DNA from: Natronogracilivirga saccharolytica
GTDB lineage: Bacteria; Bacteroidota; Rhodothermia; Balneolales; Natronogracilivirgulaceae
Assembly: GCF_017921895.1 (NCBI RefSeq)
Contig: NZ_JAFIDN010000002.1
Span: 248,001 to 312,000, forward strand
Direction of reading: 5' to 3'
Length of the DNA: 64,000 nucleotides
In this document: in pieces, positions 1 through 64,000 of the stretch
Layout: the number at the start of each line of letters is the position of its first letter
Numbering within the stretch: position 1 is the stretch's first letter
The notes under the pieces: model-generated
Seen by the model: only the letters and a program-made list of their open reading frames with translations
What the model was told of the DNA's origin: nothing
Databases searched by the model: none
Program-made: the position numbers and the translations under genes

Positions 1-2060
1 GGTGCTACATCAAGTTGCACAAAGGCGAAGAGCTGATGTTCAGCGAACGGTTCGAGCGGGATGGCATCGATTTTACCGAGCCCACTCCGCAAATGTTCTC
101 ATTCAACAATCCGTTCGGCGCCTGCCGCAGCTGCGAGGGTTTCGGACGCGTGCAGGGAATTGATGAGGATAAAGTAGTGCCCGACCCGGAGCTGTCCATC
201 AGGGGAGGTGCCATCGCCCCGTTCAATTCGCCGAAATTCAACCACAATCTAAAGCTGCTGGTCAAGGTTGCCGCGCGCTACAGCCTGCCCATTGATGAAC
301 CCTATCACAGCCTTTCGAAGGATGTGAAAAATATTTTGTGGTACGGCAAAGATGAGTACCCCGGGATCCACAGTGTCTTTCAGCAGGTGCGCAGTGAATT
401 CTACAAAGTCCACATGCGGGTGTTTTATTCGCGCTATCGCGGCTACTCACGGTGTCCGGAATGTGACGGCTACCGCGTCCGCAAAGATGCATTGTATGTG
501 AAAATTGCGGACATGCACATCGGACAGATATCGGAAATGACAATCGGCCATGCGCGCAAGTTTTTCGATGATCTGGAGCTTACCGAGTATGAGATGGATG
601 TCGGCGGGCAGATTCTTTATGAAATCCGCAAGCGGTTAAGGTATCTGGATGAGGTTGGGCTGCATTATATTACCCTGAACCGGCTCACAAATACTCTAAG
701 CGGCGGAGAGGCGCAGCGCATCAATCTGGCCAATGCACTGGGCAGCTCGCTGATCGGAAGTCTTTATGTGCTGGATGAGCCCACAATCGGCCTCCATCCG
801 CGTGATAATGACCGGCTCATCCGGATACTCAAATCACTTCGGGATATTGGCAATACCGTGCTGGTGGTTGAGCATGACCCGGAGATGATCCGGTCGGCAG
901 ATCATGTCGTGGACATTGGCCCGTTTGCCGGAAATCACGGCGGAGAGGTCAGTTTCTCGGGAAGCTATGAGGATTTGCTCGGATCCAAAACGCTGACGGG
1001 AAAATATCTCAGCGGCAGAAAATCGATCCCTGTGCCCGAAAAGCGCCGGAAAGGCAGAGGCAAGGAAATCCTGCTTGAGGGAGCATCCGAACACAATCTG
1101 AAAAATGTGAATATCCGGATGCCGCTTGGCAAGCTGGTTTGCGTCACCGGGGTGAGCGGATCGGGCAAGTCGACCCTGATTCACCGCACGCTTTACGCCG
1201 CCATAATGAAAGAGCTGGGCGTGTATAACGAGAAAGTCGGGCGGTACCGCTCGATGAAAGGGCTGCAGCATATCGATGGTGCCGAAATGGTCGATCAGAC
1301 GCCGATCGGAAGGTCGAGCCGGTCCAATCCCGCCACCTATACCAAGTCATTCGACGGCATCCGCGACCTGTTTTCCAAAACCAGGGAGTCACGCATCATG
1401 GGGTACACATCCGGACACTTTTCATTCAATGTGCCGGGCGGACGCTGTGAAACCTGTCAGGGAGAAGGCGTGCAAACCATTGAAATGCAGTTTCTTGCCG
1501 ATATCGAGCTCCCCTGCGAGGCCTGCGGCGGAACACGCTATCGCAAAGATCTTCTCAGTGTGCGCTATCGGGGGAAGAATATTCACGACGTTCTGGAGAT
1601 GTCGGTATCCGAAGCCCTGGAGTTTTTTGTGGATGAGAAGCAGATCGTAAACAGACTCCAGGTACTGGAGGATGTGGGTTTGGGTTATCTCAAGCTGGGA
1701 CAAAGCGGGACCACCCTGTCCGGGGGCGAGGCCCAGCGGGTAAAACTTGCTCGCTATCTGTCGCGAACGGAAAAGGATCATATGCTCTATTTCTTCGATG
1801 AACCTACAACCGGACTGCACTTTGAGGACATTGCCCGGCTGCTGGATTCCTTCAATCGCCTGATAGACCGCGGCCATTCGGTGATTATTATCGAGCACAA
1901 TCTGGATGTGATCAAGTCGGCTGACTGGGTCATAGACATCGGTCCGGAAGGGGGATTTGGCGGCGGGACTATCGTATGCGAAGGCACACCCGAAGAGGTG
2001 GCATCTCATAAGGAAAGTCTGACCGGCAGGTTTCTGAAGCCGCTTCTATTGCCGGAGTAA
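1..2060 (+). CDS. uvrA: UvrA-family excinuclease ATPase, 5'-truncated by window edge
   Basis: DNA damage recognition ATPase of nucleotide excision repair. The reading frame is open from base 3, so the gene begins upstream; about 685 of the usual ~940 residues are present. Numbering from the in-frame TTG at 15, one sees a first ABC signature (LSGGEAQR, about 228) and DEPTIGLH (about 254), a second Walker A (GVSGSGKS, about 379), the CETC/CEAC zinc module (about 477-504), the second LSGGEAQR (about 568) and DEPTTGLH (about 595). The stretch where E. coli UvrA has the first zinc module keeps only its second Cys pair (CRSC, 37-40); the upstream CxxC is replaced by acidic residues. It could therefore be a divergent UvrA or a UvrA2-like paralogue. 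Confidence 0.93.
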   Translation, partial: CYIKLHKGEELMFSERFERDGIDFTEPTPQMFSFNNPFGACRSCEGFGRVQGIDEDKVVPDPELSIRGGAIAPFNSPKFNHNLKLLVKVAARYSLPIDEPYHSLSKDVKNILWYGKDEYPGIHSVFQQVRSEFYKVHMRVFYSRYRGYSRCPECDGYRVRKDALYVKIADMHIGQISEMTIGHARKFFDDLELTEYEMDVGGQILYEIRKRLRYLDEVGLHYITLNRLTNTLSGGEAQRINLANALGSSLIGSLYVLDEPTIGLHPRDNDRLIRILKSLRDIGNTVLVVEHDPEMIRSADHVVDIGPFAGNHGGEVSFSGSYEDLLGSKTLTGKYLSGRKSIPVPEKRRKGRGKEILLEGASEHNLKNVNIRMPLGKLVCVTGVSGSGKSTLIHRTLYAAIMKELGVYNEKVGRYRSMKGLQHIDGAEMVDQTPIGRSSRSNPATYTKSFDGIRDLFSKTRESRIMGYTSGHFSFNVPGGRCETCQGEGVQTIEMQFLADIELPCEACGGTRYRKDLLSVRYRGKNIHDVLEMSVSEALEFFVDEKQIVNRLQVLEDVGLGYLKLGQSGTTLSGGEAQRVKLARYLSRTEKDHMLYFFDEPTTGLHFEDIARLLDSFNRLIDRGHSVIIIEHNLDVIKSADWVIDIGPEGGFGGGTIVCEGTPEEVASHKESLTGRFLKPLLLPE

Positions 2061-2122
2061 CGGGATTCCGGACAATAAAATGACGATGGTTCCCGATTAC
2101 TGTAATTAAAAACATTATCAGC

Positions 2123-2162
2123 TCTTTGTACGGTTACTCTTGTCTTTGTACGGTTACTCTTG
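2123..2162. repeat. Perfect tandem duplication of a 20-bp unit
   Basis: Bases 2123-2142 are repeated exactly at 2143-2162 (unit begins TCTTTGTACGG), about 80 bp upstream of the bactofilin start. Each copy holds TTTG, the core of the FCB-group -33 and -7 promoter elements, but no full TAnnTTTG with the expected spacing is visible. It may be a slippage duplication in a 5' regulatory region. Confidence 0.9.
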
Positions 2163-2241
2163 CGTAACGGGTTGGAAACAGGTCCGCCTGACGGGCGGTC
2201 CGGCGTAACTTCATCACCTCTCATCATCACAAATTCGGTTC

Positions 2242-2730
2242 ATGGCACAAAACAATATTGATTATGTCAGTTTTATAGGGACAAACTCGGTTTTCAGTGA
2301 AGGCAAAATCAGAGTGGTGTCAGATTTGAAGATATCCGGTTTGGTGGAGATGGATATTGAAAGCAAGGGGAAGGTGATCGTGACCGAATCCGGCAAAGTG
2401 AAAGGGAGTATCGAGGCTGCTGATATTAATATCCATGGAGAGGCGGACGGGGATATTTCGGCGACCGGGATGATAATGATTTCTTCCAGCGGCAAGGTGA
2501 ATGGTTCACTGGCAGCCAGATATGTGTCCATTGATGACGGCGGGATTTGCAACGGCCGAATGGTAACCGGGGAAGATGCGCCGAACCGCATACGTGAAAA
2601 AACGGCCGCTGCGGATCAGGCGCTCCCTCCTGAAAATATCACGCAGAACGAGCTCAAAGAGCTCAGTAACGAGCAAAAGGACGGACTCGATATCGACTGG
2701 AAGTCACTCCGTGAAAAAACGCGCAGATAG
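2242..2730 (+). CDS. Bactofilin family polymer-forming protein
   Basis: A 162-residue protein with the bactofilin (DUF583) core at roughly residues 15-115. It consists of short repeating beta-strand units with Gly turns (for example SGKVKGSIEA and SGKVNGSLAA), which in this family stack into a right-handed beta-helix and polymerise without nucleotide. The charged C-terminal tail (about 116-162) is family-typical disordered sequence. Bactofilins are cytoskeletal scaffolds that place cell-wall or envelope enzymes. No membrane segment is seen. The gene stands alone after uvrA, with a 181-bp upstream region containing a tandem repeat. The start ATG at 2242 is followed directly by recognisable bactofilin sequence. 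Confidence 0.85.
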   Translation: MAQNNIDYVSFIGTNSVFSEGKIRVVSDLKISGLVEMDIESKGKVIVTESGKVKGSIEAADINIHGEADGDISATGMIMISSSGKVNGSLAARYVSIDDGGICNGRMVTGEDAPNRIREKTAAADQALPPENITQNELKELSNEQKDGLDIDWKSLREKTRR

Positions 2731-2743
2731 CCGGTTCACTCCT

Positions 2744-2762
2744 TTCCCGGTGCTCCCGGGAA
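2744..2762. terminator. Hairpin between convergent genes
   Basis: TTCCCGG (2744-2750), a 5-nt loop and CCGGGAA (2756-2762) form a GC-rich 7-bp stem just after the bactofilin stop. There is no U tract on either strand, so termination function is uncertain. Confidence 0.35.
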
Positions 2763-2848
2763 GCCACTTTGGTGAATGCATGCCATGAAATGCCTGCCCG
2801 CCGGCATCGCAGGCGTGACGCAATCTTCCGTGTCCGGCTTTACCAGCT

Positions 2849-3319
2849 TTAAAACAGCTCTGCAACTTCCTCTGCGATGGCTTCCAGCATTTTCCTGTCA
2901 TTCTCCGTCATGGCACCGCGGGTGTCGGAGTCAATATCGATTTCGCCGATCAGTTCGTCTCCTTTCATGACGGGCACAACGATCTCGGACTGCACGGTGG
3001 GGCTGCAAGCCAGGTAGTTGGACTCGGCAGTGACGTCGTTGACGATGAATGTTTTGAGGGATTCCGCCGCCTGACCGCACACTCCCTGTCCGAATGCTAT
3101 ACGTGTGTGTTCGGTGGGTTCACCTACATAGGGCCCGAGAACCAGTTGCTTTTCAGACAAGGGATCGACCAGATAAAAGCCGACCCAGTCATAATGAGGC
3201 ACTTCACGGTGCAGCAGGGCACAGATATGCTGCATGGCCTCTTCTCTGTCAGCTGCTTCATCGATAAGCCGGCGGCTCTTGGTAACCAGCTCATCCCAGG
3301 GGATATCTCTTTCTGTCAT
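2849..3319 (-). CDS. GAF-domain free methionine-(R)-sulfoxide reductase-like protein
   Basis: A 156-residue single GAF domain matching the fRMsr (YebR) family, which reduces free Met-R-sulfoxide in the cytoplasm with thioredoxin. Two family cysteines are present with the E. coli spacing: Cys81 in FGQGVCG and Cys105 in YLACSPTVQSE (24 apart, like Cys94 and Cys118 of YebR). The position equivalent to YebR Cys84, ten residues before GVCG, is His71. The C-terminal GEIDIDSD motif is typical. It is transcribed divergently from marC, with back-to-back promoter-like elements between them. Activity with only two of three cysteines is plausible but not assured; a GAF sensor role cannot be excluded. Confidence 0.82.
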   Translation of the reverse strand: MTERDIPWDELVTKSRRLIDEAADREEAMQHICALLHREVPHYDWVGFYLVDPLSEKQLVLGPYVGEPTEHTRIAFGQGVCGQAAESLKTFIVNDVTAESNYLACSPTVQSEIVVPVMKGDELIGEIDIDSDTRGAMTENDRKMLEAIAEEVAELF

Positions 3320-3357
3320 AATGAGGATTTAAAGAACTTTAGGGTTCAAACTGATGT

Positions 3358-3375
3358 CAAATATACATAAATTTG
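3358..3375. promoter_or_regulatory. Back-to-back -7-like elements between divergent genes
   Basis: CAAATATA at 3358-3365 reads TATATTTG on the minus strand (toward the GAF gene), and TAAATTTG at 3368-3375 reads plus (toward marC). Both fit the FCB-group -7 consensus TAnnTTTG. No clear -33 TTTG was found at the expected distance, so this is a candidate only. Confidence 0.4.
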
Positions 3376-3488
3376 CCGACGAAATTTGCCGATGCTGTTC
3401 AATGTATTATAAAACGGGGGCGACTTGCCCGCCGTATTGCTGATAGGCATGTCATGGTATTTATTATTATATAATAACGCACCGAAAC

Positions 3489-4115
3489 ATGGAGTTGTTC
3501 ACCTTTCTCCTGGCTACATTTACTTCCCTGCTTTCAATCGCAAACCCGTTTGCGGCCATGCCTTTTTTTCTGGCTATGACGGATGGCGACAGCAATGAGC
3601 ACCGGCGTCAGCAGGCCCTGAAAGCATGCATATACACGGTTCTTATTCTCGGGATCTTTCTGTTCGGCGGAAATTACATAATCAGCTTCTTTGGAATCAG
3701 CCTTGAGGGCATCCGGATTGCAGGCGGACTGCTTATCATGAAAATGGCCTATTCGCTGCTTGATCCGGACTCGCAGGGCCGTAAGCTTACCGCTGCCGAC
3801 CATTCCGAAGCATACCGCAAGCCGGATATTTCATTCAGTCCGCTTGCCATGCCCATGCTGGCCGGACCGGGTTCGATAGCGCTTACTCTTGGATTTGCGT
3901 CACAGTCGTCTTCCGTAACAGACTATCTTGTCATATCCATTGCGATTCTGCTGGTGGCGGTTACCTCGTTTGTGCTGCTGGTCGTAGCTCGCCGGATGAC
4001 CAAAATGCTGGGGCGGACAGGAATGACCGCACTTACCCGCATGATGGGCTTTATCGCACTGACCATCGGCGTTCAGTTTATTATAAACGGAGTGCGTCCG
4101 ATCATCGGAACCTGA
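3489..4115 (+). CDS. MarC family integral membrane protein
   Basis: A 208-residue polytopic protein with about six hydrophobic segments. The MarC/UPF0056 signature is clear: SIANPFAAMPFFLAMT near the N terminus, then GGLLIMKMAYSLL and LAMPMLAGPGSIALTLGFAS in the second half, with NG near the C terminus. The function of the family is unresolved; the old link to multiple antibiotic resistance was not confirmed. Length matches the family (about 200-215). The gene is monocistronic, 108 nt downstream of a TAAATTTG promoter-like element. Confidence 0.9.
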   Translation: MELFTFLLATFTSLLSIANPFAAMPFFLAMTDGDSNEHRRQQALKACIYTVLILGIFLFGGNYIISFFGISLEGIRIAGGLLIMKMAYSLLDPDSQGRKLTAADHSEAYRKPDISFSPLAMPMLAGPGSIALTLGFASQSSSVTDYLVISIAILLVAVTSFVLLVVARRMTKMLGRTGMTALTRMMGFIALTIGVQFIINGVRPIIGT

Positions 4116-4255
4116 CGGCATGCTTTTCCGTTGCACTATAAAAATCTTTCTTTTCAGGATGACATGTTTTAGATTCCGGCACTGAAACGAAAAGAGTAAT
4201 TTCTGATTGAGATGTCGTATTTCAATCAGCGAACATCAAAATTGATCAGGTTGCC

Positions 4256-4492
4256 ATGGATAAGCCGAAAGTTGCCAGCACCAAGCCCTATGTCATGAAA
4301 ATTGAACCCGGCACCTATGCATGGTGTGCATGCGGACTATCCCGAAACCAGCCTTACTGCGACGGATCGCACAAGCCCACATCCATCAAACCGATTGTGG
4401 AAAAAGTTGAAGAAAGCAAGAACGTAGCCTGGTGCGGCTGCAAGCAGACCGGCACTCCTCCCTTTTGTGACGGTACGCACAACAAGCTGTAA
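4256..4492 (+). CDS. CDGSH iron-sulfur protein with two CDGSH motifs
   Basis: A 78-residue protein made almost entirely of two CDGSH domains. Cys24, Cys26, Cys35 and His39 form the first C-x-C-x2-S-x3-P-x-CDGSH motif. Cys60, Cys62, Cys71 and His75 form the second, with CDGTH in place of CDGSH. Each motif should bind a [2Fe-2S] cluster through three Cys and one His, as in mitoNEET-type and MiNT-type proteins. No signal peptide or membrane segment is present, so it is probably a soluble cytoplasmic redox or Fe-S transfer protein. The neighbouring nfn genes are also Fe-S/flavin redox proteins, but the 230-bp gap argues against one operon. Confidence 0.92.
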   Translation: MDKPKVASTKPYVMKIEPGTYAWCACGLSRNQPYCDGSHKPTSIKPIVEKVEESKNVAWCGCKQTGTPPFCDGTHNKL

Positions 4493-4725
4493 CATATACG
4501 TTACACTTTCGTTGCACGGATTTATTATTTTGTGAAAAGCGCCGCCGGTTGGTGTGTGGCCTCACAATGATGTCATTTTTGGTCGTTTTACTTGAAAAGA
4601 CCATAGATATTCTTTAATATTAAGGACTTATATTATTTTTTGTTCTCATTTGCCGGCAGGTATATAGTTGCTCAGTGATATTATATTTTACCGCGCCTGC
4701 ATATTTACCAAATGGAGTAATTATT

Positions 4726-5568
4726 TTGTATCCCATTATTTCCAGTCAGGAGCTTGCTCCTGCTATCAACAAGTTAATTGTGAAAGCGCCCCTGATTGCC
4801 AGGAAGCGGGAGCCGGGCAATTTTGTAATATTGCGTGCTGCCCTCACCGGCGAGCGCATACCGCTTACCATCGTCGATTCCGATCCGGATAAGGGCACCA
4901 TTACGCTGATTGTGCAGTCGATCGGCAAAACGACGATGCTGATAAACAGCATGAAAGCAGGAGACGAGCTGATCGATGTCGCGGGTCCGCTTGGCGAACC
5001 TACACCGGTTGAAAATCACGGCACTGTCGTATGCATTGGTGGTGGTGTCGGGACGGCGGTCGTTTATCCCATCGCAAAAGCCCTGAGTGAGGCCGGCAAT
5101 GATGTCATCAGCATCATCGGGGCGAGAAACGCGGAGCTTGTCATACTGGAAGAGGAAATGAAGGCGGTATCCCGTGAATTGATGATAACGACCGATGACG
5201 GATCTGCCGGGCGAAAGGGATTTGTGACCGATGCGCTGAAGGAGATCCTGGAGCGGCCGGGGACACTGTCTGCCGGCAGCGGCGCTGTCTATGCAATGGG
5301 ACCCATGCCCATGATGCGCGCGGTGTCCGATGTCACCCGGGATACGGGCATCCGGACCTGGGTAAGTCTCAATCCCATCATGATGGATGGTACCGGAATG
5401 TGCGGAGCCTGCCGGGTAACGGTCGGCGATCAACTCAAATTTGCCTGCGTCGACGGTCCCGAATTCGACGCGCATCAAATCAATTTCGATGAGCTGATCG
5501 CGAGAAACCGGACCTATGCGGATCTCGAGAAAAAGGCTCTGGAAACATGCAAAAGCCTCCAGACATAA
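4726..5568 (+). CDS. nfnA: NfnA-type FAD/[2Fe-2S] subunit of NADH-dependent ferredoxin:NADP+ oxidoreductase
   Basis: A 280-residue ferredoxin-NADP+ reductase-like protein: FAD domain at about residues 1-95, NAD(P)-binding GGGVGTAVVYPIAKAL at about 105-120, and a C-terminal [2Fe-2S] site with DGTGMCGACRV plus a final FACVDGPEF Cys. This is the small subunit of NfnAB (also called SudB), which couples NADH and reduced ferredoxin oxidation to NADP+ reduction by flavin-based electron bifurcation. The start is taken as TTG at 4726 (encoded YPIISSQELAP follows, as in homologues), with GGAG at 4714-4717, 8 nt upstream. An upstream in-frame start at 4675 would add 17 unrelated hydrophobic residues. 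It is followed 115 bp later by its partner subunit. Confidence 0.88.
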   Translation: MYPIISSQELAPAINKLIVKAPLIARKREPGNFVILRAALTGERIPLTIVDSDPDKGTITLIVQSIGKTTMLINSMKAGDELIDVAGPLGEPTPVENHGTVVCIGGGVGTAVVYPIAKALSEAGNDVISIIGARNAELVILEEEMKAVSRELMITTDDGSAGRKGFVTDALKEILERPGTLSAGSGAVYAMGPMPMMRAVSDVTRDTGIRTWVSLNPIMMDGTGMCGACRVTVGDQLKFACVDGPEFDAHQINFDELIARNRTYADLEKKALETCKSLQT

Positions 5569-5683
5569 CATTATTACTTCAGGTGACTTTCACCATGACA
5601 GAGCATCAGCCCGGCATCCGGGAGCATAAATGCAATTTGTTACAGCATTAGACGTGACGACATAAATCCGAATATTTTTACAC

Positions 5684-7255
5684 ATGAAAGCCACAGCAAA
5701 CACGAAACGCTCTGAAAAGGACCCCGCCGGGAGCAGGGAAAAAAGCGGAAAAAACAAAAAATCCGGAGTGGAAAAACGGCCGAAAATTATTTCGCTGAAG
5801 CCCAGGGAGCGGATGCAGATTCCGCGAAATCAGCCGAACGAACAGGATCCGGCCGGGCGGATCACCAATTTTTGTGAAGTATCCAACGGGTTTGATGTGC
5901 GCAAGGCTCTGGCAGAAACCGAACGGTGCCTGGAGTGCAACGATCCGGTCTGCATGCAGTCCTGCCCGGTGAATATCGATATTCCCTCCTTCATCCAGCT
6001 GATGTATCAGGGCGATTACGATGGCGCCATTCGCAAGATCCGCGAATCCAACTATCTGCCGGCGATTTGCGGCAGGGTGTGTCCGCAGGAGACGCTCTGT
6101 GAAAGCGTATGCATTGTGGGGAAAAAACGCGAGCCGCTGGCCATCGGGAAGATGGAGCGGTTTCTGGCCGATTATGAGGCCGAGCAGGGGACCTTTACTC
6201 CGCCTCCGGTTGCGGATCCCAAAGGACAGAGCGTCGCTGTGGTCGGATCCGGTCCGGGCGGACTTACCGTTGCCGCGGAACTTGCCCAGATGGGATACGA
6301 TGTCACCATTTTTGAAGCGTTGCATGAGGCCGGCGGCGTGCTGAAATACGGCATCCCCGAATTTCGTCTGCCCAAAAAGATTGTGGATGAAGAGGTGGAC
6401 CGGGTTAAAGCGCTGGGCGTCAAGGTCGAAACCAATGTGATCATCGGCCGCACGCTGACCATTGACGAACTTTTCGATGAAATGGGATACAGCGCGGTCT
6501 ATATCGGAACAGGCGCCGGTTCACCCAGATTTCTGAATATCCCGGGTGAAAACCTGAGCGGTGTCTACTCTGCCAGCGAACTGCTGACCCGGGTCAATCT
6601 GATGAAAGCCTACAAGTTCCCGGAGTATGACACACCGCTGAAAATCGGCAACAAGGTGGTGGTGCTGGGCGGCGGCGATGTGGCCATGGACGCCGTGCGT
6701 ACCTCCAAACGAATCGGTCCCGAGCAGACGACCCTGCTCTACCGCCGGTCCCGCGAAGAGATGCCTGCGCGCATCGAGGAAGTGCATCATGCCGAAGAAG
6801 AAGGCATCGAATTCCATTTTCTTACCAGTCCGGTTGCCATCCACGGCGACGAAAACGGCTGGGTGAAGGCGATAGAGTGTCAGCGGATGGAGCTTGGCGA
6901 GCCGGATGAGCGCGGACGGCGCCGGCCGGTTCCCGTTGAAGGATCCAATTTCATCATTGAAACCGACACGGTGGTCGTTGCGATCGGACAAACGCCCAAC
7001 CCGATCATCCAGCATACCACGCCCGGCCTTGAAACCACCGACTGGGGTACCATCAAGGCGGATGAAAAGGGTGCTACGAGCCGGCCCGGAATTTACGCCG
7101 GAGGTGATATCACACGCGGTGGCGCCACAGTCATTCAGGCTGTAGCCGACGGCAAAAATGCCTCAAGAGCCATTGATGAATATCTGGAGTCGCTCAGAGA
7201 AGCATCAGAAACCGAAGCGGCGCCAACGGCTTCGGGAGCGGCTCAAGGCAGGTGA
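5684..7255 (+). CDS. nfnB: NfnB/GltD-like large subunit (NADPH-dependent glutamate synthase small-chain family)
   Basis: A 523-residue flavoprotein of the GltD family. The N-terminal double [4Fe-4S] domain shows CLECNDPVCMQSCPVNIDIP and CGRVCPQETLCESVC (about residues 84-146). The FAD dinucleotide site is VVGSGPGGLTVAAELAQMGY (about 187-206) and the NADPH site is VVLGGGDVAMDAVR (about 326-339). A GGDITRGGATV FAD-ribityl motif lies near the C terminus. Adjacent nfnA argues for the NfnB role rather than glutamate synthase, since no large glutamate synthase subunit is nearby. The first ~45 residues are a Lys-rich, low-complexity extension beyond the usual family start. The ATG at 5684 was kept, but a later start near the KPRERMQIP segment is possible. 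Confidence 0.88.
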   Translation: MKATANTKRSEKDPAGSREKSGKNKKSGVEKRPKIISLKPRERMQIPRNQPNEQDPAGRITNFCEVSNGFDVRKALAETERCLECNDPVCMQSCPVNIDIPSFIQLMYQGDYDGAIRKIRESNYLPAICGRVCPQETLCESVCIVGKKREPLAIGKMERFLADYEAEQGTFTPPPVADPKGQSVAVVGSGPGGLTVAAELAQMGYDVTIFEALHEAGGVLKYGIPEFRLPKKIVDEEVDRVKALGVKVETNVIIGRTLTIDELFDEMGYSAVYIGTGAGSPRFLNIPGENLSGVYSASELLTRVNLMKAYKFPEYDTPLKIGNKVVVLGGGDVAMDAVRTSKRIGPEQTTLLYRRSREEMPARIEEVHHAEEEGIEFHFLTSPVAIHGDENGWVKAIECQRMELGEPDERGRRRPVPVEGSNFIIETDTVVVAIGQTPNPIIQHTTPGLETTDWGTIKADEKGATSRPGIYAGGDITRGGATVIQAVADGKNASRAIDEYLESLREASETEAAPTASGAAQGR

Positions 7256-7372
7256 GATGGCCGGTCCCGGATGGATGTGATAGCGTGATACTCCAATCCG
7301 TTTAAAAAAAAAGCGAATCCAGTGCTCCCTGTGGCTTGTCATACTTGCTCTTTCGGCTGCATCATTGCGGTT

Positions 7373-7759
7373 AAGTGTAAGGTATACCCTGGCATTGCCC
7401 AGTAGCGCTGCTGGGTGCATAAGACGGCCAATATACTCGACAAGGTGCCCAAGAAAATTCAGCCTCAGGTCAAAAAGATGATCCATGAAATGTACCTGTC
7501 GGATACCAAAGCCGATGCTTTGCAGGTATTTGAAGATTTTGTCAGCCTATATGGGGCCAAATATCCAAGGGCTGTTGAGTGCTTGGTCAAAGATAAAGAG
7601 GCATTGTTCGCCTTTTATGATTTTCCGGCCGAACACTGGCAGCATTTGAGAACGACCAACCCGATCGAATCGACATTCGCCACGGTTCGTCACCGTACCC
7701 GCCAAACCAGAGGATGTGGCTCGGTGGAAACGATCATCTCGAGGGTCTTCAAACTGGCC
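7373..7759 (+). mobile_element. IS256-family transposase C-terminal remnant
   Basis: The translated sequence from about 7373 reads as the C-terminal third of an IS256/Mutator-type transposase. It has RCWVHKTANILDKVPK, then PAEHWQHLRTTNPIESTFATVR, whose NPIES Glu is the last DDE catalytic residue, then TRQTRGCGS and RVFKLA. A TAG at 7403-7405 interrupts it exactly where homologues have QQRCWV (a CAG to TAG change), so the open segment restarts at GTG 7415. No N-terminal two-thirds and no terminal inverted repeats are present. The remnant runs in frame into an unrelated ImmA/IrrE remnant at 7754-7759, so it is a dead fragment left by deletion. Confidence 0.85.
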
Positions 7760-8220
7760 CATATTTGGATCGGTGAAAGTGCCGGTTTCGATTTTCGACA
7801 GCTGCAACCAAGCCAGGATCCGGTCGAGCAGTTCTGCGATCAGGTGGCCGCTGAATTTCTGGTTCCGGAAGAGGCGATTGACGAATTATGGAAGGAGCAC
7901 ACCGGCTTTGATCAGCTTGCCAGACAGTTTAAAGTAAGTCAGCTTGTTATTGCCCGCAGGGCTTTGGATCTCAAAAAATCACCAAGACGGAATTTTTTGA
8001 CTTTTATGAACAATACCAACGCAAGCTGAGAAAAAGAAAAGAAAGACAGGGCGACGGGGGGAATTTTTATGCCACATTGAGAAATCGCCTGAATAGCCGG
8101 TTTTTCTATACAGTTCATCAAGCCGTAAAAGAAAACAGATTGCTTCACAGAGAAGCTTTTCAATTAACCGGGTTGAAAGGCAAAACGTATGATAAAGCTG
8201 TTCTTGAACTCCAGGACTAA
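7754..8220 (+). pseudogene. ImmA/IrrE-family metallopeptidase/antitoxin remnant, frameshifted
   Basis: From the Leu-Ala codons at 7754-7759 the frame changes family to LAHIWIGESAGFD and then EQFCDQVAAEFLVPEE, the typical ImmA/IrrE (COG2856) sequence following its HELAH zinc motif. The His-Glu half of that motif and any N-terminal HTH domain are missing, replaced by the transposase tail. At the A6 run 7973-7978 the frame breaks: inserting one A restores DFYEQYQRKLRK, NFYATLRNRLNSRFFYTVHQAV and FQLTGLKGKTYDKAVLEL, the usual C terminus of XRE-ImmA/IrrE proteins, ending at TAA 8218-8220. As read, translation instead stops at 8029. It is therefore inactive by truncation and by frameshift. Its stop overlaps the start of the DUF4411 gene. 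Confidence 0.8.
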
Positions 8221-8720
8221 TGGAACCTTACGTTGTGGACAGCAATTTTTTTATTGAATCCTGACGGGAGCGTTTTCCATTGGATATTGTTAGTAGCTTC
8301 TGGGATCAGGTAAAACATCTGATACAAGAAGGAAAAATCATCAGTATTGATAAAGTAAGGGATGAAATATTTGAAAATGAAGATAATTTGACTTTTTAAG
8401 TGAAACAGCACATTCCGGAATCATTTTTTAAAAGTACGACAGACAGCAGGGTTTTGACGGAGTATCAAACAGTAGCTGCATGGGCAGAATCCCGATCTCA
8501 TCACTACCAAAGAAAAGCCATTGACGAATTTCTGGAATTCAAAAGAGCCGATGCCTGGCTGGTTGCTTATTGCTCAGCAATGCATCGCAAATTGGTTACA
8601 CAGGAGGTGAGTAATCCGAATCGAAAAAATAAAATTCCCTTACCGGATGCCTGTGCCCCACAGGGCGTCAAAACATTGAACATGAACGAACTATTCACAA
8701 TATTGAAAATAAGCTTTTGA
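8220..8720 (+). pseudogene. DUF4411 PIN-like gene with two in-frame stops
   Basis: Reading from ATG 8220 (overlapping the upstream TAA) in a single frame gives the whole of a ~165-residue DUF4411 protein. It opens with MEPYVVDSNFFIES, then PLDIVSSFWDQVKHLI, KIISIDKVRDEIFENED and ADAWLVAYCSAMHRKLVTQE, and ends with NKIPLPDACAPQGVKT. Early VDSNFFI and late ADAWLVAYC carry the PIN-fold acidic residues. TGA at 8262-8264 and TAA at 8397-8399 interrupt it without a frame change, so these are point mutations. DUF4411 genes often follow ImmA/IrrE genes as predicted toxin-antitoxin pairs, and this pair keeps the overlapping arrangement although both members are broken. The base composition is AT-richer than the surrounding genes, which suggests acquired DNA. 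Confidence 0.82.
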
Positions 8721-8887
8721 ATTTTATCAATAATATCAGCGAATAGATTGAATGTTAAAGCTGGCTATTTAGAAATACATTATCAATGGTTTCGGATGAA
8801 GTAGTAGTTTATTACTCAACCATATTATTGCCTGACTTATCAATTATTGCAACGAGCAAACACCTCAGTACAACCCTGATCTTTCCC

Positions 8888-9520
8888 TTACGAATGCTTT
8901 ACCAGCGCTTCCATCACCCGGTTGGTTCGAGCAGCCGTTATTCCGGTGCTGGGAAATCGGGTGGAGGTATCATTTCCTGATGTCCGCCTTTTTGACGGAT
9001 CGTTTTCATCGTGCATCCGGGCTTCCTGCCGGCTGTCGTAATACTCCAGCAATTCATTAAAAATTGTTTTTATCAGCGGTTGCTGGATGTGCTCGGGCAT
9101 ATCGAAATGAAAGCGCACCGTATTGAATGAGTTTTCGCCTTTGTTTTCTGTTTGGATTTCATTGCCGCTCCGAAGGTGCCGGCTTGTTCATACGGATTTC
9201 CACCGAGCGGACTTCGCCGATCACACCGTCATCCACAAGCTCGATGATTTTACGATAATCCGGCAGCATTCGCCGGTAATAAGCAACAAAGAGCGGCACA
9301 CCCGCCTGTTCACACGTTTCGATCATTTCCAGGCATTCACGATAAGATCGTGCCACGGGTTTTTCGACATAGACCGGTTTCCCGGCTTCAGCGGCCTTGC
9401 GGGTCAGTTCCGCATGGACATGAGGAGGTGTGGCGATATACACGGCATTTATTTCGGGATCAGCGAGCAATTTGCCGGCGTCATCATATCCGGTGATTAA
9501 GCGAGGTATTTTCCTTGTGA
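8888..9520 (-). pseudogene. Gfo/Idh/MocA-family oxidoreductase, internally deleted pseudogene
   Basis: Two fragments of one NAD(P)-dependent sugar-type dehydrogenase remain. Bases about 9520-9159 encode YDDAGKLLADPEINAVYIATPP, VYVEKPVARS with the catalytic-region EKP, and AYYRRMLPDYRKI, ending at a stop after MNKPAPSERQ. Bases 9118-8888, in another frame, encode the family C terminus: HFDMPEHIQQPLIKTIFNELL and FPSTGITAARTNRVMEAL. The Rossmann start (GxGxxG) is missing behind an upstream stop, and about a hundred residues between the fragments are gone. A charged stretch of about 28 residues (EYYDSRQEAR onward) interrupts the C-terminal fragment. No functional product is expected. Confidence 0.75.
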
Positions 9521-9742
9521 CTCATTTCAATGATATTCTGTGTTCATCGATTTGAAAAATTCTGCCACATAATGAAGCGCATACATTTCGGCCAAAAATA
9601 AATAGTTTTAGATCAAACAGTGGGCTCGGATCGGTCATATTGCTCAAATAAATGACTACCACCTTGATGCTATTTCCAGGATACAGAGTTCGGCTGGATG
9701 GCAGCGCCCTGTTCCTTCCTTTTATTATCGACTATTCCGAAG

Positions 9743-10258
9743 TTACCGGAGCCTACCTATCTGTAAACTTAACGCCAGCCCGCCGAAAGGCTGATTCGTG
9801 TTAACATTTATAAAGCTGTACAACCCGAGCGCAGTGTAATCGGTAACTAACCAGGATACGTTGCCCTCCAGCGGGAAACCCAGGATCCGGTCCATTTTGC
9901 CTTCCGGATCACCACCGATAAGCCTTGGATATTGATTCCCACCCACGATTGAGGCTCCGACACCGGTGTTGGCGTAAAACGGGCCGATCATTGCGGCCCT
10001 TCCGTACATAACAGCGATATCCCAGACGTCATCTCCCCACAGCGGATCGGTAGAAGCAATGCGTGCCGATAGTATGTGCCGGTTGAATTCGTAGGAAATC
10101 CCTGTGGCAGAACCCGGACCCTGGGTGGTAATGCCGTAGGAAAAAGAAGATCTAAACCGGCTTTCAGATTTCATCCAGGCGTCCGTCCGGGCGTATAGCG
10201 GAGAGCTAACCAGCAAAGTGCACAAAATTACTAGACAAATCCTGACCATAAATATCAC
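9743..10258 (-). CDS. Secreted/outer-membrane protein of unknown function
   Basis: A 171-residue protein with a clear signal peptide: MVRICLVILCTLLVSSPLYA, with predicted cleavage after YARTDA or just before it. The mature part alternates hydrophobic and polar residues and ends LSLQIGRLR, as expected of a small beta-barrel or beta-sandwich envelope protein. The family is not recognised. It lies 20 bp downstream of the larger envelope protein gene on the same strand, so the two probably form an operon and may act together. Confidence 0.6.
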   Translation of the reverse strand: MIFMVRICLVILCTLLVSSPLYARTDAWMKSESRFRSSFSYGITTQGPGSATGISYEFNRHILSARIASTDPLWGDDVWDIAVMYGRAAMIGPFYANTGVGASIVGGNQYPRLIGGDPEGKMDRILGFPLEGNVSWLVTDYTALGLYSFINVNTNQPFGGLALSLQIGRLR

Positions 10259-10278
10259 ATTTTAAAATTCGAGTCAGT

Positions 10279-11538
10279 TTAAAATCTGGTGTTAACGATA
10301 TTGGCAAAATCCGATCCGAAGGTATATGACAAAGCAATAAGGCCTCTGAAGGAATAATCAGTGGCCAATTCGCGCTGATCCAAAAGTACATCTTCTAAAG
10401 CCGCATCTCCTATCGGAAGCGAGACCTGATCCTGAACAAGATCATAATCAAGCTGCAGGGAAAGGGAGAGACCTTTAGCCAGCCGAACCGAAAGCTGCCC
10501 AAAAGTTTGAATTTTCCTGAGATCAAAATCGTGAAAATAATGTGAGCCTGTTATACCGGCATTTATACTGCCCCATGGCTGTTGATATTCTGCCCGCAGC
10601 TGCAGCTCATGTAAAAAAAGATTCTCGGTTGTTTTGTCAAAAATCGTACGCTCATAATAGTTGGCATGGGTATAGCCGAACCGATAATTAACCTTAACAG
10701 CACGACGTGTTGCTTCTTGATAAGGAAACAGGCTGTACTCAATTCCCGGAGTAATACGGAAACGATGCTCCAGATTCCGGTCATCCCGTGTTATGTAATC
10801 GGCAAAAAGAGCGGCAGACCAGTGTTCCGTTAAGCTTTTAATCGCATAGCTATTAATACCATGGCGATGATGCCTGTTTATAAAATCATCTTCATCCTCT
10901 CGTTCGATTCTGGTATAGTGGTAATTGAAATACGGACGGAATCTTAAATTCCATTCTTCAGTAACGCGGTCGGCAAAAAAACCCCAACGCGAATCAAAAT
11001 CAGTACGTTTTGACTCATCCCGAAATTGAAACCGCCCTGCGTAAACTTCAAATACCCAATAATTCCACGGATCATCCTCTTCCCTGATTATCTCTTCTTC
11101 TACCTCATCATAATCTACTGAAAACTGTGAGGCATATGGAGTCCGTAGCATATAAGGGACCAAGCCCTTGCGGATGGCTTCATTAAGGCTCTCGCGAATT
11201 TCATCATCCGTCATGTTTTGATCTACCCGGTGTTCAAAATCAAGATGAAAATCGCTGAACTCCCGACGTCCGATGAAACTGAGTTCATAAAGACGGCCTC
11301 TGGCCCCGGTAGGTTCGGCGGTTATAAACAAGTGAATATCGGCCTGATCCTGATCGCGAACATAATTTACAAAAGTAATCTCTCTGCGGATGTGATCGTA
11401 ATCACACCATTCACAATCAATAAATAGTCTCAGTCGCTCATTGCTTTGACTTTGAACTTCTGCATTGGCGATTTGATAAGTAAAAGCAACTGATAAAATA
11501 AATGTAACAGATAAAAATGATTTCAGAGTCCAATTCAT
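10279..11538 (-). CDS. Predicted outer-membrane beta-barrel protein of unknown function
   Basis: A 419-residue protein with a signal peptide (cleavage likely after IANA, about residue 26). The N-terminal soluble domain carries LFIDCEWCDYDHIRREI with a Cys42-x2-Cys45 pair, then VNYVRDQDQADIHLFIT. The acidic linker is at about residues 140-160. From about 165 to the end, amphipathic strands rich in Tyr, Phe, Arg and Asp (FEVYAGRFQFRD, GLIALSYTFGSDF) suggest a beta-barrel of roughly 12-16 strands. The DC-x2-CD and YVRDxxxADIH pattern recurs in uncharacterised FCB-group proteins as I recall, but no function is known to me. It is the first gene of a two-gene unit. Confidence 0.65.
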   Translation of the reverse strand: MNWTLKSFLSVTFILSVAFTYQIANAEVQSQSNERLRLFIDCEWCDYDHIRREITFVNYVRDQDQADIHLFITAEPTGARGRLYELSFIGRREFSDFHLDFEHRVDQNMTDDEIRESLNEAIRKGLVPYMLRTPYASQFSVDYDEVEEEIIREEDDPWNYWVFEVYAGRFQFRDESKRTDFDSRWGFFADRVTEEWNLRFRPYFNYHYTRIEREDEDDFINRHHRHGINSYAIKSLTEHWSAALFADYITRDDRNLEHRFRITPGIEYSLFPYQEATRRAVKVNYRFGYTHANYYERTIFDKTTENLFLHELQLRAEYQQPWGSINAGITGSHYFHDFDLRKIQTFGQLSVRLAKGLSLSLQLDYDLVQDQVSLPIGDAALEDVLLDQRELATDYSFRGLIALSYTFGSDFANIVNTRF

Positions 11539-11842
11539 GGTGTAAATAATTTACTCAAGTTCAGGGAGAGCTGTCAGGGTCACTTATACATAACGCTTAT
11601 ACTTAGAAGTGGGTATCCCGATAACCCGTCAAAATAAGGTCAAAATGGGGGTTAAATGGGGTTGGACGGCTTTTTAAGGATTGTAAGTCTGGTTTGAAGC
11701 TGCCGGAGCAGTTGTCATTAAACAAGGGAGAAAAAATACGAGGGATCTGATATGGGAAATAAAAAAAATGATAGAAAAAGTTCGGGGAAACTGACACCAT
11801 CTCCAAATTGAACTGTAACCGAAAAACTGGAAAGAAGAATGC
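11539..11842. other. Intergenic region, no gene seen
   Basis: About 300 bp of AT-rich sequence between the outer-membrane protein start and the tRNA terminator. It should contain the minus-strand promoter of the outer-membrane pair. A short inverted repeat (GGGTATC...GATAACCC, about 11611-11627) is the only structure noticed. Confidence 0.6.
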
Positions 11843-11884
11843 AAAAAAAAAGCTTTGCACCACTGTAAGTTTGTGATACAAAGC
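11843..11884 (-). terminator. Intrinsic terminator of tRNA-Phe
   Basis: On the minus strand GCTTTG (11884-11879) pairs with CAAAGC (11857-11852), directly followed by nine T (11851-11843). It lies 11 bp after the tRNA 3' end and ends the tRNA transcript. Confidence 0.8.
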
Positions 11885-11894
11885 ATTTTAGCTG

Positions 11895-11967
<73 letters not shown>

Positions 11968-12003
11968 TCCCATCCATCGGAGAACCCAAATATACGGCCT
12001 TTT

Positions 12004-13764
12004 TTATTTTGACAAAACCTGTTTATTATTTTTTTCAGCAGCCGGAACCTGTTCGCCTCCAATATGTATGTCTTTTAGACGAAGCTGCAGACTGGTTTTA
12101 TTGTTCCAGGTGTTTTCCTCTATGGTATAGGCAATATCAACGGACCCTGAGCCCGCATTGCGCAGCGGTTCGGCATATTTTTCCATGTTGAAGCCAATCG
12201 CTTCAAAGGCCGGTGCGCCGCTTTGTGATATGCGCATTTTGAGATGTCCCTGCCCGACGATCATCGGACGTGTATTGAGGTTCACGTCGCGGCTGACAAA
12301 AATGGGTTTGAGATTGTTGGGACCAAACGGTTCGAATTGCTTGAGCAGTTTCCAGAAGCGCTGGGTGATTTCATTCAGCGACAACTCGGTATCAATCAGC
12401 AATTCGGGATTGAAATCCTGCTCGGAAAGCATTTCACCTGTGATATCGTGAAACCGCTTTATAAACTCTTCAAGCTGATCTTCTTCAATCGTCAAACCTG
12501 CCGCGTACTTGTGACCGCCAAACTGAACAAGCAGGTCATCGCATTTTTTCAACGCATCGTAAATATTGAAACCGTTGATGCTTCTTGCCGACCCCTTTAT
12601 TTGTCCGTCAACAGTGCTGAGCATGATGGTCGGACGGCAGTAGATATCCACAAGTCGCGAGGCAACTATGCCGATCACTCCAAGATGCCAGTCCGGATCG
12701 TGAAGAACCAGGCATGATCCGGCGTCGCCATAGCTGTCACCGTCAATTTGCTTGAGCGCTTCATCCATCGTGCGGGTATCGGTACTGCGTCGCTGCAGGT
12801 TGATTTTCTCAAGACGAGAGGCCAGTTCGCCTGCCTCTTCCGGTGTTTCGGATATGAGCAGCGCCACAGCAACGGCGGCATCCCCCATCCTTCCGGCCGC
12901 ATTGATCCTGGGCCCGAGTGAAAAGACAATATGTGAGGTGGTTAATTCGGGGCCCCTCAGCTGAATGCGGTCAAGAAGGGCTTTTATTCCGGCCCTCGGA
13001 TTTTTATTTATGCGATCCAGGCCCTCCCGCATCAGAATGCGGTTTTCATCGACAATGGGCACAATATCCGATGCGATGGATATGGCGACCAGGTCCAGAT
13101 AGGGATGTGCGACATTCGGGGGCAGCCCCAGCTTGACCAGAGTTGCCTGAATCAGTTTGAAACCGACACCGGCTCCGGACAACCCCTTGAAGGGATAAGG
13201 ACATCCGGGCTGCTTGGGATCGAGAACAGCCACAGCATCAGGGATCTTGTCGCCGGCATTGTGGTGGTCACAGATAATGAGCTCAATACCCTTGCTTCTG
13301 GCGTATTCGGTCTCCTCCACGGCAGTAATGCCGCAGTCAACCGAAACAATCAGTCCGGCGCCGATGCTTTCGGCGTAGTCAATACCGTCACGGCCGATGC
13401 CGTATCCTTCCTTGAAACGATGCGGAATATAGAAGTGCACATCCAGTCCGAAGTTTTTCAGGAAGGTATGCATAATGGCTGTTGCGGTGGTGCCGTCCAC
13501 ATCATAATCACCGTAAACAACGACTTTTTCGCTGTTTCTGATTGCCGCCGCAAGCCGTTCAGCCCCCGTTTCCATTCCCTTCATAAGGAACGGATCGTGA
13601 AGGCTTTCTAAGTCAGGTCTGAAAAACTGTCGCGCATCTTCAAACGTTTTGATCCCCCGAATGCTGAGCAGGCGCGCGATCGACTCAGGAACACCAAGTT
13701 CCTTTTGGAGTCGGGATATAGCCTCCTCATGTTCCGGCTGGATGTAGTTCCATCGGAAAGACAT
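12004..13764 (-). CDS. recJ: Single-stranded-DNA-specific exonuclease RecJ
   Basis: A 586-residue DHH/DHHA1 exonuclease that degrades 5' ssDNA ends in recombination and mismatch repair. Motifs from the N terminus: VVVYGDYDVDGTTATAIM (about 82-99), SVDCGIT (about 141-147), the DHH motif ICDHHN (about 164-169), and DHHA1-domain GGHKYAAGLTI (about 440). A C-terminal OB-fold domain ends QLRLKDIHIGGEQ. The start was set at ATG 13764 (MSFRWNYIQPE), where homologous sequence begins; an upstream in-frame codon at 13827 would add a 21-residue non-conserved leader. Length is typical (about 570-590). It is divergent from the downstream methyltransferase gene. Confidence 0.95.
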   Translation of the reverse strand: MSFRWNYIQPEHEEAISRLQKELGVPESIARLLSIRGIKTFEDARQFFRPDLESLHDPFLMKGMETGAERLAAAIRNSEKVVVYGDYDVDGTTATAIMHTFLKNFGLDVHFYIPHRFKEGYGIGRDGIDYAESIGAGLIVSVDCGITAVEETEYARSKGIELIICDHHNAGDKIPDAVAVLDPKQPGCPYPFKGLSGAGVGFKLIQATLVKLGLPPNVAHPYLDLVAISIASDIVPIVDENRILMREGLDRINKNPRAGIKALLDRIQLRGPELTTSHIVFSLGPRINAAGRMGDAAVAVALLISETPEEAGELASRLEKINLQRRSTDTRTMDEALKQIDGDSYGDAGSCLVLHDPDWHLGVIGIVASRLVDIYCRPTIMLSTVDGQIKGSARSINGFNIYDALKKCDDLLVQFGGHKYAAGLTIEEDQLEEFIKRFHDITGEMLSEQDFNPELLIDTELSLNEITQRFWKLLKQFEPFGPNNLKPIFVSRDVNLNTRPMIVGQGHLKMRISQSGAPAFEAIGFNMEKYAEPLRNAGSGSVDIAYTIEENTWNNKTSLQLRLKDIHIGGEQVPAAEKNNKQVLSK

Positions 13765-14217
13765 AGTGGTAAGTGTCTTGTTCTTTTTATCATGAAAAGG
13801 TGTCGGGCGGCCAGGCCCGCGAACCACATAGTGCCGCGTTGCGCGCGTGCTTTTCCGGCATCATCCGCAGTATAAATATCTGTTCTTCAGATATAAATGT
13901 AATTTAAGCGGATAAAATTCTGCAACCTCAAGTTACAAAAAATTGATGTCGGAAAATATAACGAATCAGGTTCCTCGCTTCTTGCGGATCCGTTAAACAT
14001 ACAGTGATTCAGTGGATGTCATGGTGCTGCGCCGGTCATTGCACATCGGAAATCAGGGAACGTCAAACCGCATACAGTCCCGGTTAAAAAAGCAGGAAAC
14101 GCAATTCAGGGTTCATCAGAGAGCGGAAAAAGCGTATATTTGACATCCGGCTCACGGCGTGCACCAGGCTCCCGACTTCCGGCCAGACGTTACATCGCAT
14201 ACTGTATTACATCCCTT
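13765..14217. other. Divergent intergenic region with one promoter-like element
   Basis: About 450 bp between recJ (minus) and the methyltransferase gene (plus). TATATTTG at 14135-14142 fits the TAnnTTTG -7 consensus, 76 nt before the methyltransferase ATG; a TTC (14112-14114) sits where the -33 TTG is expected. No small gene or RNA was recognised. Confidence 0.45.
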
Positions 14218-15381
14218 ATGTCTCAATTTTTAAAATCTGAAATCCCGCTTTTTGTCAAGACACTGATGGGACTCGAGGACGTGCTGGCGGATGAGCTGAA
14301 GACGATCGGGGCAAAGGATATTTATACCGGGAAGAGAGGCGTGTCGTGCGTGGCGGGTGAACGCACGTTTTATTCCATCCTTATCCATTCGCGCATTGCC
14401 ATTCGTGTGCTTGTGCGGCTGCAGGAGGGCAGGGTCAACAATGAAACCGAGCTTTATGAGTGGGTGAAAACGATTGACTGGCATAACTATCTCACACTCA
14501 AGCACACCCTGGCCGTCGACGTGGTTTCCTTTCATCCGGAGATGAACCACACGGTATTTCTTGCACAGAAAACCAAGGATGCGGTGGTAGACCGGTTCCG
14601 CGAAGAGTATGACATGCGTCCAAGTGTGGAGCCCAAGGATCCGGACGTCCGCATCAACCTTCATATCTCAAAAGACGGAGCGGCACATATTGCCCTGGAT
14701 GCATCGGGCCGCAGCATGAACCAGCGTGGTTACCGGAAGAAAACGGGCAAGGCGGCGATCAATGAAGTTCTGGCGGCCGGACTGATCGCCATCAGCGGAT
14801 GGGATCCGGAAACGCCGTTTGTAGATCCCATGTGCGGATCGGGGACGCTCGTCATCGAAGCGGCAATGCAGGCCAAGCAGCGTGCTCCGGCATTGCTGAA
14901 CGAGACATTCGGCATCAGGCGCTGGCCCCATTTCCGCGAAACTCTGTGGCAGTCGCTCATCAGGGAAGCCAGGCGGCTGGAGCGAAGGGATGTGGACTGG
15001 ATATACGGAAATGACATTGACAAGAAAGCCCTGGAGGCCTGCAAGGCAAACATCCGGAATGCAAAACTGACACATAACATCCGGTTGTCCAACCTTCCCT
15101 TTGACAAGTTCTGGATTCCGAAAGGCAATGGCGTGATCATCTCCAATCCGCCTTACGGCGAACACATCGGCGACCGATCCGAACTGAAAAAACTGTACGA
15201 AGAAATCGGCCGCGTACTTCGCTACAAGGCAAAGGGATACAAGGCCTGGTTTATCACACCGGATAAAGAGTTCAGGAAGTCCGTCCCCCTGAAACACGGA
15301 AAAAAGATTAATGTTTTGAACGGATCCATTCCTTGTGAGTATATTTCCTATAGCATTGGACCAAAAAAAGAACTTTCTTAA
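14218..15381 (+). CDS. THUMP-domain class I SAM-dependent RNA methyltransferase (RlmL-type)
   Basis: A 387-residue protein of the RlmL/TrmN family (UPF0020). The N-terminal ferredoxin-like and THUMP domains span about residues 1-160 (GLEDVLADEL, then NLHISKDGAAHIALDASGRSMNQRGYR, the linker into the catalytic domain). The methyltransferase domain has DPMCGSGTLVIEAA as the SAM-binding motif (about 202-215) and NPPYGEHIGD as the catalytic NPPY motif (about 309-318). It probably makes N2-methylguanine in 23S rRNA, or acts on tRNA; the exact target cannot be told from sequence. The start at ATG 14218 fits homology; upstream codons to 14140 encode an Arg-rich leader unlike the family. Confidence 0.88.
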   Translation: MSQFLKSEIPLFVKTLMGLEDVLADELKTIGAKDIYTGKRGVSCVAGERTFYSILIHSRIAIRVLVRLQEGRVNNETELYEWVKTIDWHNYLTLKHTLAVDVVSFHPEMNHTVFLAQKTKDAVVDRFREEYDMRPSVEPKDPDVRINLHISKDGAAHIALDASGRSMNQRGYRKKTGKAAINEVLAAGLIAISGWDPETPFVDPMCGSGTLVIEAAMQAKQRAPALLNETFGIRRWPHFRETLWQSLIREARRLERRDVDWIYGNDIDKKALEACKANIRNAKLTHNIRLSNLPFDKFWIPKGNGVIISNPPYGEHIGDRSELKKLYEEIGRVLRYKAKGYKAWFITPDKEFRKSVPLKHGKKINVLNGSIPCEYISYSIGPKKELS

Positions 15382-15443
15382 TTTGCTGGAAGCGCTTTTC
15401 CGTCGCTTCTTGAGAGCACTAAACCCCAAAAGAACCCAATATT

Positions 15444-16598
15444 ATGGCACCTACCCTGACTGAAAAACAGCCCAAGCACGGATTCTCAGTTTTTGACAAC
15501 ATGCTGAAGAATGAGCACGAACAGGTGATCATGTGCTCCGATCCTTCTTCCGGGCTGAAAGCGATCATTGCTATACACAATACCATTCTCGGACCCTCTC
15601 TTGGCGGCGTGCGTATGTGGCCGTACGAAAGTGAGGAAGCAGCGCTGAAAGATGTTCTCAATCTTTCACGCGGTATGACATACAAATCAGCCGTGGCGGG
15701 ACTCAATCTTGGCGGCGGCAAGGCGGTTATTATCGGGAATCCCAAGAAAGACAAAAAGGAAGCCATATTCCGTGCATTCGGACGCTATGTCGAGGGGCTT
15801 GCCGGACGGTATATCACCGCGGAGGATGTGGGCATGTCGCTTCAGGACATGGAGTGGATACGCATGGAGACCAAATATGTGACGGGTATTTCGATGGCCC
15901 TGGGCGGAAGCGGCGACCCATCCCCGGTCACAGCCATGGGTGTTTACATGGGGATGAAGTCCTGCGCCAAAAAAGTTTACGGATCCGATTCACTGGAAGG
16001 ACGCAAAATCAGCATCCAGGGTGCCGGAAACGTCAGCACGCACCTGGTCAGGCTGCTGCACAAGGAAGGGGCAAAACTCTACATCACCGACATCGATGAA
16101 GAAAAAGTGGAGCGCATCGTTCGCGAAACAGGAGCCATAGCCGTAGATACCGACTCCATTTATGATGTTGACGTCGATATTTTCAGTCCCAATGCCCTGG
16201 GCGGTGTCCTGAATGAAAATACCATACCGAGGCTCAAGTGTGACATAATTGCCGGTGGCGCCAACAATCAGATTGAAGACGAATCTGTCCACGGGCCGAT
16301 GCTCATTGAGCGCGGAATGCTTTATGCTCCGGATTATGTTATCAATTCCGGCGGCGTTATCAATGTCTCCAATGAGCTGGAAGGATACAACCGAGAACGG
16401 GCACACGAACAGGCCGGCAGAATATATGATACCATGACACGCATTTTGGAATATTCTGAAACGCACAACGTTCCTACCTACACCGCCTCAAACAGCATTG
16501 CCGAAATGCGTTTGAAACAAATAGGAAGAGTCAAGTCCATTTATGCTTCCCGGAGTCATTTCACCGGCCGGATGGGTGAGCTTGTCGGAAGAAGATAG
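15444..16598 (+). CDS. Leucine dehydrogenase (Glu/Leu/Phe/Val dehydrogenase family)
   Basis: A 384-residue NAD+-dependent amino-acid dehydrogenase. GPSLGGVRMWPY, then NLSRGMTYKSAVAGLNLGGGKAVI carry the substrate and catalytic Lys residues (Lys about 83 and 95). TAEDVGMSLQDME follows, and the NAD-binding Rossmann motif is ISIQGAGNVSTHLVRLL (about 190-206). GGANNQ and APDYVINSGGVINV are typical of leucine/valine dehydrogenases. It catalyses reversible oxidative deamination of branched-chain amino acids to 2-oxo acids, feeding branched-chain acyl-CoA formation. Here that would connect with LipA/LipB and LpdA, which serve 2-oxo-acid dehydrogenases. It ends 5 bp before hslO, suggesting co-transcription. 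Confidence 0.9.
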   Translation: MAPTLTEKQPKHGFSVFDNMLKNEHEQVIMCSDPSSGLKAIIAIHNTILGPSLGGVRMWPYESEEAALKDVLNLSRGMTYKSAVAGLNLGGGKAVIIGNPKKDKKEAIFRAFGRYVEGLAGRYITAEDVGMSLQDMEWIRMETKYVTGISMALGGSGDPSPVTAMGVYMGMKSCAKKVYGSDSLEGRKISIQGAGNVSTHLVRLLHKEGAKLYITDIDEEKVERIVRETGAIAVDTDSIYDVDVDIFSPNALGGVLNENTIPRLKCDIIAGGANNQIEDESVHGPMLIERGMLYAPDYVINSGGVINVSNELEGYNRERAHEQAGRIYDTMTRILEYSETHNVPTYTASNSIAEMRLKQIGRVKSIYASRSHFTGRMGELVGRR

Positions 16599-16603
16599 AT
16601 TTT

Positions 16604-17500
16604 ATGAACAAAGAAGAATTCAAGCATCGTGACCGGCTTCTGAAAGCCATATCAGAAAACGGTCACTACAGGATCATTGTAGTTAAAACAACGGAAATAG
16701 TCAGGACGGCCAGAAATAATCACAATCTGTCACTGCTGCCGACGGTGCTCCTGGGGCGAACACTGACAGCAGCACTGCTGCTGGCATCCAACCTCAAGGG
16801 TGAAGAGCGAATACAAATCAAGCTGCAAGGTAATGGTCCGGTCGGATCCGTCACTGCCGAGGCAACCAGCCACGGAGAAGTGCGGGGATATGTTGCAAGT
16901 CCCGATGCGGCACTGGACCTTGCCAATAATGAAAAGCTGGGAGACGGGATTGGCATCGGTCTGATGACGGTTTCGAAAGTGCTATACAACAAAGCGAGGC
17001 CGGTCACCGGTACGGTGGATCTTGTCCGCGGCAATGTGAATGAGGATCTTGCCCATTACCTGCTGCAGTCAGAGCAGGTCCCGTCGGCCGTAAGTCTGGA
17101 TGTGGCACTGGATGAGCACGGCGATGTCGCGCATGCGGGCGGAGTGCTTGTGCAGGCCATGCCGGGTGCGGAGCAGGAAGAGACAGAGCGCATCGAAAAC
17201 AACATCAGGCATATGCCTCAGATTGGCGAGCAGCTGCAAAGTACCTATCTGGATGGCATACTGGCGACCGTATCTGAAGGCATGCCGGTCAGGGAGCTCG
17301 ACAGGTATCCGGTTGATTTTTTCTGCCGTTGCTCGCGGGAACGGTTTCAGAAGTCCCTGGCACTGGTCAATCCGGATGATCTGCTCAAAATGAATGCAGA
17401 AACCGAAGAGCTGGTTTGCCACTACTGCGGCGAACGGTATGAGTTCTCAGGAGAGGAGATCGAGGCTATTGCTCATAAAGCGAAGCTGCGGCAGAATTGA
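16604..17500 (+). CDS. hslO: Redox-regulated chaperone Hsp33
   Basis: A 298-residue holdase chaperone activated by oxidative unfolding. The N-terminal domain includes LLASNLKGEERIQIKLQGNGPVG and TVSKVLYNKARPVTG. The C-terminal zinc switch is Cys241-x-Cys243 (FFCRCSRER) and Cys272-x2-Cys275 (VCHYCGERYEF), the four thiols that release zinc on oxidation. Length matches the family (about 290-300). It follows leucine dehydrogenase by 5 bp. Its 3' end overlaps the 3' end of the convergent M20 hydrolase by 35 bp, which may allow antisense interference between the two messages. Confidence 0.95.
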   Translation: MNKEEFKHRDRLLKAISENGHYRIIVVKTTEIVRTARNNHNLSLLPTVLLGRTLTAALLLASNLKGEERIQIKLQGNGPVGSVTAEATSHGEVRGYVASPDAALDLANNEKLGDGIGIGLMTVSKVLYNKARPVTGTVDLVRGNVNEDLAHYLLQSEQVPSAVSLDVALDEHGDVAHAGGVLVQAMPGAEQEETERIENNIRHMPQIGEQLQSTYLDGILATVSEGMPVRELDRYPVDFFCRCSRERFQKSLALVNPDDLLKMNAETEELVCHYCGERYEFSGEEIEAIAHKAKLRQN

Positions 17501-18707
17501 CACTGGCTTTTCTTTTAAATATGTGGTCTTTCAAATGGCGGACAAGCGTATAGCTCATCAGGGCGGATGTTGGTGAGATGACACTTTCGTCAACGTCAAA
17601 ACGGGAATGATGCAGCGGGTAGGATGTGTCCGGTGAATTTGCCGTGCCCACGCGCATGAAAAGACCGGGAAAACGTTCCGTATAATAAGCAAAGTCTTCA
17701 GCACCAATGCTTTGTTCCCGGTCCAGAAATTTATCGTCTCCAAGTTCACCGGTGACAATGCCGCGAATAAAGCGGTACATCTGGTAATTGTTTATGACGG
17801 ATGGGGCGCCTCCTCCGAACCGGACCCGGCATTCAACGCCGTTAAGTTTGCCGATGCCATGTATGATCTCCTGCATTTGCTCCCGGATCTGCTGACGCAG
17901 CTGCTCGTTCATGGTGCGCAGTGTTCCCCCGAAAGCAACGTGATGCGGAATGACATTCAGCGCATCCCCGCCATGAAATGAACAGATGGAGAGAACGGCC
18001 GGCTTGCGGACATCGCTGGTGCGGCCGATCATCTGATAGAGATGCTGGGTAATCTGATGGGCAATCCAGATCGTGTCTTTGCCTTCATACGGTCTGGCGG
18101 AGTGCGTGGTCGACTCGGCATCGACGGTAATCTCAAAGGTATCAAAAGACCCCGTCTCGGCACCGGGCTGCGCACTGAAATACCCGCCGGGCACTGTAGG
18201 ATCACAATGGATGCCGTATATGGCCTGGATGTCATCCAGAATGCCCGCCTTTAAAATACGTGGAGCACCGCTCGGGCTTATTTCCTCAGCCGGTTGCCAG
18301 AACACCCGCACCGTTCCCTGCAGCTCATCACGTTTCATGTAGAGCAGCCGGGCCACACCGGCAGCAATAGTGCTGTGGACATCGTGCCCGCAAAGATGTC
18401 CGAACCCGGACCTTTGGGATGCGTATGGTTTTTCCTTTCGGTCCTGAATGGGAAGTGCATCCATATCAGCACGGTAGGCAATGACCGGGCCTTCATGTTC
18501 TCCGGTGATATCGATAAAAAAACCGGTGCCTGCGACAGTTACAGGGGTAGGCATCCCGGACTCTGCCAGGTACTTCTTTAGTGTTTTGGAGGTCTCGTAT
18601 TCAGACCATCCGGTTTCGGGATGCCGGTGCAGTGAACGCCTTAATGCAATAAGTTCGTTTTCGAAGGCAAAGGATTTATTCCGGAGTTCTTTCAGCAGTT
18701 TGTTCAT
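17466..18707 (-). CDS. M20 family amidohydrolase/metallopeptidase (cytoplasmic)
   Basis: A 413-residue dinuclear metal hydrolase of the M20D (IAA-amino-acid hydrolase/hippuricase-like) group. Visible metal and catalytic features: SLHRHPETGWSE, YRADMDALPIQ, His104-Leu-Cys106-Gly-His108-Asp-Val-His111, FWQPAEEISPSG with the Glu pair, and a C-terminal YPLHHSRFDVDE. A dimerisation (lid) domain lies at about 185-300. There is no signal peptide. Substrates in this group are N-acyl amino acids or peptides; the specific substrate is not evident. The gene lies 8 bp downstream of the IscA-like gene on the same strand. A second, only distantly similar M20 protein is encoded at 39.8 kb. Confidence 0.87.
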   Translation of the reverse strand: MNKLLKELRNKSFAFENELIALRRSLHRHPETGWSEYETSKTLKKYLAESGMPTPVTVAGTGFFIDITGEHEGPVIAYRADMDALPIQDRKEKPYASQRSGFGHLCGHDVHSTIAAGVARLLYMKRDELQGTVRVFWQPAEEISPSGAPRILKAGILDDIQAIYGIHCDPTVPGGYFSAQPGAETGSFDTFEITVDAESTTHSARPYEGKDTIWIAHQITQHLYQMIGRTSDVRKPAVLSICSFHGGDALNVIPHHVAFGGTLRTMNEQLRQQIREQMQEIIHGIGKLNGVECRVRFGGGAPSVINNYQMYRFIRGIVTGELGDDKFLDREQSIGAEDFAYYTERFPGLFMRVGTANSPDTSYPLHHSRFDVDESVISPTSALMSYTLVRHLKDHIFKRKASVNSAAASLYEQ

Positions 18708-18715
18708 GGAGTGAA

Positions 18716-19081
18716 TCAGGCGCTAAATGAGGTGCCGCAGCCACAGGTACTTGTTGCATTTGGATTGTTGAAAACAAAGCCGCGGGCATCCAGACCATCA
18801 CTGAAGTCAATGGAGATCCCACTCAGGTACAGCAAATGCCTCTTGTCAATTATGACCTGCACACCTTCGGTAACATACTGCTCGTCATCGGATGTTTTAT
18901 TATCAAAGCCCAGTGCATAACTCAGCCCGGAGCATCCGCCGCCCTCAACCGCGATCCTCAGAAGATGATTCTCGGGAATCTGCTCCTCTTCAATGATTTT
19001 TCGGACTTGCCGGGCAGCACGCTGTGTCAGACTGACCGGGGATTGTTTGTCTGTAGTGACGGGATTGTCTGTGTAACTCAT
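18716..19081 (-). CDS. Iron-sulfur cluster assembly accessory protein (IscA/ErpA family)
   Basis: A 121-residue A-type carrier protein with the three invariant cysteines: Cys50 in GGGCSGLSYALGF, and Cys113 and Cys115 in STCGCGTSF. It also has the SGISIDFSDGLDARGFVFNNPNA segment of the family. It delivers Fe-S clusters to target proteins such as those encoded by lipA and nfnAB in this window. The start is ATG 19081 (MSYTDNP); an in-frame codon at 19114 adds an unconserved leader. It lies 8 bp before the M20 hydrolase gene, so the two are probably co-transcribed though functionally unlinked. Confidence 0.92.
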   Translation of the reverse strand: MSYTDNPVTTDKQSPVSLTQRAARQVRKIIEEEQIPENHLLRIAVEGGGCSGLSYALGFDNKTSDDEQYVTEGVQVIIDKRHLLYLSGISIDFSDGLDARGFVFNNPNATSTCGCGTSFSA

Positions 19082-19293
19082 ACTTGTAAAACGTATTCTT
19101 GATCCGGCTCTCAAGAGCCGGTACTAAAAATCAATTATTTAGATGTCGTCGTAATATATAAAGGATATTCACTTTATGGAAGTTCCTGATTTTCGTCCGT
19201 TCCGGAAAAGCAGATTTTTCTTCCGGAGGTACCGGATAACGTTACAGGAACTGCCTGCGTGCTCCTGAAATGGGATATTCAGCCGGCATGCCG

Positions 19294-19956
19294 TCAGGGC
19301 GCCAGTGTGAAAACATCAGTCTGATTCTTTTTAAAGAGTTTAAGCACACCCAGACTGGTCAGGTCTACCAGAATTTGAGACGCCTTTTTTCTGTTGATAT
19401 CGGCAATGTTTGAATATGTATCAACGGTAATATCAGGATATTCATTCAGATACCTGAACAGTTTTTGCTCATTGTTCCCGTAATGAAAGGTCACCCCTTT
19501 ATTGGATGATTGTGACCGGAGGATTTCAGTCATTTCATCGCTTGCACGCACACTCTGGTCATCCAGGCGCACATATACGGCATCGCCCTGTCCGTTTGCG
19601 ACAGCTACGGGCTTCCTGTCGGATTCCTCAATGTAGACGTGGAGTATCTCCCGCTGATAGTAGGGAATTACCTGCATGTGATAGGTAAGTGCCGGTGAGC
19701 AGAGCTCGTGCGCCGCCTGTTCGAGATAAAAATCCTGCTCATGGTAACTCTCAACGCCGTAAATTGAGCGGTCATCATCTACACCAATGACCAGATGTCC
19801 GCCGTGTGTATTGGCAAATGCGGCAATTTCGCGGGCAATTTTTTCCGGGGAGGATATGGAGCGCTTGAATTCCAACATCAGACCTTCACCGGAACGAATC
19901 AGATTTTTCAGGTCCCGCAAGCTCATGGAGTGGTGGATGTGGGCTTGCTGTGTCAT
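19294..19956 (-). CDS. AlbA_2 (Schlafen-like) domain DNA-binding protein
   Basis: A 220-residue protein with an AlbA_2 domain at about residues 12-135: LEFKRSISSPEKIAREIAAFANTHGGHLVIGVDDDRSIYGV, followed by VYVRLDDQSVRAS. This fold is found in putative transcriptional regulators and in Schlafen-type nucleases or helicases. The C-terminal ~70 residues (LFRYLNEYPDITVDTYSNIADINRKKASQILVDL...) read as a winged-helix domain. The short length without an ATPase-type C terminus favours a regulator. It is transcribed on the minus strand after gpsA but behind that gene's terminator, so it is likely expressed separately. Confidence 0.75.
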   Translation of the reverse strand: MTQQAHIHHSMSLRDLKNLIRSGEGLMLEFKRSISSPEKIAREIAAFANTHGGHLVIGVDDDRSIYGVESYHEQDFYLEQAAHELCSPALTYHMQVIPYYQREILHVYIEESDRKPVAVANGQGDAVYVRLDDQSVRASDEMTEILRSQSSNKGVTFHYGNNEQKLFRYLNEYPDITVDTYSNIADINRKKASQILVDLTSLGVLKLFKKNQTDVFTLAP

Positions 19957-20052
19957 GATTTTAGAGATCTGAAATGAATCAAAATAACGAAGCGTACGTC
20001 AACTCTTAAAAGAGGTAACGAAAAAGGTCCTTAAATAATTTATAAAAACCTG

Positions 20053-20080
20053 AAAAAAAGGGAAGTCAGAAAATGACTTC
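20053..20080 (-). terminator. Intrinsic terminator overlapping the gpsA stop codon
   Basis: On the minus strand GAAGTCA (20080-20074), loop TTTTC, TGACTTC (20068-20062), then CC and seven T (20059-20053). The stem contains the gpsA TGA, so the last codons of the gene double as the terminator arm. Confidence 0.85.
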
Positions 20081-21073
20081 TTCCTTGGGTTCGCGTGTCA
20101 TCAGTTCGTATACGGCATCCTGCGGAGAAACGTCTTCAAAAAGCACCTGATACACCTTTTCTGTGATGGGCATGGTCACATTCAGGATTCTGGACCATTC
20201 ATAGACCGATTTGGTGGTTTTGACTCCTTCGGCAACCATATCCATGGATGTAATAATATCATCGAGTTTTTCACCCTTTCCGATCCGGTAGCCAACATTA
20301 CGGTTTCTGCTGTGCTGGCTGGTGCAGGTTACAATCAGATCACCGATGCCTGTGAGTCCGGAAAAGGTATCCTGAGATGCTCCGAGAGTAATTCCGAGTC
20401 TCCTGATTTCGGTAAGCCCCCGTGTAATCAGGGCGGCTTTGGCATTGTCACCCAGATCTGCGCCGTCGGCAATACCGGCTGCTATGGCGAGGATGTTTTT
20501 TACGGCACCGGAAACTTCAACTCCGACGATATCACGGTTTATATAAACCCGGAATTGAGGCGTCATAAAGGTTTGCTGAATAAATACCGCGGTATTTCTG
20601 GAGGTCGAAGAGGCAACAACCGTTGTAGGCATCCCGCGGCTCACCTCTTCGGCATGACTGGGTCCCGACAGAACACCGATGTGATCCTCCTCAATGACTC
20701 CGTCGAGCACTTCTGTCAGCACCTGACTCATCGTCAGGAAGGTATCCATTTCGATACCCTTTGCTACAGAGACGATGCGTTCGTTTCCTTCAAGAAGCGG
20801 CCTCACCTTTTCGGCCATGCTCCGGATCGTGTGTGACGGGGTCGCAAATACCACTAGACCGGAACCGCGGATGACTTCACCGAGCTCACCTGAAGAAGTG
20901 ATATTCTCCGGCAGTGTGAGATCCGAGAGATAGACACTGTTCTTTTTATGCTTTTGTATGCTGTTGACGATTTCCGGTTCGCGGGCCCATAAGCGTACGT
21001 GGTGGCCCTTGCCGGCAAGCAGCATGGACAAGGCAGTACCCCAGCTTCCGGCTCCGATGACACTGACAATCAC
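20066..21073 (-). CDS. gpsA: NAD(P)+-dependent glycerol-3-phosphate dehydrogenase
   Basis: A 335-residue enzyme making sn-glycerol-3-phosphate from dihydroxyacetone phosphate for phospholipid synthesis. The N-terminal nucleotide site is VIGAGSWGTALSMLLAGKGHHVRLW (residues 4-28). VFATPSHTIRS and LSGPSHAEEVSRGMPT follow, and the catalytic region has GAVKNILAIAAGIADG (Lys about 194) and LTGIGDLIVTCTS. Length is typical. Its ATG overlaps the plsY stop by 4 bp, so the two consecutive steps of phosphatidic acid synthesis are translationally coupled. Confidence 0.96.
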   Translation of the reverse strand: MIVSVIGAGSWGTALSMLLAGKGHHVRLWAREPEIVNSIQKHKKNSVYLSDLTLPENITSSGELGEVIRGSGLVVFATPSHTIRSMAEKVRPLLEGNERIVSVAKGIEMDTFLTMSQVLTEVLDGVIEEDHIGVLSGPSHAEEVSRGMPTTVVASSTSRNTAVFIQQTFMTPQFRVYINRDIVGVEVSGAVKNILAIAAGIADGADLGDNAKAALITRGLTEIRRLGITLGASQDTFSGLTGIGDLIVTCTSQHSRNRNVGYRIGKGEKLDDIITSMDMVAEGVKTTKSVYEWSRILNVTMPITEKVYQVLFEDVSPQDAVYELMTREPKEEVIF

Positions 21074-21771
21074 GTGGTTTGCTCCTGATTAAGCCGGCCT
21101 TTTGCAGGTTTGAAAGACCGGATGCGATTTTCGTTTCCCTGAATCAATCTTTTGATATTGGAATGGTGTTTGATGATGATGCTCGCCGCAACGGTGGCGC
21201 TGATGACAATAAGGCTTCCGTCAATATCAAAGCCGAACCAGAAGCGCAGCATGAGCAGAAAAAGCGGGTAGGAAAAACATGCAAGGATGGAACCCAGTGA
21301 CACATAACGTGTGGAAAATAAAACGATAACAAAGACAAGAATTGCCAGGGTGATCGATATGGGTTCGATGCCGTAAAGCATGCCCGCTGCCGTAATGACT
21401 CCTTTGCCTCCCTGAAACTTTGCATAGAGAGGATACATGTGTCCCCCGACCGCAGCGGCTCCTGCAATCAGTCTCATGAACACATCCGTCTCCCAGGTGA
21501 CACCAAGAATGACGATCTCCGGCAACACACCGCCGGTAAGGTAACCGATCTGACTGATGTAATATGCCGCTGTGAAGCCTTTTGCAACATCGATAAGACT
21601 GACAGCAACGCCCGCCTTCCAGCCGAGAATCCGGAATGTATTTGTAGCCCCGGCATTACCGCTGCCGTGCTCGCGGATATCCACCCCTTTGAACAGTTTT
21701 CCCACCCAGATGGATGTCGGGATGGAACCCAGCAGATAGCTCAGTACTATGATAAGAAGAAAAGAAAGCAT
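21070..21771 (-). CDS. plsY: Glycerol-3-phosphate acyltransferase PlsY
   Basis: A 233-residue integral membrane acyltransferase transferring the acyl group of acyl-phosphate to glycerol-3-phosphate. Conserved motifs: SIPTSIWVGKL, HGSGNAGATNTFRILG (residues 36-51) and KFQGGKGVITAAG. About five hydrophobic segments are present. The C-terminal tail after HHSNIKRLIQGNENR is slightly longer than usual. It is the first gene of a plsY-gpsA unit, 110 bp downstream of lipA. Confidence 0.95.
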   Translation of the reverse strand: MLSFLLIIVLSYLLGSIPTSIWVGKLFKGVDIREHGSGNAGATNTFRILGWKAGVAVSLIDVAKGFTAAYYISQIGYLTGGVLPEIVILGVTWETDVFMRLIAGAAAVGGHMYPLYAKFQGGKGVITAAGMLYGIEPISITLAILVFVIVLFSTRYVSLGSILACFSYPLFLLMLRFWFGFDIDGSLIVISATVAASIIIKHHSNIKRLIQGNENRIRSFKPAKGRLNQEQTT

Positions 21772-21881
21772 GAAGACTCCCCGGTAATGTTAGCGGGTCG
21801 CTTTGCGGTAAAATTAATTTGCCGAATTACTTAAGTAACACTTGCAGAAACTTTTAAAATAGGATTTTTTTTGGTTCCAGC

Positions 21882-22805
21882 CTAAGCAGAAGGTTCCAGG
21901 TGCTTGTGAGCATGGTAGGATGACCGTACAAACGGTCCGCTTTCCACATGCTCAATGCCCTTGCTCTCACCCACCTCTTTGTACGTTTCAAACATGTCCG
22001 GGTGGACGTACTCTTCAACCGGCAGGTGCATTTTTGTGGGTTGCATGTACTGCCCGATGGTCATGATATTGACACCGGCGCGGGATATGTCATCCATAAG
22101 CTCAAAAACCTCAGCCGGAGATTCACCAAGTCCCACCATTATGCCGGTTTTGGTGCGCATGCCTGCTTCTTTGGATATGCGAAGCAACTCAAGGGACCGG
22201 TCGTACTTCGCCTGCGGCCTGACACGACGGTACAGCCGGGGAACACTCTCAAGATTGTGGTTCAGAATTTCTGGTTTGGCGTCAAGCACGGTCTGGAGCG
22301 CATCCCATATACCGCGGAAATCAGGGATAAGTACCTCGATGGTGACTCCGGGTATCTCGTCTCTGAGGCGGTGAATGGTTTCTGCAAATATCGGCGCCCC
22401 GCCGTCTTTTCGCTCATCACGGTTGACTGATGTGATGACGACATGTTTCAGATCCATCAGCCTTGCTGCCTCAACCACCCTGTTGGGCTCATCCCAGTCC
22501 AGACCCTGTACCGGACGTCCTGTTTTCACAGCACAAAATCCGCATGACCGGGTGCAGACATCCCCTAATATCATAAAGGTTGCGGTGCCGGCATTCCAGC
22601 ATTCCGACATATTGGGACAGCGCGCTTCGGCACAAACCGTGTTGAGGGAGTGATCTTTTATGATGTCGGAGATCTCCTTGTAGGCCTTTCCGCCGGGTAT
22701 TTGTGAGCGGAGCCATTCCGGCCTCTTTTTTCGGGATTTGCCTTCAGCCGGATGCTTACGGGTATTCCGGGAGTCGGCAGGTATTACGTTGAGTTCTTTT
22801 ATCAT
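21882..22805 (-). CDS. lipA: Lipoyl synthase
   Basis: A 307-residue radical SAM enzyme inserting two sulfur atoms into protein-bound octanoate. Both [4Fe-4S] sites are visible: the auxiliary cluster Cys58-x4-Cys63-x5-Cys69 (CAEARCPNMSEC), and the radical SAM CxxxCxxC at Cys84, Cys88 and Cys91 (CTRSCGFC). The C-terminal VRSSYHA contains the Ser that ligates the auxiliary cluster in this family. Length is typical. It lies 69 bp after lipB on the same strand, giving a complete lipB-lipA pair for lipoate biosynthesis. Products with lipoylated E2 subunits would require LpdA, encoded at 50.6-52 kb. Confidence 0.97.
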   Translation of the reverse strand: MIKELNVIPADSRNTRKHPAEGKSRKKRPEWLRSQIPGGKAYKEISDIIKDHSLNTVCAEARCPNMSECWNAGTATFMILGDVCTRSCGFCAVKTGRPVQGLDWDEPNRVVEAARLMDLKHVVITSVNRDERKDGGAPIFAETIHRLRDEIPGVTIEVLIPDFRGIWDALQTVLDAKPEILNHNLESVPRLYRRVRPQAKYDRSLELLRISKEAGMRTKTGIMVGLGESPAEVFELMDDISRAGVNIMTIGQYMQPTKMHLPVEEYVHPDMFETYKEVGESKGIEHVESGPFVRSSYHAHKHLEPSA

Positions 22806-22874
22806 CTGATGATCTGAAAAATGAATCTGTTAAAATTGAAGCGATATTAATTAAGCATGTGTAAAATAGGGAGT

Positions 22875-23600
22875 TCAGCCCGATTCTGAAACTGCATCGA
22901 TTTTGCAGTCAAACAACGATTCAAACCGGCCAAGCAGATGCTCCTTTATCTCGTTCATGGAAGGGGCTTTACCGAGAATTTTTTCAAAGCTGGTAACGCC
23001 TCCGTCATTGATGCCGCAGGGGATGATGCCATGATAAAACTCCAGGTCTGTCCGGACATTCAGGGCGAATCCGTGCATGCTTACGTAACGGGAACACTTG
23101 ATCCCCATTGCACACAGTTTGCTGTTGCCGACCCAGACACCCGTCCGGGACGGCACTCTCCCGGCATCAATGCCGTATTCCGAGGCCGTCCGGATAATCA
23201 CCTCTTCAAGTAGCTCAATGTACCGGGCTACTCCCGTTCCGAAGTGTTCCAGGTCAAAAACCGGATAGCCGACAAGTTGTCCGGGTCCGTGATAGGTGAT
23301 GTCACCGCCCCGGTCCGTTTTTACAACTTCAATCCCCTTTTTCTGAAGGATGTCAGGTGTGAAGAGCAGGTTCTCCCATTTTCCGCTTTTACCGATGGTA
23401 TACACGTGCGGATGTTCGACAAAGAGCAGGTATCCCGAAGGCAGTTCTTCTGCGGATTCCTGTGACTCACCAGTATTTATCCCGTTGCCGGCATCACGTT
23501 TTTTCCGATCGATGAGTTTCTGCTGTAGTGATTCCTGGAGGCGCCAGGCTTCATTGTAGGAAAGGGCTCCGAGGTCTCTGTGTTTTACAATGCGCTTCAT
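22875..23600 (-). CDS. lipB: Octanoyltransferase LipB
   Basis: A 241-residue lipoate-protein ligase B. RGGDITYHGPGQLVGYP (97-113) binds the acyl chain. Lys168 (AMGIKCSRYVSMHG) and Cys195 (IPCGINDGGVTS) form the catalytic pair, with Cys195 carrying the octanoyl thioester. Residues ~33-55 (RDAGNGINTGESQES) form a polar insertion between early conserved segments that is longer than in the E. coli enzyme. It transfers octanoate from ACP to E2/GcvH domains, the substrate for LipA downstream. Confidence 0.95.
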   Translation of the reverse strand: MKRIVKHRDLGALSYNEAWRLQESLQQKLIDRKKRDAGNGINTGESQESAEELPSGYLLFVEHPHVYTIGKSGKWENLLFTPDILQKKGIEVVKTDRGGDITYHGPGQLVGYPVFDLEHFGTGVARYIELLEEVIIRTASEYGIDAGRVPSRTGVWVGNSKLCAMGIKCSRYVSMHGFALNVRTDLEFYHGIIPCGINDGGVTSFEKILGKAPSMNEIKEHLLGRFESLFDCKIDAVSESG

Positions 23601-24053
23601 GTTAATGGTATATAATGCTTGCGGGGCGGATGTTGTTCCGGAAAAAGTCAGGAAGGGTGCGCCGTCAATGTCTGCAGCTTGTGTCTGCGGCTCCTGAAGA
23701 GCTCATGCGGGTGTTCTTCCTGTCCGGTGCAAATTGGTTTATTTTTCACCGGAATATACGAAACTGTAAGCAATTCGTCGCTTTCTCAGGCTTCAATCTG
23801 ATATCCATCTGCCCGGCCGGACAGGAGCGGTTCGGACTTGTTCTGTCCTGCCCTGACCTGCGATGCCATGGCCTGCAAGCGTCGGGAACACCATCCGGCA
23901 GATCACATCAAAATGTCGGTATGGTATTTGTCATGTTGACGAGAATGCCGATATTACGATGTTGCAAGGAATAACAGGGACAATAAAAGCGCCGTGGGTC
24001 ATGCTGATCCGGGCACAGATCGCTCCCAACTGGTCATACTGGATGATCACATC
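23601..24053. other. Divergent intergenic region, nothing recognised
   Basis: About 450 bp between lipB (minus) and the first serine hydrolase (plus). It should hold both promoters. Short open frames here lack family resemblance, signal peptides or ribosome-binding sites and were not called. Confidence 0.6.
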
Positions 24054-25466
24054 ATGAACAAACATCTATTTACGATTAAAAAGTCCCTGACGGTATTTGC
24101 TGCCATCGCACTTGCGGTGCCCGGTCTGGTGCGCGCAGAGCAGGGGCTGAGGGTCGCCGAAGATACCGCCAGGCCCGACTATTCCCACGTTTCAGAGACC
24201 GACCTGGACAGCATTTTCATGGCTTACGACAAGCCGGATTCTCCGGGATGTGCTGCAGGTGTTGTTTGTCACGGGGACCTGATTTTCTCCAAGGGGTACG
24301 GCAAGGCAAATCTTGATTACGGCATTCCGATCAGGCCGGATTCCCGTTTCATGATTGCATCGGTTTCAAAGCAGTTTGCCGCCGCGGCACTGCTCATGAT
24401 GGAACAGCAAGGCAATCTGGATCTCGATGAAGATCTCAGGACCTATATTCCGGATATGCCCGATTTCGGCAAGCCCGTCACGGCGCGGCAGATCATGCAT
24501 CATACCTCAGGGCTGAGGGATATCTACAACCTGCTTTCGCTGGCGGATATCGGCCTGGATGATACCACCACAGATGATGATGCCATGGTTCTGCTGAGCC
24601 GGCAGCAACGCCTTAACTTTGACCCCGGAAGCAGGCATCTTTACAGCAACAGCGGGTACTTTCTGATTTCCGTTCTTGTGAAAAATGTGACGGGATTGTC
24701 ATTGAGGGATTATTCTGAAAAATATTTTTTCGAACCGACCGGAATGAAAAGCACTCACTGGCATGATGATACGGAGATGATCGTGCCGAACCGGGTGATC
24801 AGCTACCGGCCAACGCCGGACGGTCACGGACAGTTCTACCGCGGTAATATGAGCCGGGTTGGTGCACGCGGACTGTTTACCACAATTGAAGATTTTGCCA
24901 AATGGGATGCCAACTTCGTTGAAAACCGGACTCTTCTGGAAGACTTCTCCGAAAAGATGACCAAACCGGGGTCAACTTCCCGCCGTGATTCCATCAACTA
25001 TGCAGCCGGGCTCAGACTGGGCAAGTACAAGGCGCTTCCGACGGTCGGGCATGGTGGCAGCTATATGGGCTTCCGTACAAACTACATGCGCTTCCCGGAT
25101 CATCAGCTTGGCATCATCGTTTTTTGCAACGAGAGCAGTATCAACCCCGCGGTACATGCGCGGCAGATTGCGGATCTTTATTTAAAAGAGGCATTCAATA
25201 AAAATTTCAGGGAATTTGCCGGAACATACCGGTCCGGTTCGCTTGATACCGGGTTTGATGTCTACCTTGAGGATGGTGACTTGTACCTGAAGCGGCTTGC
25301 CACCGGGACAAAAGAGGCGGAGTCCCGCAGACTGATCTGGGACGATGACGATGAATTCAGAGCAGAACGATGGAACGTTCAGTTTGAGCGCGATGACGAT
25401 GATGAAATCACAAAATTAACCATTCAGGCACCCCGAACCGGAAAAATCACTTTTGAAAGAATATGA
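24054..25466 (+). CDS. Secreted serine hydrolase, class C beta-lactamase/PBP-like
   Basis: A 470-residue protein with a signal peptide (MNKHLFTIKKSLTVFAAIALAVPGLVRA, cleavage after ARA-like VRA, about residue 28). The catalytic SxxK is Ser103-Val-Ser-Lys106, the YxN motif is YSN in LYSNSGYF (about 199), and HGG near 331 takes the place of KTG. The C-terminal ~90 residues form a small beta-rich domain (FAGTYRSGSLDTGFDVYLEDGDLYLK) as in many esterase/D-aminopeptidase relatives. The start is ATG 24054, since upstream codons to 23994 precede the signal peptide. It probably hydrolyses peptides or esters in the periplasm; beta-lactamase activity is not implied. It overlaps the next, paralogous gene by 4 bp. 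Confidence 0.85.
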   Translation: MNKHLFTIKKSLTVFAAIALAVPGLVRAEQGLRVAEDTARPDYSHVSETDLDSIFMAYDKPDSPGCAAGVVCHGDLIFSKGYGKANLDYGIPIRPDSRFMIASVSKQFAAAALLMMEQQGNLDLDEDLRTYIPDMPDFGKPVTARQIMHHTSGLRDIYNLLSLADIGLDDTTTDDDAMVLLSRQQRLNFDPGSRHLYSNSGYFLISVLVKNVTGLSLRDYSEKYFFEPTGMKSTHWHDDTEMIVPNRVISYRPTPDGHGQFYRGNMSRVGARGLFTTIEDFAKWDANFVENRTLLEDFSEKMTKPGSTSRRDSINYAAGLRLGKYKALPTVGHGGSYMGFRTNYMRFPDHQLGIIVFCNESSINPAVHARQIADLYLKEAFNKNFREFAGTYRSGSLDTGFDVYLEDGDLYLKRLATGTKEAESRRLIWDDDDEFRAERWNVQFERDDDDEITKLTIQAPRTGKITFERI

Positions 25467-26980
25467 CCTATTTGCACACATCCCGAATTCTGCTGCTGGC
25501 CGTGATTCCGTTCATGGTAGCGGCTTGCTCCACAGAGACGGGTGAAACCATCGCCAACGGCAACAGCAATGACGTCAATGATGAGCGTAACACCTTGCTG
25601 AACGGCGAAGAAAACAGCGGGGTGACGGCATCCGGCTATTTTGACGAACAAACGCTCTCCGGTATCTTTGATCTCTTCTCCGAATACGACAGGGATAATG
25701 CGCCGGGGTGTGCTGCGGCCATATACAAGGATGGAAGAGCGGTCTTTGCAGAAGGCTTTGGCATGGCCAATCTGGATCATGACATTCCGCTGAGTGACTC
25801 ATCCCGTTTTTATATGGCTTCTGTCTCCAAGCAGGTAACAGCGGCAGCTGCCGGACTGCTGATCGTCCGGGGGGAGCTCGATTACGATGCGCGTGTATCC
25901 GATTATCTTGATGACTGGCCGGAATGGGCTGAGGATGTGCGCGTAAAACACCTGTTCAATCATACCTCCGGGCTTCCGGATATCTACGACCTGATGGAAA
26001 TTTCGGGGATATCGCTGAGTAATGTCATGGATGTCGATGACTATATGTCGGTGTTCTACAGCGCCGAGTCATTGAAAAACCGGCCGGGAAGTTCGTACAG
26101 CTACACCAACAGCGGCTATACGGCTCTGGCCGGACTCATAGAAAAAATCAGCGGGGAATCGTTTTCATCCTTTGTTGAAGAATATCTGCTGAAACCGCTG
26201 GGGATGACATCCACTCATTTCCACGATGACCGCCTTCGTGTTATTCCCGATCGTGTCATCAGTTACGCTCCAAAAGGTGACACTAATTCCGGGTCCGGTG
26301 ACGGCAATGACCAGGATGCTGATTCTGAAGAAAACAGGCTGCCGCCGTTTCGCCAGACCTATCTCAGCAATTTCCAGGGTGTAGGTCCGGGCGGATTGTA
26401 TTCTACCTTGAAAGATTGGCAGAAGTGGGAGTATTTCTGGATGGAGGGTAATGACTTGCCTTCCGAGTTTGCTGATTTGAAGCAGCTCCTCATCCGTCAG
26501 GAAAAAGTGGATGGAGATACTCTTGAATATGCACTGGGTCTGGATGTTACAACCTGGCAGGGCATGCGCAAAGAAGGTCATTCCGGGAATTTCATGGGGT
26601 TCAAAACCGATGTCCGTCGTTTTCCGGAATCAGGATATGCGTTTCTTACGCTTTGCAACAGAGAGGATGCGGATCCGGGGGAAAAGAACAGGGAGATGAC
26701 CAGAATTGTGCTGAAAGAACCCATTGAAGCGTTTTTGAAGTCCTACAGCGGCTCATACCACAATGAAGAGCTTGAAGTTGATTACAAGCTGACAGTTGAA
26801 GATGCATCGCTCAAATTAAACCGCAGGCTGTCTCCCGGGGGTGCGATGACAGAAGATGAAAAGGATAAATGGAGCGCGGGTTCATGGGAGTTCGTGTTCC
26901 GGAGAGATGATGATCAGGGCATAACCGGCTTCGTTGTATCAACCGGAAGAGCCCGGGAAGTGGAGTTCATCAGACGATAA
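25463..26980 (+). CDS. Lipoprotein serine hydrolase, class C beta-lactamase/PBP-like (paralogue)
   Basis: A 505-residue paralogue of the preceding protein with the same domain order, but with a lipoprotein signal peptide: lipobox VAAC with Cys22. SxxK is Ser120-Val-Ser-Lys123, YxN is YTN in YSYTNSGYTAL, and the third motif is HSG in GHSGNFMGFKTD. A Ser/Gly/Asp/Asn-rich insertion (about residues 272-292) is absent from the first paralogue. A C-terminal beta domain follows (SYSGSYHNEELEVDYKLTV). The ATGA overlap with the upstream gene points to translational coupling. One free periplasmic and one membrane-anchored version of the same enzyme would thus be made together. Confidence 0.85.
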   Translation: MTYLHTSRILLLAVIPFMVAACSTETGETIANGNSNDVNDERNTLLNGEENSGVTASGYFDEQTLSGIFDLFSEYDRDNAPGCAAAIYKDGRAVFAEGFGMANLDHDIPLSDSSRFYMASVSKQVTAAAAGLLIVRGELDYDARVSDYLDDWPEWAEDVRVKHLFNHTSGLPDIYDLMEISGISLSNVMDVDDYMSVFYSAESLKNRPGSSYSYTNSGYTALAGLIEKISGESFSSFVEEYLLKPLGMTSTHFHDDRLRVIPDRVISYAPKGDTNSGSGDGNDQDADSEENRLPPFRQTYLSNFQGVGPGGLYSTLKDWQKWEYFWMEGNDLPSEFADLKQLLIRQEKVDGDTLEYALGLDVTTWQGMRKEGHSGNFMGFKTDVRRFPESGYAFLTLCNREDADPGEKNREMTRIVLKEPIEAFLKSYSGSYHNEELEVDYKLTVEDASLKLNRRLSPGGAMTEDEKDKWSAGSWEFVFRRDDDQGITGFVVSTGRAREVEFIRR

Positions 26981-27008
26981 ACCATTAACAAAATGACCGG
27001 AGGTTGTC

Positions 27009-27095
27009 ATGACACAGAGAAAGCAGGTTCTTGTACTTATTGGAATCACACTCGTTCTGGCTCTTGTTACGAATGTGCTGATAGCCATTCTTTAG
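27009..27095 (+). CDS. Candidate 28-residue single-pass membrane peptide
   Basis: A short frame starting ATG 27009 and ending TAG 27093-27095. It encodes a basic head (MTQRKQ) followed by about 20 uninterrupted hydrophobic residues (VLVLIGITLVLALVT, then NVLIAIL). A near-perfect ribosome-binding site GGAGG (26999-27003) lies 5 nt upstream, one of the strongest in the window. It begins 28 bp after the second serine hydrolase stop, so it is likely the third gene of that operon. The pattern of positive residues, a transmembrane helix and no tail suits a small regulatory membrane protein. No family is recognised; the call rests on ribosome-binding site, hydropathy and position. Confidence 0.6.
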   Translation: MTQRKQVLVLIGITLVLALVTNVLIAIL

Positions 27096-27292
27096 GTATC
27101 AGGGTGTACATGCGGATGCAGGCTGACAGGCACACCGGCATGCACGCGAAGCCGGAATCTGCTGCGGCTAATCCGTGAGAGGGATTGATTTTTTCAACGT
27201 AATATCATTTTTTTTCTCGTCTGAAAACGCCAGGATAATAATTATAGAAAGACGTGTAACCGGAAACCCGAAACGTATCTGATAACGGTATT

Positions 27293-29239
27293 ATGGCAAA
27301 GAAAACAAAGCAGCAGTTTGAGTTCAAAGCTGAAATGAAGCAGCTGCTTAACCTGATTGTAAACTCGCTCTATACCAACCCGGAAGTATTTCTTCGCGAG
27401 CTCATATCCAATTCTTCAGACGCACTTAACAAAGTGCGGTTCAAACAGGTTACGGGCGAAAAAGTGCAGTCGCCCAAACTTGCGGCTCAGATCCGTATCA
27501 ATGTAGATGAAGAAAAACAGACGTTTGCCATTGAGGATACCGGCATCGGTATGACTTTTGAAGATCTGACCGAAAGGCTTGGAACCGTGGCCAGCTCCGG
27601 AACCATGGAGTTCATCCGGCAGCTCAAAGACCAGAAAAACAAGCTGGACGGCAACATGATCGGACAGTTCGGGGTCGGATTTTATTCGGCGTTCATGGTT
27701 GCAGAAGAGATCACCGTGGAAACACGGCACGCAAATCCGGACGAAAAGGCATGGAAATGGGTTTCTGACGGACAGGGAACCTATGAAATCGAAGAGACGG
27801 ATCGCACTGAACGCGGCACCAGCGTCTCCTTCCGGCTGAAAGATGAACACAAGGAGTTTGCAAGTCCGGAGCGCATAAAGCAGCTCATCAGGAAGTACTC
27901 CAACTTTGTAGATTACAGCATTCTGGTCAACGGCGAAGAGGTGAACTCTCAGGGAGCGCTCTGGCATAAAAACAAAAATGATGTTACCGAAGAGGAGCTG
28001 AAGGAGTTCTACAAGTTCATTTCGAATGACTTTGAGGACCCCCTCGACCATCTCCACCTGGCAATGGAAGGCCGGATTAACTTCAAGGCACTGGTATTCG
28101 TCCCGAAAAAGGCGAAGCCCGATTTTTTCCGGACCGAAAATCTGAATTCACTGCAGCTCTACTCAAACCGGGTTTTCGTCCGGGAAAACTGCGAGGATCT
28201 GCTTCCCGAGTACCTGCGCTTTGCCGAAGGTATTGTTGACAGTGAAGACCTGCCTCTTAACGTGTCCAGGGAAGTAACGCAAAGCTCCCCCGTAATGGCA
28301 AAAATCCGGGACGTGCTGGTCAGCAAAATTCTTGGAATGATCGAGTACTGGGTTGAGAGTGAGCCGGAAAAGTTCCGCACATTTTATGATGAGTTCGGAC
28401 CCCTGTTCAAATCCGGAATTAATTCCGACTTTTCGAATCGTGACCGGCTGATTGAGCTGCTTCACTTTTACAGCACAAAATCGCTTGACGGTACAGCTGA
28501 CGATGCCGCAAAAAAGGGTGGTAAAAAACAGGATGATAAAAAAGAAGACGCAAAAAACGAGGACGGTGAAAAATCGGCGATGAGTGACATGGTTTCACTC
28601 AAATCCTATACCGAACGGATGCCGGACTCACAAAAAGAGATATACTATCTGTCAGGAGACAATCTCGATGAGCTGAAGCGGGATCCCAAACTGGAGTACT
28701 TCCGGAAAAAGGGGATCGAAGTGCTGCTGCTGGCCGATCCGGTGGATGCATTTGTTGTGCCGGGCATCGGGACATACAATGAAAAGCCGCTTAAGTCCAT
28801 TGAAAAAGCTGACCTGGATATCGAAGAAGACGAAACGGATCAGAAGGAAAAGGTGTCAGGAGATGCCCTTGAGCAGCTGATCAGGATATTCAAAGATGAG
28901 GCTGGTGACCAGGTTGAGGATGTGGTGGCATCCCGCAGGCTGGTTGAATCTCCGGTAACACTTACGGTTGGAAAAGAGGGTATGGACTCGCATGTCGAAA
29001 AAATGATGAAAATGATGGATCAGCAGACGGGTCCGTCCAGGCGTGTACTGGAAATCAATCCTTCACATCCGGTGATACGCAATTTGAGCAATCTCAACCA
29101 GTCCGGGAAGAGCGAGCCGGTGCGGCTTATGGCTCGCCAGCTGTATGACGGCGCCCGCCTCATGCAGGGGGAGCTGGAATCTCCCGGAGAATTTGTCAAA
29201 AGGATGAACAGCGTGCTTGAACTGGCCAGTAAGCAGTAA
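27293..29239 (+). CDS. htpG: Molecular chaperone HtpG (Hsp90)
   Basis: A 648-residue Hsp90. The GHKL ATPase domain has LRELISNSSDALNKVRF (Glu and Asn of the ATP site, about 38-54), EDTGIGMT and GQFGVGFYSAFMVAE. The middle domain carries LPLNVSREVTQ with the catalytic-loop Arg. The C-terminal dimerisation domain is complete. At about residues 399-431 the middle domain contains a Lys/Asp/Glu-rich low-complexity insert (ADDAAKKGGKKQDDKKEDAK...) between the STKSLDGT and VSLKSYTERM segments, longer than in textbook bacterial HtpG. It is monocistronic as far as seen, 54 bp after no obvious promoter. Confidence 0.96.
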   Translation: MAKKTKQQFEFKAEMKQLLNLIVNSLYTNPEVFLRELISNSSDALNKVRFKQVTGEKVQSPKLAAQIRINVDEEKQTFAIEDTGIGMTFEDLTERLGTVASSGTMEFIRQLKDQKNKLDGNMIGQFGVGFYSAFMVAEEITVETRHANPDEKAWKWVSDGQGTYEIEETDRTERGTSVSFRLKDEHKEFASPERIKQLIRKYSNFVDYSILVNGEEVNSQGALWHKNKNDVTEEELKEFYKFISNDFEDPLDHLHLAMEGRINFKALVFVPKKAKPDFFRTENLNSLQLYSNRVFVRENCEDLLPEYLRFAEGIVDSEDLPLNVSREVTQSSPVMAKIRDVLVSKILGMIEYWVESEPEKFRTFYDEFGPLFKSGINSDFSNRDRLIELLHFYSTKSLDGTADDAAKKGGKKQDDKKEDAKNEDGEKSAMSDMVSLKSYTERMPDSQKEIYYLSGDNLDELKRDPKLEYFRKKGIEVLLLADPVDAFVVPGIGTYNEKPLKSIEKADLDIEEDETDQKEKVSGDALEQLIRIFKDEAGDQVEDVVASRRLVESPVTLTVGKEGMDSHVEKMMKMMDQQTGPSRRVLEINPSHPVIRNLSNLNQSGKSEPVRLMARQLYDGARLMQGELESPGEFVKRMNSVLELASKQ

Positions 29240-29765
29240 TAAGTGCGTGATTTTTAATAAGTGCCGGTATAAGCCCAAAAACTACCGGCAGGTTTGAGAC
29301 AGGCACGTACCTGACCCTGGGAATGCCATGCTGAGCGAGCATTTGGAATGTAAACCAGCATCAAATAAAGTGAGAAAAATGTAAAATAATGAAAACCAGG
29401 ATGGTTTGATCTCTTTAGGTCTTTATTAAATGTTAATATTTGATAAAGAAAAGCGCTTTTATTGACAAAGTGTTCGCAGTATTTCAAATTGCACATGTAT
29501 TAATGAGCAATTGCAACGATTGCTCGGTTTTTACAGGGATAAGAAAAATCTAATAAAACTCAAATATTCAGGCTGTTGTGTACAGGTATGGCAGAATCAG
29601 GCTAAAAAATGTATGACTTCTGCTCATTTGGTTGGGGAAAGACCCATAAAAAGCTTTCCAGTATCAGAATTATTGATGTGAGCAGTTTCTCTGCTGGTTA
29701 GGTCATGCCGCTCCCGCAGCAATGCAGAACCACAAACTGAAACCCATGAAATAAAAGGCGTCACT
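29240..29765. other. Long AT-rich intergenic region; possible small RNA
   Basis: Over 500 bp between htpG and susC without a convincing coding frame. It contains a small stem ATGCT/AGCAT near 29330 and, 265 bp after htpG, a clear intrinsic terminator at 29505-29532. It may hold a long htpG 3' UTR or an independent small RNA, and it should also carry the susC promoter. Confidence 0.5.
29505..29532 (+). terminator. Intrinsic terminator
   Basis: GAGCAAT (29505-29511), 7-nt loop, ATTGCTC (29519-29525), GG and five T. It terminates plus-strand transcripts well downstream of htpG. Confidence 0.75.
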
Positions 29766-32717
29766 ATGATGAATGTTACCAGGAAGTTATTATTGATAAT
29801 ACTGGTTGCCGGACTGATTCCTGTTGCGGCTAAAGCGCAGGATGGGGAGATTTCCGGAACCATTACGGATGAAACAACAGGTGAAGGACTGATGGGTGCC
29901 GAAATCCTGGTTATTGAAGAAGGATGGGGCACGACGACGAACCTGGACGGGGAATATGTTCTTGACGGCATTCCCGAAGGTACATACACCCTGGAGGTGA
30001 ATTTTCTGGGCTATGCAAGTGAAACACGTGTTGTGGAGCTTGGTCCGGATGAAACGCTAACCGCCGATTTTGCCCTTGCAGAAGAGTGGCTCGGCATGGA
30101 CGAGGTGGTCATTACAGGTACCGCCGGTGAAACAAGAAGGCGTTCACTTGGTCACACCGTCAGCAGAGTTGATGCCGCCGGTATTGCAGAACGAACAAGC
30201 TCGTCGACCATAACCGAACTGATTCAGGGGCAGACTCCCGGACTGACCATGATTCCCGGATCCGGTACAGTCGGAGCCTCGGCCAATATTCGGATTCGCG
30301 GAGCGTCATCACTTTCAGCTAACAACCAGCCTGTCTGGTATGTGGATGGTGTTCGTTTCAGCAGCGGAGGCCAGGGCAGCTTTGGCGTTTACGGGCAGAA
30401 TACATCGGCACTGGATGCTCTGAATCCCGATGATATTGAATCCATTGAAGTGATCAGCGGTCCGTCAGCGGCTACGATTTACGGAGCAGACGCCGCAAGC
30501 GGTGTTATAAATGTGACGACAAAGCAGGGAAGCATGGGCGAACCCACATTCCGCTGGAACGCCTCAGTGGAACGTGGTGCACTAAGCTGGCCGACCAGCT
30601 GGAGGCCAACCAACTATATGGAAGTAACACAAGACCGCCTGGACGATCCGGATACATGGCCGGGACTTCAGGGCATGCAGGTTGGCGACTTCTATGAAAG
30701 CATTCCGATGGATGATGATACCGATGCCCTTCGCACAGGAGCACTTCAGCGATACAGCCTCTCCGTAAGAGGTGGCGGAGAAAACTATGCGTTCTATGTT
30801 TCAGGTGCCCGGGATGAGGAAGAGGGCGTATTTATGGGCAACTTCCAGAACCGCACCTCCCTTCGCGGAAACTTTGATTTTTACCCGCTGGATCAGCTGA
30901 ACTTTTCCGTCAATGCAGCCTACTCAAACAATGAGGTGGGACTGGTGCCGAATGATGACATATTTTACGGCATTATCATCAGTTCCTGGCTGGCTGAGCC
31001 TGGACGGGATTATGATGCACCGGGTGACAAAGGGTATTTCACAATCGCCCCGAGGTATTACAATCAGTACGAAAACGTGACCGAAGCCAACAGGTACGTA
31101 TTGGGAACGACCATCAATTACAGGCCAACCGACTGGTTCCGTAACCGTCTGCGTATCGGTATCGACAGCAACGTAAGAACAGCAAACGAGTTCTATCCGC
31201 CTATGGATCCGGAGGTTGCTCCGTTCGGCGGTGCAGTTGTTGAAGGCTTCAGGGCACAGGCACGCCCCCAGACAACCACCTACACCTTTGATTACGGCGG
31301 GTCCATGGACCATGATCTCACAGATGAGATAACGTCACAGTTTTCTTTTGGTGCACAATACGATGTGACGATCTATGAAAACATTTCCACCACAGGTGAA
31401 AACTATGGATCCGAGCATATCACACTGGTAGGATCAGGAGCAGAGACATCCGGATCGGAAGGTTACTCGGAATCCAGAACACTCGGACTGTACCTGGAAG
31501 AACAGATTGGCTACCGCGACCGGATTTTTCTGACCGGTGGACTGCGGATGGACAACAGCTCGGTATTCGGTGATGAAATCGAGTCGGTTTTCTATCCCAA
31601 AGGGTCTCTCTCATACGTGATTTCCGAGGAAGACTTTTTTGATGTGGATCAAGTTGATGAACTGAGGTTCCGTATTGCTTACGGTCAGGCAGGAAATATT
31701 CCCGGACCGTTTGATGCCATGAGGACATGGACGGTTACAACAACTACCCAGGAAACCGGGCGCAGCGTCCCGGCACTTCAGTACAGCTCATTCGGTAACC
31801 CGGATCTTGAGCCGGAGCGTTCAACCGAGCTTGAAACCGGATTTGACCTGTCCATGTTCCGGGATCGTGTCAACCTGGAGTTCACTTATTACAACATCAA
31901 TACCAGAGATGCTCTCATCAGTACAGATGTTCCGGGCTCGTCAGGATGGCACGGCAGCCGACTGGTCAATATAGGTGAAATCGAAAACAGGGGAGTTGAG
32001 CTGCAGCTTTCTTTAATACCGGTTCAGACACCTGATTTCTTCTGGAGCAACACGTTCTCGTTTTCCACAAACAGCAATGAGCTTGTTACCCTGGCCGAAG
32101 ACCGTGAGCGTGAAATATTCGGCATCTATGCTCCGGTTCAGCGGTTCGAAGAAGGCAAACCGCTTGGCGCCTTCTGGGGTCAGCCTGCCGAGGTGGATGA
32201 AGATGGCGTAGCGTCACTTACCGGTGAGGATGTGTACAAAGGACCATCCGTGCCGACAAGAGAGCTCCGGTATGCCGCAGATGTCACTCTCTTTGGCAAC
32301 ATCACACTTTATGCTCTGCTGGACTACCAGGGCGGTCACTATCAGTTCAATGTTAAAGACTGGCGCCGAGACCGTGCAGGTATCAGCTGGAAAGTCAACG
32401 ATCCGGAAGCCGATCCGGATGAAGTAGCCAAGCGAATGCTCTGGAATCAGACCGCATTGCATATAGAAGAAGCTGACTTCATCAAGCTTCGGCAGCTGTC
32501 AGTCGGATACACCCTCCCAACGCAGTGGATTGAGAGATTTGGTGTAGACAATGCCCAGTTCAGACTTACGGCCAGAAATGTGGCTACACTGTGGACCAGA
32601 TATCGCGGTCCTGACCCGGAGGTCAACTTCCATGGCGATGCGGATTTCTCAAGAGTTGACTCCTGGACTGCTCCCAATTTCCGCAGAATCACGGGTTCCC
32701 TGAACGTGAGTTTTTAG
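29766..32717 (+). CDS. SusC/RagA-family TonB-dependent outer-membrane transporter
   Basis: A 983-residue outer-membrane transporter. The signal peptide ends AAKAQ (about residue 24). A carboxypeptidase-regulatory-like domain follows (GEISGTITDETTGEGLMGAEILV to TADFALAE, about 26-108), then a short MDEVVITGTAGETRRR TonB-box-like segment. The plug is at about 125-235 (SSSTITELIQGQTPGLTMIPGSGTVGASANIRIRG, then ADAASGVINVTTKQG). The remaining ~750 residues form the 22-strand barrel ending in Phe (ITGSLNVSF), as the BAM signal requires. It is followed 28 bp later by its SusD-type lipoprotein. The imported substrate (glycan, peptide or other) is not evident from neighbours. Confidence 0.93.
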   Translation: MMNVTRKLLLIILVAGLIPVAAKAQDGEISGTITDETTGEGLMGAEILVIEEGWGTTTNLDGEYVLDGIPEGTYTLEVNFLGYASETRVVELGPDETLTADFALAEEWLGMDEVVITGTAGETRRRSLGHTVSRVDAAGIAERTSSSTITELIQGQTPGLTMIPGSGTVGASANIRIRGASSLSANNQPVWYVDGVRFSSGGQGSFGVYGQNTSALDALNPDDIESIEVISGPSAATIYGADAASGVINVTTKQGSMGEPTFRWNASVERGALSWPTSWRPTNYMEVTQDRLDDPDTWPGLQGMQVGDFYESIPMDDDTDALRTGALQRYSLSVRGGGENYAFYVSGARDEEEGVFMGNFQNRTSLRGNFDFYPLDQLNFSVNAAYSNNEVGLVPNDDIFYGIIISSWLAEPGRDYDAPGDKGYFTIAPRYYNQYENVTEANRYVLGTTINYRPTDWFRNRLRIGIDSNVRTANEFYPPMDPEVAPFGGAVVEGFRAQARPQTTTYTFDYGGSMDHDLTDEITSQFSFGAQYDVTIYENISTTGENYGSEHITLVGSGAETSGSEGYSESRTLGLYLEEQIGYRDRIFLTGGLRMDNSSVFGDEIESVFYPKGSLSYVISEEDFFDVDQVDELRFRIAYGQAGNIPGPFDAMRTWTVTTTTQETGRSVPALQYSSFGNPDLEPERSTELETGFDLSMFRDRVNLEFTYYNINTRDALISTDVPGSSGWHGSRLVNIGEIENRGVELQLSLIPVQTPDFFWSNTFSFSTNSNELVTLAEDREREIFGIYAPVQRFEEGKPLGAFWGQPAEVDEDGVASLTGEDVYKGPSVPTRELRYAADVTLFGNITLYALLDYQGGHYQFNVKDWRRDRAGISWKVNDPEADPDEVAKRMLWNQTALHIEEADFIKLRQLSVGYTLPTQWIERFGVDNAQFRLTARNVATLWTRYRGPDPEVNFHGDADFSRVDSWTAPNFRRITGSLNVSF

Positions 32718-32745
32718 AAATTATACAACGCAAATAGAGACTGAT

Positions 32746-34005
32746 ATGAAATTTTTTAAATCAAAAACAAAACAAATCCCCTTGCTGGCCCTGATGCTGC
32801 TGTTTATCACAGCAGGAGGATGCGATGGCATTCTGGATGTCGATGATCCGGGATCTATTGAGGAAGACCAGCTTCGCTCACCGGAAAATGAAGAACTTAT
32901 AGTTAACGGTGTAAGAGGCCAGTTTCAGTACACCTTTTCTTACTCATCCCTCTGGGCGCAAATGCTTACGGATGAATTGAAAATGGAGCACACGTTTGCC
33001 GATTATCGGCCTATCGCATCACGGGAGGTCGATGAAACCAACGTGATCACCGAAAACCTGTTCAATTTCTGGACAAAAAGTGTGAGGCATGCCCAGGACG
33101 CCGTTGAGTATCTTGAAGAGTTTCACGGCGAAGAAGCATGGGAGCTTCACAACATGCAAAAGGTACTGACTTACGGTGGACACTCCCTGATTCATTATGC
33201 GGAGGTTTTTTGTGAGGGTACTCTGGATGTAAGTGAAGCCTATACTACTGACGAGCTTTTCGGCATGGCTGTTGATATGTTCGATGATGCCCTGGATGTC
33301 GCCGACAGGCTGGATGCCAGCGATGAGGTAATGGAGTTCAGGCACCTGGCCAACCTGGGCATGGCGCGGGCTAAGTTGAATCTTGGTGAGATGGATCAGG
33401 CCGCTCAGTATGCTGCTGAAGTACCTGAAGACTTCGAAAGCTGGCTGCGTTACTCAGATGAGAATGCCAGAGAGTACAATCAGTTATATGGCGGTGCTAC
33501 TGAGTCACGGTTTATCAGCCCCGGAAGTGACTTTCTGGGCGAGGATGACATCCGTGTTCCGCACTCCGATGAACGCGTAGGGAATCTGGTTACCGGAACG
33601 GATATCTATCAGGTATTCAGCCCGATGAATTACGAAAACTGGGAAGAACCGATCCAGCAATCCACTGATGTTCGTTTTGCAAACGGCCTTGAAGCGCGCT
33701 ACATCAGAGCAGAAGCAGAGGGGCCGTCAGAATATACGCTCGATCTGGTTAATGAACGCCGCGACTTCGCCGGACAGGATGAGGTGGATTATTCCGGCGA
33801 TGAACTCATGGCAGAGCTTCGCTATCAGAAAGCACGGGACTTTTTCATGACAGGAACGCGTCTTGGAGATATCAGGAGATACAAGAATCTCTATGATGTG
33901 GATTATTTCCCGACCGGAGAGGTGCCGTTGTATGGCGGCAATTATGGAAACGTTACCTGTTTCCCCATTCCGCAAAGCGAAATCAATGCCAACCCCAATC
34001 TTTGA
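32746..34005 (+). CDS. SusD/RagB-like substrate-binding lipoprotein
   Basis: A 419-residue surface lipoprotein paired with the SusC homologue. The lipobox is TAGGC with Cys26, followed by DGILDVDDPGSIEEDQLRSPENEELIVNGV, a common RagB/SusD start. Helical TPR-like segments run through the middle (LANLGMARAKLNLGEMDQAAQYAAEV). The C-terminal LRYQKARDFFMTGTRLGDIRRYKN and CFPIPQSEINANPNL are characteristic of the family's final domain. It is somewhat short for SusD proteins (often 450-600). It caps the SusC barrel and captures substrate. A strong terminator follows the gene, so the pair forms a two-gene unit. Confidence 0.88.
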   Translation: MKFFKSKTKQIPLLALMLLFITAGGCDGILDVDDPGSIEEDQLRSPENEELIVNGVRGQFQYTFSYSSLWAQMLTDELKMEHTFADYRPIASREVDETNVITENLFNFWTKSVRHAQDAVEYLEEFHGEEAWELHNMQKVLTYGGHSLIHYAEVFCEGTLDVSEAYTTDELFGMAVDMFDDALDVADRLDASDEVMEFRHLANLGMARAKLNLGEMDQAAQYAAEVPEDFESWLRYSDENAREYNQLYGGATESRFISPGSDFLGEDDIRVPHSDERVGNLVTGTDIYQVFSPMNYENWEEPIQQSTDVRFANGLEARYIRAEAEGPSEYTLDLVNERRDFAGQDEVDYSGDELMAELRYQKARDFFMTGTRLGDIRRYKNLYDVDYFPTGEVPLYGGNYGNVTCFPIPQSEINANPNL

Positions 34006-34027
34006 ATGGGCTGGAAAAAGCAAACAG

Positions 34028-34064
34028 AAAAAAGCAGGCATCCGACGGGGTGCCTGCTTTTTTT
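34028..34064 (+). terminator. Intrinsic terminator of the susC-susD unit
   Basis: AAAAAAGCAGGCA, a loop of about 10 nt, TGCCTGC and seven T (to 34064), 23 bp after the susD stop. The A run before the stem makes it potentially bidirectional. Confidence 0.9.
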
Positions 34065-34297
34065 GGGACTATTACAGCTAAATTGCTGCTATGAAACGAA
34101 TAATATGGTGTTTTATATATAAATGATGTAATATATATCCGCAAATAACTATCTGTGAGCATGGCATTTGTTATTTCGAAATAAAAATTATGAATGCATG
34201 AAGTGAATTTGATAGCCTCCGGCGGACACTCAGGGGCATTATTATATCATTTCATGTGAGACCTTTCTGACGATATACGCTCAAAAATTTCTAACTG

Positions 34298-35887
34298 ATG
34301 AAAAAAAATTACAAGAATCCTGACAGCAGAATTAGTGAGTTAAAACCTCATCAATTTTTTTTATCACTCCTGATGGTTATTACGCTTCTTTTGTCAGGTG
34401 CAATCACATCCTGTTCACCGGAAGTTATTCCGGCTGAGGAAGATATTCATCCGGTGGACCGGGCCGATATTCCGGATACACCCCGCGAGCTCAGAGCCGT
34501 GTGGATTGCAACCGTGTCGAATATTGACTGGCCCTCAGAACCCGGTCTTTCGGCCTATGAGCAGAAAGCCGAACTCCGTGCCATGTTCGACCGCGTGGAA
34601 ATGCTGAATATGAACGCCGTCATTTTCCAGGTTCGTCCCGCCACCGATGCACTGTACAAGTCGGACTTTGAGCCATGGTCGGAATATTTGTCAGGTAAAC
34701 AGGGGCAATCTCCAGAGCCGGAATATGATCCGCTTGAGTTCGCAGTGGAGGAGGCCCGGCGGCGGGGACTTGAACTTCATGCCTGGATCAACCCGTTCCG
34801 GTCAAAACACCCGTCAGCCGAGTCCGAACTGGCAGAAAATCACCTGATCCACACTAAACCGGATATTGTCAGGGAATATGGCAGGCATTTGTGGATGGAT
34901 CCCGGTCATCCGGAGTCACATGAGTGGTCCATGAAAGTTATCCGGGATATCGTCAGCAGGTATGATATCGACGCGATGCACATCGATGATTACTTTTATC
35001 CCTACCGGGAGCGCGATGAAGATGGCAATGAGATCGACTTCCCCGACAGCGCAACATATCACGCCTATGTGGCGGAGCACGGTGAAATTGACCGGAATGA
35101 CTGGCGGCGCAGGAATGTCGATACTTTCATCGAACGCATGCACAAGGAAATCAAGGAAGTGAATCCCGAGGTGCGTTTTGGTGTCAGTCCGATCGGCCTG
35201 TGGCGACCGGATTACCAGGGCGATGACATCGAGGGCTTCGACGCCTATGAGTCGATTTACGCCGACTCCCGGAAATGGTTTGCCAATGGGTGGCTGGATT
35301 ATTTCACACCGCAGCTGTACTGGCCGACTGAGCAGGAGGGCCAGAAATACCGTGTGCTGGTGGACTGGTGGCATGAACAAAATGAGAAAGACCGCCATTT
35401 CTGGCCGGGCAATTTTACCAACCGGATCGGTTACGGAGAAGAAACATGGCCGGTAACGGAAATCACAGATCAGATCCGGATAACCAGGGATTTCCCCGGT
35501 ACAACCGGCAATGTCCATTTCAGCATGCGGGTTCTGATGCAAAACCCGGAGAACCTGGTTGATTCATTGATGACGCTATATGAAGAGCCGGCGCTGGTAC
35601 CTGCGACGGATTGGATTGATGATGAGCAGCCTTCCAGTCCGAGAGCGGAACTGTTCCGTGTGCACTCAAAACCCAAACTGGATATCCGTCCGGCAGAAAA
35701 CGAAGAGGCCTGGCTTTATGTAGTCAAAACCCGGTACGGAGATGAGTGGAAGTTCGATATTATTCCCGCCTGGAAACAGCAGATAGCTCTGGCACCCCGG
35801 AAAGACGGCGCCGGCCTGAGCGGTGTTGCAGTGACCGCTGTCAACAGGCTGGGCGTGGAAAGCGATCCTGTGATAATTTCAAATTAA
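34298..35887 (+). CDS. Glycoside hydrolase family 10-like (GHL10/DUF187) lipoprotein
   Basis: A 529-residue lipoprotein, lipobox AITSC with Cys39. The GHL10 domain (about 60-400) begins PRELRAVWIATVSNIDWPSEPGLS and continues FQVRPATDALYKS, LHAWINPFR, DAMHIDDYFYP with its acidic cluster, and VRFGVSPIGLWR. FTPQLYWP closes the TIM barrel. The C-terminal ~90 residues form a fibronectin-III-like domain (PRAELFRVHSKPKLDIRPA). The family is seen in cell-wall or polysaccharide processing (relatives include the E. coli YngK/DigH-type glycosidases acting on denuded peptidoglycan). A peptidoglycan-glycosidase role is plausible but unproven. The gene has its own upstream region after the susD terminator. 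Confidence 0.87.
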   Translation: MKKNYKNPDSRISELKPHQFFLSLLMVITLLLSGAITSCSPEVIPAEEDIHPVDRADIPDTPRELRAVWIATVSNIDWPSEPGLSAYEQKAELRAMFDRVEMLNMNAVIFQVRPATDALYKSDFEPWSEYLSGKQGQSPEPEYDPLEFAVEEARRRGLELHAWINPFRSKHPSAESELAENHLIHTKPDIVREYGRHLWMDPGHPESHEWSMKVIRDIVSRYDIDAMHIDDYFYPYRERDEDGNEIDFPDSATYHAYVAEHGEIDRNDWRRRNVDTFIERMHKEIKEVNPEVRFGVSPIGLWRPDYQGDDIEGFDAYESIYADSRKWFANGWLDYFTPQLYWPTEQEGQKYRVLVDWWHEQNEKDRHFWPGNFTNRIGYGEETWPVTEITDQIRITRDFPGTTGNVHFSMRVLMQNPENLVDSLMTLYEEPALVPATDWIDDEQPSSPRAELFRVHSKPKLDIRPAENEEAWLYVVKTRYGDEWKFDIIPAWKQQIALAPRKDGAGLSGVAVTAVNRLGVESDPVIISN

Positions 35888-35918
35888 AATCACAGGCGAA
35901 AGCGGTAATTCACAGAAA

Positions 35919-35941
35919 CGGGCAGGGATCAAGCCTGCCCG
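35919..35941. terminator. Hairpin between convergent genes
   Basis: CGGGCAGG, loop GATCAAG and CCTGCCCG: a perfect 8-bp stem between the GHL10 gene and the convergent ATP-grasp gene. Only a short T tract (TTTCTGT) follows on the minus strand, so it may serve the ATP-grasp gene better than the GHL10 gene. Confidence 0.5.
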
Positions 35942-36019
35942 CTCTGTGCCATTCCGGTACCCGTGTATTTGCTTCAGGGGGACAGTGTCTGAAGCGCTGA
36001 AAAAGGCTGGAAGCAACGA

Positions 36020-37315
36020 TCAGTGAACGTGCACGGACTCATCATATTCGATTTCAAATGTGAGTCCGTCACAGACTTTATTGTACTTCTCCACCAGCTC
36101 GGCCTGGTCGCGGCCGCCGATGAACACATTGGCAAGCTCGAAGCTGTAGCTGTCCTGCCCCTGCATTTCCGAAGTGTGTGTGCCGCTTTTGACCGGGATC
36201 TTGACCTCAAGGCCGGGAATGAACTTCTTGAGGATATTGATCTCCCGCTTGGTGGGCACCTTCTTGATCACTCCGCCTTCAAATGTACGGAGCATGAAGT
36301 GGGCCGCTTTGCTGAATTCGCCGTTGTAATACAGCGTTTTCGGTTTACGTCCGAGGGCAAGGTTGAGCATGATCGAGTGATGCGAAATACCGTGTACCTT
36401 TTCGAAAATATCGGTGTGCGCCTGGGAAATGCGGGGGTTGATCTCAAGCAGATACACTTCGTCGGCGGTCTGGTTGTAGAAGAACTCCACATTGAACGGC
36501 GCGTTGTCCAGACCAATCTGCTGTATGGCGCGGCGGGTCACATCCGCCATGCGGAACTGTATCTCCTGCGGCAGAACGGATGGGTATTCATAGCGTGAGA
36601 AAGAGGACCGGTTTTCTTCCCGAAGGGAATCGACCACACCGTAGGATACCACATTACCGTTGAAAGCATACCCTTCCAGCGTGCACTGATGGCCGGAGAT
36701 CATCGATTCGGCAATACAGCTTTCATCCATGTCGGCAACTTCCTCCGGCATGTTGTACATCTTCATCAGGTCGTGGAACGGCTCCAGCATGAAGTGGATA
36801 TTCTCCTGAATGGTTTTGGTATTTTCGTAAAAATGGCTTTCGCTGCTGATGCGGAATGCCAGGAACGAGCGGAACGACTTGGTCGGCTTGATCCAGAACG
36901 GGGGGATCATATCCAGCTTTTCGTATGCCTCATCATCAAACGGGTCAAACGCCTTGAAGTAAGGGATGTGTTCCGAGATCACCTTGTTTTGCTCAACGCG
37001 GCTCCAGAACTTGTGCTCGCATTTGAGCACGCTTTCAAGGCTGGGACCCGGCAGGTTATACTTTTCCGCGATTACAGGAACCAGTACGGTGCCCGGGAAG
37101 TCGTAGTAGGATGCAACCGCATCAATTTGTCCGTGCTTGTCGATACGATCAAAACAGAGGTTGATCAGTTTCTCCATGTCGTACTCCTCGACATCCCGGA
37201 TTTCAGAAATGTCAAGTGCTGTATGGAATTCACACTCTTTGGCTTCAGGGAGCGCCTGCAGCTTTTTCAGGTTGAAATCGTCCAGTCCTATGATGAATAC
37301 TTGCTTTTTGCTCAT
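36020..37315 (-). CDS. ATP-grasp domain carboxylate-amine ligase-like protein
   Basis: A 431-residue protein with an ATP-grasp fold. The N-terminal domain has VFIIGLDDFNLKKLQAL, the middle has LPGPSLESVLKCEHKFWSR and PPFWIKPTKSFRSFLAFRI with the nucleotide-binding Lys. The C-terminal part has FNVEFFYNQTADEVYLLEINPRISQAHTDIFEKV, where the E-x-NPR motif supplies the Mg-ATP ligands. Such proteins form amide or thioester bonds by acyl-phosphate (for example L-amino-acid ligases and carboxylases). The substrate cannot be told. There is no signal peptide. It is divergent from the CocE/NonD gene across a region with symmetric promoter-like elements. Confidence 0.82.
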   Translation of the reverse strand: MSKKQVFIIGLDDFNLKKLQALPEAKECEFHTALDISEIRDVEEYDMEKLINLCFDRIDKHGQIDAVASYYDFPGTVLVPVIAEKYNLPGPSLESVLKCEHKFWSRVEQNKVISEHIPYFKAFDPFDDEAYEKLDMIPPFWIKPTKSFRSFLAFRISSESHFYENTKTIQENIHFMLEPFHDLMKMYNMPEEVADMDESCIAESMISGHQCTLEGYAFNGNVVSYGVVDSLREENRSSFSRYEYPSVLPQEIQFRMADVTRRAIQQIGLDNAPFNVEFFYNQTADEVYLLEINPRISQAHTDIFEKVHGISHHSIMLNLALGRKPKTLYYNGEFSKAAHFMLRTFEGGVIKKVPTKREINILKKFIPGLEVKIPVKSGTHTSEMQGQDSYSFELANVFIGGRDQAELVEKYNKVCDGLTFEIEYDESVHVH

Positions 37316-37652
37316 AACAATTTTCTTTTGTGTTGCCGTTACTAGTTGAAATCGGGTTATATTGCTGAAACAATCACGCTGAGGCTGCGCTTGATATTCA
37401 GGGCTTGTGCCTTCGTACTGTTAACAAGCCGGCATGTAGCCGATGGAAGTCTGTCATATAACCAGACATCAAATTTACGCATAAATTTGAAATTAGTGAT
37501 GCATTGACTGCACTATTTGTCAATATTTCAAAAAAAATGCAGCGACAGGTGTGCTTCATGTCAGGTGAACTCACAGGAGATCATGCTTAACATTCAGCGA
37601 TCCGTGATTTTAGAGAAACAAACGAAACAGAAACAAAGAATATTTGCCGGAA
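37316..37652. other. Divergent intergenic region
   Basis: About 340 bp between the ATP-grasp gene and the CocE/NonD gene. Apart from the inverted repeat listed at 37470-37489 no gene, RNA or repeat is seen. Confidence 0.6.
37470..37489. promoter_or_regulatory. Perfect inverted repeat made of two opposed -7-like elements
   Basis: CAAATTTA (37470-37477), CGCA, TAAATTTG (37482-37489). Each arm read outward is TAAATTTG, a match to TAnnTTTG, so the site could start transcription toward both divergent genes. Alternatively it could be a dimeric operator. Clear -33 elements were not found. Confidence 0.45.
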
Positions 37653-39689
37653 ATGAACAAGGTCAAAACATCCGCTCTGCCCCACCCCATTCAAACAATC
37701 GAACACGTCTGGATTCCCATGCGGGACGGATGCCGTCTGTCTGCACGCATCTGGATGCCAAAAGATGCCGAAACAAACCCCGTTCCGGCTATTCTGGAAT
37801 ACATCCCCTACCGTAAAAGAGACTTGAAGCGCTCACGCGATACCCAGGTTCACTCCTACTTTGCTGCTCACGGCTATGCAGCCATACGTGTGGATATCCG
37901 GGGCAGCGGTGATTCGGAAGGGGTGCTGAAAGACGAGTACCTGCAGTCCGAGCTTGATGACGGCGTCGACATCCTCAACTGGCTGGAGGAACAGCCCTGG
38001 TGTAATGGCAAAGCCGGCATGATCGGAATTTCATGGGGCGGATTCAATGGTCTGCAGATCGCGGCAATGCAGCCACCACAGCTCAAGGCCGTCATCAGCC
38101 TCTGCTCTACCGATGACCGCTATGCCGATGATGTCCACTATATGGGCGGATGTCTCCTGAACGACAATCTTTCCTGGGCCTCAACCATGTTTGCATTCAA
38201 CTCACTCCCGCCGGACCCCGGCGTAGTCGGTGAAAAGTGGCGGGATATGTGGATGGAGCGCCTGAACGGCAGCGGCCTCTGGGTGGACACCTGGATGCGG
38301 CATCAGCAGCGCGATGACTACTGGAAACACGGATCGGTTTGTGAGGATTATAGTACGATCAAGGCACCGGTGCTTGCAGTAAGCGGCTGGGCCGATGGGT
38401 ACTCCAATGCCGTTTTTCGTCTTGTTCAGAATCTGGATGTCACCTGCAAGGGCTTGGTAGGACCGTGGAGTCACATTTATCCGCACGAAGCGGCCCCCGG
38501 TCCGCAGATCGGCTTTCTGCAGGAGTGTCTGCGATGGTGGGACCGCTATCTCAAGGACGAAGATACCGGTGTGGAGGAGGAGCCTGATCTCCGGGTCTGG
38601 ATGCAGGAAACGGTCAAACCGCGTGCCGTGTACAAGCAGCGTCCGGGTTACTGGGTGGCTGAGCACTCCTGGCCGTCCGGGAATATCGAGGCTGTAAGCC
38701 GGCCGCTGGATACCGGCCGGATCCTTGAACCGGGTGAGGAGCGCATGGAGTCAAACGGTCCGCTCACCATTCAGTCCCCGCTGAGTGTCGGCCTGTTCGC
38801 AGGCAAATGGTGCTCTTACAGCAAAGGCCCGGACCTTCCCTATGATCAGCGTGAAGAGGATGGCGGGTCGCTGGTGTTCGACAGCGAGCCGCTTGAGGAA
38901 GACCTGGTGATCCTTGGTGCACCAAAACTGCACCTGGAACTCTCGTCCAGCAAGCCGGTAGCCATGATAGCCGTCCGGCTTTCCGATATCGCCGAAGATG
39001 ACAAGGCAACAAGGGTTACCTACGGGCTGCTGAACTTGTGTCACCGCAACAGCCATGAGTTTCCCGAGTATCTTGAGCCCGGCAAAAAAGAGAAAGTTAC
39101 GGTCGAACTGAATGATATTGCGCAGCATTTTCCGAAAGGACACCGTGTGCGCATCGCCATTTCCACGTCATACTGGCCGCTTGCCTGGCCCTCACCGGAA
39201 CCGGTCCGGCTCACCATCCATCCGGAAAACAGCTCTCTTGAGCTTCCGGTCAGAAAAGATGCCTCGCCGGCCGATGATCAGATGACAGATTTTGAAGAGG
39301 CTGAAGCTGTGAGAGGCTTTGTGACAACGGTGCTTCATCCGTCCGATCATAATTGGGTGATCACCCGTGATCTTGCCAGGGAAGAATCCACACTTCATGT
39401 CACCGACAATGAAGGGACAATCCGGCTTGAGGATATCGGAACGGAAATCACCAAAGAAACAAATGAGTGGTATCGCTATCTGCTGGACAAATTTGAGTCA
39501 CCGAACGGGGAAGTCAAGGCGGTTCGGCGGCTGAAACGGGGAGACTGGAATGTGGAAACGGTCACGCGCACCGTTTTAACCTGCACAAGCAAGGTGTTCC
39601 GTATTCATGCCACGCTGGATGCTTATGAAAACGGGCGGCGGATCTTCAGCAAGATCTGGGACCGTGAAATACCGAGAACCTATCTGTAG
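37653..39689 (+). CDS. CocE/NonD family hydrolase (X-Pro dipeptidyl-peptidase S15-like)
   Basis: A 678-residue alpha/beta hydrolase. The N-terminal catalytic domain shows VWIPMRDGCRLSARIWMP, YIPYRKRD, then RVDIRGSGDSEG and the nucleophile elbow GISWGGFNG (Ser about 127). The C-terminal jelly-roll PepX_C domain (about 380-650) includes LELSSSKPVAMIAVRLSDIAED and FPKGHRVRIAISTSYWP. Members cleave ester or X-Pro peptide bonds. No signal peptide is present, so it is probably cytoplasmic. The start was put at ATG 37653; a TTG at 37644 gives three more residues. An M20 hydrolase follows 90 bp later on the same strand, which hints at peptide or amide degradation. Confidence 0.87.
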   Translation: MNKVKTSALPHPIQTIEHVWIPMRDGCRLSARIWMPKDAETNPVPAILEYIPYRKRDLKRSRDTQVHSYFAAHGYAAIRVDIRGSGDSEGVLKDEYLQSELDDGVDILNWLEEQPWCNGKAGMIGISWGGFNGLQIAAMQPPQLKAVISLCSTDDRYADDVHYMGGCLLNDNLSWASTMFAFNSLPPDPGVVGEKWRDMWMERLNGSGLWVDTWMRHQQRDDYWKHGSVCEDYSTIKAPVLAVSGWADGYSNAVFRLVQNLDVTCKGLVGPWSHIYPHEAAPGPQIGFLQECLRWWDRYLKDEDTGVEEEPDLRVWMQETVKPRAVYKQRPGYWVAEHSWPSGNIEAVSRPLDTGRILEPGEERMESNGPLTIQSPLSVGLFAGKWCSYSKGPDLPYDQREEDGGSLVFDSEPLEEDLVILGAPKLHLELSSSKPVAMIAVRLSDIAEDDKATRVTYGLLNLCHRNSHEFPEYLEPGKKEKVTVELNDIAQHFPKGHRVRIAISTSYWPLAWPSPEPVRLTIHPENSSLELPVRKDASPADDQMTDFEEAEAVRGFVTTVLHPSDHNWVITRDLAREESTLHVTDNEGTIRLEDIGTEITKETNEWYRYLLDKFESPNGEVKAVRRLKRGDWNVETVTRTVLTCTSKVFRIHATLDAYENGRRIFSKIWDREIPRTYL

Positions 39690-39779
39690 TCTGCCGGTGT
39701 TATGACAACAGGGCCACAGCGTGCACGAAGCTTGTACGCCTGACGGCAGCAAACAGAATTTGAACATTCACAGATAGTG

Positions 39780-41015
39780 ATGAATAAAGAGCAGAACAAT
39801 ACAGAGACCCGGCCGGCTCCGGTTTCCCGGGAAGCTCTGGAGAAGCGGATCGGGGAAATTTATAATGACGCTGTTTCCTGGCGCCGGCATCTGCACCGGA
39901 ATCCGGAGTTGAGTTTCCGGGAGTTTGAAACGACCCGCTGGATCGTTGAAAAGCTCGAAGCGTGGGGCTACGAAGTGCACAGACCCTGTGAGACCGGATG
40001 TGTGGCCGTATTGAAGGGTGGCCGCAGTGAGGACAACGGCGCGGAGAAAACGATCGCACTTAGGGCCGATATCGACGCTCTGCCCATCCGGGAAGAGGGA
40101 GAAGCCAAGTCGGAATTCCTTTCAGAAAACGATGGTGTGGCCCACTGCTGCGGACACGATCTGCATACGGCAAACCTGCTTGGTACGGCTTTGCTGCTTT
40201 CAGAGCAAAAGAATGCGCTATCCGGAAATGTAATTCTGATTTTTCAGGCCGGTGAAGAGGTCTTGCCGGGTGGCGGACGTCTGCTTGCCGAAACCGGAAT
40301 ACTTGAGGAGCTTGGGGTCAGTGAAATTTACGGACTGCATACGGATCCCCGGCACGAACCGGGCCGGGTGGCAGTAAAAAAAGGTCCGATGATGGCTTCA
40401 CCATACGAATTTACTGTGGAAATCCGCGGCAAGGGAGGACATGCCGCAGCACCGCATCAGGCAGCAGATCCCATTGTAATTGCGGCCCAGGTCATCATGC
40501 AGCTTCAGACGATTGTCAGCCGCTATACCGATCCCGCCGATGCGGCAGTCGTAACCGTGTCCAGGATTAAAGCCGGTACCGCCCGGAACATCATACCCGA
40601 AACTGTTGTGCTGGAGGGTACCATCCGAACCTTCAGTGAGCAGCAGACCAAAGACATTTTCCGGAGAATTGAATCTATTTGTGACCATGCCGCTGCTTCT
40701 GCCGGCGGCAGCGCGGAATGCGAGCTCATAACGGGATATCCGCCCGTTATCAACCATCCGGAGACAACAGAAAAGTTTATGAATATGGCCGGTGATGTCC
40801 TCGTCCCATTGGAAAAACCGGTTATGGCCGGCGAGGATTTCTCCTTTTATCAGAAACAGATTCCGGGAACGTTCTTCTTTCTCGGAAGCGGAAGTGATGA
40901 AGCTGACAGCAGGCACTCCTGGCATCATCCGCGATACAATGTGGATGAGCGGTGCCTGAAAACAGGGATGCGGGTCATGGCATCACTCGTGCTGCAACTT
41001 GATCCGGAGGCATAG
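39780..41015 (+). CDS. M20 family amidohydrolase/metallopeptidase
   Basis: A 411-residue cytoplasmic M20D hydrolase. Metal ligands and motifs: HLHRNPELSFREFETT, LRADIDALPI, His-Cys-Cys-Gly-His-Asp-Leu-His at about 122-129, FQAGEEVLPGGG, and GEDFSFY near the C terminus. The lid domain has GKGGHAAAPHQAADPIVIAAQ, the signature of the aminoacylase/IAA-amidohydrolase group, here better conserved than in the M20 protein at 17.5-18.7 kb. It probably removes N-acyl groups from amino acids or peptides. The initiation codon is either GTG 39777 or the adjoining ATG 39780; ATG is preferred. It is likely expressed with the upstream CocE/NonD gene. Confidence 0.88.
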   Translation: MNKEQNNTETRPAPVSREALEKRIGEIYNDAVSWRRHLHRNPELSFREFETTRWIVEKLEAWGYEVHRPCETGCVAVLKGGRSEDNGAEKTIALRADIDALPIREEGEAKSEFLSENDGVAHCCGHDLHTANLLGTALLLSEQKNALSGNVILIFQAGEEVLPGGGRLLAETGILEELGVSEIYGLHTDPRHEPGRVAVKKGPMMASPYEFTVEIRGKGGHAAAPHQAADPIVIAAQVIMQLQTIVSRYTDPADAAVVTVSRIKAGTARNIIPETVVLEGTIRTFSEQQTKDIFRRIESICDHAAASAGGSAECELITGYPPVINHPETTEKFMNMAGDVLVPLEKPVMAGEDFSFYQKQIPGTFFFLGSGSDEADSRHSWHHPRYNVDERCLKTGMRVMASLVLQLDPEA

Positions 41016-41422
41016 CTTCATCAGAATTCGAAGCAAACCCGGACATGTCCGGGCAAAAGACAGTGCCGAACGCATATGGTACGAATTCCGTTTTCTCCTG
41101 ACAGCAGGTGTAAATTAAACTCTTGTATGAAGTGGTGTTTGTGGATACATTGTTCAAAAGGAAAAAAAACGTATCTTTGATTCCTGTGTTTTCATCCTGT
41201 TTCATTGCTTGTAAAGGACGTTGGGATGTAACAGTTTTATAGCACGAAACGTCTCCGCTTGTGACATGCCGGTCATCCGGTGGCTGACTTTATCGTGGGG
41301 TTTATCAGTATACTCATGCAGGTTCAGGCAGATGCCTTTGGCAAGAGCTCACATAATGCGTGTGGAGGTTTGCCGGACATCGGACTGTTCATGCATTAAT
41401 CAATCTTTTCCGAAGCGGTTTT
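41016..41422 (+). other. Intergenic region with promoter and long leader
   Basis: About 400 bp. It contains the palindrome CCCGGACATGTCCGGG (41038-41053), perhaps the end of the upstream unit, and a promoter-like pair at 41150-41179. The 240 bp after that would be a long 5' leader of the acyl-CoA ligase message; no conserved riboswitch was recognised in it. Confidence 0.5.
41150..41179 (+). promoter_or_regulatory. FCB-type promoter: TTG, 19 bp, TAnnTTTG
   Basis: TTG at 41150-41152 and TATCTTTG at 41172-41179, separated by exactly 19 bp of mostly A-rich sequence. This is the best match in the window to the Bacteroidota-type -33/-7 promoter. Transcription would start near 41186. Confidence 0.6.
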
Positions 41423-43354
41423 ATGGAATCCCGTATCATTGCGTCAAATCTGGCTGATCTTTACCGGAAGGCTGCAGACAAGTATGAGTCGCTGCCGGCA
41501 TTTGCTACACGAAAAAAAGCACTTGAGTGGGAGCCGGTCTCATTCCGGGAGTTGTACGAACAGGGCAAAGAGCTGGCAGCCGGACTGATTGAACTTGGCG
41601 TAGAGGCACGGGATCATGTCGGGCTTTTCAGTGACAACCGCGTAGAGTGGATGCTTGCCGATTACGGGATTCAGCTTTGCGGTGCGGTGAACTCCCCCCG
41701 CGGTGCCGATGTCACCGATGACGAAATGGTGTACATCATCAACCACGCCAGAATCCGGGTAGCTTTTGTGGAGAATGATGCACTGCAGAAAAAAATCATG
41801 AGGCTGAAGCCCGATATGCCGGAACTGCAGGAGGTCATTCTGCTGAGTTCGAAATCCGAACCACTCGAAGGGGTGCACCCGCTGCGGGAAGTGATGGCCA
41901 TAGGCGCCCTGCAGAGGGAAAAAGGTGACCGCCAGGTTGAAGAGCGAATGGACGCCATCCGCCCGGACGACCTGTTTACGCTTATCTACACATCGGGGAC
42001 TACCGGCAAGCCCAAAGGGGTCATGCTTACCCACTCGAACATGATGTCGCAGATGGAGGTGATCCCGATTGAGCTCACCTGCACTGACCGGGTTCTGTCC
42101 ATATTGCCCATCTGGCATATTTTTGAGCGGGTTTTCGAGGTGTATACCATCAGCTGCGGTGCATGTAATTATTATACGAGTATCCGGACACTCGGAGATG
42201 ACCTGCAGAATGTCGAGCCTACGTTCATGGGATCGGCGCCCAGATTGTGGGAAAGTCTGCATCAGCGCATCCTGGAAAATGTACGCAGCGCACACCCGGT
42301 CCGGCGGGCACTTTTCCACATCGCTTATTTCCTGGGACACTATTATCAGGAATCTATTTTCTATATAACCAACAATGATCTGCAGCTCAAGCCGCAATCC
42401 AAAATCAAACGCGCGATATTCCGGGCCGGACATCTGATCCGGCTGCTTCTGCTGCTTCCCTGGTACGGGTTCTTCAATGCGGCTGTGCTTGAAAGTGTGC
42501 GGAAAAGTGCAGGCGGTTCCATTAAAGCGACGGTTTCCGGCGGCGGCGCACTGCCCATAGAAATCGACAAGTTTTTTAATTACATCGGAATTCCTGTGCT
42601 GGAGGGATACGGGCTGACCGAAACATCTCCGGTTATTGCCGTTCGCACCGAAGAAAAACTGGTCAACGGTACGGTGGGACCGCCGGTGGCGGATACCGAA
42701 GTCCGGATTGTGGATCTTGACACTGAGGAGGTACTGTACCCCAACGAGAAATACCCGCATCAGGGACGCGGTTTGCGCGGCGAGATCTGGGTCCGCGGGC
42801 CGCAGGTGATGAAGGGCTATTACCGCGAACCGTCAATCACAAAAAGTGTGCTGCGGGATGGCGGTTGGTTCCGCACAGGGGATATGGGAATGATGACGCA
42901 CAACGGTTCACTCAAAATCCTGGGCCGCAGCAAATCCACCATCGTACTGTCCAACGGCGAAAACCTGGAGCCTGAGCCGCTGGAAATGCAGCTGCGCCAA
43001 AGCCGCTACATTGAAAACTGCATGGTGGTCGGACAGGATCAGAAATTTGTGGGTGCGCTGATTGTCCCGAGGCTGGAAGTTTTTCGTGAAGAAGGTGTTG
43101 AAGCAGAATCACTTGAGGATCTGGCTGAAAACCCGAAGGCAAACCGCATCATGAAGGAGGAGGTCCGTCAGATGCTGACCCGTACCGCAGGCATCAAAAA
43201 GTTCGAGTATGTACGTGATTTCCGTTTGCTGCCCAATACCTTCAAGGTTGGCGACGAAGTAACCAACCTGTTCAAGCTGAAACGGCACGTGATCGAAGAT
43301 AAATATCAGGATACCATAAACGATATTTTTGCGCCCAAAGAGGTAAAGGTTTAG
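41423..43354 (+). CDS. fadD: Long-chain fatty acid-CoA ligase (AMP-forming)
   Basis: A 643-residue ANL-superfamily enzyme of the eukaryote-like long-chain acyl-CoA synthetase type. The AMP-binding P-loop is LIYTSGTTGKPKGVMLTH (about 187-204). GYGLTETSPV is the adenine-binding motif, and DGGWFRTGDMG with LKILGRSKSTIVLSNGENLEPEPLE is the hinge and linker. The C-terminal domain has the catalytic-Lys region NTFKVGDEVTNLFKLKR. It activates fatty acids for beta-oxidation or lipid synthesis. The start is ATG 41423, where homology begins; the frame is open further upstream but that part is unlike the family. It is followed 12 bp later by the transporter gene. Confidence 0.92.
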   Translation: MESRIIASNLADLYRKAADKYESLPAFATRKKALEWEPVSFRELYEQGKELAAGLIELGVEARDHVGLFSDNRVEWMLADYGIQLCGAVNSPRGADVTDDEMVYIINHARIRVAFVENDALQKKIMRLKPDMPELQEVILLSSKSEPLEGVHPLREVMAIGALQREKGDRQVEERMDAIRPDDLFTLIYTSGTTGKPKGVMLTHSNMMSQMEVIPIELTCTDRVLSILPIWHIFERVFEVYTISCGACNYYTSIRTLGDDLQNVEPTFMGSAPRLWESLHQRILENVRSAHPVRRALFHIAYFLGHYYQESIFYITNNDLQLKPQSKIKRAIFRAGHLIRLLLLLPWYGFFNAAVLESVRKSAGGSIKATVSGGGALPIEIDKFFNYIGIPVLEGYGLTETSPVIAVRTEEKLVNGTVGPPVADTEVRIVDLDTEEVLYPNEKYPHQGRGLRGEIWVRGPQVMKGYYREPSITKSVLRDGGWFRTGDMGMMTHNGSLKILGRSKSTIVLSNGENLEPEPLEMQLRQSRYIENCMVVGQDQKFVGALIVPRLEVFREEGVEAESLEDLAENPKANRIMKEEVRQMLTRTAGIKKFEYVRDFRLLPNTFKVGDEVTNLFKLKRHVIEDKYQDTINDIFAPKEVKV

Positions 43355-43366
43355 GAAACGTACGAC

Positions 43367-44428
43367 ATGGATATTGAAACCCAATTACTTCACTCCATCG
43401 ACCAGATCCTTCTGGCACTGATGATTTTTGTGATCATGTTCGGCATGGGTGCCAGCCTGACCATCGAGGATTTCAAGGCGGTGGCCAGAAGGCCGCGCGG
43501 CGTGTTCATCGGTTTTCTGTCACAGTTCGGTGTCATGCCTCTGATAGCATTCAGTCTGGCTGTCATTCTTGAACTTCCTCCTGCATTTGCGATTGCACTC
43601 ATCCTCATAGGGTGTCTTCCGGGCGGAACAACCTCGAACATGTTTGCCTATTTTGCCCGCGGATCGGTGGCGTTAAGCATTTCGATGACTACTGCCTCTA
43701 CATTGCTGGCATTGCTGATGATGCCGCTGCTGCTGGAGTTGTATGCTTCGGGCTTTACAAGGCAGATCAGTGAAGCCATGGCGGCCGAGGGTACGGCGAC
43801 GGGTGCCGATTTTGTCATTCCGACCATGAATATCGTCGGATCACTGTTGCTGGTTCTGATACCCGTTGCCGGCGGTATGGTATTGCGAAGATTTTCTCCG
43901 GGATGGGCGAAGACGGCGGAAGATACAGCCGGTTTTGTTGCCATCATCGTGATTCTGTTCCTGCTGGGAACTGCATTTTCACGGCACGGCGGACTGTTCC
44001 TTCAAACGCCATGGCAGGTATATTTCTCGGCTATTTTTCTCGGGCTGCTCGGATTTCTTTTCGGTTACTGGATGTCGCGGCTTCTGGGCGTTCAGCCACT
44101 GTTTCAGCGGGCCATTTCCCTGGAAACCGGTATCCAGAACGGACCGGTTTCGTTTGCCATAATCCTGCTGAGCTTTACCGAACCTACGGTACAAAACCAG
44201 ATGATCTGGCTTGCCATTCTTTACTCTACCACCATCGTGATTACGTCGTCGTTTATCACGCTCTACCTGCGGAAAAAGGGCAAGTACGATTGGGAGGTAT
44301 ACCGAAATACCGTTGTACACAACCGTCTGTTCGGTGATGACTACGTGACGGAGTATCCGGAAGGATTTCTCACTCCCCGCATTGCAAATGATCCCAGCCA
44401 GGGCACCTGCCCGAGCCAGAAGCGCTGA
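43367..44428 (+). CDS. Bile acid:sodium symporter (BASS/SBF) family transporter
   Basis: A 353-residue membrane protein with about nine to ten hydrophobic helices. MIFVIMFGMGASLTIEDFKAVARRPRGVFIGFLSQFGVMPLIAFSLA is the typical SBF opening. GCLPGGTTSNMFAYFARGSVALSISMTTASTLLALLMMPLLL carries the family's core crossover motif, and SLETGIQNGPVSFAIILLSF is the second. It presumably couples Na+ to uptake of an organic anion. Given the position 12 bp after the acyl-CoA ligase, the substrate may be a carboxylate that is then activated, but this is inference. The C-terminal hydrophilic tail of ~40 residues is cytoplasmic. Confidence 0.88.
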   Translation: MDIETQLLHSIDQILLALMIFVIMFGMGASLTIEDFKAVARRPRGVFIGFLSQFGVMPLIAFSLAVILELPPAFAIALILIGCLPGGTTSNMFAYFARGSVALSISMTTASTLLALLMMPLLLELYASGFTRQISEAMAAEGTATGADFVIPTMNIVGSLLLVLIPVAGGMVLRRFSPGWAKTAEDTAGFVAIIVILFLLGTAFSRHGGLFLQTPWQVYFSAIFLGLLGFLFGYWMSRLLGVQPLFQRAISLETGIQNGPVSFAIILLSFTEPTVQNQMIWLAILYSTTIVITSSFITLYLRKKGKYDWEVYRNTVVHNRLFGDDYVTEYPEGFLTPRIANDPSQGTCPSQKR

Positions 44429-44456
44429 ATGCGGCTCAGCCGGTGCTGTTTCGGTA

Positions 44457-47141
44457 TTACTTGATCAGGGTGATTTTCCGGGTGAAATTATGCTGCTCAC
44501 CGCTTCCAGCTACCATTTCTGCCCGCACCAGATAGACACCGCTCGCCAGCTGTCCGGCATCAAAAGTGACCTGATGTGTTCCGCTGCTGTACCTTTCATC
44601 CGCCAATCTTGCAACCTGCCTGCCGGTGACATCATAGACGGTAATACGCACATCGGCAGGGTCAGCCAGAGAGAAAGGAATGGTAGTTTCCGGGTTGAAG
44701 GGATTGGGGTAGCCCTCTCCGAGTTTGAACTGATCAGGCGTGGTTTCGCGGGTCTTTTCATCATCTCCTGATGCAGAAACATCTCTGGGCTCATCAGCAG
44801 GTGTGCCCAGGCTGAAGTTGTTGAACGTAACGCGGTTGCCGTCATCTGCCGACATATCGTCACCGTCGAACCGGATGCGTATCCGGAAATCGGGATTGTC
44901 GGCAGCATCGTCGATTTCACTGAAGTCAATTTCGTACTTCCGGAACTCGAAGGTCAGCGGATGCCGGTATTCATCCAGGCCGTCGGTTGTCCAGGTTTCC
45001 TCGCCATCCGCCGAATAATCGATGATCAATTCGTCCGCGGCAGCTTCATCCATGGCTGCAAACCGGAAAACGACATCATCCAGCCCGGTTGTGGGGACTT
45101 CGAACACCATCGTATTTTCTCCGCCGTCACCCGTGAATGGCTGCCGGACCTGAAGTGCGCGCATGCGGTTCATGTCGTAGGGTCTGCCATGATTGCCCTC
45201 GGGGCGGTAGTTGATGTCGGTGGGCCGGTTCCGTCGCTCCATTGATGCGCTGCGCCACTCGGGGTGATCCTCATCAAACGGGTAACCGTCCAGCGCCGAC
45301 TCAAAGCGGATGCGGGCGCTGTCGACCAGGGCATACCGGGGCTCGAGTGTTTCGAAAGGAGTGTTGTTGGCCATTTCGTCACCGAAATACCAGAAATAGC
45401 GCAGCTGTGATTTCGGTTTGTCCGGAGGGGTGCCCATTTGCGAGTCGATCCAGCTCAGACGCTGTTCTATCCAGTCAACCATGTAGTCGACTTCTTCATC
45501 GTAGGTGTCGCCGATGAAATGATTGGGCCACACATATTCACCCAGAATTTGCCATCGGTCAAAATTGCGCTGCTGGGACTCATACAGCAGATCGGCGTAG
45601 TCACGGATGAGTCCGGTGATGTGTTCGGTGGCGAAGGGGCCGTCGCGCAGTTCCCACCAACGCTCTCTGTAGCGTTCATCAAAGCCGGGATCTTCGAATA
45701 ACCGGGTATACCAGCCGTTCATGTAATCTTCTTCAGAGATTTGAGTATAATACCATCCCAGCGGGTTATAAGCCTGAAGGTAATTTCCGTTACCCAGACT
45801 GATGTTGTAGTCCCAGACCGGACCCATGACCAGCCTTCCGCCGCGGTCCTTGTGCAGATACGTACTCAGCCGGTAGCCGTCGATCTCCTTGAGCGCCTCG
45901 GTAATCAAATGATGATCGATAAAGGACTCCGGATCCAGCCAGGCGGCATAGCCCTGCCGCGGATCGTCAAAGTCGGGTCCGAACAGGGCCCGTTCAAGAT
46001 TACCGATGTAACCGGAAATCCAGTTGCGCTGCTCCGGTGTGATGTCCCAGTCCTGCGGACGGACCAGCGCGAAGCCGGTATTGCGTTCATCGCTCCGGAA
46101 ATGCACATCGCGGTCATAGTTGATGATGTAACCGCCGGTTATTTCGGGTTCCTGATTGTCATCGGGGCCAACTTTGGTGATGTCGACCCGGTTGTCGTCC
46201 CATTTGATGCGTTCGACCAGCATGTATACGCCATGGTAATGACCGGACGTGACCGGTCCGTCGCCGTCGTGAAGAAAGAGCTCGACGAAGCGGGTACGCG
46301 GGGCATACCGGCCCATGTCCCGGCTGAGCCGGTAGGCGACGGCATTGCGCATGAGCGTTTTGTCATCGTACGGGGCATGCATGATCCAGTTGTTTTCCGA
46401 CGGCATACCCAGAATCGGCTCGTTGCGGTTTTCGTCATCCTCGTCAATCAGCCGCACACCGAACTGACGTTTCGGGAACATGGACAGGGAGCTTGTCCCG
46501 CGATAATTGGACTCGCTGCGCCCGTGCACATGAAGGTCATCCGAAAGTAGCCGGGCCCGTCCGTCATCATCGCGGTCGATGACCGAAAAATAGACAAGCG
46601 TACGCTCGCAATTTGATGGTGAATCGGGATTGTCACAATTCTCCAGCATGGTTTCTTCGAACTGATGGACGATGACAAGCGGCAGGTCGGAATCAAAGTC
46701 AGCTACGTTGGGATGGAGGCGGCTGTAGATTTTGGTTACGACTTCCCCGGGCTGATCTCCCTCCCGGTAGGCCCGCGCACGTATCATTCTTGTGCCGTGC
46801 ATCTCGATGGGGTCGTCCTCAATGTACCGCCGGGAAGAGCGGTCAGGAATCCCGCCGTCGGTTGTGTAGTAAATTTCGGTTTCCTCGCCGGCGGACAAAT
46901 GCAGTTCGAACGGATCGGTAAAAGTGCCGGCCGGATGGGAAAATTCGGGTGGTCCGGGGGGTGACCCTGCAACTGCCCCGGACGGGAAAGACACCAACAG
47001 GAAAAAAACTATTGCATGTAAGAATAAAAAGATCTTGCAAGAAACAAGGGGAATGCGGGAACTTCCTGATGCAGGAGACTTTTTGCTAAAACCTGTGGCA
47101 GACCGTGAATTATTAAACAGAGAGTAAAAGCGAAAAGGCAT
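44457..47141 (-). CDS. CotH-kinase-family protein with type IX secretion sorting domain
   Basis: An 894-residue secreted protein. A long basic N-region precedes a signal segment at about 36-58. Next is a chitobiase-type beta-sandwich (GTFTDPFELHLSAGEETEIYYTTDG, about 70-145), then a CotH domain at about 150-560 (FPKRQFGVRLID, MRNAVAYRLSRDMG, VGPDDNQEPEITGGYIINYDRD, and MGPVWDYNISLGNG with its metal-binding Asp). A jelly-roll region follows, and the C terminus is a ~75-residue sorting domain (GYPNPFNPETTIPFSL ... TRKITLIK). CotH proteins in spore coats are protein kinases; extracellular FCB members are uncharacterised. The DxN-type motif suggests possible kinase activity. It is convergent with the transporter gene. 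Confidence 0.87.
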   Translation of the reverse strand: MPFRFYSLFNNSRSATGFSKKSPASGSSRIPLVSCKIFLFLHAIVFFLLVSFPSGAVAGSPPGPPEFSHPAGTFTDPFELHLSAGEETEIYYTTDGGIPDRSSRRYIEDDPIEMHGTRMIRARAYREGDQPGEVVTKIYSRLHPNVADFDSDLPLVIVHQFEETMLENCDNPDSPSNCERTLVYFSVIDRDDDGRARLLSDDLHVHGRSESNYRGTSSLSMFPKRQFGVRLIDEDDENRNEPILGMPSENNWIMHAPYDDKTLMRNAVAYRLSRDMGRYAPRTRFVELFLHDGDGPVTSGHYHGVYMLVERIKWDDNRVDITKVGPDDNQEPEITGGYIINYDRDVHFRSDERNTGFALVRPQDWDITPEQRNWISGYIGNLERALFGPDFDDPRQGYAAWLDPESFIDHHLITEALKEIDGYRLSTYLHKDRGGRLVMGPVWDYNISLGNGNYLQAYNPLGWYYTQISEEDYMNGWYTRLFEDPGFDERYRERWWELRDGPFATEHITGLIRDYADLLYESQQRNFDRWQILGEYVWPNHFIGDTYDEEVDYMVDWIEQRLSWIDSQMGTPPDKPKSQLRYFWYFGDEMANNTPFETLEPRYALVDSARIRFESALDGYPFDEDHPEWRSASMERRNRPTDINYRPEGNHGRPYDMNRMRALQVRQPFTGDGGENTMVFEVPTTGLDDVVFRFAAMDEAAADELIIDYSADGEETWTTDGLDEYRHPLTFEFRKYEIDFSEIDDAADNPDFRIRIRFDGDDMSADDGNRVTFNNFSLGTPADEPRDVSASGDDEKTRETTPDQFKLGEGYPNPFNPETTIPFSLADPADVRITVYDVTGRQVARLADERYSSGTHQVTFDAGQLASGVYLVRAEMVAGSGEQHNFTRKITLIK

Positions 47142-47189
47142 AAAAACTGAAAATACTGGTGCTGTTGTCGGCTGCTAATGAAATAACGC

Positions 47190-47276
47190 AAAAAAGAGGG
47201 CAACTGAAACTGATACAAAAAAGATATCAGTTTCAGAATACGTAAATTTACGGACATTTTCAGTTGGTTTGCCCTC
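47190..47276 (-). terminator. Highly structured terminator between two type IX cargo genes
   Basis: On the minus strand GAGGGCAA (47276-47269) pairs with TTGCCCTC (47203-47196), followed at once by six T (47195-47190). Inside lie the palindrome CGTAAATTTACG (47252-47241) and a perfect 12-bp hairpin CTGAAACTGATA/TATCAGTTTCAG (47236-47225 with 47215-47204). Part of the inner hairpin (TTTCAG) could instead extend the outer stem with AACTGAAA (47265-47258), so two alternative folds exist. It lies 40 bp downstream of the beta-helix gene. Confidence 0.75.
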
Positions 47277-47315
47277 AATGTCTATTTGGCTCTATTTACT
47301 ATTAGGAAAATTTTC

Positions 47316-50255
47316 TTATTTGACGAAAGTCATTTTGCGCGTCAGCGAGTAGCTGTCAGCGTCCAGGCGGTACAGATAAATACCGCTGGTGATTGCTGAA
47401 GCATCAAACCGGATGTCATATTGCCCCGGCTCGCGGAGCTGGTCGACCAACACGGCGATTTCGCGTCCAAGCACATCATAAACAGCCAGGCGTACATGTG
47501 AAGCCTCTGCGACGCTGTAGCGGATTCTGGTCGACGGATTGAACGGGTTCGGGTAGTTTTGTGCCAGTTCAAAAGCGGCAGGCACCTCACGGCCCGGACC
47601 ATCCACCCCGTCTCCTGCCCGCGTCGGAATGGTCCCCTGCCCCAGCCACGGATCAAACCGGGTGGTACCCACAATGGCGTCTCCGCTGCCCCCGGCAACC
47701 GTCTCTGTTACCGAATCCTCGACATCGCCCGACGGACCCGACGCACTGCCCCACCAGTTATTGCGTGCATCCGCATCGGGGCTCATATTGCCGGCATCCA
47801 GTCCGACAGCATTGGCCAGAAACTCATTATCTGCAAAAAATATGGGCGCATGTTCACCCTGAAGCAGCACGCCGGTGTCGTTGCCGGCAAACGTGTTCTC
47901 CACGATGGTTACAACTTCCGTGCCGGTTGTATTCAATCCGATCTGCAACCCGTCAAATGTGGTATTGCGGACGATCAGCGTGTCCGAAAATCCTGCCTGC
48001 ACACCCGCCGCCACATTCTCAAACGCCAGATCCTCGACAACCGCATATCCTCCCTGGAAGATAATGACCTGTCCCGGATCCGCCGGGATTTCGGGAAGCG
48101 TGTCCCCGCGCGAATAGAACAGCTCTTTGCCATTCACGGTGTTGCCGCTGATGAAATGGTCGTAGTTCTCGCTGGTTTCACCCACTATCAGGATACCTGT
48201 TTCAAAATCATTGTCGTGGATTCCCTGCCGGCGCCGGATTTCAGCCATATGGATGTCTATGGGATGTCCGGACAGGGTGTTTCCTTCAATTTGGGCGCTA
48301 TCGGCCAGGCGGTTATCCATATAGATACCGGTCAGGTCGTTGTCGGCGATGGTGTTGCCATTGATGTTGGCACCAGAAGCATCCGAGCCGATATAGATGC
48401 CGTATTCACTGTTCTCTTCAATGGTGTTACCGGTAATCGTCGCGCTGTTGGTAGAGTTGATTCTCACCCCGTGCCGCTCATTATGGCGGATCGTATTGTT
48501 CTCGTAGACAATGTTGCTGGAGATGAGTCTCCGCGTTCCCACCACAAGTCCATTCCCTTGATTGTGGGTTATTATGTTGTCTGAAATGGATCCCGTTCCC
48601 TCGAGATTGCCGGTTGAAATACCATTCGCGCCGTTGCGCAGCGCTGTGTTACCGATGACTTGCGGATTTCTCACCAGTCCCACACTCAGCCCGGTTCCAA
48701 TATTATCATTGGCCGTGTTGTTGCTGGCAACGGACCGGGCGGATCGTGAAACGACGATGCCGGTTCCGTTTTCGGTGGCCGTGTTGTTGATGACCGTGCC
48801 ATCGTGCGAGTTCCAGTTGTAAACGCCGTTATCGCCGTTGCCCACTGCGGTGTTACCGTCAAACGTAGAGTTTTCCGACCAGAAATAGACCATGCCGTTT
48901 TCTCCGTTGCCGGTCGCACTGCTGTTTTCCACCAGTGAGTGGGGCGATGACTCCAGAAACAGTCCGTCGTTTCCGTTGCTGTTGAATTCGCTTTCACGGA
49001 CGGTGGTTCTTTCAGATACCACCAGCCGGACACCCGTGAAGAGATGGTTCTCTGCGGTGATATTGGTGAGGGTCACATTGTCGCTGTAGGAGATCTGCAG
49101 CCCGATCGCCACATCCGAAAAGGAGAGGCCGGACAAGCTGAGGCCGTCGGAGTTGTGGATGATCACCTGCTGCGCGCCGGCGGGGACATCATCGGCAGTG
49201 ATGTTCTTTCCGTAGTACAACAACCCGCCGTTGACTGTGTTGTTCTCCATGGTGTGGTTGTAGTGGGTCTGTCCCGCTGTGAAATCAGAGCGGATGTTGT
49301 CCGGATCGATAACTATCCCTGTGCCCAGGTTGTTGTCATTGATGGTTGCGTAAGCGGACTCCACCATGTAGATGTCCGCATCGTGACCGGACAGGGTATT
49401 GCCCAGCAGTGATGTCTGGTGCGAAAATTCCTCCATTACAATGCCGTGCAGGCGGTTATCCGTAATGGTATTGTCCTCAATCACATTGCCAAGGGACTCT
49501 TCCAGATGGATGCCGTGCGTGTTGCCATCTGTGATCATGTTGCCGGCTACCATGATGGAGTCCGATTCCAGCAGATACACACCCGAGCCGTTATTCCCGG
49601 AAATCTCGTTGTTTAGTACGTTCATGTGCCGGGACCGGAGCAGCCGGATGCCATCGGAAGGATTCTCGCTGATGGTATTCAGGTCGATAAGAACCGAGTC
49701 CGATTCAGCAATCTCGATGCCAAAACCCTGACGGAATCCGAAGCGTTGGTCGGTCAACTCGTTTTCGGTGACATGAAGTCCGGGGGACCGAAACGCGGAA
49801 ACGGCTTTGCCGTTGTTGGTCATGTAGTTGCCGCGGATCACTACATCGGAACTGTTTTCCACTCTCACGCCATCATTACTGAAATTCCGAATCGTTAATC
49901 CAGAGATGACCGTGTTGCCGGTATCGGTGATCCGGATGCCGGTGTTGCCTCCTTCGATGACAGGTGCCGCGTCGTCATCCGCCGCCCGAAGGGTGAGATT
50001 GGGCGTGCTTATTTCAAGATCCTCCTCAAACGCGCCCGATTCAATGCAGATGACATCTCCGGATGATGCGGAATCGATCGCTTCCTGGATGGATTCACCG
50101 TTTTCGACGATTTTACTGCAAGTTCCGGTGATGGCGGGGGAATAGGCGGACGTTATGGCGAACACGGACGAGCCGGTTACCGTTATGATTGCTGCTGCAA
50201 ATAATATGAACAGGGTAGAGTTTGCCCTTATCAAGTAGTATTTGATGGATGGCAT
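47316..50255 (-). CDS. Secreted right-handed parallel beta-helix (NosD-like) protein with type IX sorting domain
   Basis: A 979-residue secreted protein. Signal peptide at about 6-34 (LFILFAAAIITVTGSSVFA). IVENGESIQEAIDSASSGDVICIESGAFEEDLEI is the classic entry to a pectate-lyase-like helix. About 800 residues of short rungs follow, with repeated GIxLxxSxxNxVxxNxxxxN patterns (ENNTIRHNERHGVRINSTNSATITGNTIEENSEYGIYIG). The C-terminal ~85 residues are a sorting domain (NYPNPFNPSTRIRYSV ... LTRKMTFVK). Such helices bind or cleave polysaccharides or act as adhesins; no catalytic Asp/Lys cluster was identified, so the activity is open. The start is ATG 50255; an upstream codon at 50303 precedes the signal peptide. 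Confidence 0.87.
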   Translation of the reverse strand: MPSIKYYLIRANSTLFILFAAAIITVTGSSVFAITSAYSPAITGTCSKIVENGESIQEAIDSASSGDVICIESGAFEEDLEISTPNLTLRAADDDAAPVIEGGNTGIRITDTGNTVISGLTIRNFSNDGVRVENSSDVVIRGNYMTNNGKAVSAFRSPGLHVTENELTDQRFGFRQGFGIEIAESDSVLIDLNTISENPSDGIRLLRSRHMNVLNNEISGNNGSGVYLLESDSIMVAGNMITDGNTHGIHLEESLGNVIEDNTITDNRLHGIVMEEFSHQTSLLGNTLSGHDADIYMVESAYATINDNNLGTGIVIDPDNIRSDFTAGQTHYNHTMENNTVNGGLLYYGKNITADDVPAGAQQVIIHNSDGLSLSGLSFSDVAIGLQISYSDNVTLTNITAENHLFTGVRLVVSERTTVRESEFNSNGNDGLFLESSPHSLVENSSATGNGENGMVYFWSENSTFDGNTAVGNGDNGVYNWNSHDGTVINNTATENGTGIVVSRSARSVASNNTANDNIGTGLSVGLVRNPQVIGNTALRNGANGISTGNLEGTGSISDNIITHNQGNGLVVGTRRLISSNIVYENNTIRHNERHGVRINSTNSATITGNTIEENSEYGIYIGSDASGANINGNTIADNDLTGIYMDNRLADSAQIEGNTLSGHPIDIHMAEIRRRQGIHDNDFETGILIVGETSENYDHFISGNTVNGKELFYSRGDTLPEIPADPGQVIIFQGGYAVVEDLAFENVAAGVQAGFSDTLIVRNTTFDGLQIGLNTTGTEVVTIVENTFAGNDTGVLLQGEHAPIFFADNEFLANAVGLDAGNMSPDADARNNWWGSASGPSGDVEDSVTETVAGGSGDAIVGTTRFDPWLGQGTIPTRAGDGVDGPGREVPAAFELAQNYPNPFNPSTRIRYSVAEASHVRLAVYDVLGREIAVLVDQLREPGQYDIRFDASAITSGIYLYRLDADSYSLTRKMTFVK

Positions 50256-50510
50256 TTTTCCTGGGTTGGATTTCGGTTGCCGGATCCAGCCGGGAGGATG
50301 CAATTGTACCGTTGGATGCCGTTGGCCGGATGATACTTCCCCTTCCCGTTTACCCCTGAGACCCTGTGGTATGGTTACCCCGGTTCCGTACTGACAATGT
50401 AAGGCTGGTCATTTACAATGTCAAACAGGTATCTCCCGTGAGTTTTATGGTGTAAATGTTCAGTACGGGATTGATGTTAAATCAAAAATGAAATCGCCGT
50501 TTGTCATGAA

Positions 50511-50536
50511 GGGCTGATGGAATTAACCATCAGCCC
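50511..50536 (-). terminator. Strong hairpin downstream of lpdA
   Basis: GGGCTGATGG, 6-nt loop AATTAA, CCATCAGCCC: a perfect 10-bp stem 15 bp after the lpdA stop. The minus-strand side lacks a U run, while the plus-strand side is followed by GGATTTGCTCTTTTTC. It may act as terminator or 3'-end stabiliser. Confidence 0.6.
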
Positions 50537-50551
50537 GGATTTGCTCTTTTT

Positions 50552-51973
50552 CTACTTTTTCTTCGGAGGTGTACCCAGGTGAACTCCCTCGCCGTACGCT
50601 TCGGCCACCGCTTCCATTACGGTTTCCGAAAGGGTCGGATGCGGATGAACCGCCGAGATGATCTCGTGTCCCGTGGTCTCCAGGTCGCGCGCCACCACCG
50701 CTTCGGTGATCATGTCCGTAACATCGGCACCGATCATGTGGCAGCCGAGCCATTCGCCGTATTTCTCGTCGAAGATCACTTTTACGAAACCATCGGTCTG
50801 TCCTGCGCCCACGGCTTTGCCGTTGGCCTGGAAAGGGAATTTGCCCACTTTGACCTTGTAGCCGGCTTCCTTCGCCTGATCTTCGGTCATGCCCACTGAT
50901 GCCACCTGCGGCTGGCAGTATGTACAGCCCGGTATATTTTGATAGTCAATGGGTTTCGGGTCTTCACCTGCGATTCGTTCTATACACCTCAGAGCTTCAT
51001 GGGAGGCTTTATGAGCCAGCCAGGGTGCTCCGGCGACATCGCCGATAGCATAAATACCATCTACACTGGTCTTATAGGTTTTCCGGTCCACCTGAATAGC
51101 ACCTTTTTCGACCTTCACCCCAATGTCTTCAAGACCAAGTCCTTCCACATTGCCGACCACGCCGACGGCTGAAAGAACCACATCGGTTTCGATTTTTTCC
51201 TCTCCTTTTTTGGTCTTGACGGTCACTTCAAGCTTCTGGCCTTTTTTGCTGACATTTTCGACCGTGCTTTCGGTCAGGATGTTCATCCCTTTTTTCCTGT
51301 ACAGTTTTTCAAGTTCCTTGCTCACTTCGGCATCTTCCACCGGCAGGATATTCTTCTGCATTTCAACAACCGTCACTTCGGTTCCGATGGCATGATAGAA
51401 ATAGGCGAATTCGATCCCGATAGCGCCGGCTCCTACGATCAGCATCCTTTTGGGCTGCTTCTCCAGTTTCATGGCGCGTTCGTAATCGATTATGGTTTTG
51501 CCGTCAAATTTCAGGTTGGGAAGCTCCCGGGCCCGTGCACCGGTGGCGACGATGAAATGCTTTGCCTTTATGCGCCCGGTTTCCTTGTCCTTGTCATCGA
51601 CAATCTTCAGCTCGTTTTTGGAATCAAAAACACCCTTGCCCCTGATGACCTCGATTTTGTTGGTTTTCATCAGGAACTGCACACCCTTGCTCATCTTGGT
51701 GGCAGCGTTCCGGCTCCGCTTGATGATTTTCGGGAAATCGGGTTTTACTTCGCCTGCATCAAAGCCGTAGTCGCCGGCATGCTGAAAGTATTCGGCTACC
51801 TGGGCCGACTTCAGCAAGGCTTTGGTCGGGATACATCCGATATTCAGACAAACGCCTCCCAGATCACGTTTTTCTACTATTGCCGTTTTCAATCCCAGTT
51901 GGCTGGCACGGATGGCGGCGACATACCCGCCCGGCCCCGAGCCGATTACACAAACATCAAATTCTTTAGCCAT
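50552..51973 (-). CDS. lpdA: Dihydrolipoyl dehydrogenase (E3)
   Basis: A 473-residue flavoprotein disulfide reductase that reoxidises dihydrolipoamide of 2-oxo-acid dehydrogenase and glycine cleavage complexes with NAD+. FAD site VIGSGPGGYVAAIRASQLG (9-27); redox disulfide Cys42-x4-Cys47 (GGVCLNIGCIPTKALL); NAD site LIVGAGAIGIEFAYFY; second FAD motif DGIYAIGDVAG; C-terminal His-Glu pair HPHPTLSE. Length is standard. It lies alone here, without E1/E2 genes, so it probably serves several complexes. Lipoate for its partners comes from lipB-lipA at 21.9-23.6 kb. Confidence 0.97.
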   Translation of the reverse strand: MAKEFDVCVIGSGPGGYVAAIRASQLGLKTAIVEKRDLGGVCLNIGCIPTKALLKSAQVAEYFQHAGDYGFDAGEVKPDFPKIIKRSRNAATKMSKGVQFLMKTNKIEVIRGKGVFDSKNELKIVDDKDKETGRIKAKHFIVATGARARELPNLKFDGKTIIDYERAMKLEKQPKRMLIVGAGAIGIEFAYFYHAIGTEVTVVEMQKNILPVEDAEVSKELEKLYRKKGMNILTESTVENVSKKGQKLEVTVKTKKGEEKIETDVVLSAVGVVGNVEGLGLEDIGVKVEKGAIQVDRKTYKTSVDGIYAIGDVAGAPWLAHKASHEALRCIERIAGEDPKPIDYQNIPGCTYCQPQVASVGMTEDQAKEAGYKVKVGKFPFQANGKAVGAGQTDGFVKVIFDEKYGEWLGCHMIGADVTDMITEAVVARDLETTGHEIISAVHPHPTLSETVMEAVAEAYGEGVHLGTPPKKK

Positions 51974-52223
51974 AATTATTTTTCCGGATTTGTTGGTATT
52001 TTAACAGTGCAAAAAAATGGTTTATCCTGGTGATGCGTTTCCTTTATTCGCGGTAAGGTACGGATTATCGACGATTTTCTCAGAAAACGTTTGATTCAGA
52101 GAACGTTTGACAGGGCCGCACGGTAGTAACCAATACTAATATGAATCTCTGAAGGTTCATGGAGCAAGGCCCCGGGTTTACCGAACGGCCCCGGAATCAC
52201 CGGAACAACAACTATAACATAGA

Positions 52224-53270
52224 ATGGCAAAAAATATATCCGGAATGTTCCGGAAAAATCGATTTCCGGAAAATACAGATATTCCTCCAAGAGGTGAGAA
52301 CCCGGAAGGAAAGCCGCGAAAGATGGGGCTGGAGATCGAATTTTCAGGACTCACCATTGATCGTATTGTATCTCTTGTCAGGCTTTGTTACGGTGGAGAA
52401 GTGGAATCGGAGAGTGATTACAAAAAATATGTCCGCAATTCACGTCTCGGCGACTTTACCATAGAACTGGACTGGATCCTGCTGCAAAAACTGGCAAAAA
52501 CGGATTATTTCAAAAAAATCGGCAAGGAAATTGGTATTCATGTGGATTCCCGCTGGCAAAAGACCGTAGAAAAAGTGCTTGCATCAACAGCGGAGCCCTT
52601 TGTTCCATATGAGGTTTCGTTTCCGCCCGTCACCTTTGACCGCATTGCCGACCTGGAGGACTTGCGGAAGGCAATTTACCGGATGCGCGGCAAGGGCACA
52701 TCAGCCTCGCCGTTCAATGCGTTTGGATTGCATCTCAATCCTGAAGTGCCGTCCCGTGAGGTGGACATTATTTTGCGTTATTTTCAGGCATTTCTTCTGC
52801 TGTACGAGTGGCTGCGTCTCTCCCATGAGATCGACATGATGCGCGAAATCACCCCTTTCATTGACCCGTTTCCGGAAAAATACATACTGAAGGTGCTGGA
52901 CCCGTCATACAGGCCGGATGCATCCGGATTTATTGATGATTATCTGGATGCCAATCCCACCCGGAACCGGCCGCTCGATATGCTTCCCCTTTTTGCATGG
53001 ATGGATGAAGAGCGCGTCAGGAACCGGCTGAAGGATGAACTGATACGGCCCCGCCCCGCATTTCATTACCGGCTTCCAAACAGCTCGATTGATGATCCGG
53101 ACTGGACGTTTACAAAAGAGTGGAACGTATGGGTTCAGGTAGAACGACTGGCCGAATCAGGACAGAAGCTGATCGATATGCAGGAGTTGTATCTCGAAAA
53201 AAAACTGCACCCGCTGAAAACCTGGGCCGATGAATGGATGCGGGAAATGCGGGTTCGTTTTTTTGAATAA
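52224..53270 (+). CDS. Putative amidoligase (Amidoligase_2, glutamine-synthetase-like fold)
   Basis: A 348-residue protein with features of the Amidoligase_2 family. MGLEIEFSGL (Glu37 and Glu39) is the first Mg-ATP motif. FNAFGLHLNPE (His170 and Asn172) is the second. Hydrophobic FLLLYEWLRLSHEIDM and an acidic C-terminal half follow. These enzymes are predicted from comparative genomics to join an amine to a carboxylate through an acyl-phosphate, like glutamine synthetase, making gamma-glutamyl-type amides or peptides. They are typically found beside a class I amidotransferase-like hydrolase, exactly as here (33 bp downstream). The first ~30 residues are polar and not conserved-looking; ATG 52323 (MGLEIEF) is an alternative start. 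No signal peptide is present. Confidence 0.8.
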   Translation: MAKNISGMFRKNRFPENTDIPPRGENPEGKPRKMGLEIEFSGLTIDRIVSLVRLCYGGEVESESDYKKYVRNSRLGDFTIELDWILLQKLAKTDYFKKIGKEIGIHVDSRWQKTVEKVLASTAEPFVPYEVSFPPVTFDRIADLEDLRKAIYRMRGKGTSASPFNAFGLHLNPEVPSREVDIILRYFQAFLLLYEWLRLSHEIDMMREITPFIDPFPEKYILKVLDPSYRPDASGFIDDYLDANPTRNRPLDMLPLFAWMDEERVRNRLKDELIRPRPAFHYRLPNSSIDDPDWTFTKEWNVWVQVERLAESGQKLIDMQELYLEKKLHPLKTWADEWMREMRVRFFE

Positions 53271-53303
53271 TCCAGGTTTTTTATACAGCAAGGTGTAACT
53301 CCA

Positions 53304-54194
53304 ATGAGACTACTGAAAAAAAAACCGGTCATTTGGGTGAGTGGTCCGGACAAAGGCGGCACCGCAGCATGGCTTGCAACGAAATTTGCCGTCCGCCGCA
53401 GCGGAGGAAAAGCAGTTCGGGTCACGCCATCGAAGCTGGATGCCATCCGCAGGAAAAGCCTGCCGGATGAACCCCATGCCCTGATTCTGGGCGGAGGTGC
53501 GGATATTGATCCCGGACGGTACGAGGATTTGATTTCCGACCTGAAGAATATCCGGACGAGCCCGGACGAAAAAGAGCCCAAGGGTCAGCGCTGGGTTACA
53601 TTGATACTGGCTCCCCTGTTCGGATTGCTGCGAAAAGCGTTCAGTGCAGGGTCGCTGGCGGTCGATGAAGGCCGGGACAATATGGAGTGGCAGCTGCTTG
53701 ATCTTGCCGTGGAAAGACATCTGCCGGTGCTTGGAATATGCCGCGGGGCACAGTTGATCAATGTATATCACGACGGTACCCTTTACCAGGATCTTGCATC
53801 ATATTATAAGGAAAGACCCAAGATCACGACCATTTACCCGAGGAAGAGAATTCATCTGGAGACCGGCAGCCGGCTTCATGATATTTTCGGCACGGACAGC
53901 ATACGGGTAAACAGCCTTCACAATCAGGCAGTTAAAAAAACGGGTCAGGGCATACGCGTGGTGGCCAGGGAAACGGATGGGGTTGCCCAGGGAATAGAGC
54001 ATCAGCGGGACTCCTTTCTGATTGGAGTGCAATGGCATCCGGAGTATCTGCCGCAGGTGCCGTCCCAAAGAAGGCTGTTTGATGAGCTGGTGCGATATGC
54101 TATTTTGCGGCGTGACGCGGTACCGGCAGCGACAACGAGCAAAAGCAGACTAAAAAACAATATGAGGCAGGCGGAGCATGGAAGAAAACGATAA
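53304..54194 (+). CDS. Class I glutamine amidotransferase-like/gamma-glutamyl hydrolase (peptidase C26)
   Basis: A 296-residue PuuD-type hydrolase. The catalytic triad is visible: Cys146 in LGICRGAQLIN, and His245 and Glu247 in GVQWHPEYLPQ. ALILGGGADIDP (59-70) is the family's oxyanion-side loop. Members cleave gamma-glutamyl amide bonds or deliver ammonia from glutamine. Placed directly after an amidoligase, it may hydrolyse or edit the amide formed by that enzyme, or supply ammonia. An insertion (about 78-125) with a Lys/Pro-rich part separates the early strands and is longer than in E. coli PuuD. The 3' end overlaps the next gene by 17 bp. Confidence 0.87.
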   Translation: MRLLKKKPVIWVSGPDKGGTAAWLATKFAVRRSGGKAVRVTPSKLDAIRRKSLPDEPHALILGGGADIDPGRYEDLISDLKNIRTSPDEKEPKGQRWVTLILAPLFGLLRKAFSAGSLAVDEGRDNMEWQLLDLAVERHLPVLGICRGAQLINVYHDGTLYQDLASYYKERPKITTIYPRKRIHLETGSRLHDIFGTDSIRVNSLHNQAVKKTGQGIRVVARETDGVAQGIEHQRDSFLIGVQWHPEYLPQVPSQRRLFDELVRYAILRRDAVPAATTSKSRLKNNMRQAEHGRKR

Positions 54195-54696
54195 AGCAGA
54201 AGAAGAGATACTTCGCGATGAACAGGGGCGCCGGTTTTTGTCTACGGAAGCGATCAATGCCTGGAGGATTACCGGTGCGCTTGGATCACTTGTCTACTGG
54301 CTGGTTCCGCTGGGATACGGTGCGGTATCGATGGGAAGTGAAGACTGGCCGCACTGGCCCGGTTACGTTTTGGGTATATTGTTTTTGACTTACACCATTC
54401 TGGAAGGAACGGTGATACCATATATTCGATGGAAACGGTGGCGTTACAAGGTGGATCAGAACGAAATTGATCTGCAGCGCGGGTTGTTTGTCGTCACCAG
54501 GACCCTTATTCCTATAAAAAGGGTGCAGCATGTTGATACGCGTCAGGGGCCGGTATACCGGCAGTTCGGGCTGGCTTCGGTTACGGTTACCACTGCCGGG
54601 GACACCCATGAGATTCCCGCGCTTTCCGAGCCGGTAGCCGATGACCTGCGCAACACCATATCCGAATATGCACGAATTGCCAGGGAGGATTTGTAG
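54178..54696 (+). CDS. Bacterial PH-domain membrane protein (YdbS-like)
   Basis: A 172-residue protein with two hydrophobic helices at about 28-75 (ITGALGSLVYWLVPLGYGAVSM, then GYVLGILFLTYTILEGTVIPYI). One bPH2 domain follows: YKVDQNEIDLQRGLFVVTRTLIPIKRVQHVDTRQGPVYRQFGLASVTVTTAG (about 97-150). The layout equals Bacillus YdbS. In Bacillus, ydbS and ydbT form a pair linked to resistance to antimicrobial peptides. Here the next gene is the YdbT-like partner, 5 bp away, and the start overlaps the amidotransferase gene. All four genes from 52.2 to 56.3 kb are therefore probably one operon. Confidence 0.85.
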   Translation: MEENDKAEEEILRDEQGRRFLSTEAINAWRITGALGSLVYWLVPLGYGAVSMGSEDWPHWPGYVLGILFLTYTILEGTVIPYIRWKRWRYKVDQNEIDLQRGLFVVTRTLIPIKRVQHVDTRQGPVYRQFGLASVTVTTAGDTHEIPALSEPVADDLRNTISEYARIAREDL

Positions 54697-54701
54697 CTCA
54701 G

Positions 54702-56345
54702 ATGTCCGATCCGAATTTACCAGATCCTGAATACGAGAAGCCTGATCCGGGCATGAAAGGTGCTGAAGGGAGTCCTGCAGAGGATTCGCATTCATCAGGC
54801 AGGCGGGATGCCCCGGGACAAACAGATGATACCGCAAGAACTGATGCCGCAGATGACATCAGGCAGCCCAGACGCCAGCATCCTGTGGCAACTTTGACGT
54901 TCGTTCTGCGCACGCTCCGTGAGATGATCGTGCCCATCATCCTGGTCTTTTTTCTGGGCCAGGGAGGCAATTCGCCCCTGTTTACCTGGTGGGGCCTGTC
55001 CTTGCTTGTTTCCGTTCTGCTTGTTGTGGGCTTTGTCAGCTGGTTGCGGTTCACTTGGCGTGTCGAGGAGGACGAGCTTCGGATTGAGCAGGGACTTTTT
55101 GTGCGGAAAAAAAGATATGTCCCGCGTGACCGTATTCAGGCCATAGACGTGAGTTCCGGACCTGTGCAGCGGCTCTTCGGCCTGGTTCGCCTTAATGTAC
55201 TCACGGCCGGCGGTGATTCCCCCGAAGCCGAGATCAGTGCCATAACACGGCAGGATGCCCGGAAGATCCGCAAAGCTCTGGATGTCGAGATGCGCAATAG
55301 CGTATCTTCTGAAACGGCAACGGATTATCCCGTCTACAGGCTGTCACGCAAAAGGCTGCTGATTGCAGCCAGCACTGCAGGCAGCTTTGGAGTGGCTTTG
55401 TCCATTGTCGGCACGCTGATGGCCCAGGTAAATCAGGTTGTCAGCGAAGAGCAGATGATAGCTTTCATTGAGGCATATACCGGCGGAACAGATACCGAGT
55501 TCTGGATCACAATGGCTGCAGCAGCAGTAGTTGCGGCATGGCTGCTGTCTGTTTTCGGGACGCTGCTGCGGTTTTCAGGATTCACCCTGTCCCGGAACGA
55601 CCGGGAGCTTCAGATCCGCCGCGGTCTGTTTGAAAAGAAACAGATTACCATTCCGTTTCATCGCATTCAGGCAGTGCGGGTAGTTGAAGGGATTTTGCGT
55701 CAGCCGTTTGGCTATGCGATGGTATATGTGGAGAATGCCGGATTCGGAGACGAAGGGGGTAAAACCACGGTGGTCATACCCCTGATACGAAAAAAAGAGC
55801 TTGAACAGTACTTTGACGATATGCTGGAGGAGTACAATGAGTCACTGCCGGGTGTTCGTCCGCCGGGAAGAGCCTTTCTGAGGTATCAGATCAGGACGGC
55901 CGCTCCGGTACTTGCCATTGCCGCACTGGTGGTATGGTATCTTGGACTTTACAGTTTATTGCCGGTAATACTGGTACTGGCTGCCCTGATCGGATACTTG
56001 CGTTACCGTGATGCTGCCGCCGGTTTCCGGAACGGGCTGGGTTTTCTCAGGTTCAGGAGGCTGGCCCGTTCAACGGTAATTTTTCACCGCAGGCGGATTC
56101 AGTCATTGACGGTGCTGGCAAACTGGTTTCAGCGGCGAAAACAGCTCTGCTCCGTGATGGTTACGGTGGCATCGGGCAGCGGCGGCGCTTCATTCCGCGT
56201 GGATCATCTTGATGAATCGGTTCGTGCCGACTGGATGGGCTGGTACGGAGCTGACAGAGCAGCAGATGAGCCCGCAAGTCCGGCAGGAAAGTGGCCTGAC
56301 TGGAATGTTGCGATTAGCCGGCCGGCTCCCGCTGATAAAGGTTAA
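54702..56345 (+). CDS. Multi-PH-domain membrane protein (YdbT-like)
   Basis: A 547-residue protein with a long polar N terminus (about 1-60) and paired hydrophobic helices at about 72-112, 220-290 and 398-435. Three bPH2 domains are visible. The first contains EEDELRIEQGLFVRKKRYVPRDRIQAIDV. The second contains RNDRELQIRRGLFEKKQITIPFHRIQAV. The third is more degenerate, FRNGLGFLRFRRLARSTVIFHRRRIQSL. This is the YdbT layout, partner of the YdbS-like protein upstream. The biochemical role of these proteins is unknown. The acidic disordered N terminus is an addition relative to Bacillus YdbT. Confidence 0.85.
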   Translation: MSDPNLPDPEYEKPDPGMKGAEGSPAEDSHSSGRRDAPGQTDDTARTDAADDIRQPRRQHPVATLTFVLRTLREMIVPIILVFFLGQGGNSPLFTWWGLSLLVSVLLVVGFVSWLRFTWRVEEDELRIEQGLFVRKKRYVPRDRIQAIDVSSGPVQRLFGLVRLNVLTAGGDSPEAEISAITRQDARKIRKALDVEMRNSVSSETATDYPVYRLSRKRLLIAASTAGSFGVALSIVGTLMAQVNQVVSEEQMIAFIEAYTGGTDTEFWITMAAAAVVAAWLLSVFGTLLRFSGFTLSRNDRELQIRRGLFEKKQITIPFHRIQAVRVVEGILRQPFGYAMVYVENAGFGDEGGKTTVVIPLIRKKELEQYFDDMLEEYNESLPGVRPPGRAFLRYQIRTAAPVLAIAALVVWYLGLYSLLPVILVLAALIGYLRYRDAAAGFRNGLGFLRFRRLARSTVIFHRRRIQSLTVLANWFQRRKQLCSVMVTVASGSGGASFRVDHLDESVRADWMGWYGADRAADEPASPAGKWPDWNVAISRPAPADKG

Positions 56346-56699
56346 GATATTCTAATATATGACCGGTTTTTAACCGAACGGGCAACACAAGGACATCCAA
56401 AAGAAAAATAAAGCGGCTGATCGGCTGTCCGGCAGTGTTCAATATGTGATCATGTTAATATCTAATAAATTATTAACAAGACTCAAAAACGGCCAGAGAA
56501 ACCATGATGAGAGTTAAGTAATTCTAATTTTGATTCTTACATGATTTTGCCGAAAATTAGCCTAGGGAAAAAGGCGGAATGAAACAGCAAAATAACTGGT
56601 AATCACTGCAAAACAATCAAGGGAATCGATTTGAAATAGCTGTAATTTATCATCCTGTCGACGATTGACAGATTCAATATTTGGTTCCTGATTTTATTA
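56346..56699 (+). other. Leader region of the curli operon
   Basis: About 350 bp of AT-rich sequence between the ydbT-like gene and the CsgE fusion. A small hairpin CGGTT-TTT-AACCG lies at 56364-56376. TAATTTTG at 56525-56532 fits TAnnTTTG, without a good -33 partner. No coding sequence was recognised; regulatory sites for the curli genes are expected here. Confidence 0.45.
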
Positions 56700-57605
56700 A
56701 TGATCACTAAGCCTCTAAATATAATCCTTATCCTGCTATTGCTGCCTGTTCTTCCTGCAGGTGCCGGCGGACTGTATGCTGATCAGGACGAAGAAATTGC
56801 AGGGCTGATTTCGTGCGAAGAACCCAAGGAAACCTATACAATTGAAGAGGGTGATCATTTGTTTGGAATTGCGGAAAAGTACGGAAGTGGTTTCCTGTGG
56901 GAGGCTATTTATGCGCTGAACGCAGACAGGATCGCCAATCCGCATTTTGTCCGGCCGGGCAAGACGCTCGAAATCCCGCATAAAGTCTACCGGTTTGAAG
57001 AAACCGGGATGACCGCCCAGCAGGTGCTTGACGATCCCTTCTGTGAATCATCACGGGTCCCGGTTGAATTCATAAATCTTGAGTACTCGGAAATCATGTA
57101 TGAGGACCGGCTGCTCACTTTTGTGCAAAACGAACTGGAAGCAAGAAGACAAAAAGAGCTTGAAAAGGAAGCAGAAGATACCGTCGGGGTGGAAGACGAA
57201 GAAGCGCTTGAAAAATTCAGGGAAGCATTTGAAGCTCTTGTGAGGGAGGAAGAACAGGAAGAGGAAACAGCAGAGCAAAGGCAGGCTGAAGCAGAGCAAA
57301 GAATGTTTGTGGAGATTGACGGAATGATCCATGATGAAACCAGGTCGAAGGTGGGCCGCGATTTCTACGATATATTCTACTCAAACTGGCAGCCTCCTGA
57401 AGAAGCTAGTAATTACTCCATCCGAATAACCGAACAGCCGGCCCCCAATCTTGGTACGATAGTTGCTGTAGAAGTGAACAATACGGAAACCTTCCGTACC
57501 CGTCTGCAGCCCAGATATGATTTAATTGAAGAAGCAAGTGAATTTGCGGTGCGCCGCACGTATATTTACCTGCGGGATCATCAACAGCAGTTTCAAATCT
57601 ACTGA
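56700..57605 (+). CDS. LysM-CsgE fusion, curli assembly protein
   Basis: A 301-residue exported protein with three parts. After a signal peptide (about 1-27), a LysM domain spans residues 45-93 (YTIEEGDHLFGIAEKYGSG, then NPHFVRPGKTLEIP). A Glu/Lys/Arg-rich, probably coiled-coil spacer runs about 140-202. A CsgE domain fills 203-301 (FVEIDGMIHDETRSKVGRDFYDIFYSNWQPP, then NYSIRITEQPAPNLGTIVAVEVNN). In enteric bacteria CsgE is a ~130-residue soluble periplasmic adaptor that caps the CsgG pore and delivers CsgA; it has no LysM. LysM domains bind peptidoglycan glycan, so this version would be wall-tethered. csgF starts 7 bp later. Confidence 0.85.
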   Translation: MITKPLNIILILLLLPVLPAGAGGLYADQDEEIAGLISCEEPKETYTIEEGDHLFGIAEKYGSGFLWEAIYALNADRIANPHFVRPGKTLEIPHKVYRFEETGMTAQQVLDDPFCESSRVPVEFINLEYSEIMYEDRLLTFVQNELEARRQKELEKEAEDTVGVEDEEALEKFREAFEALVREEEQEEETAEQRQAEAEQRMFVEIDGMIHDETRSKVGRDFYDIFYSNWQPPEEASNYSIRITEQPAPNLGTIVAVEVNNTETFRTRLQPRYDLIEEASEFAVRRTYIYLRDHQQQFQIY

Positions 57606-57612
57606 CAAAACT

Positions 57613-58044
57613 ATGCGAATCTACAGATCTGTACTAATTGCCGTAACGTTGCTCATGACAGCAGGAATCTTCACTGTAAGCCAGGCGCAACAGATGATAT
57701 ATGAGCCCAAAAATCCGGCATTCGGAGGCAATCCGGCCAACTACTCCTGGCTTAAAAACAGTGCCCAGACTCAAAACCAGCATGAAGAGACCAGAGATGC
57801 CCGGTTGGCCAGGGACCCGCTTCAGGATTTTCAGGCTTCACTGCAGCGCCAGGTTCTCTCACAGCTGACCCGTGATATTGTGCGGAGGCAGTTCGACCTT
57901 GAAGAAGGTGAAGTGATGGATGAGTCGCGCTTCGAGTTCGGTGAGTTTACCATTGACCTTCAGCCCGGTGTGGATGGTGTTACGGTTCTTATTTCCAACA
58001 TAATGACAGGTGAAGAAACAAGTATCACCGTTCCCAGTTTTTGA
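57613..58044 (+). CDS. csgF: Curli assembly protein CsgF
   Basis: A 143-residue exported protein. The signal peptide ends SQAQ (about residue 25). The mature N terminus is QMIYEPKNPAFGGNPANYSWLKNSAQTQN, a close match to the CsgF N-terminal segment that inserts into the CsgG channel (FQFRNPNFGGNP...LNSAQAQN in E. coli). The C-terminal half has the small beta domain ending FTIDLQPGVDGVTVLISNIMTGEETSITVPSF. In E. coli CsgF forms the second constriction of the pore and anchors the nucleator at the surface. The start is ATG 57613; an in-frame upstream codon (57526) lies within the LysM-CsgE gene. It sits between the csgE and csgG homologues, 6 bp before csgG. Confidence 0.93.
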   Translation: MRIYRSVLIAVTLLMTAGIFTVSQAQQMIYEPKNPAFGGNPANYSWLKNSAQTQNQHEETRDARLARDPLQDFQASLQRQVLSQLTRDIVRRQFDLEEGEVMDESRFEFGEFTIDLQPGVDGVTVLISNIMTGEETSITVPSF

Positions 58045-58050
58045 TATCAT

Positions 58051-59421
58051 ATGAAAATCCGATTTACACATATACTATTTTCAGTAGTTCTGGTCATTTT
58101 GGTGACCTCCTGCTCCGGGACCATGCGCCCGATGCATACCGAACCGGTTGAACACGGTGTGCTAAGCAGATCCAATGAAGCACTGCGTTCGCTGCCGGAA
58201 CCAGAAGAGAAAATTGTTGCGGCTGTGTACCGCTTCAGGGATCAGACCGGCCAGTATAAACCGTCGGACCGGGTGGCAAGCTGGTCAACAGCTGTTACAC
58301 AGGGGGCAACATCTATCCTTATCAAGGCCATGGAGGACTCCGGCTGGTTTACCGCCATTGAGCGTGAGAGCATTTCGAACCTTCTGAATGAGCGTCAGAT
58401 TATTCAGAATATTCGCCAGCAGCATTCAGGTGGCCAGGTAAGTCCTCTCCCGCCTTTGCTGTTCGCCGGAGTGATGCTGGAGGGAGGTATTATCGGATAT
58501 GATACCAATATCATTACCGGCGGAGCAGGTGCGCGATATCTTGGCATCGGTGGTTCCAGTAAATACCGCAAGGACCAGGTCACTATTTATCTCCGGGCTG
58601 TTTCTACGCAAAGCGGCCGCATTTTGAAAACGGTGCATACTACCAAGTCAATCCTGTCCCAGCAGCTTGAAAGCGGAGTATTTAAATTTGTTGATACGAA
58701 CAAGCTGCTTGAAGCTGAAACGGGATATACCTATAACGAACCTCCTGTTATGGCTGTAACAGAGGCAATAGATGAAGCCGTGAAGAAGCTGGTCCTTGAA
58801 GGAATTGAGGAAGGACTCTGGGGTGCAAAGGATGATGATGAGGTGATGGCTTATCGCGAACAGTTTGACTACGAAAAGAAAGTACAGCGTCAGCTGGAGC
58901 GCGATTATTTCGGATTTACAAACAGACCGGACTATCGTGGTGGCTGGTCGCTTATTACCAGCGCCTCAATGGGCAGTATTATAGGGAACTACAATAACCC
59001 TGAAGTCAATCCCGGATTTTCTATGATGATTGAACGTGGCCTGACACCGCACTTTTCGCTTCAGGCCCGCGGTGAGAGAACCAGAATCAGCGCTCAGGAT
59101 GCTTACTCAAGTCCGGTCAATGCAGCTGATCTGTCATTGAATATGTATGTCCTGCCGGATTACAGGCTCACCCCTTTCTTCTCTGGAGGAGTGGGGTCAT
59201 TTGCATTTGACAGAAAATTTGACGGTCAGGATGACAGATTTTTCCCATATGTGGCAGCTGAAGGTGGACTTGATTTCAGGTTCAACAGAAATTTTGGAGT
59301 TCGTGTCAGTTCCAGCTACCGGTATCTTATGTTAGACGGACTTGACGGGGTCTCGATGGGCAAATACAACGATCAGCACTGGGGTGTTAACGTTGGTTTT
59401 GTAATAAATCCGGCTTACTGA
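58051..59421 (+). CDS. csgG: CsgG curli secretion channel with C-terminal barrel-like extension
   Basis: A 456-residue lipoprotein (lipobox VTSC, Cys21). Residues ~22-258 are CsgG: AAVYRFRDQTGQYKPSD, then AVTQGATSILIKAMEDSGWFTAIERESISNLLNERQII, and MLEGGIIGYDTNIITGGAGARYLGIGGSS. The last is the transmembrane hairpin region of the nonameric export pore. KSILSQQLESGVFKFVDTNKLLEAETGYT and GIEEGLWG end the domain where E. coli CsgG (277 residues) stops. Here about 160 further residues follow a charged linker. They show alternating strands typical of an eight-stranded OmpA/OmpW-like barrel (GWSLITSASMGSIIG, FSLQARGERTRI, GLDFRFNRNFGVRVSSSYRYL, HWGVNVGFVINPAY). The fusion is continuous, with no stop or frameshift. 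Confidence 0.92.
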   Translation: MKIRFTHILFSVVLVILVTSCSGTMRPMHTEPVEHGVLSRSNEALRSLPEPEEKIVAAVYRFRDQTGQYKPSDRVASWSTAVTQGATSILIKAMEDSGWFTAIERESISNLLNERQIIQNIRQQHSGGQVSPLPPLLFAGVMLEGGIIGYDTNIITGGAGARYLGIGGSSKYRKDQVTIYLRAVSTQSGRILKTVHTTKSILSQQLESGVFKFVDTNKLLEAETGYTYNEPPVMAVTEAIDEAVKKLVLEGIEEGLWGAKDDDEVMAYREQFDYEKKVQRQLERDYFGFTNRPDYRGGWSLITSASMGSIIGNYNNPEVNPGFSMMIERGLTPHFSLQARGERTRISAQDAYSSPVNAADLSLNMYVLPDYRLTPFFSGGVGSFAFDRKFDGQDDRFFPYVAAEGGLDFRFNRNFGVRVSSSYRYLMLDGLDGVSMGKYNDQHWGVNVGFVINPAY

Positions 59422-59438
59422 TGGATATGTAAAAAAAA

Positions 59439-59516
59439 GCAAGGCAACGTTGCAGGAACCTCACAATATATAATGATGTAAGGGGTGACCAACCAAAAAC
59501 CTGAACGTTACCTTGC
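59439..59516 (+). promoter_or_regulatory. Long imperfect inverted repeat between csgG and curlin genes
   Basis: GCAAGGCAACGTTGCAG (59439-59455) is nearly the reverse complement of CTGAACGTTACCTTGC (59501-59516), separated by 45 nt that include GGGTGACCAACC. It could fold into a large hairpin that separates expression of assembly genes from subunit genes (attenuation or RNA processing). Confidence 0.45.
59483..59494 (+). repeat. GGGTGACCAACC motif, copy 1
   Basis: This 12-nt sequence recurs exactly at 60504-60515, directly before the second curlin gene. Copy 1 is 139 nt ahead of the first curlin ATG, within the loop of the inverted repeat. Confidence 0.6.
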
Positions 59517-59632
59517 ATAAGACTTGTAAACAAAAATTAAAAAAAAATCATAAATAATCTACCTTTTTACAGGAGTTTTTTTTAACCGATGTGATTTTAG
59601 AAAAACTAAGCGCCTGGTGCCTTAAAAAAACA

Positions 59633-60472
59633 ATGAAATTCACTTTATTTGCCATAATACCGGCTTTCATGCTGCTGGCTTTCACAGGCAGCAATGAAGC
59701 AACTGTCAGTCAGCTGGGAAGTGTCAACGAAGCTTCCATAGAGCAGGTTGGCAGTGCGAATTATACGGCACTGGAACAGGAAGGTGCCGGAAGCAATGCG
59801 GATGTGGCACAAGCCGGCGGCGATCACTATGCCGATATAGTGCAGCAAGGCAGTCATGAGGTGTTTATTGAGCAGCAAGGCAGCGGAAACAGGGCAACAG
59901 TAGTTCAGCAGGAGGGTGACTCACAGGGCTCATTCCCGCCAGGGTCAGGTGATTCTGTACCGTTCATGAATGGTTCTGATGGAATGTACACCTCATCAGC
60001 ATATATAGATCAGATCGGAGAAGATAATGTGGTAAGCCTCGGGCAGTACGGGAGTCATTATGCGGAAATTTATCAGGATGGCAGCGGTAACCAGGCAAAC
60101 GTAATGCAGTCAGGGTACGGATCTGGTATTCCATTTGATCCGCCTGGCAAAGGCAGCCCCTCCCCCCCGCCGTTCTCCAATGGTTATGAAGGGAGCGGGT
60201 CTGTCGCCATGATTCATCAGGAAGGAGATGATAATGTGATCAATTTAAACCAGGATGGTTCTCACTATGCAGCTGTTGAGCAGCATGGAGGAGGAAACCA
60301 GGCTGAAATCAATCAGTACTATGGAAACAACGGTGCTGACTATGGTTCCTATGCCTGGATTACCCAGCACGGAGCAGACAATATGGTTGATGTGCACCAA
60401 TATGGTGGCGGACACTCTGCCGTGGTGGATCAATTTGGCAATGGAAACACAGCTATTGTAATTCAAAGGTAA
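59633..60472 (+). CDS. Curlin-repeat (CsgA/CsgB-type) amyloid subunit, first
   Basis: A 279-residue exported protein with signal peptide MKFTLFAIIPAFMLLAFTGS. The mature part is a chain of ~20-residue curlin repeats of the xxQxGxxNxAxIxQ type (VSQLGSVNEASIEQVGSANY at the start). Two Gly/Pro-rich inserts, near 59933-59995 and 60118-60205 (FPPGSGDSVPFMNGSDG and FDPPGKGSPSPPPFSNGYEG), break the array. From 60005, larger units of three repeats recur: IDQIGEDN, IHQEGDDN and ITQHGADN each open a unit (60005, 60212, 60359). Amyloid fibre formation is expected. The start is ATG 59633; GTG 59591 is in frame and would add a 14-residue leader. Confidence 0.88.
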   Translation: MKFTLFAIIPAFMLLAFTGSNEATVSQLGSVNEASIEQVGSANYTALEQEGAGSNADVAQAGGDHYADIVQQGSHEVFIEQQGSGNRATVVQQEGDSQGSFPPGSGDSVPFMNGSDGMYTSSAYIDQIGEDNVVSLGQYGSHYAEIYQDGSGNQANVMQSGYGSGIPFDPPGKGSPSPPPFSNGYEGSGSVAMIHQEGDDNVINLNQDGSHYAAVEQHGGGNQAEINQYYGNNGADYGSYAWITQHGADNMVDVHQYGGGHSAVVDQFGNGNTAIVIQR

Positions 60473-60480
60473 AAAATAAC

Positions 60481-60500
60481 GTTCTTCAAATAACAAGAAC
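60481..60500 (+). promoter_or_regulatory. Small hairpin between the two curlin genes
   Basis: GTTCTT, an 8-nt loop, AAGAAC, 9 bp after the first curlin stop and just before the GGGTGACCAACC copy. It could be an mRNA processing or stability element; there is no U tract. Confidence 0.4.
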
Positions 60501-60503
60501 TCA

Positions 60504-60515
60504 GGGTGACCAACC
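60504..60515 (+). repeat. GGGTGACCAACC motif, copy 2
   Basis: Exact copy of 59483-59494, ending at the base before the GTG start of the second curlin gene. It occupies the position of the ribosome-binding region, so it may influence translation. Confidence 0.6.
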
Positions 60516-61322
60516 GTGAAAAAAATAATTACAACATTATTTGCAATTTTGCTGTCTTGTGGCGTTGTTCAGGCACAGGACAATGAAGCTGCAATACAAC
60601 AGCAAGGAGACATGCAGGATGCTGTAGTCCAGCAAATGGGCTCAGGCAACGATCTTTCTGTTTCCCAGATGCAGGATTTCAACTATGCCTGGCTAAGCCA
60701 GACGTCAAATGAGTCTGGTTCATCACGTGCCACAGTGACTCAGGAAGTGACTTCAGGGTCAGGGCAAAACCCGGAAAATGGCGGTCATGAAGTACGGCTG
60801 GAACAGGTTGGGAGCAATAAGGCTGAGATAGAACAAATTGGATTCGGGAATATTGTTTCCGGTTATGCGGGTGGCGATCCTGCAATGCAGCAGAGTACAA
60901 ATCAGAGGAACACACTCATCATCACACAACATGCCGGATGGTCGGTTACCGGAGTAAACCAAAAAACCGGCGGCAATGAAGCGTTCATATCACAAAGTGA
61001 CGGTGATAATCTGCAAATGCTTCTGCTTCAGGATGGTGAGGGCGGCAGTGCAGCAGAAATCATGCAGTCCGGGGATGAATCTGCCATCGATGTACATCAA
61101 ACCGGTGATGGCGGACATAACGTGACAATTAACCAGGGAATGGCGGGTGGCGATGCTGGTCAAAGCGGCATCATATTTCAGGATGGTTATGGTCATGAAG
61201 CGGTTTTAAATCAGTGGGGAAACGGAAATACAGCGACAATCATGCAGTATGTATCATCCAGCACCGCTTCTGTATCACAGGATGGAAGTTCAAACAGGGT
61301 TTCTATCAGTCAGGATAATTAA
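60516..61322 (+). CDS. Curlin-repeat (CsgA/CsgB-type) subunit, second
   Basis: A 268-residue exported protein with signal peptide MKKIITTLFAILLSCGVVQAQ. Curlin-type repeats are visible but more divergent than in the first subunit: NEAAIQQQGDMQDAVVQQMGSGND at the start, VRLEQVGSNKAEIEQIGFGN in the middle, and clearest at the end (AVLNQWGNGNTATIMQYVSSSTASVSQDGSSNRVSISQDN). Irregular segments (SGQNPENGGHE, PAMQQSTNQRNT) interrupt the array. It could be the minor or nucleator subunit, or a second major subunit; which is CsgA-like and which CsgB-like cannot be decided from sequence. It starts at GTG 60516, 43 bp after the first curlin gene. Confidence 0.85.
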   Translation: MKKIITTLFAILLSCGVVQAQDNEAAIQQQGDMQDAVVQQMGSGNDLSVSQMQDFNYAWLSQTSNESGSSRATVTQEVTSGSGQNPENGGHEVRLEQVGSNKAEIEQIGFGNIVSGYAGGDPAMQQSTNQRNTLIITQHAGWSVTGVNQKTGGNEAFISQSDGDNLQMLLLQDGEGGSAAEIMQSGDESAIDVHQTGDGGHNVTINQGMAGGDAGQSGIIFQDGYGHEAVLNQWGNGNTATIMQYVSSSTASVSQDGSSNRVSISQDN

Positions 61323-61380
61323 TTTTCTTTTGATTCCGATTTTTGTTACATAAATAAAACGAACATCTTATATTCAAGTT

Positions 61381-61929
61381 ATGAAAACACTTGCAATCAT
61401 ATCGGCCTTCCTGCTAACGGGATATACAAGTGTGCTATCCCAGAACAGCGAACGGGAAGTTTTTCCGGAACAAGTGTCCATTGATCATAATGAAGCTGTA
61501 AGAGGATTCAGTGGTGATTTTGTCACAATGAATCCAACAGCCGGCCGTACGGATGAAGATCTGCCTGAAACCTCGCAAAACACGGCAATCATATCGTTGA
61601 TCGGAATGGAAAACATGGTCATGCTTGAGCAAATCGGAAGTATGAACAGAGCCGCACTGTCTATTAATGGTGACGGTAACGATGCCGAATTCACCCAGAA
61701 TGGCATCGGAAATACCGCATCAGTTAATGTTGTTGGCAGCGATAACTTTATCAGAGGCTGGCAGGAAGGAAATTACAATCATATTGGTCTTAACTATGAA
61801 GGCTCCGGCACCCAGCAGCAAGTTCAGCAACTTGGCAATCATCAATCTGCTGAGTTCAACGGTGTAGGAATGCCGTTAACCATTACACAGTCCGGAGATG
61901 GTGCCCGGGTAATAATTGAAAACAGATAA
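61381..61929 (+). CDS. Curlin-like small secreted protein, third
   Basis: A 182-residue exported protein with signal peptide ending VLSQ (about residue 21). The N-terminal mature ~45 residues are non-repetitive. From about residue 68, four to five degenerate curlin-type repeats appear (NTAIISLIGMENMVMLEQIGSMNRAALSINGDGNDAEFTQNGIGN), and the protein ends PLTITQSGDGARVIIENR. Few repeats joined to a unique head fits a nucleator or capping subunit (CsgB-like), but no direct match is claimed. It lies 58 bp after the second curlin gene and belongs to the same gene row. Confidence 0.75.
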   Translation: MKTLAIISAFLLTGYTSVLSQNSEREVFPEQVSIDHNEAVRGFSGDFVTMNPTAGRTDEDLPETSQNTAIISLIGMENMVMLEQIGSMNRAALSINGDGNDAEFTQNGIGNTASVNVVGSDNFIRGWQEGNYNHIGLNYEGSGTQQQVQQLGNHQSAEFNGVGMPLTITQSGDGARVIIENR

Positions 61930-61971
61930 AGCTGATCAGCGCCAGACGTACCCCCTAAAGATATAATACCT

Positions 61972-62607
61972 ATGTATAGCCGTATAAATGCTGTTCTCAG
62001 CATTATGATAATATTTTTGCTGATATCCTGTTCACAAGATACTGTCAATACCGAAGTATATGGTGATATCGAAGGTGTTGTTATAGATGCAAAAACCGAT
62101 GAGCCCATTCGAAGCGCAAGCATTGCCACTTCTCCCGGAACGGTGGCCATTCTGACGGAAGATGACGGATCATTCTATATTGATGATGTTCCAACCGGAA
62201 ACTACAATATCACAGCACGTAAAGACGGCTATAGCAATGCCTCGGTGAGTGTTGCTGTCCGCGAAAGCCGAGTGGCTACGGCAAGCATTACAATGAGGCC
62301 TACCGATGAAGATACATCAGCTTCAACAGATGACCTTGAAGCCAATGTGACTTCCTGGTTCAACAGAGCAGATGGTGACTCCATGTTCGTTGATGTTGAA
62401 TACAGTGTCAGTAATATTGGGGCTGATGCTGATATTGATGATTACGAAGTATATTTCGAGATCAAGACGGACAGCGTATCTTTTTTTTATGATGTAGCAG
62501 GAACTGATTTAAAGAAAGGACAAAAGAGATTCAGGGAGTTCAGCAAGTATATTTATACAGCAACAGCTACCGATGTTGTGGTTCTTGAAACATGGGTCAA
62601 GGAATAG
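61972..62607 (+). CDS. Lipoprotein with carboxypeptidase-regulatory-like domain, last gene of curli row
   Basis: A 211-residue lipoprotein (lipobox LISC, Cys20). Residues ~31-108 form a carboxypeptidase-regulatory-like beta-sandwich (YGDIEGVVIDAKTDEPIRSASIATS, then DGSFYIDDVPTGNYNITARKDGYSNASVSVAV). Residues ~115-211 form a second beta domain resembling FxLYD/CARDB folds (VDVEYSVSNIGADADIDDYEVYFEIK). It follows the third curlin gene by 42 bp. Its position suggests a surface or periplasmic accessory of curli, perhaps a fibre-anchoring protein, but no enteric csg gene matches it, so that role is inference only. Confidence 0.75.
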   Translation: MYSRINAVLSIMIIFLLISCSQDTVNTEVYGDIEGVVIDAKTDEPIRSASIATSPGTVAILTEDDGSFYIDDVPTGNYNITARKDGYSNASVSVAVRESRVATASITMRPTDEDTSASTDDLEANVTSWFNRADGDSMFVDVEYSVSNIGADADIDDYEVYFEIKTDSVSFFYDVAGTDLKKGQKRFREFSKYIYTATATDVVVLETWVKE

Positions 62608-62642
62608 CAAAGCACAGAAAGCTTTGCAGCATAAAGTTTTTT
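62607..62642 (+). terminator. Probable terminator of the curli operon
   Basis: GCAAAGC (62607-62613, sharing the G of the stop codon TAG), 7-nt loop, GCTTTGC (62621-62627), then a T6 run at 62637-62642 after a 9-nt spacer. The spacer makes it weaker than a textbook terminator. Confidence 0.55.
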
Positions 62643-62677
62643 GGTAAATACGGAGCACAGAGGTAAGTTCGCCACCC

Positions 62678-64000
62678 CTATTTAATTATTGTCATCTGGC
62701 GGGTTATGGATTTCTGACCGGCTGTCAGGCGGTACAGATAAATACCACTCGAGAGTTCAGCTGCGTCAAACTCAACACTGTGATACCCGGCCGTCTGTCT
62801 TCTGTTTACCGGCACTCCGATTCGTTGCCCGGTGACGGTAAATATTTCCAGTTTTACTTCTGCCTCAGACGGAAGGGCATAGGTGATTGTTGTGACCGGA
62901 TTGAACGGGTTGGGATAATTCTGATGCAATGTAACTGATGATGGTAACTCTTCTGTTGCTTCGATAAACGTCTCCATGACGGTCTGGAATGAAAACGTGT
63001 CAGACCATTCACTGGAAAGGGAGTCGCTATAAGCCCGCACCTGCCAGTAATAGTCAGTCATGTAATCCAGATCAGATACATTGTATGTGGTGTCTGAAAC
63101 CGTAACCTGATCGATCATCAGCTCGGAAAAGTCAGAATGTGCGGAAAGTTGAACGCGGTAACTGTCCGCTTCTGCCACAGAATACCATCGCAAGATAACA
63201 GCTGTTTCTACGTCTGCTGCACCATTATCCGGAAATGCAAGCTGAGGTGCCTCAGGAGGCACGGGAGAAGGCTCATCATCTTCCTGGATGGTGGTAAAGC
63301 TTCGGGGCCCTGACCAGTTACTTGTCCCCTGAAAATTGACACCGCGAACCCGCCACCAATATGTAGTCTCCTTCTCAAGTTCCATTTCCAACGTATATGT
63401 TTCAGATTCAATATCATTCAAATATGCAACCAGGTTTGAAAAATCACGGTCTGTTGCAATTTGAAGGTCATAAGTTTCCGCAAGTTCTCCCTCCCATGCA
63501 AATTCAGGTGTCAGCTCCACTTCAAGAGCGTCGTCTTCTGGCTGAACAAGTACAGGGACAGAAGGATCATCAGGGTCAGAAAAAGAGATTATGCCATCGT
63601 GCAAAAGAGCTGTAGGAGCTCCGGGCAGACCCGGATCATTGAAGGTGAGTTGCTGCAGATAGAGACCGGCAGAGGATCCGGCCGAAGCTTCCGGTCCTTC
63701 TGAAAATACAAGTTTTAAAAGCTGTCCCTCACCTTGCAATTCTTCAGTTCCGGCAGCCGCAATTTTCAACATGCCGTCACTGATATTAGAGCTGACGGAC
63801 ATGCCTTCGCTAATTGTTTCACCCGTTTCCAGACCCTGGAAATCAAGCATGGTCGTATCCAGTGCGATTTCCATTTCATAGGAAAAAATGCCCAGCCCGG
63901 ACACATCGTCAACGATCACGGGCAGTTCCGCTTCCAGGCCGGTGAAAAGGGTAATGTTTTTAAGCGAAGCGTTGATATCATGAACGACAATTTCGCTGGA
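62678..64000 (-). CDS. Secreted multidomain protein with type IX sorting domain, 5'-truncated by window edge
   Basis: At least 440 residues; the frame stays open to the window end, so the N terminus is missing. Order: a cohesin-like beta-sandwich (VDDVSGLGIFSYEMEIALDTTMLDFQGLETGE ... LLKLVFSEG), two fibronectin-III-like domains (PVLVQPEDDALEVELTPEFAWEG and PQLAFPDNGAADVETAVILRWYSV, each ending in WxVRxxxxxGxSxWSxxxSF). A C-terminal ~80-residue sorting domain follows (NYPNPFNPVTTITYALP ... ITRQMTIIK). Cohesin-like plus FN3 modules suggest binding or scaffolding at the cell surface. The gene is convergent with the curli operon, 70 bp away. Confidence 0.85.
   Translation of the reverse strand, partial: SSEIVVHDINASLKNITLFTGLEAELPVIVDDVSGLGIFSYEMEIALDTTMLDFQGLETGETISEGMSVSSNISDGMLKIAAAGTEELQGEGQLLKLVFSEGPEASAGSSAGLYLQQLTFNDPGLPGAPTALLHDGIISFSDPDDPSVPVLVQPEDDALEVELTPEFAWEGELAETYDLQIATDRDFSNLVAYLNDIESETYTLEMELEKETTYWWRVRGVNFQGTSNWSGPRSFTTIQEDDEPSPVPPEAPQLAFPDNGAADVETAVILRWYSVAEADSYRVQLSAHSDFSELMIDQVTVSDTTYNVSDLDYMTDYYWQVRAYSDSLSSEWSDTFSFQTVMETFIEATEELPSSVTLHQNYPNPFNPVTTITYALPSEAEVKLEIFTVTGQRIGVPVNRRQTAGYHSVEFDAAELSSGIYLYRLTAGQKSITRQMTIIK

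What the first reader, a model, noticed from the sequence alone, without database searches (positions are those of the whole stretch)
7373..8220. In-frame chimera of an IS256 transposase tail and an ImmA/IrrE peptidase, joined at a shared Leu-Ala
Transposase RVFKLA runs into LAHIWIGES of ImmA/IrrE at 7754-7759. Both families have Leu-Ala there (FKLAQ and HELAH), so a short shared sequence may mark the deletion point. The result is an open frame of ~205 codons that looks like a real gene but is a fusion of two unrelated remnants lacking the HE of the zinc motif.
Basis: seen in the sequence. Interest (0 to 1): 0.55.

Follow-up and report, generated by a model that had tools for sequence, protein, structure and literature searches.

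The report
Two broken genes fused by deletion
A leftover piece of a jumping gene and a leftover piece of a toxin-controlling protease gene have been joined by a deletion so that together they look like one gene; the surrounding genes are broken too, so this is ordinary gene decay rather than a new protein.

Summary
An open frame at 7415-8029 (204 codons) starts as the end of an IS256-family transposase and runs on, in frame, into the second half of an ImmA/IrrE (Peptidase_M78) domain; the change-over is at 7754-7759 (Leu-Ala). It is a decayed chimera. A TAG (7403-7405) interrupts the transposase part. The ImmA part leaves its frame near 7970-8000 and resumes in another frame to 8220. The adjoining DUF4411 gene (8220-8720) has two in-frame stops. 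Intact relatives have a full-length ImmA/IrrE protein (about 375-420 aa, HExxH present) abutting an intact DUF4411 gene: the known VapBC52-like / COG2856-plus-PIN toxin-antitoxin pair. The fusion lacks the antitoxin's N-terminal part and the HE of the zinc motif. No other genome searched shows the fusion (128 of the order, 395 of the phylum, own included). Each family occurs once in this genome and the join lies 233 kb from the nearest contig end, so repeat-driven misassembly is unlikely; reads were not available. The shared Leu is well supported, the shared Ala only partly, and microhomology between the parental DNAs cannot be shown.

The parts
7379..7759 (+). Fragment of an IS256-family transposase, truncated at both ends, ending at FKL(A); in-frame TAG at 7403-7405
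   Evidence: PF00872 243-353 with one TAG; NF033543 216-331/338; tblastx left edge at 7379
7754..7759 (+). Change-over codons CTG GCC (Leu-Ala), assignable to either parent
7760..8029 (+). Second half of an ImmA/IrrE (Peptidase_M78, COG2856) domain, beginning just after HE-L-A; frame lost near 7970-8000, stop at 8027
   Evidence: PF06114 50-122/123; 41 relatives
7972..8220 (+). C-terminal part of the same ImmA/IrrE protein, in another frame, ending in TAA 8218-8220
   Evidence: matched in 38 of 41 loci
8220..8720 (+). DUF4411 (PIN-type toxin) pseudogene, ATG overlapping the stop of the ImmA remnant; in-frame TGA 8262-8264 and TAA 8397-8399
   Evidence: PF14367 1-159/159 with 1 TGA and 1 TAA

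Best explanation
It is a deletion chimera between two pseudogenes. An IS256-type element lay upstream of, or inside, the 5' part of a VapBC52-like antitoxin-toxin pair (ImmA/IrrE protein plus DUF4411 toxin). A deletion removed the end of the transposase (about 35-40 codons in relatives, and the right end of the element) together with about the first 220-265 codons of the ImmA/IrrE gene as counted in relatives, and joined transposase FKL(A) to (HEL)A-H. That the join is in frame is a one-in-three event. The resulting 204-codon frame has no plausible start of its own, lacks the toxin-binding N-terminal part and the zinc-binding HE, and so can neither neutralise a toxin nor cleave. Shown: the two halves, their edges, the lesions, the lack of the fusion elsewhere. 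Inferred: a single deletion by illegitimate recombination, and that the toxin was dead or silent before its antitoxin was lost.
For: Two Pfam families meeting at the join; single copy of each family in the genome; TAG, frame loss, TGA and TAA within 1.3 kb next to intact gltD-like and recJ genes; ImmA half in 41 of 41 ImmA loci and IS half in 0 of those 41; IS half in 50 of 51 IS loci and ImmA half in 0 of those 51; fusion in no other of 128 order genomes or 395 phylum genomes (one weak row, G410, not examined further); 21 of 24 ImmA loci are followed within about 20 bases by a DUF4411-like ORF.
Against: 204 codons without a stop in a decayed stretch might suggest selection; but with 4 lesions over 7379-8720 a gap of that size has a chance of about 0.19. 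The parental DNA at the join is unknown, so microhomology is not demonstrated; none of 40 ImmA relatives has exactly CTG GCC there, while 3 IS relatives do (L080, L081, L082).
Confidence: 0.93

Rival explanations
1. Assembly chimera: two unrelated contigs were joined in the assembly.
For: No reads were available; the genome is in 49 contigs.
Against: Neither half occurs elsewhere in the genome, so there is no repeat to mislead an assembler; the join lies at 255,754 of a contig of 488,967 bases, 233 kb from the nearest end; both sides are decayed remnants.
Confidence: 0.04
2. The chimera is a domesticated, expressed protein with a new role.
For: In-frame join; 204 open codons; the ImmA part keeps residues invariant in five relatives.
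Against: No start other than a GTG that is an internal transposase codon, with no purine-rich ribosome-binding-like stretch in the 25 bases before it (read by eye); TAG just upstream; frame lost before the ImmA C-terminus; zinc motif incomplete; no relative has it.
Confidence: 0.02
3. Two events: the join fell at the first LAH of F-T-L-A-H-E-L-A-H, and four codons (H-E-L-A or equivalent) were later lost between the LAH repeats.
For: 24 of 40 relatives have the repeat (my count); IS256 (V)FKLA lines up with ImmA (M)FTLA over four to five residues.
Against: Needs two events where one suffices; the closest relatives by identity (L055, L084) read FTIAHELAH and FTMAHELAH, with a weaker repeat.
Confidence: 0.12

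Closest known systems
VapBC52 of Mycobacterium tuberculosis (PMC13273310; passages read) and PDB 9vzy (HTH cro/C1-type protein with DUF4411 protein)
   Same: Relatives of the remnant are an ImmA/IrrE-type protein abutting a DUF4411 toxin; a relative's two genes match two different chains of one solved entry, 9vzy. In the passages read, VapB52 has a toxin-binding N-terminal domain, an IrrE-like middle domain with HEXXH, and self-cleaves with ssDNA.
   Different: Here the N-terminal part and HE are gone, the antitoxin frame is broken and the toxin has two stops. That 9vzy belongs to that paper was not shown (its text does not hold '9VZY').
COG2856-Xre fusion proteins in operons with PIN toxins (Makarova et al. 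2009, PMC2701414; passages read)
   Same: The paper states that fused COG2856-Xre genes often share an operon with PIN or RelE toxins.
   Different: The window copy is a pseudogene; an HTH was not detected by Pfam in five intact relatives.
IS256-family transposases (NF033543, PF00872)
   Same: Residues 1-112 match; closest relatives about 61% identical.
   Different: Truncated at both ends, one internal stop, no full copy in the genome.

Membership tests
IS256-family transposase | Match to the IS256/mutator transposase family | tested here: met
   (fragment only)
IS256-family transposase | Full-length open frame with complete catalytic domain | tested here: not met
   only PF00872 positions 243-353 are present, with one TAG
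ImmA/IrrE (Peptidase_M78, COG2856) | Match to the family profile | tested here: met
   PF06114 50-122/123, 31 bits, cut-off 22
ImmA/IrrE (Peptidase_M78, COG2856) | HExxH zinc motif | tested here: not met
   H and E absent at the join; present in 40 of 41 relatives
VapBC52-like ImmA/IrrE-DUF4411 toxin-antitoxin pair | Adjacent antitoxin and DUF4411 genes in that order | tested here: met
   ATG of DUF4411 overlaps the antitoxin stop at 8220; 21 of 24 relatives similar
VapBC52-like ImmA/IrrE-DUF4411 toxin-antitoxin pair | Intact reading frames of both genes | tested here: not met
   frame loss in the antitoxin; TGA and TAA in the toxin
VapBC52-like ImmA/IrrE-DUF4411 toxin-antitoxin pair | N-terminal HTH/XRE domain in intact relatives | tested here: inconclusive
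   no Pfam HTH in 5 relatives; solved relative named HTH cro/C1-type, E 0.00035

The most novel reading that the evidence does not exclude
The 204-codon chimera is translated and kept as a small protein with a role of its own, for instance as a DNA-binding or decoy remnant of the antitoxin.
Probability: 0.02. Interest if true: 0.6.

Novelty: new member of a known kind. Interest (0 to 1): 0.1.

Why it matters
It shows how a gene caller can report a plausible 204-residue protein that is two pseudogene fragments, and it marks a dead copy of a VapBC52-like toxin-antitoxin pair. It opens no new question about mechanism.

Tried and rejected
A single plasmid match that seemed to span the join (Streptomyces nigrescens, residues 33-204) was checked: its similarity beyond FKL is a weak extension into the transposase's own tail and beyond, through a stop, and it holds no ImmA half (L002). 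Matches running to residues 151-155 in Burkholderia and Methylomonas lie in annotated IS256 transposases and hold no ImmA half. One search counts a second plasmid record with 80% coverage that was not among the 60 listed and was not examined. Order-level rows that run past the join (G055, G073, G074) hold no ImmA half (L011, L012, L015, L019-L023); phylum row G410 (residues 2-141, 25%) was not examined.

Integration at tRNA-Phe (11894-11967): no repeat of 10 or more bases of the tRNA within 7255-11880. Left-over ImmA N-terminal sequence between gltD and the transposase fragment: none convincing in 7240-7400 (best E 0.2-0.9). ImmA half in viral contigs: none. Exact junction DNA in viral contigs: none. 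Phage records: two transposase-only matches. Literature searches for transposase-fusion pseudogenes gave nothing specific (listings seen only).

Structure prediction was not run: a model of the chimera would not tell a pseudogene from a gene.

Full report
What is there. The frame at 7415-8029 is open for 204 codons. Pfam assigns residues 2-99 to Transposase_mut and 114-183 to Peptidase_M78; NCBIfam assigns residues 1-112 to IS256 transposases. The change-over codons are CTG GCC at 7754-7759. An alignment with five intact ImmA/IrrE relatives shows the columns from L114-A115-H116 onward nearly continuous with them, and only scattered agreement before. The GTG at 7415 is the valine of the transposase's WVHKT; an in-frame TAG lies just upstream at 7403-7405, and transposase similarity continues across it to 7379.

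The rest of the region. The ImmA part loses its frame shortly after RALDL, near 7970-8000. Its C-terminal part is readable in another frame to the TAA at 8218-8220, matched in 38 of 41 relatives' loci. A DUF4411 gene begins at the overlapping ATG 8220 and has TGA 8262-8264 and TAA 8397-8399. The upstream gltD-like gene (5684-7255) and the downstream recJ (12004-13827) are intact.

Intact relatives. One genome-contig scan with the ImmA half gave 22 loci; with two from the order search and 17 from the phylum search I compared 41. 40 of 41 have HE[LIVF]xH; the exception is L076, the most distant. Of 24 loci examined for neighbours, 21 have a DUF4411-like ORF starting within about 20 bases of the ImmA stop; L069 is broken, and L072 and L074 keep only a tail. 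One relative's two proteins match two chains of a single solved entry, 9vzy. Makarova et al. 2009 (passages read) describe COG2856-Xre fusions in operons with PIN toxins. The VapBC52 paper (passages read) reports toxin binding by the antitoxin's N-terminal domain and ssDNA-triggered self-cleavage that needs the zinc site. All of these parts are missing here.

Is the fusion found elsewhere? In 128 genomes of the order 14 have a match (own included), and only the own genome covers both halves convincingly. In 395 genomes of the phylum 79 have a match (own included), again only the own. Weak rows that run past the join were tested with strict halves: 0 of 51 IS loci contain the ImmA half and 0 of 41 ImmA loci contain the IS half, while each half is found in 50 of 51 and 41 of 41 of its own loci. 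One row (G410) and one plasmid record were not examined. The DNA stretch 7300-8750 has no match in 58 relatives other than the own genome.

The join. Leu at residue 114 is shared: 30 of 30 IS relatives with data have it. Ala at 115 is in 8 of 30. In ImmA relatives H-E-L-A-H is found in 39 of 40 with the motif (one has HELVH). For random in-frame joins of one IS256 and one ImmA protein, a shared run of two or more residues has a frequency of 0.009 (one pair of relatives, so rough). That hints at short homology, but it rests on the IS256 parent having had Ala, which is uncertain. At DNA level the parents are unknown: 3 IS relatives have CTG GCC (L080-L082) and none of 40 ImmA relatives has it. 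Because relatives read F-T-x-A-H-E-L-A-H, a two-step route is also open.

Artefact? Each family occurs once in the genome at E 0.001, and the join is 233 kb from the nearest end of contig C2. I could not see reads.

Context. In two relatives of the family (G008, G011) the slot between gltD and tRNA-Phe holds a transaminase-like gene and another gene, similar between the two; nothing there resembles window 7255-11850 (tblastx). The own genome has only weak matches to that transaminase-like protein (25% and 35%). So the window's segment is a variable slot in which foreign genes have come and decayed (inference).

Verdict. This is a deletion chimera of pseudogenes, of low interest.

Noticed in passing
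   Followed up: yes
window 8888-9470, minus strand: Fragment of a GFO/IDH/MocA oxidoreductase (PF01408 from position 57 only), apparently another remnant in the same slot.
   Followed up: partly
window 9743-10258 and 10279-11538, minus strand: Two ORFs with no Pfam match at E 0.1; by eye they look like secreted or outer-membrane proteins.
   Followed up: no
window 7255-11893: Variable slot between gltD and tRNA-Phe: two family relatives have other genes there.
   Followed up: partly
L072 and L074 (Latescibacterota): The ImmA gene is followed at once by what looks like only the last codons of DUF4411, as if most of the toxin had been deleted; L075 has the whole toxin.
   Followed up: no
L069 (Saprospiraceae): The ImmA frame is broken after 237 codons while the similar L068 is intact: another decaying copy.
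   Followed up: no

Follow-up and report, generated by a model that had tools for sequence, protein, structure and literature searches.

What does a LysM domain, a general binder of N-acetylglucosamine polymers, do at the N-terminus of the curli export adaptor CsgE? In enterobacteria, CsgE forms a soluble cap that binds only loosely, and it is CsgF and CsgB that attach the fibre to the cell. The question is raised by a gene of Natronogracilivirga saccharolytica (assembly GCF_017921895.1, contig NZ_JAFIDN010000002.1, positions 248,001-312,000 of the forward strand), a stretch of 64,000 nt that is called the window here and whose numbering is used throughout. The features of the locus are as follows.

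56700-57605, forward strand: csgE, encoding a LysM-CsgE fusion of 301 aa in a single open frame with an ATG start and a TGA stop
56700-56783, forward strand: signal peptide, approximately residues 1-28, without a lipobox (translation read by eye)
56832-56981, forward strand: LysM domain, residues 45-94 (Pfam PF01476, our own profile, AlphaFold2 model, Foldseek)
56982-57206, forward strand: variable linker, residues 95-169, acidic here, with a length and charge that vary among relatives (alignment)
57207-57239, forward strand: amphipathic helix LEKFREAFEAL, residues 170-180 (motif LxxFRxAFxxL, alignment)
57306-57602, forward strand: CsgE domain, residues 203-301 (Pfam PF10627, PDB 2na4)
57613-58044, forward strand: csgF (Pfam PF10614, E=2.7e-35)
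58051-59421, forward strand: csgG, encoding a lipoprotein channel to whose C-terminus a further domain, similar to outer-membrane beta-barrels, is added (Pfam PF03783, E=3.5e-65)
59591-60472, forward strand: curlin-repeat protein 1, CsgA/B-like (PF07012, E=7e-33, 8 stretches)
60516-61322, forward strand: curlin-repeat protein 2 (PF07012, E=1.7e-19)
61381-61929, forward strand: curlin-repeat protein 3 (PF07012, E=4.7e-9)

The LysM-CsgE fusion is a genuine part of a complete curli export operon and has been kept by selection across an order. The initial annotation had described one continuous frame that contains both LysM and CsgE and is directly followed by csgF and csgG, and these points were confirmed: the frame occupies exactly 56700-57605 on the forward strand and encodes 301 residues, csgF and csgG start at 57613 and 58051, and the profile searches that it had proposed for LysM (PF01476) and CsgE returned significant matches for both, each above the curated Pfam cut-off. 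LysM is matched at residues 46-93 (E=1.8e-7, 31.5 bits against a cut-off of 20.9, profile positions 1-43 of 43), and CsgE is matched at residues 206-297 (E=2.9e-20, 72.9 bits against a cut-off of 25, profile positions 1-92 of 105). The signal peptide, read by eye, has a lysine at position 4 and a leucine-rich core that is followed by ..GLYA/DQ. The gene is directly followed by csgF, csgG and the three curlin-repeat genes, the genome has no second CsgE, and relatives retain the order csgE-csgF-csgG, mostly with curlin genes nearby.

The LysM assignment is supported by further sequence searches. Our own LysM profile matches the protein with E=3.4e-25, a value that must be read with the protein itself in the seed of the profile, and the NCBIfam and PDB sequence searches agree; the best PDB match of the LysM is TsaP (3jc8, E=2.5e-4), and Kbp (7pvc, E=1.5e-3) is matched as well. 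An AlphaFold2 model of the fusion was built from three sequences and has a mean pLDDT of 49. In this structure prediction of the full protein alone, which had been proposed as a check, the LysM part is the most confident region (pLDDT approximately 64-75), and its elements E44-47, H54-60, H64-73 and E89-92 follow in the expected beta-alpha-alpha-beta order; the CsgE-domain part was too poor for use. A Foldseek search with this model returned LysM proteins as the top match and as several others with high probability, none below E=0.001, and several of these LysM structures match with an rmsd of 0.9-3 over approximately 52 columns. The LysM is flanked by two cysteines, C39 (56814-56816) and C115 (57042-57044), which are common to many relatives (L040 is without both) and may form a disulfide across the domain.

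According to published work, the CsgE of Escherichia coli assembles into nonamers, closes CsgG on its periplasmic side and transports the amyloid repeats of CsgA (PMC6957492, PMC6050966). The N. saccharolytica protein shares with the enterobacterial (type VIII) CsgE the PF10627 domain, the signal peptide, the position of csgE directly before csgF and csgG, and the curlin-repeat genes, and its PDB sequence match is E. coli CsgE itself (2na4, E=2.6e-6), whereas the E. coli protein is short and has neither the LysM nor the helix extension. The residues of the domain also differ. In E. coli, R43, R47 and W48 are described as important and highly conserved, and the two head arginines, R43 and R47, are reported to be 96-100% identical across 397 homologues (PMC6050966). 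In our MAFFT alignment, mapped by a reading of the numbering in that paper, these three positions are Q246, N250 and L251 in N. saccharolytica, while F79 is kept. The head arginines, a reported trait and not a definition of the family, are thus absent from this CsgE. Because R47, like W48, is replaced in nearly all of the Bacteroidota sampled, the reported percentage was probably obtained from homologues that were largely proteobacterial. Therefore, the head-centred charge model of CsgA binding may not hold for the CsgE proteins described here.

Compared with enterobacterial curli, the CsgG of N. saccharolytica has an extra C-terminal barrel-like domain (residues approximately 285-456), with weak matches to OMP_b-brl at 322-450 (E=0.0087) and to PorG (NF052316, E=3.5e-5). 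C-terminal extensions of this kind are general in the Rhodothermia and Bacteroidota sampled (loci L031-L056 and L084-L117). An AlphaFold2 model of CsgG from three sequences has a mean pLDDT of 30. Nine such barrel-like domains around one CsgG pore would make a striking outer-membrane assembly.

To place the fusion among its relatives, a search for CsgE was run over sets of genomes that overlap in part, and it gave matches in 46 of 245 genomes of the class, in 41 of 395 of the phylum, and in 11 of 164 and 6 of 249 from two further Bacteroidota orders; the proteins were read from their loci and scanned in groups, and the labels Balneolales and Rhodothermales were assigned from kinship groups and one named record (L031 and L032, Balneolales bacterium). 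Pfam detects LysM in 20 of the 27 short-type Balneolales proteins, the type to which the N. saccharolytica protein belongs, and our own profile finds it clearly in 21, in decayed form in three (L002, L011, L017) and not at all in three (L003, L005, L036). A second, long type of CsgE, of approximately 440-500 aa with the architecture DUF4168-LysM-CsgE (DUF4168 N-terminal to LysM), comes from the family of N. saccharolytica itself and is encoded in separate csgEFG loci (L049, L050, L052, L056); LysM is found in two of six long-type proteins by Pfam and in five of six by our own profile. By Pfam, none of 19 Rhodothermales and none of 24 other Bacteroidota CsgE proteins carries LysM, none of the newly fetched CsgE proteins from the two further orders scores with our own LysM profile, and a tblastn search of plasmids gave matches in the CsgE part only. 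The survey for the same fusion that had been proposed at the outset thus found LysM-CsgE throughout Balneolales and did not find it in the Rhodothermales or other Bacteroidota covered.

Several other parts were observed at the N-terminus of CsgE. In flavobacteria and their relatives, a CsgC-like (Tafi-CsgC) domain precedes CsgE in 8 of the 24 proteins scanned (best E=4.5e-5; some of L062, L066, L070-L079 and L081), so that a curlin chaperone and an export adaptor are joined in one protein. By eye, the CsgE proteins of one genus (L041, L042, L043) have a long linker as well as a lipobox (LTGC, LSGC or LAAC, with Asp at +2), and the CsgE of L013 has an apparently uncleaved N-terminal membrane helix. 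These observations suggest that different lineages use the N-terminus of CsgE as an attachment site for different parts.

A tree of the concatenated CsgE domain, CsgF and CsgG places the short-type Balneolales sequences in one clade (support 100/99) and the long type in a separate clade (100/100). The tree prefers two origins of LysM, one in the short and one in the long form, over a single one, although a topology that unites the two types is still acceptable (p-AU 0.082). The short clade has seen several cases of decay or loss of LysM. The domain is under purifying selection: pairwise dN/dS is 0.09-0.46 in close pairs with usable dS, ratios that are rough because dS is near saturation in many pairs, and the amino-acid identity of LysM usually lies between that of the linker (lower) and that of the CsgE domain (higher). 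The LysM core motif (GDxL, NPxxIxPGQxLxIP) is retained in most members. The fusion is a real and inherited variant of the known curli system in Balneolales. No relevant paper on CsgE together with LysM was found in the open-access literature, and the main survey of curli diversity makes no mention of LysM (PMC3521004); the architecture may be listed in subscription papers or in protein databases.

The stretch between LysM and CsgE had been annotated as a Glu-rich coiled-coil spacer (residues 140-202) that spans a gap, and this description was not supported. The best 28-residue heptad score of residues 140-202 is no better than that of shuffled sequences (918 of 1000 shuffles were as good), and the coiled coil is rejected as stated; the AlphaFold2 model predicts helices at residues 139-160 and 167-199 with low confidence. 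Moreover, the linker measures 47-117 residues among relatives, and a strut of fixed length is therefore rejected; its net charge ranges from -23 to +8, and Glu-richness, not being conserved, was likewise rejected as a functional trait. The sole conserved part of this stretch is the helix LxxFRxAFxxL, which a strict pattern finds in 23 of the 27 short-type Balneolales proteins and which it did not find in the other Bacteroidota CsgE proteins sampled. Its residues R174 and F177 are at least 90% conserved, and it lies mostly 13-20 residues (7-28 overall) before the CsgE domain and 24 to 90 residues from LysM. The helix is kept in the three LysM-less proteins, L003 and L005 (by eye) and L036. Because it persists where LysM has been lost, it belongs to the CsgE module, in which it is a candidate for an oligomer contact or a contact with CsgG or curlin.

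How would such a protein work? We consider the best reading, with a probability of approximately 0.6, to be that LysM was added to the N-terminus of CsgE early in Balneolales and tethers the CsgE cap, and thereby CsgG, to peptidoglycan. After export, LysM would bind the glycan strands of peptidoglycan and would be joined through the flexible linker of variable length and the short amphipathic helix to the CsgE domain, which would cap the periplasmic mouth of CsgG and pass unfolded curlin subunits on to it. Should nine subunits make up the cap, as they do in E. coli, nine LysM domains would be presented, and together they would keep the cap, and with it the channel, at the wall even if each bound weakly. 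We infer wall binding, the nonameric cap and the anchoring of CsgG. Secretins, which are also outer-membrane secretion rings, are held to the wall by the LysM protein TsaP and by the AMIN domains of PilQ (PMC10653833), and TsaP is the best PDB match of our LysM. In both cases, a part of a wall-binding type is attached, on the periplasmic side, to a component of a ring that exports across the outer membrane, although the match to TsaP is confined to LysM (query residues 41-90) and the partner domain here is CsgE and the channel CsgG, not a secretin. A second likeness is to FapF of the Pseudomonas Fap system, which also serves amyloid export and whose N-terminus extends into the periplasm as a helical part joined by a flexible linker; its authors propose that this part could interact with peptidoglycan or anchor beneath it (PMC5557850). 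However, in FapF it is the channel that bears the extension, which forms a genuine trimeric coiled coil, and LysM is absent from its description; we do not claim homology. The lipobox and the membrane helix on other Rhodothermia CsgE proteins would also fit a recurrent advantage of anchoring CsgE. Against the tether, we count the three relatives that have lost LysM and the three with decayed copies, all of which keep csgE, as well as the variable length of the linker and the AlphaFold2 model, in which no part other than LysM reaches even moderate confidence. Because several relatives without an intact LysM keep csgEFG, the tether would be an add-on that is not essential to the machine, and the losses argue that LysM improves secretion and does not enable it. 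Furthermore, purified CsgFG of E. coli showed no bound CsgE (PMC6957492), and with such a dynamic cap it is uncertain whether CsgE could tether the channel permanently.

That the fusion is an artefact or a chance event, or that LysM is a decaying passenger, is very improbable: decay or loss in six of the 27 short-type relatives would fit a passenger, but the same architecture occurs in many independent genomes and contigs, which rejects an assembly artefact, and the supported clade and the purifying selection speak against the remainder. A more serious alternative, which we nevertheless regard as unlikely, is that LysM binds the wall to place the machine and not to hold it, recruiting CsgE and then CsgG assembly to particular peptidoglycan, such as that of poles or septa, so that curli would appear at defined positions. 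In Myxococcus and Pseudomonas, PilQ is placed in this manner by its AMIN domains, whose presence differs between species along with the piliation pattern (PMC10653833). The patchy loss of LysM within Balneolales would likewise fit a changed pattern. However, CsgG is a lipoprotein channel that is not known to depend on CsgE for its placement. Somewhat less probable still is an action of LysM away from the wall, on another glycan (exopolysaccharide or a substrate-bound sugar), on a protein of the curli pathway, or as an aid to the folding or oligomerisation of CsgE. Its general affinity for N-acetylglucosamine polymers would allow such ligands, its closest types include the potassium-binding Kbp, and the CsgC-like fusion of Flavobacteriia, which shares with ours a domain added to the N-terminus of CsgE in a csgEFG locus but adds a curlin-chaperone-like domain in place of a wall binder, indicates that N-terminal additions need not be anchors. 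Against this, the plain signal peptide points to a periplasmic site of work, where peptidoglycan is an abundant ligand, and the core motif of LysM is retained in most members.

If the wall tether is correct, it adds a mechanical and positional element that has not been described for curli and that parallels secretin-based pili and type II secretion. This natural CsgE could then be purified on sacculi as a means to trap the CsgE-CsgG complex, and the LysM-less relatives provide a natural comparison. A wider proposal, to which we give slightly less than an even chance, is that the curli machine of Balneolales is wall-anchored as a whole: a ring of CsgE subunits that each bear a LysM would tie every CsgG to the wall, the secretion sites would be immobile and the fibres mechanically coupled to the wall. 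Rhodothermia may have evolved anchors for CsgE repeatedly and by different means, namely, LysM in the short type, DUF4168-LysM in the long type, a lipid anchor and a membrane helix.

Elsewhere in the window, the reverse-strand genes at 47316-50303 and 62678-63919 encode secreted proteins of large size that, as judged by eye, contain repeats of a NosD-like or FN3-like kind and end in a type IX secretion sorting tail.
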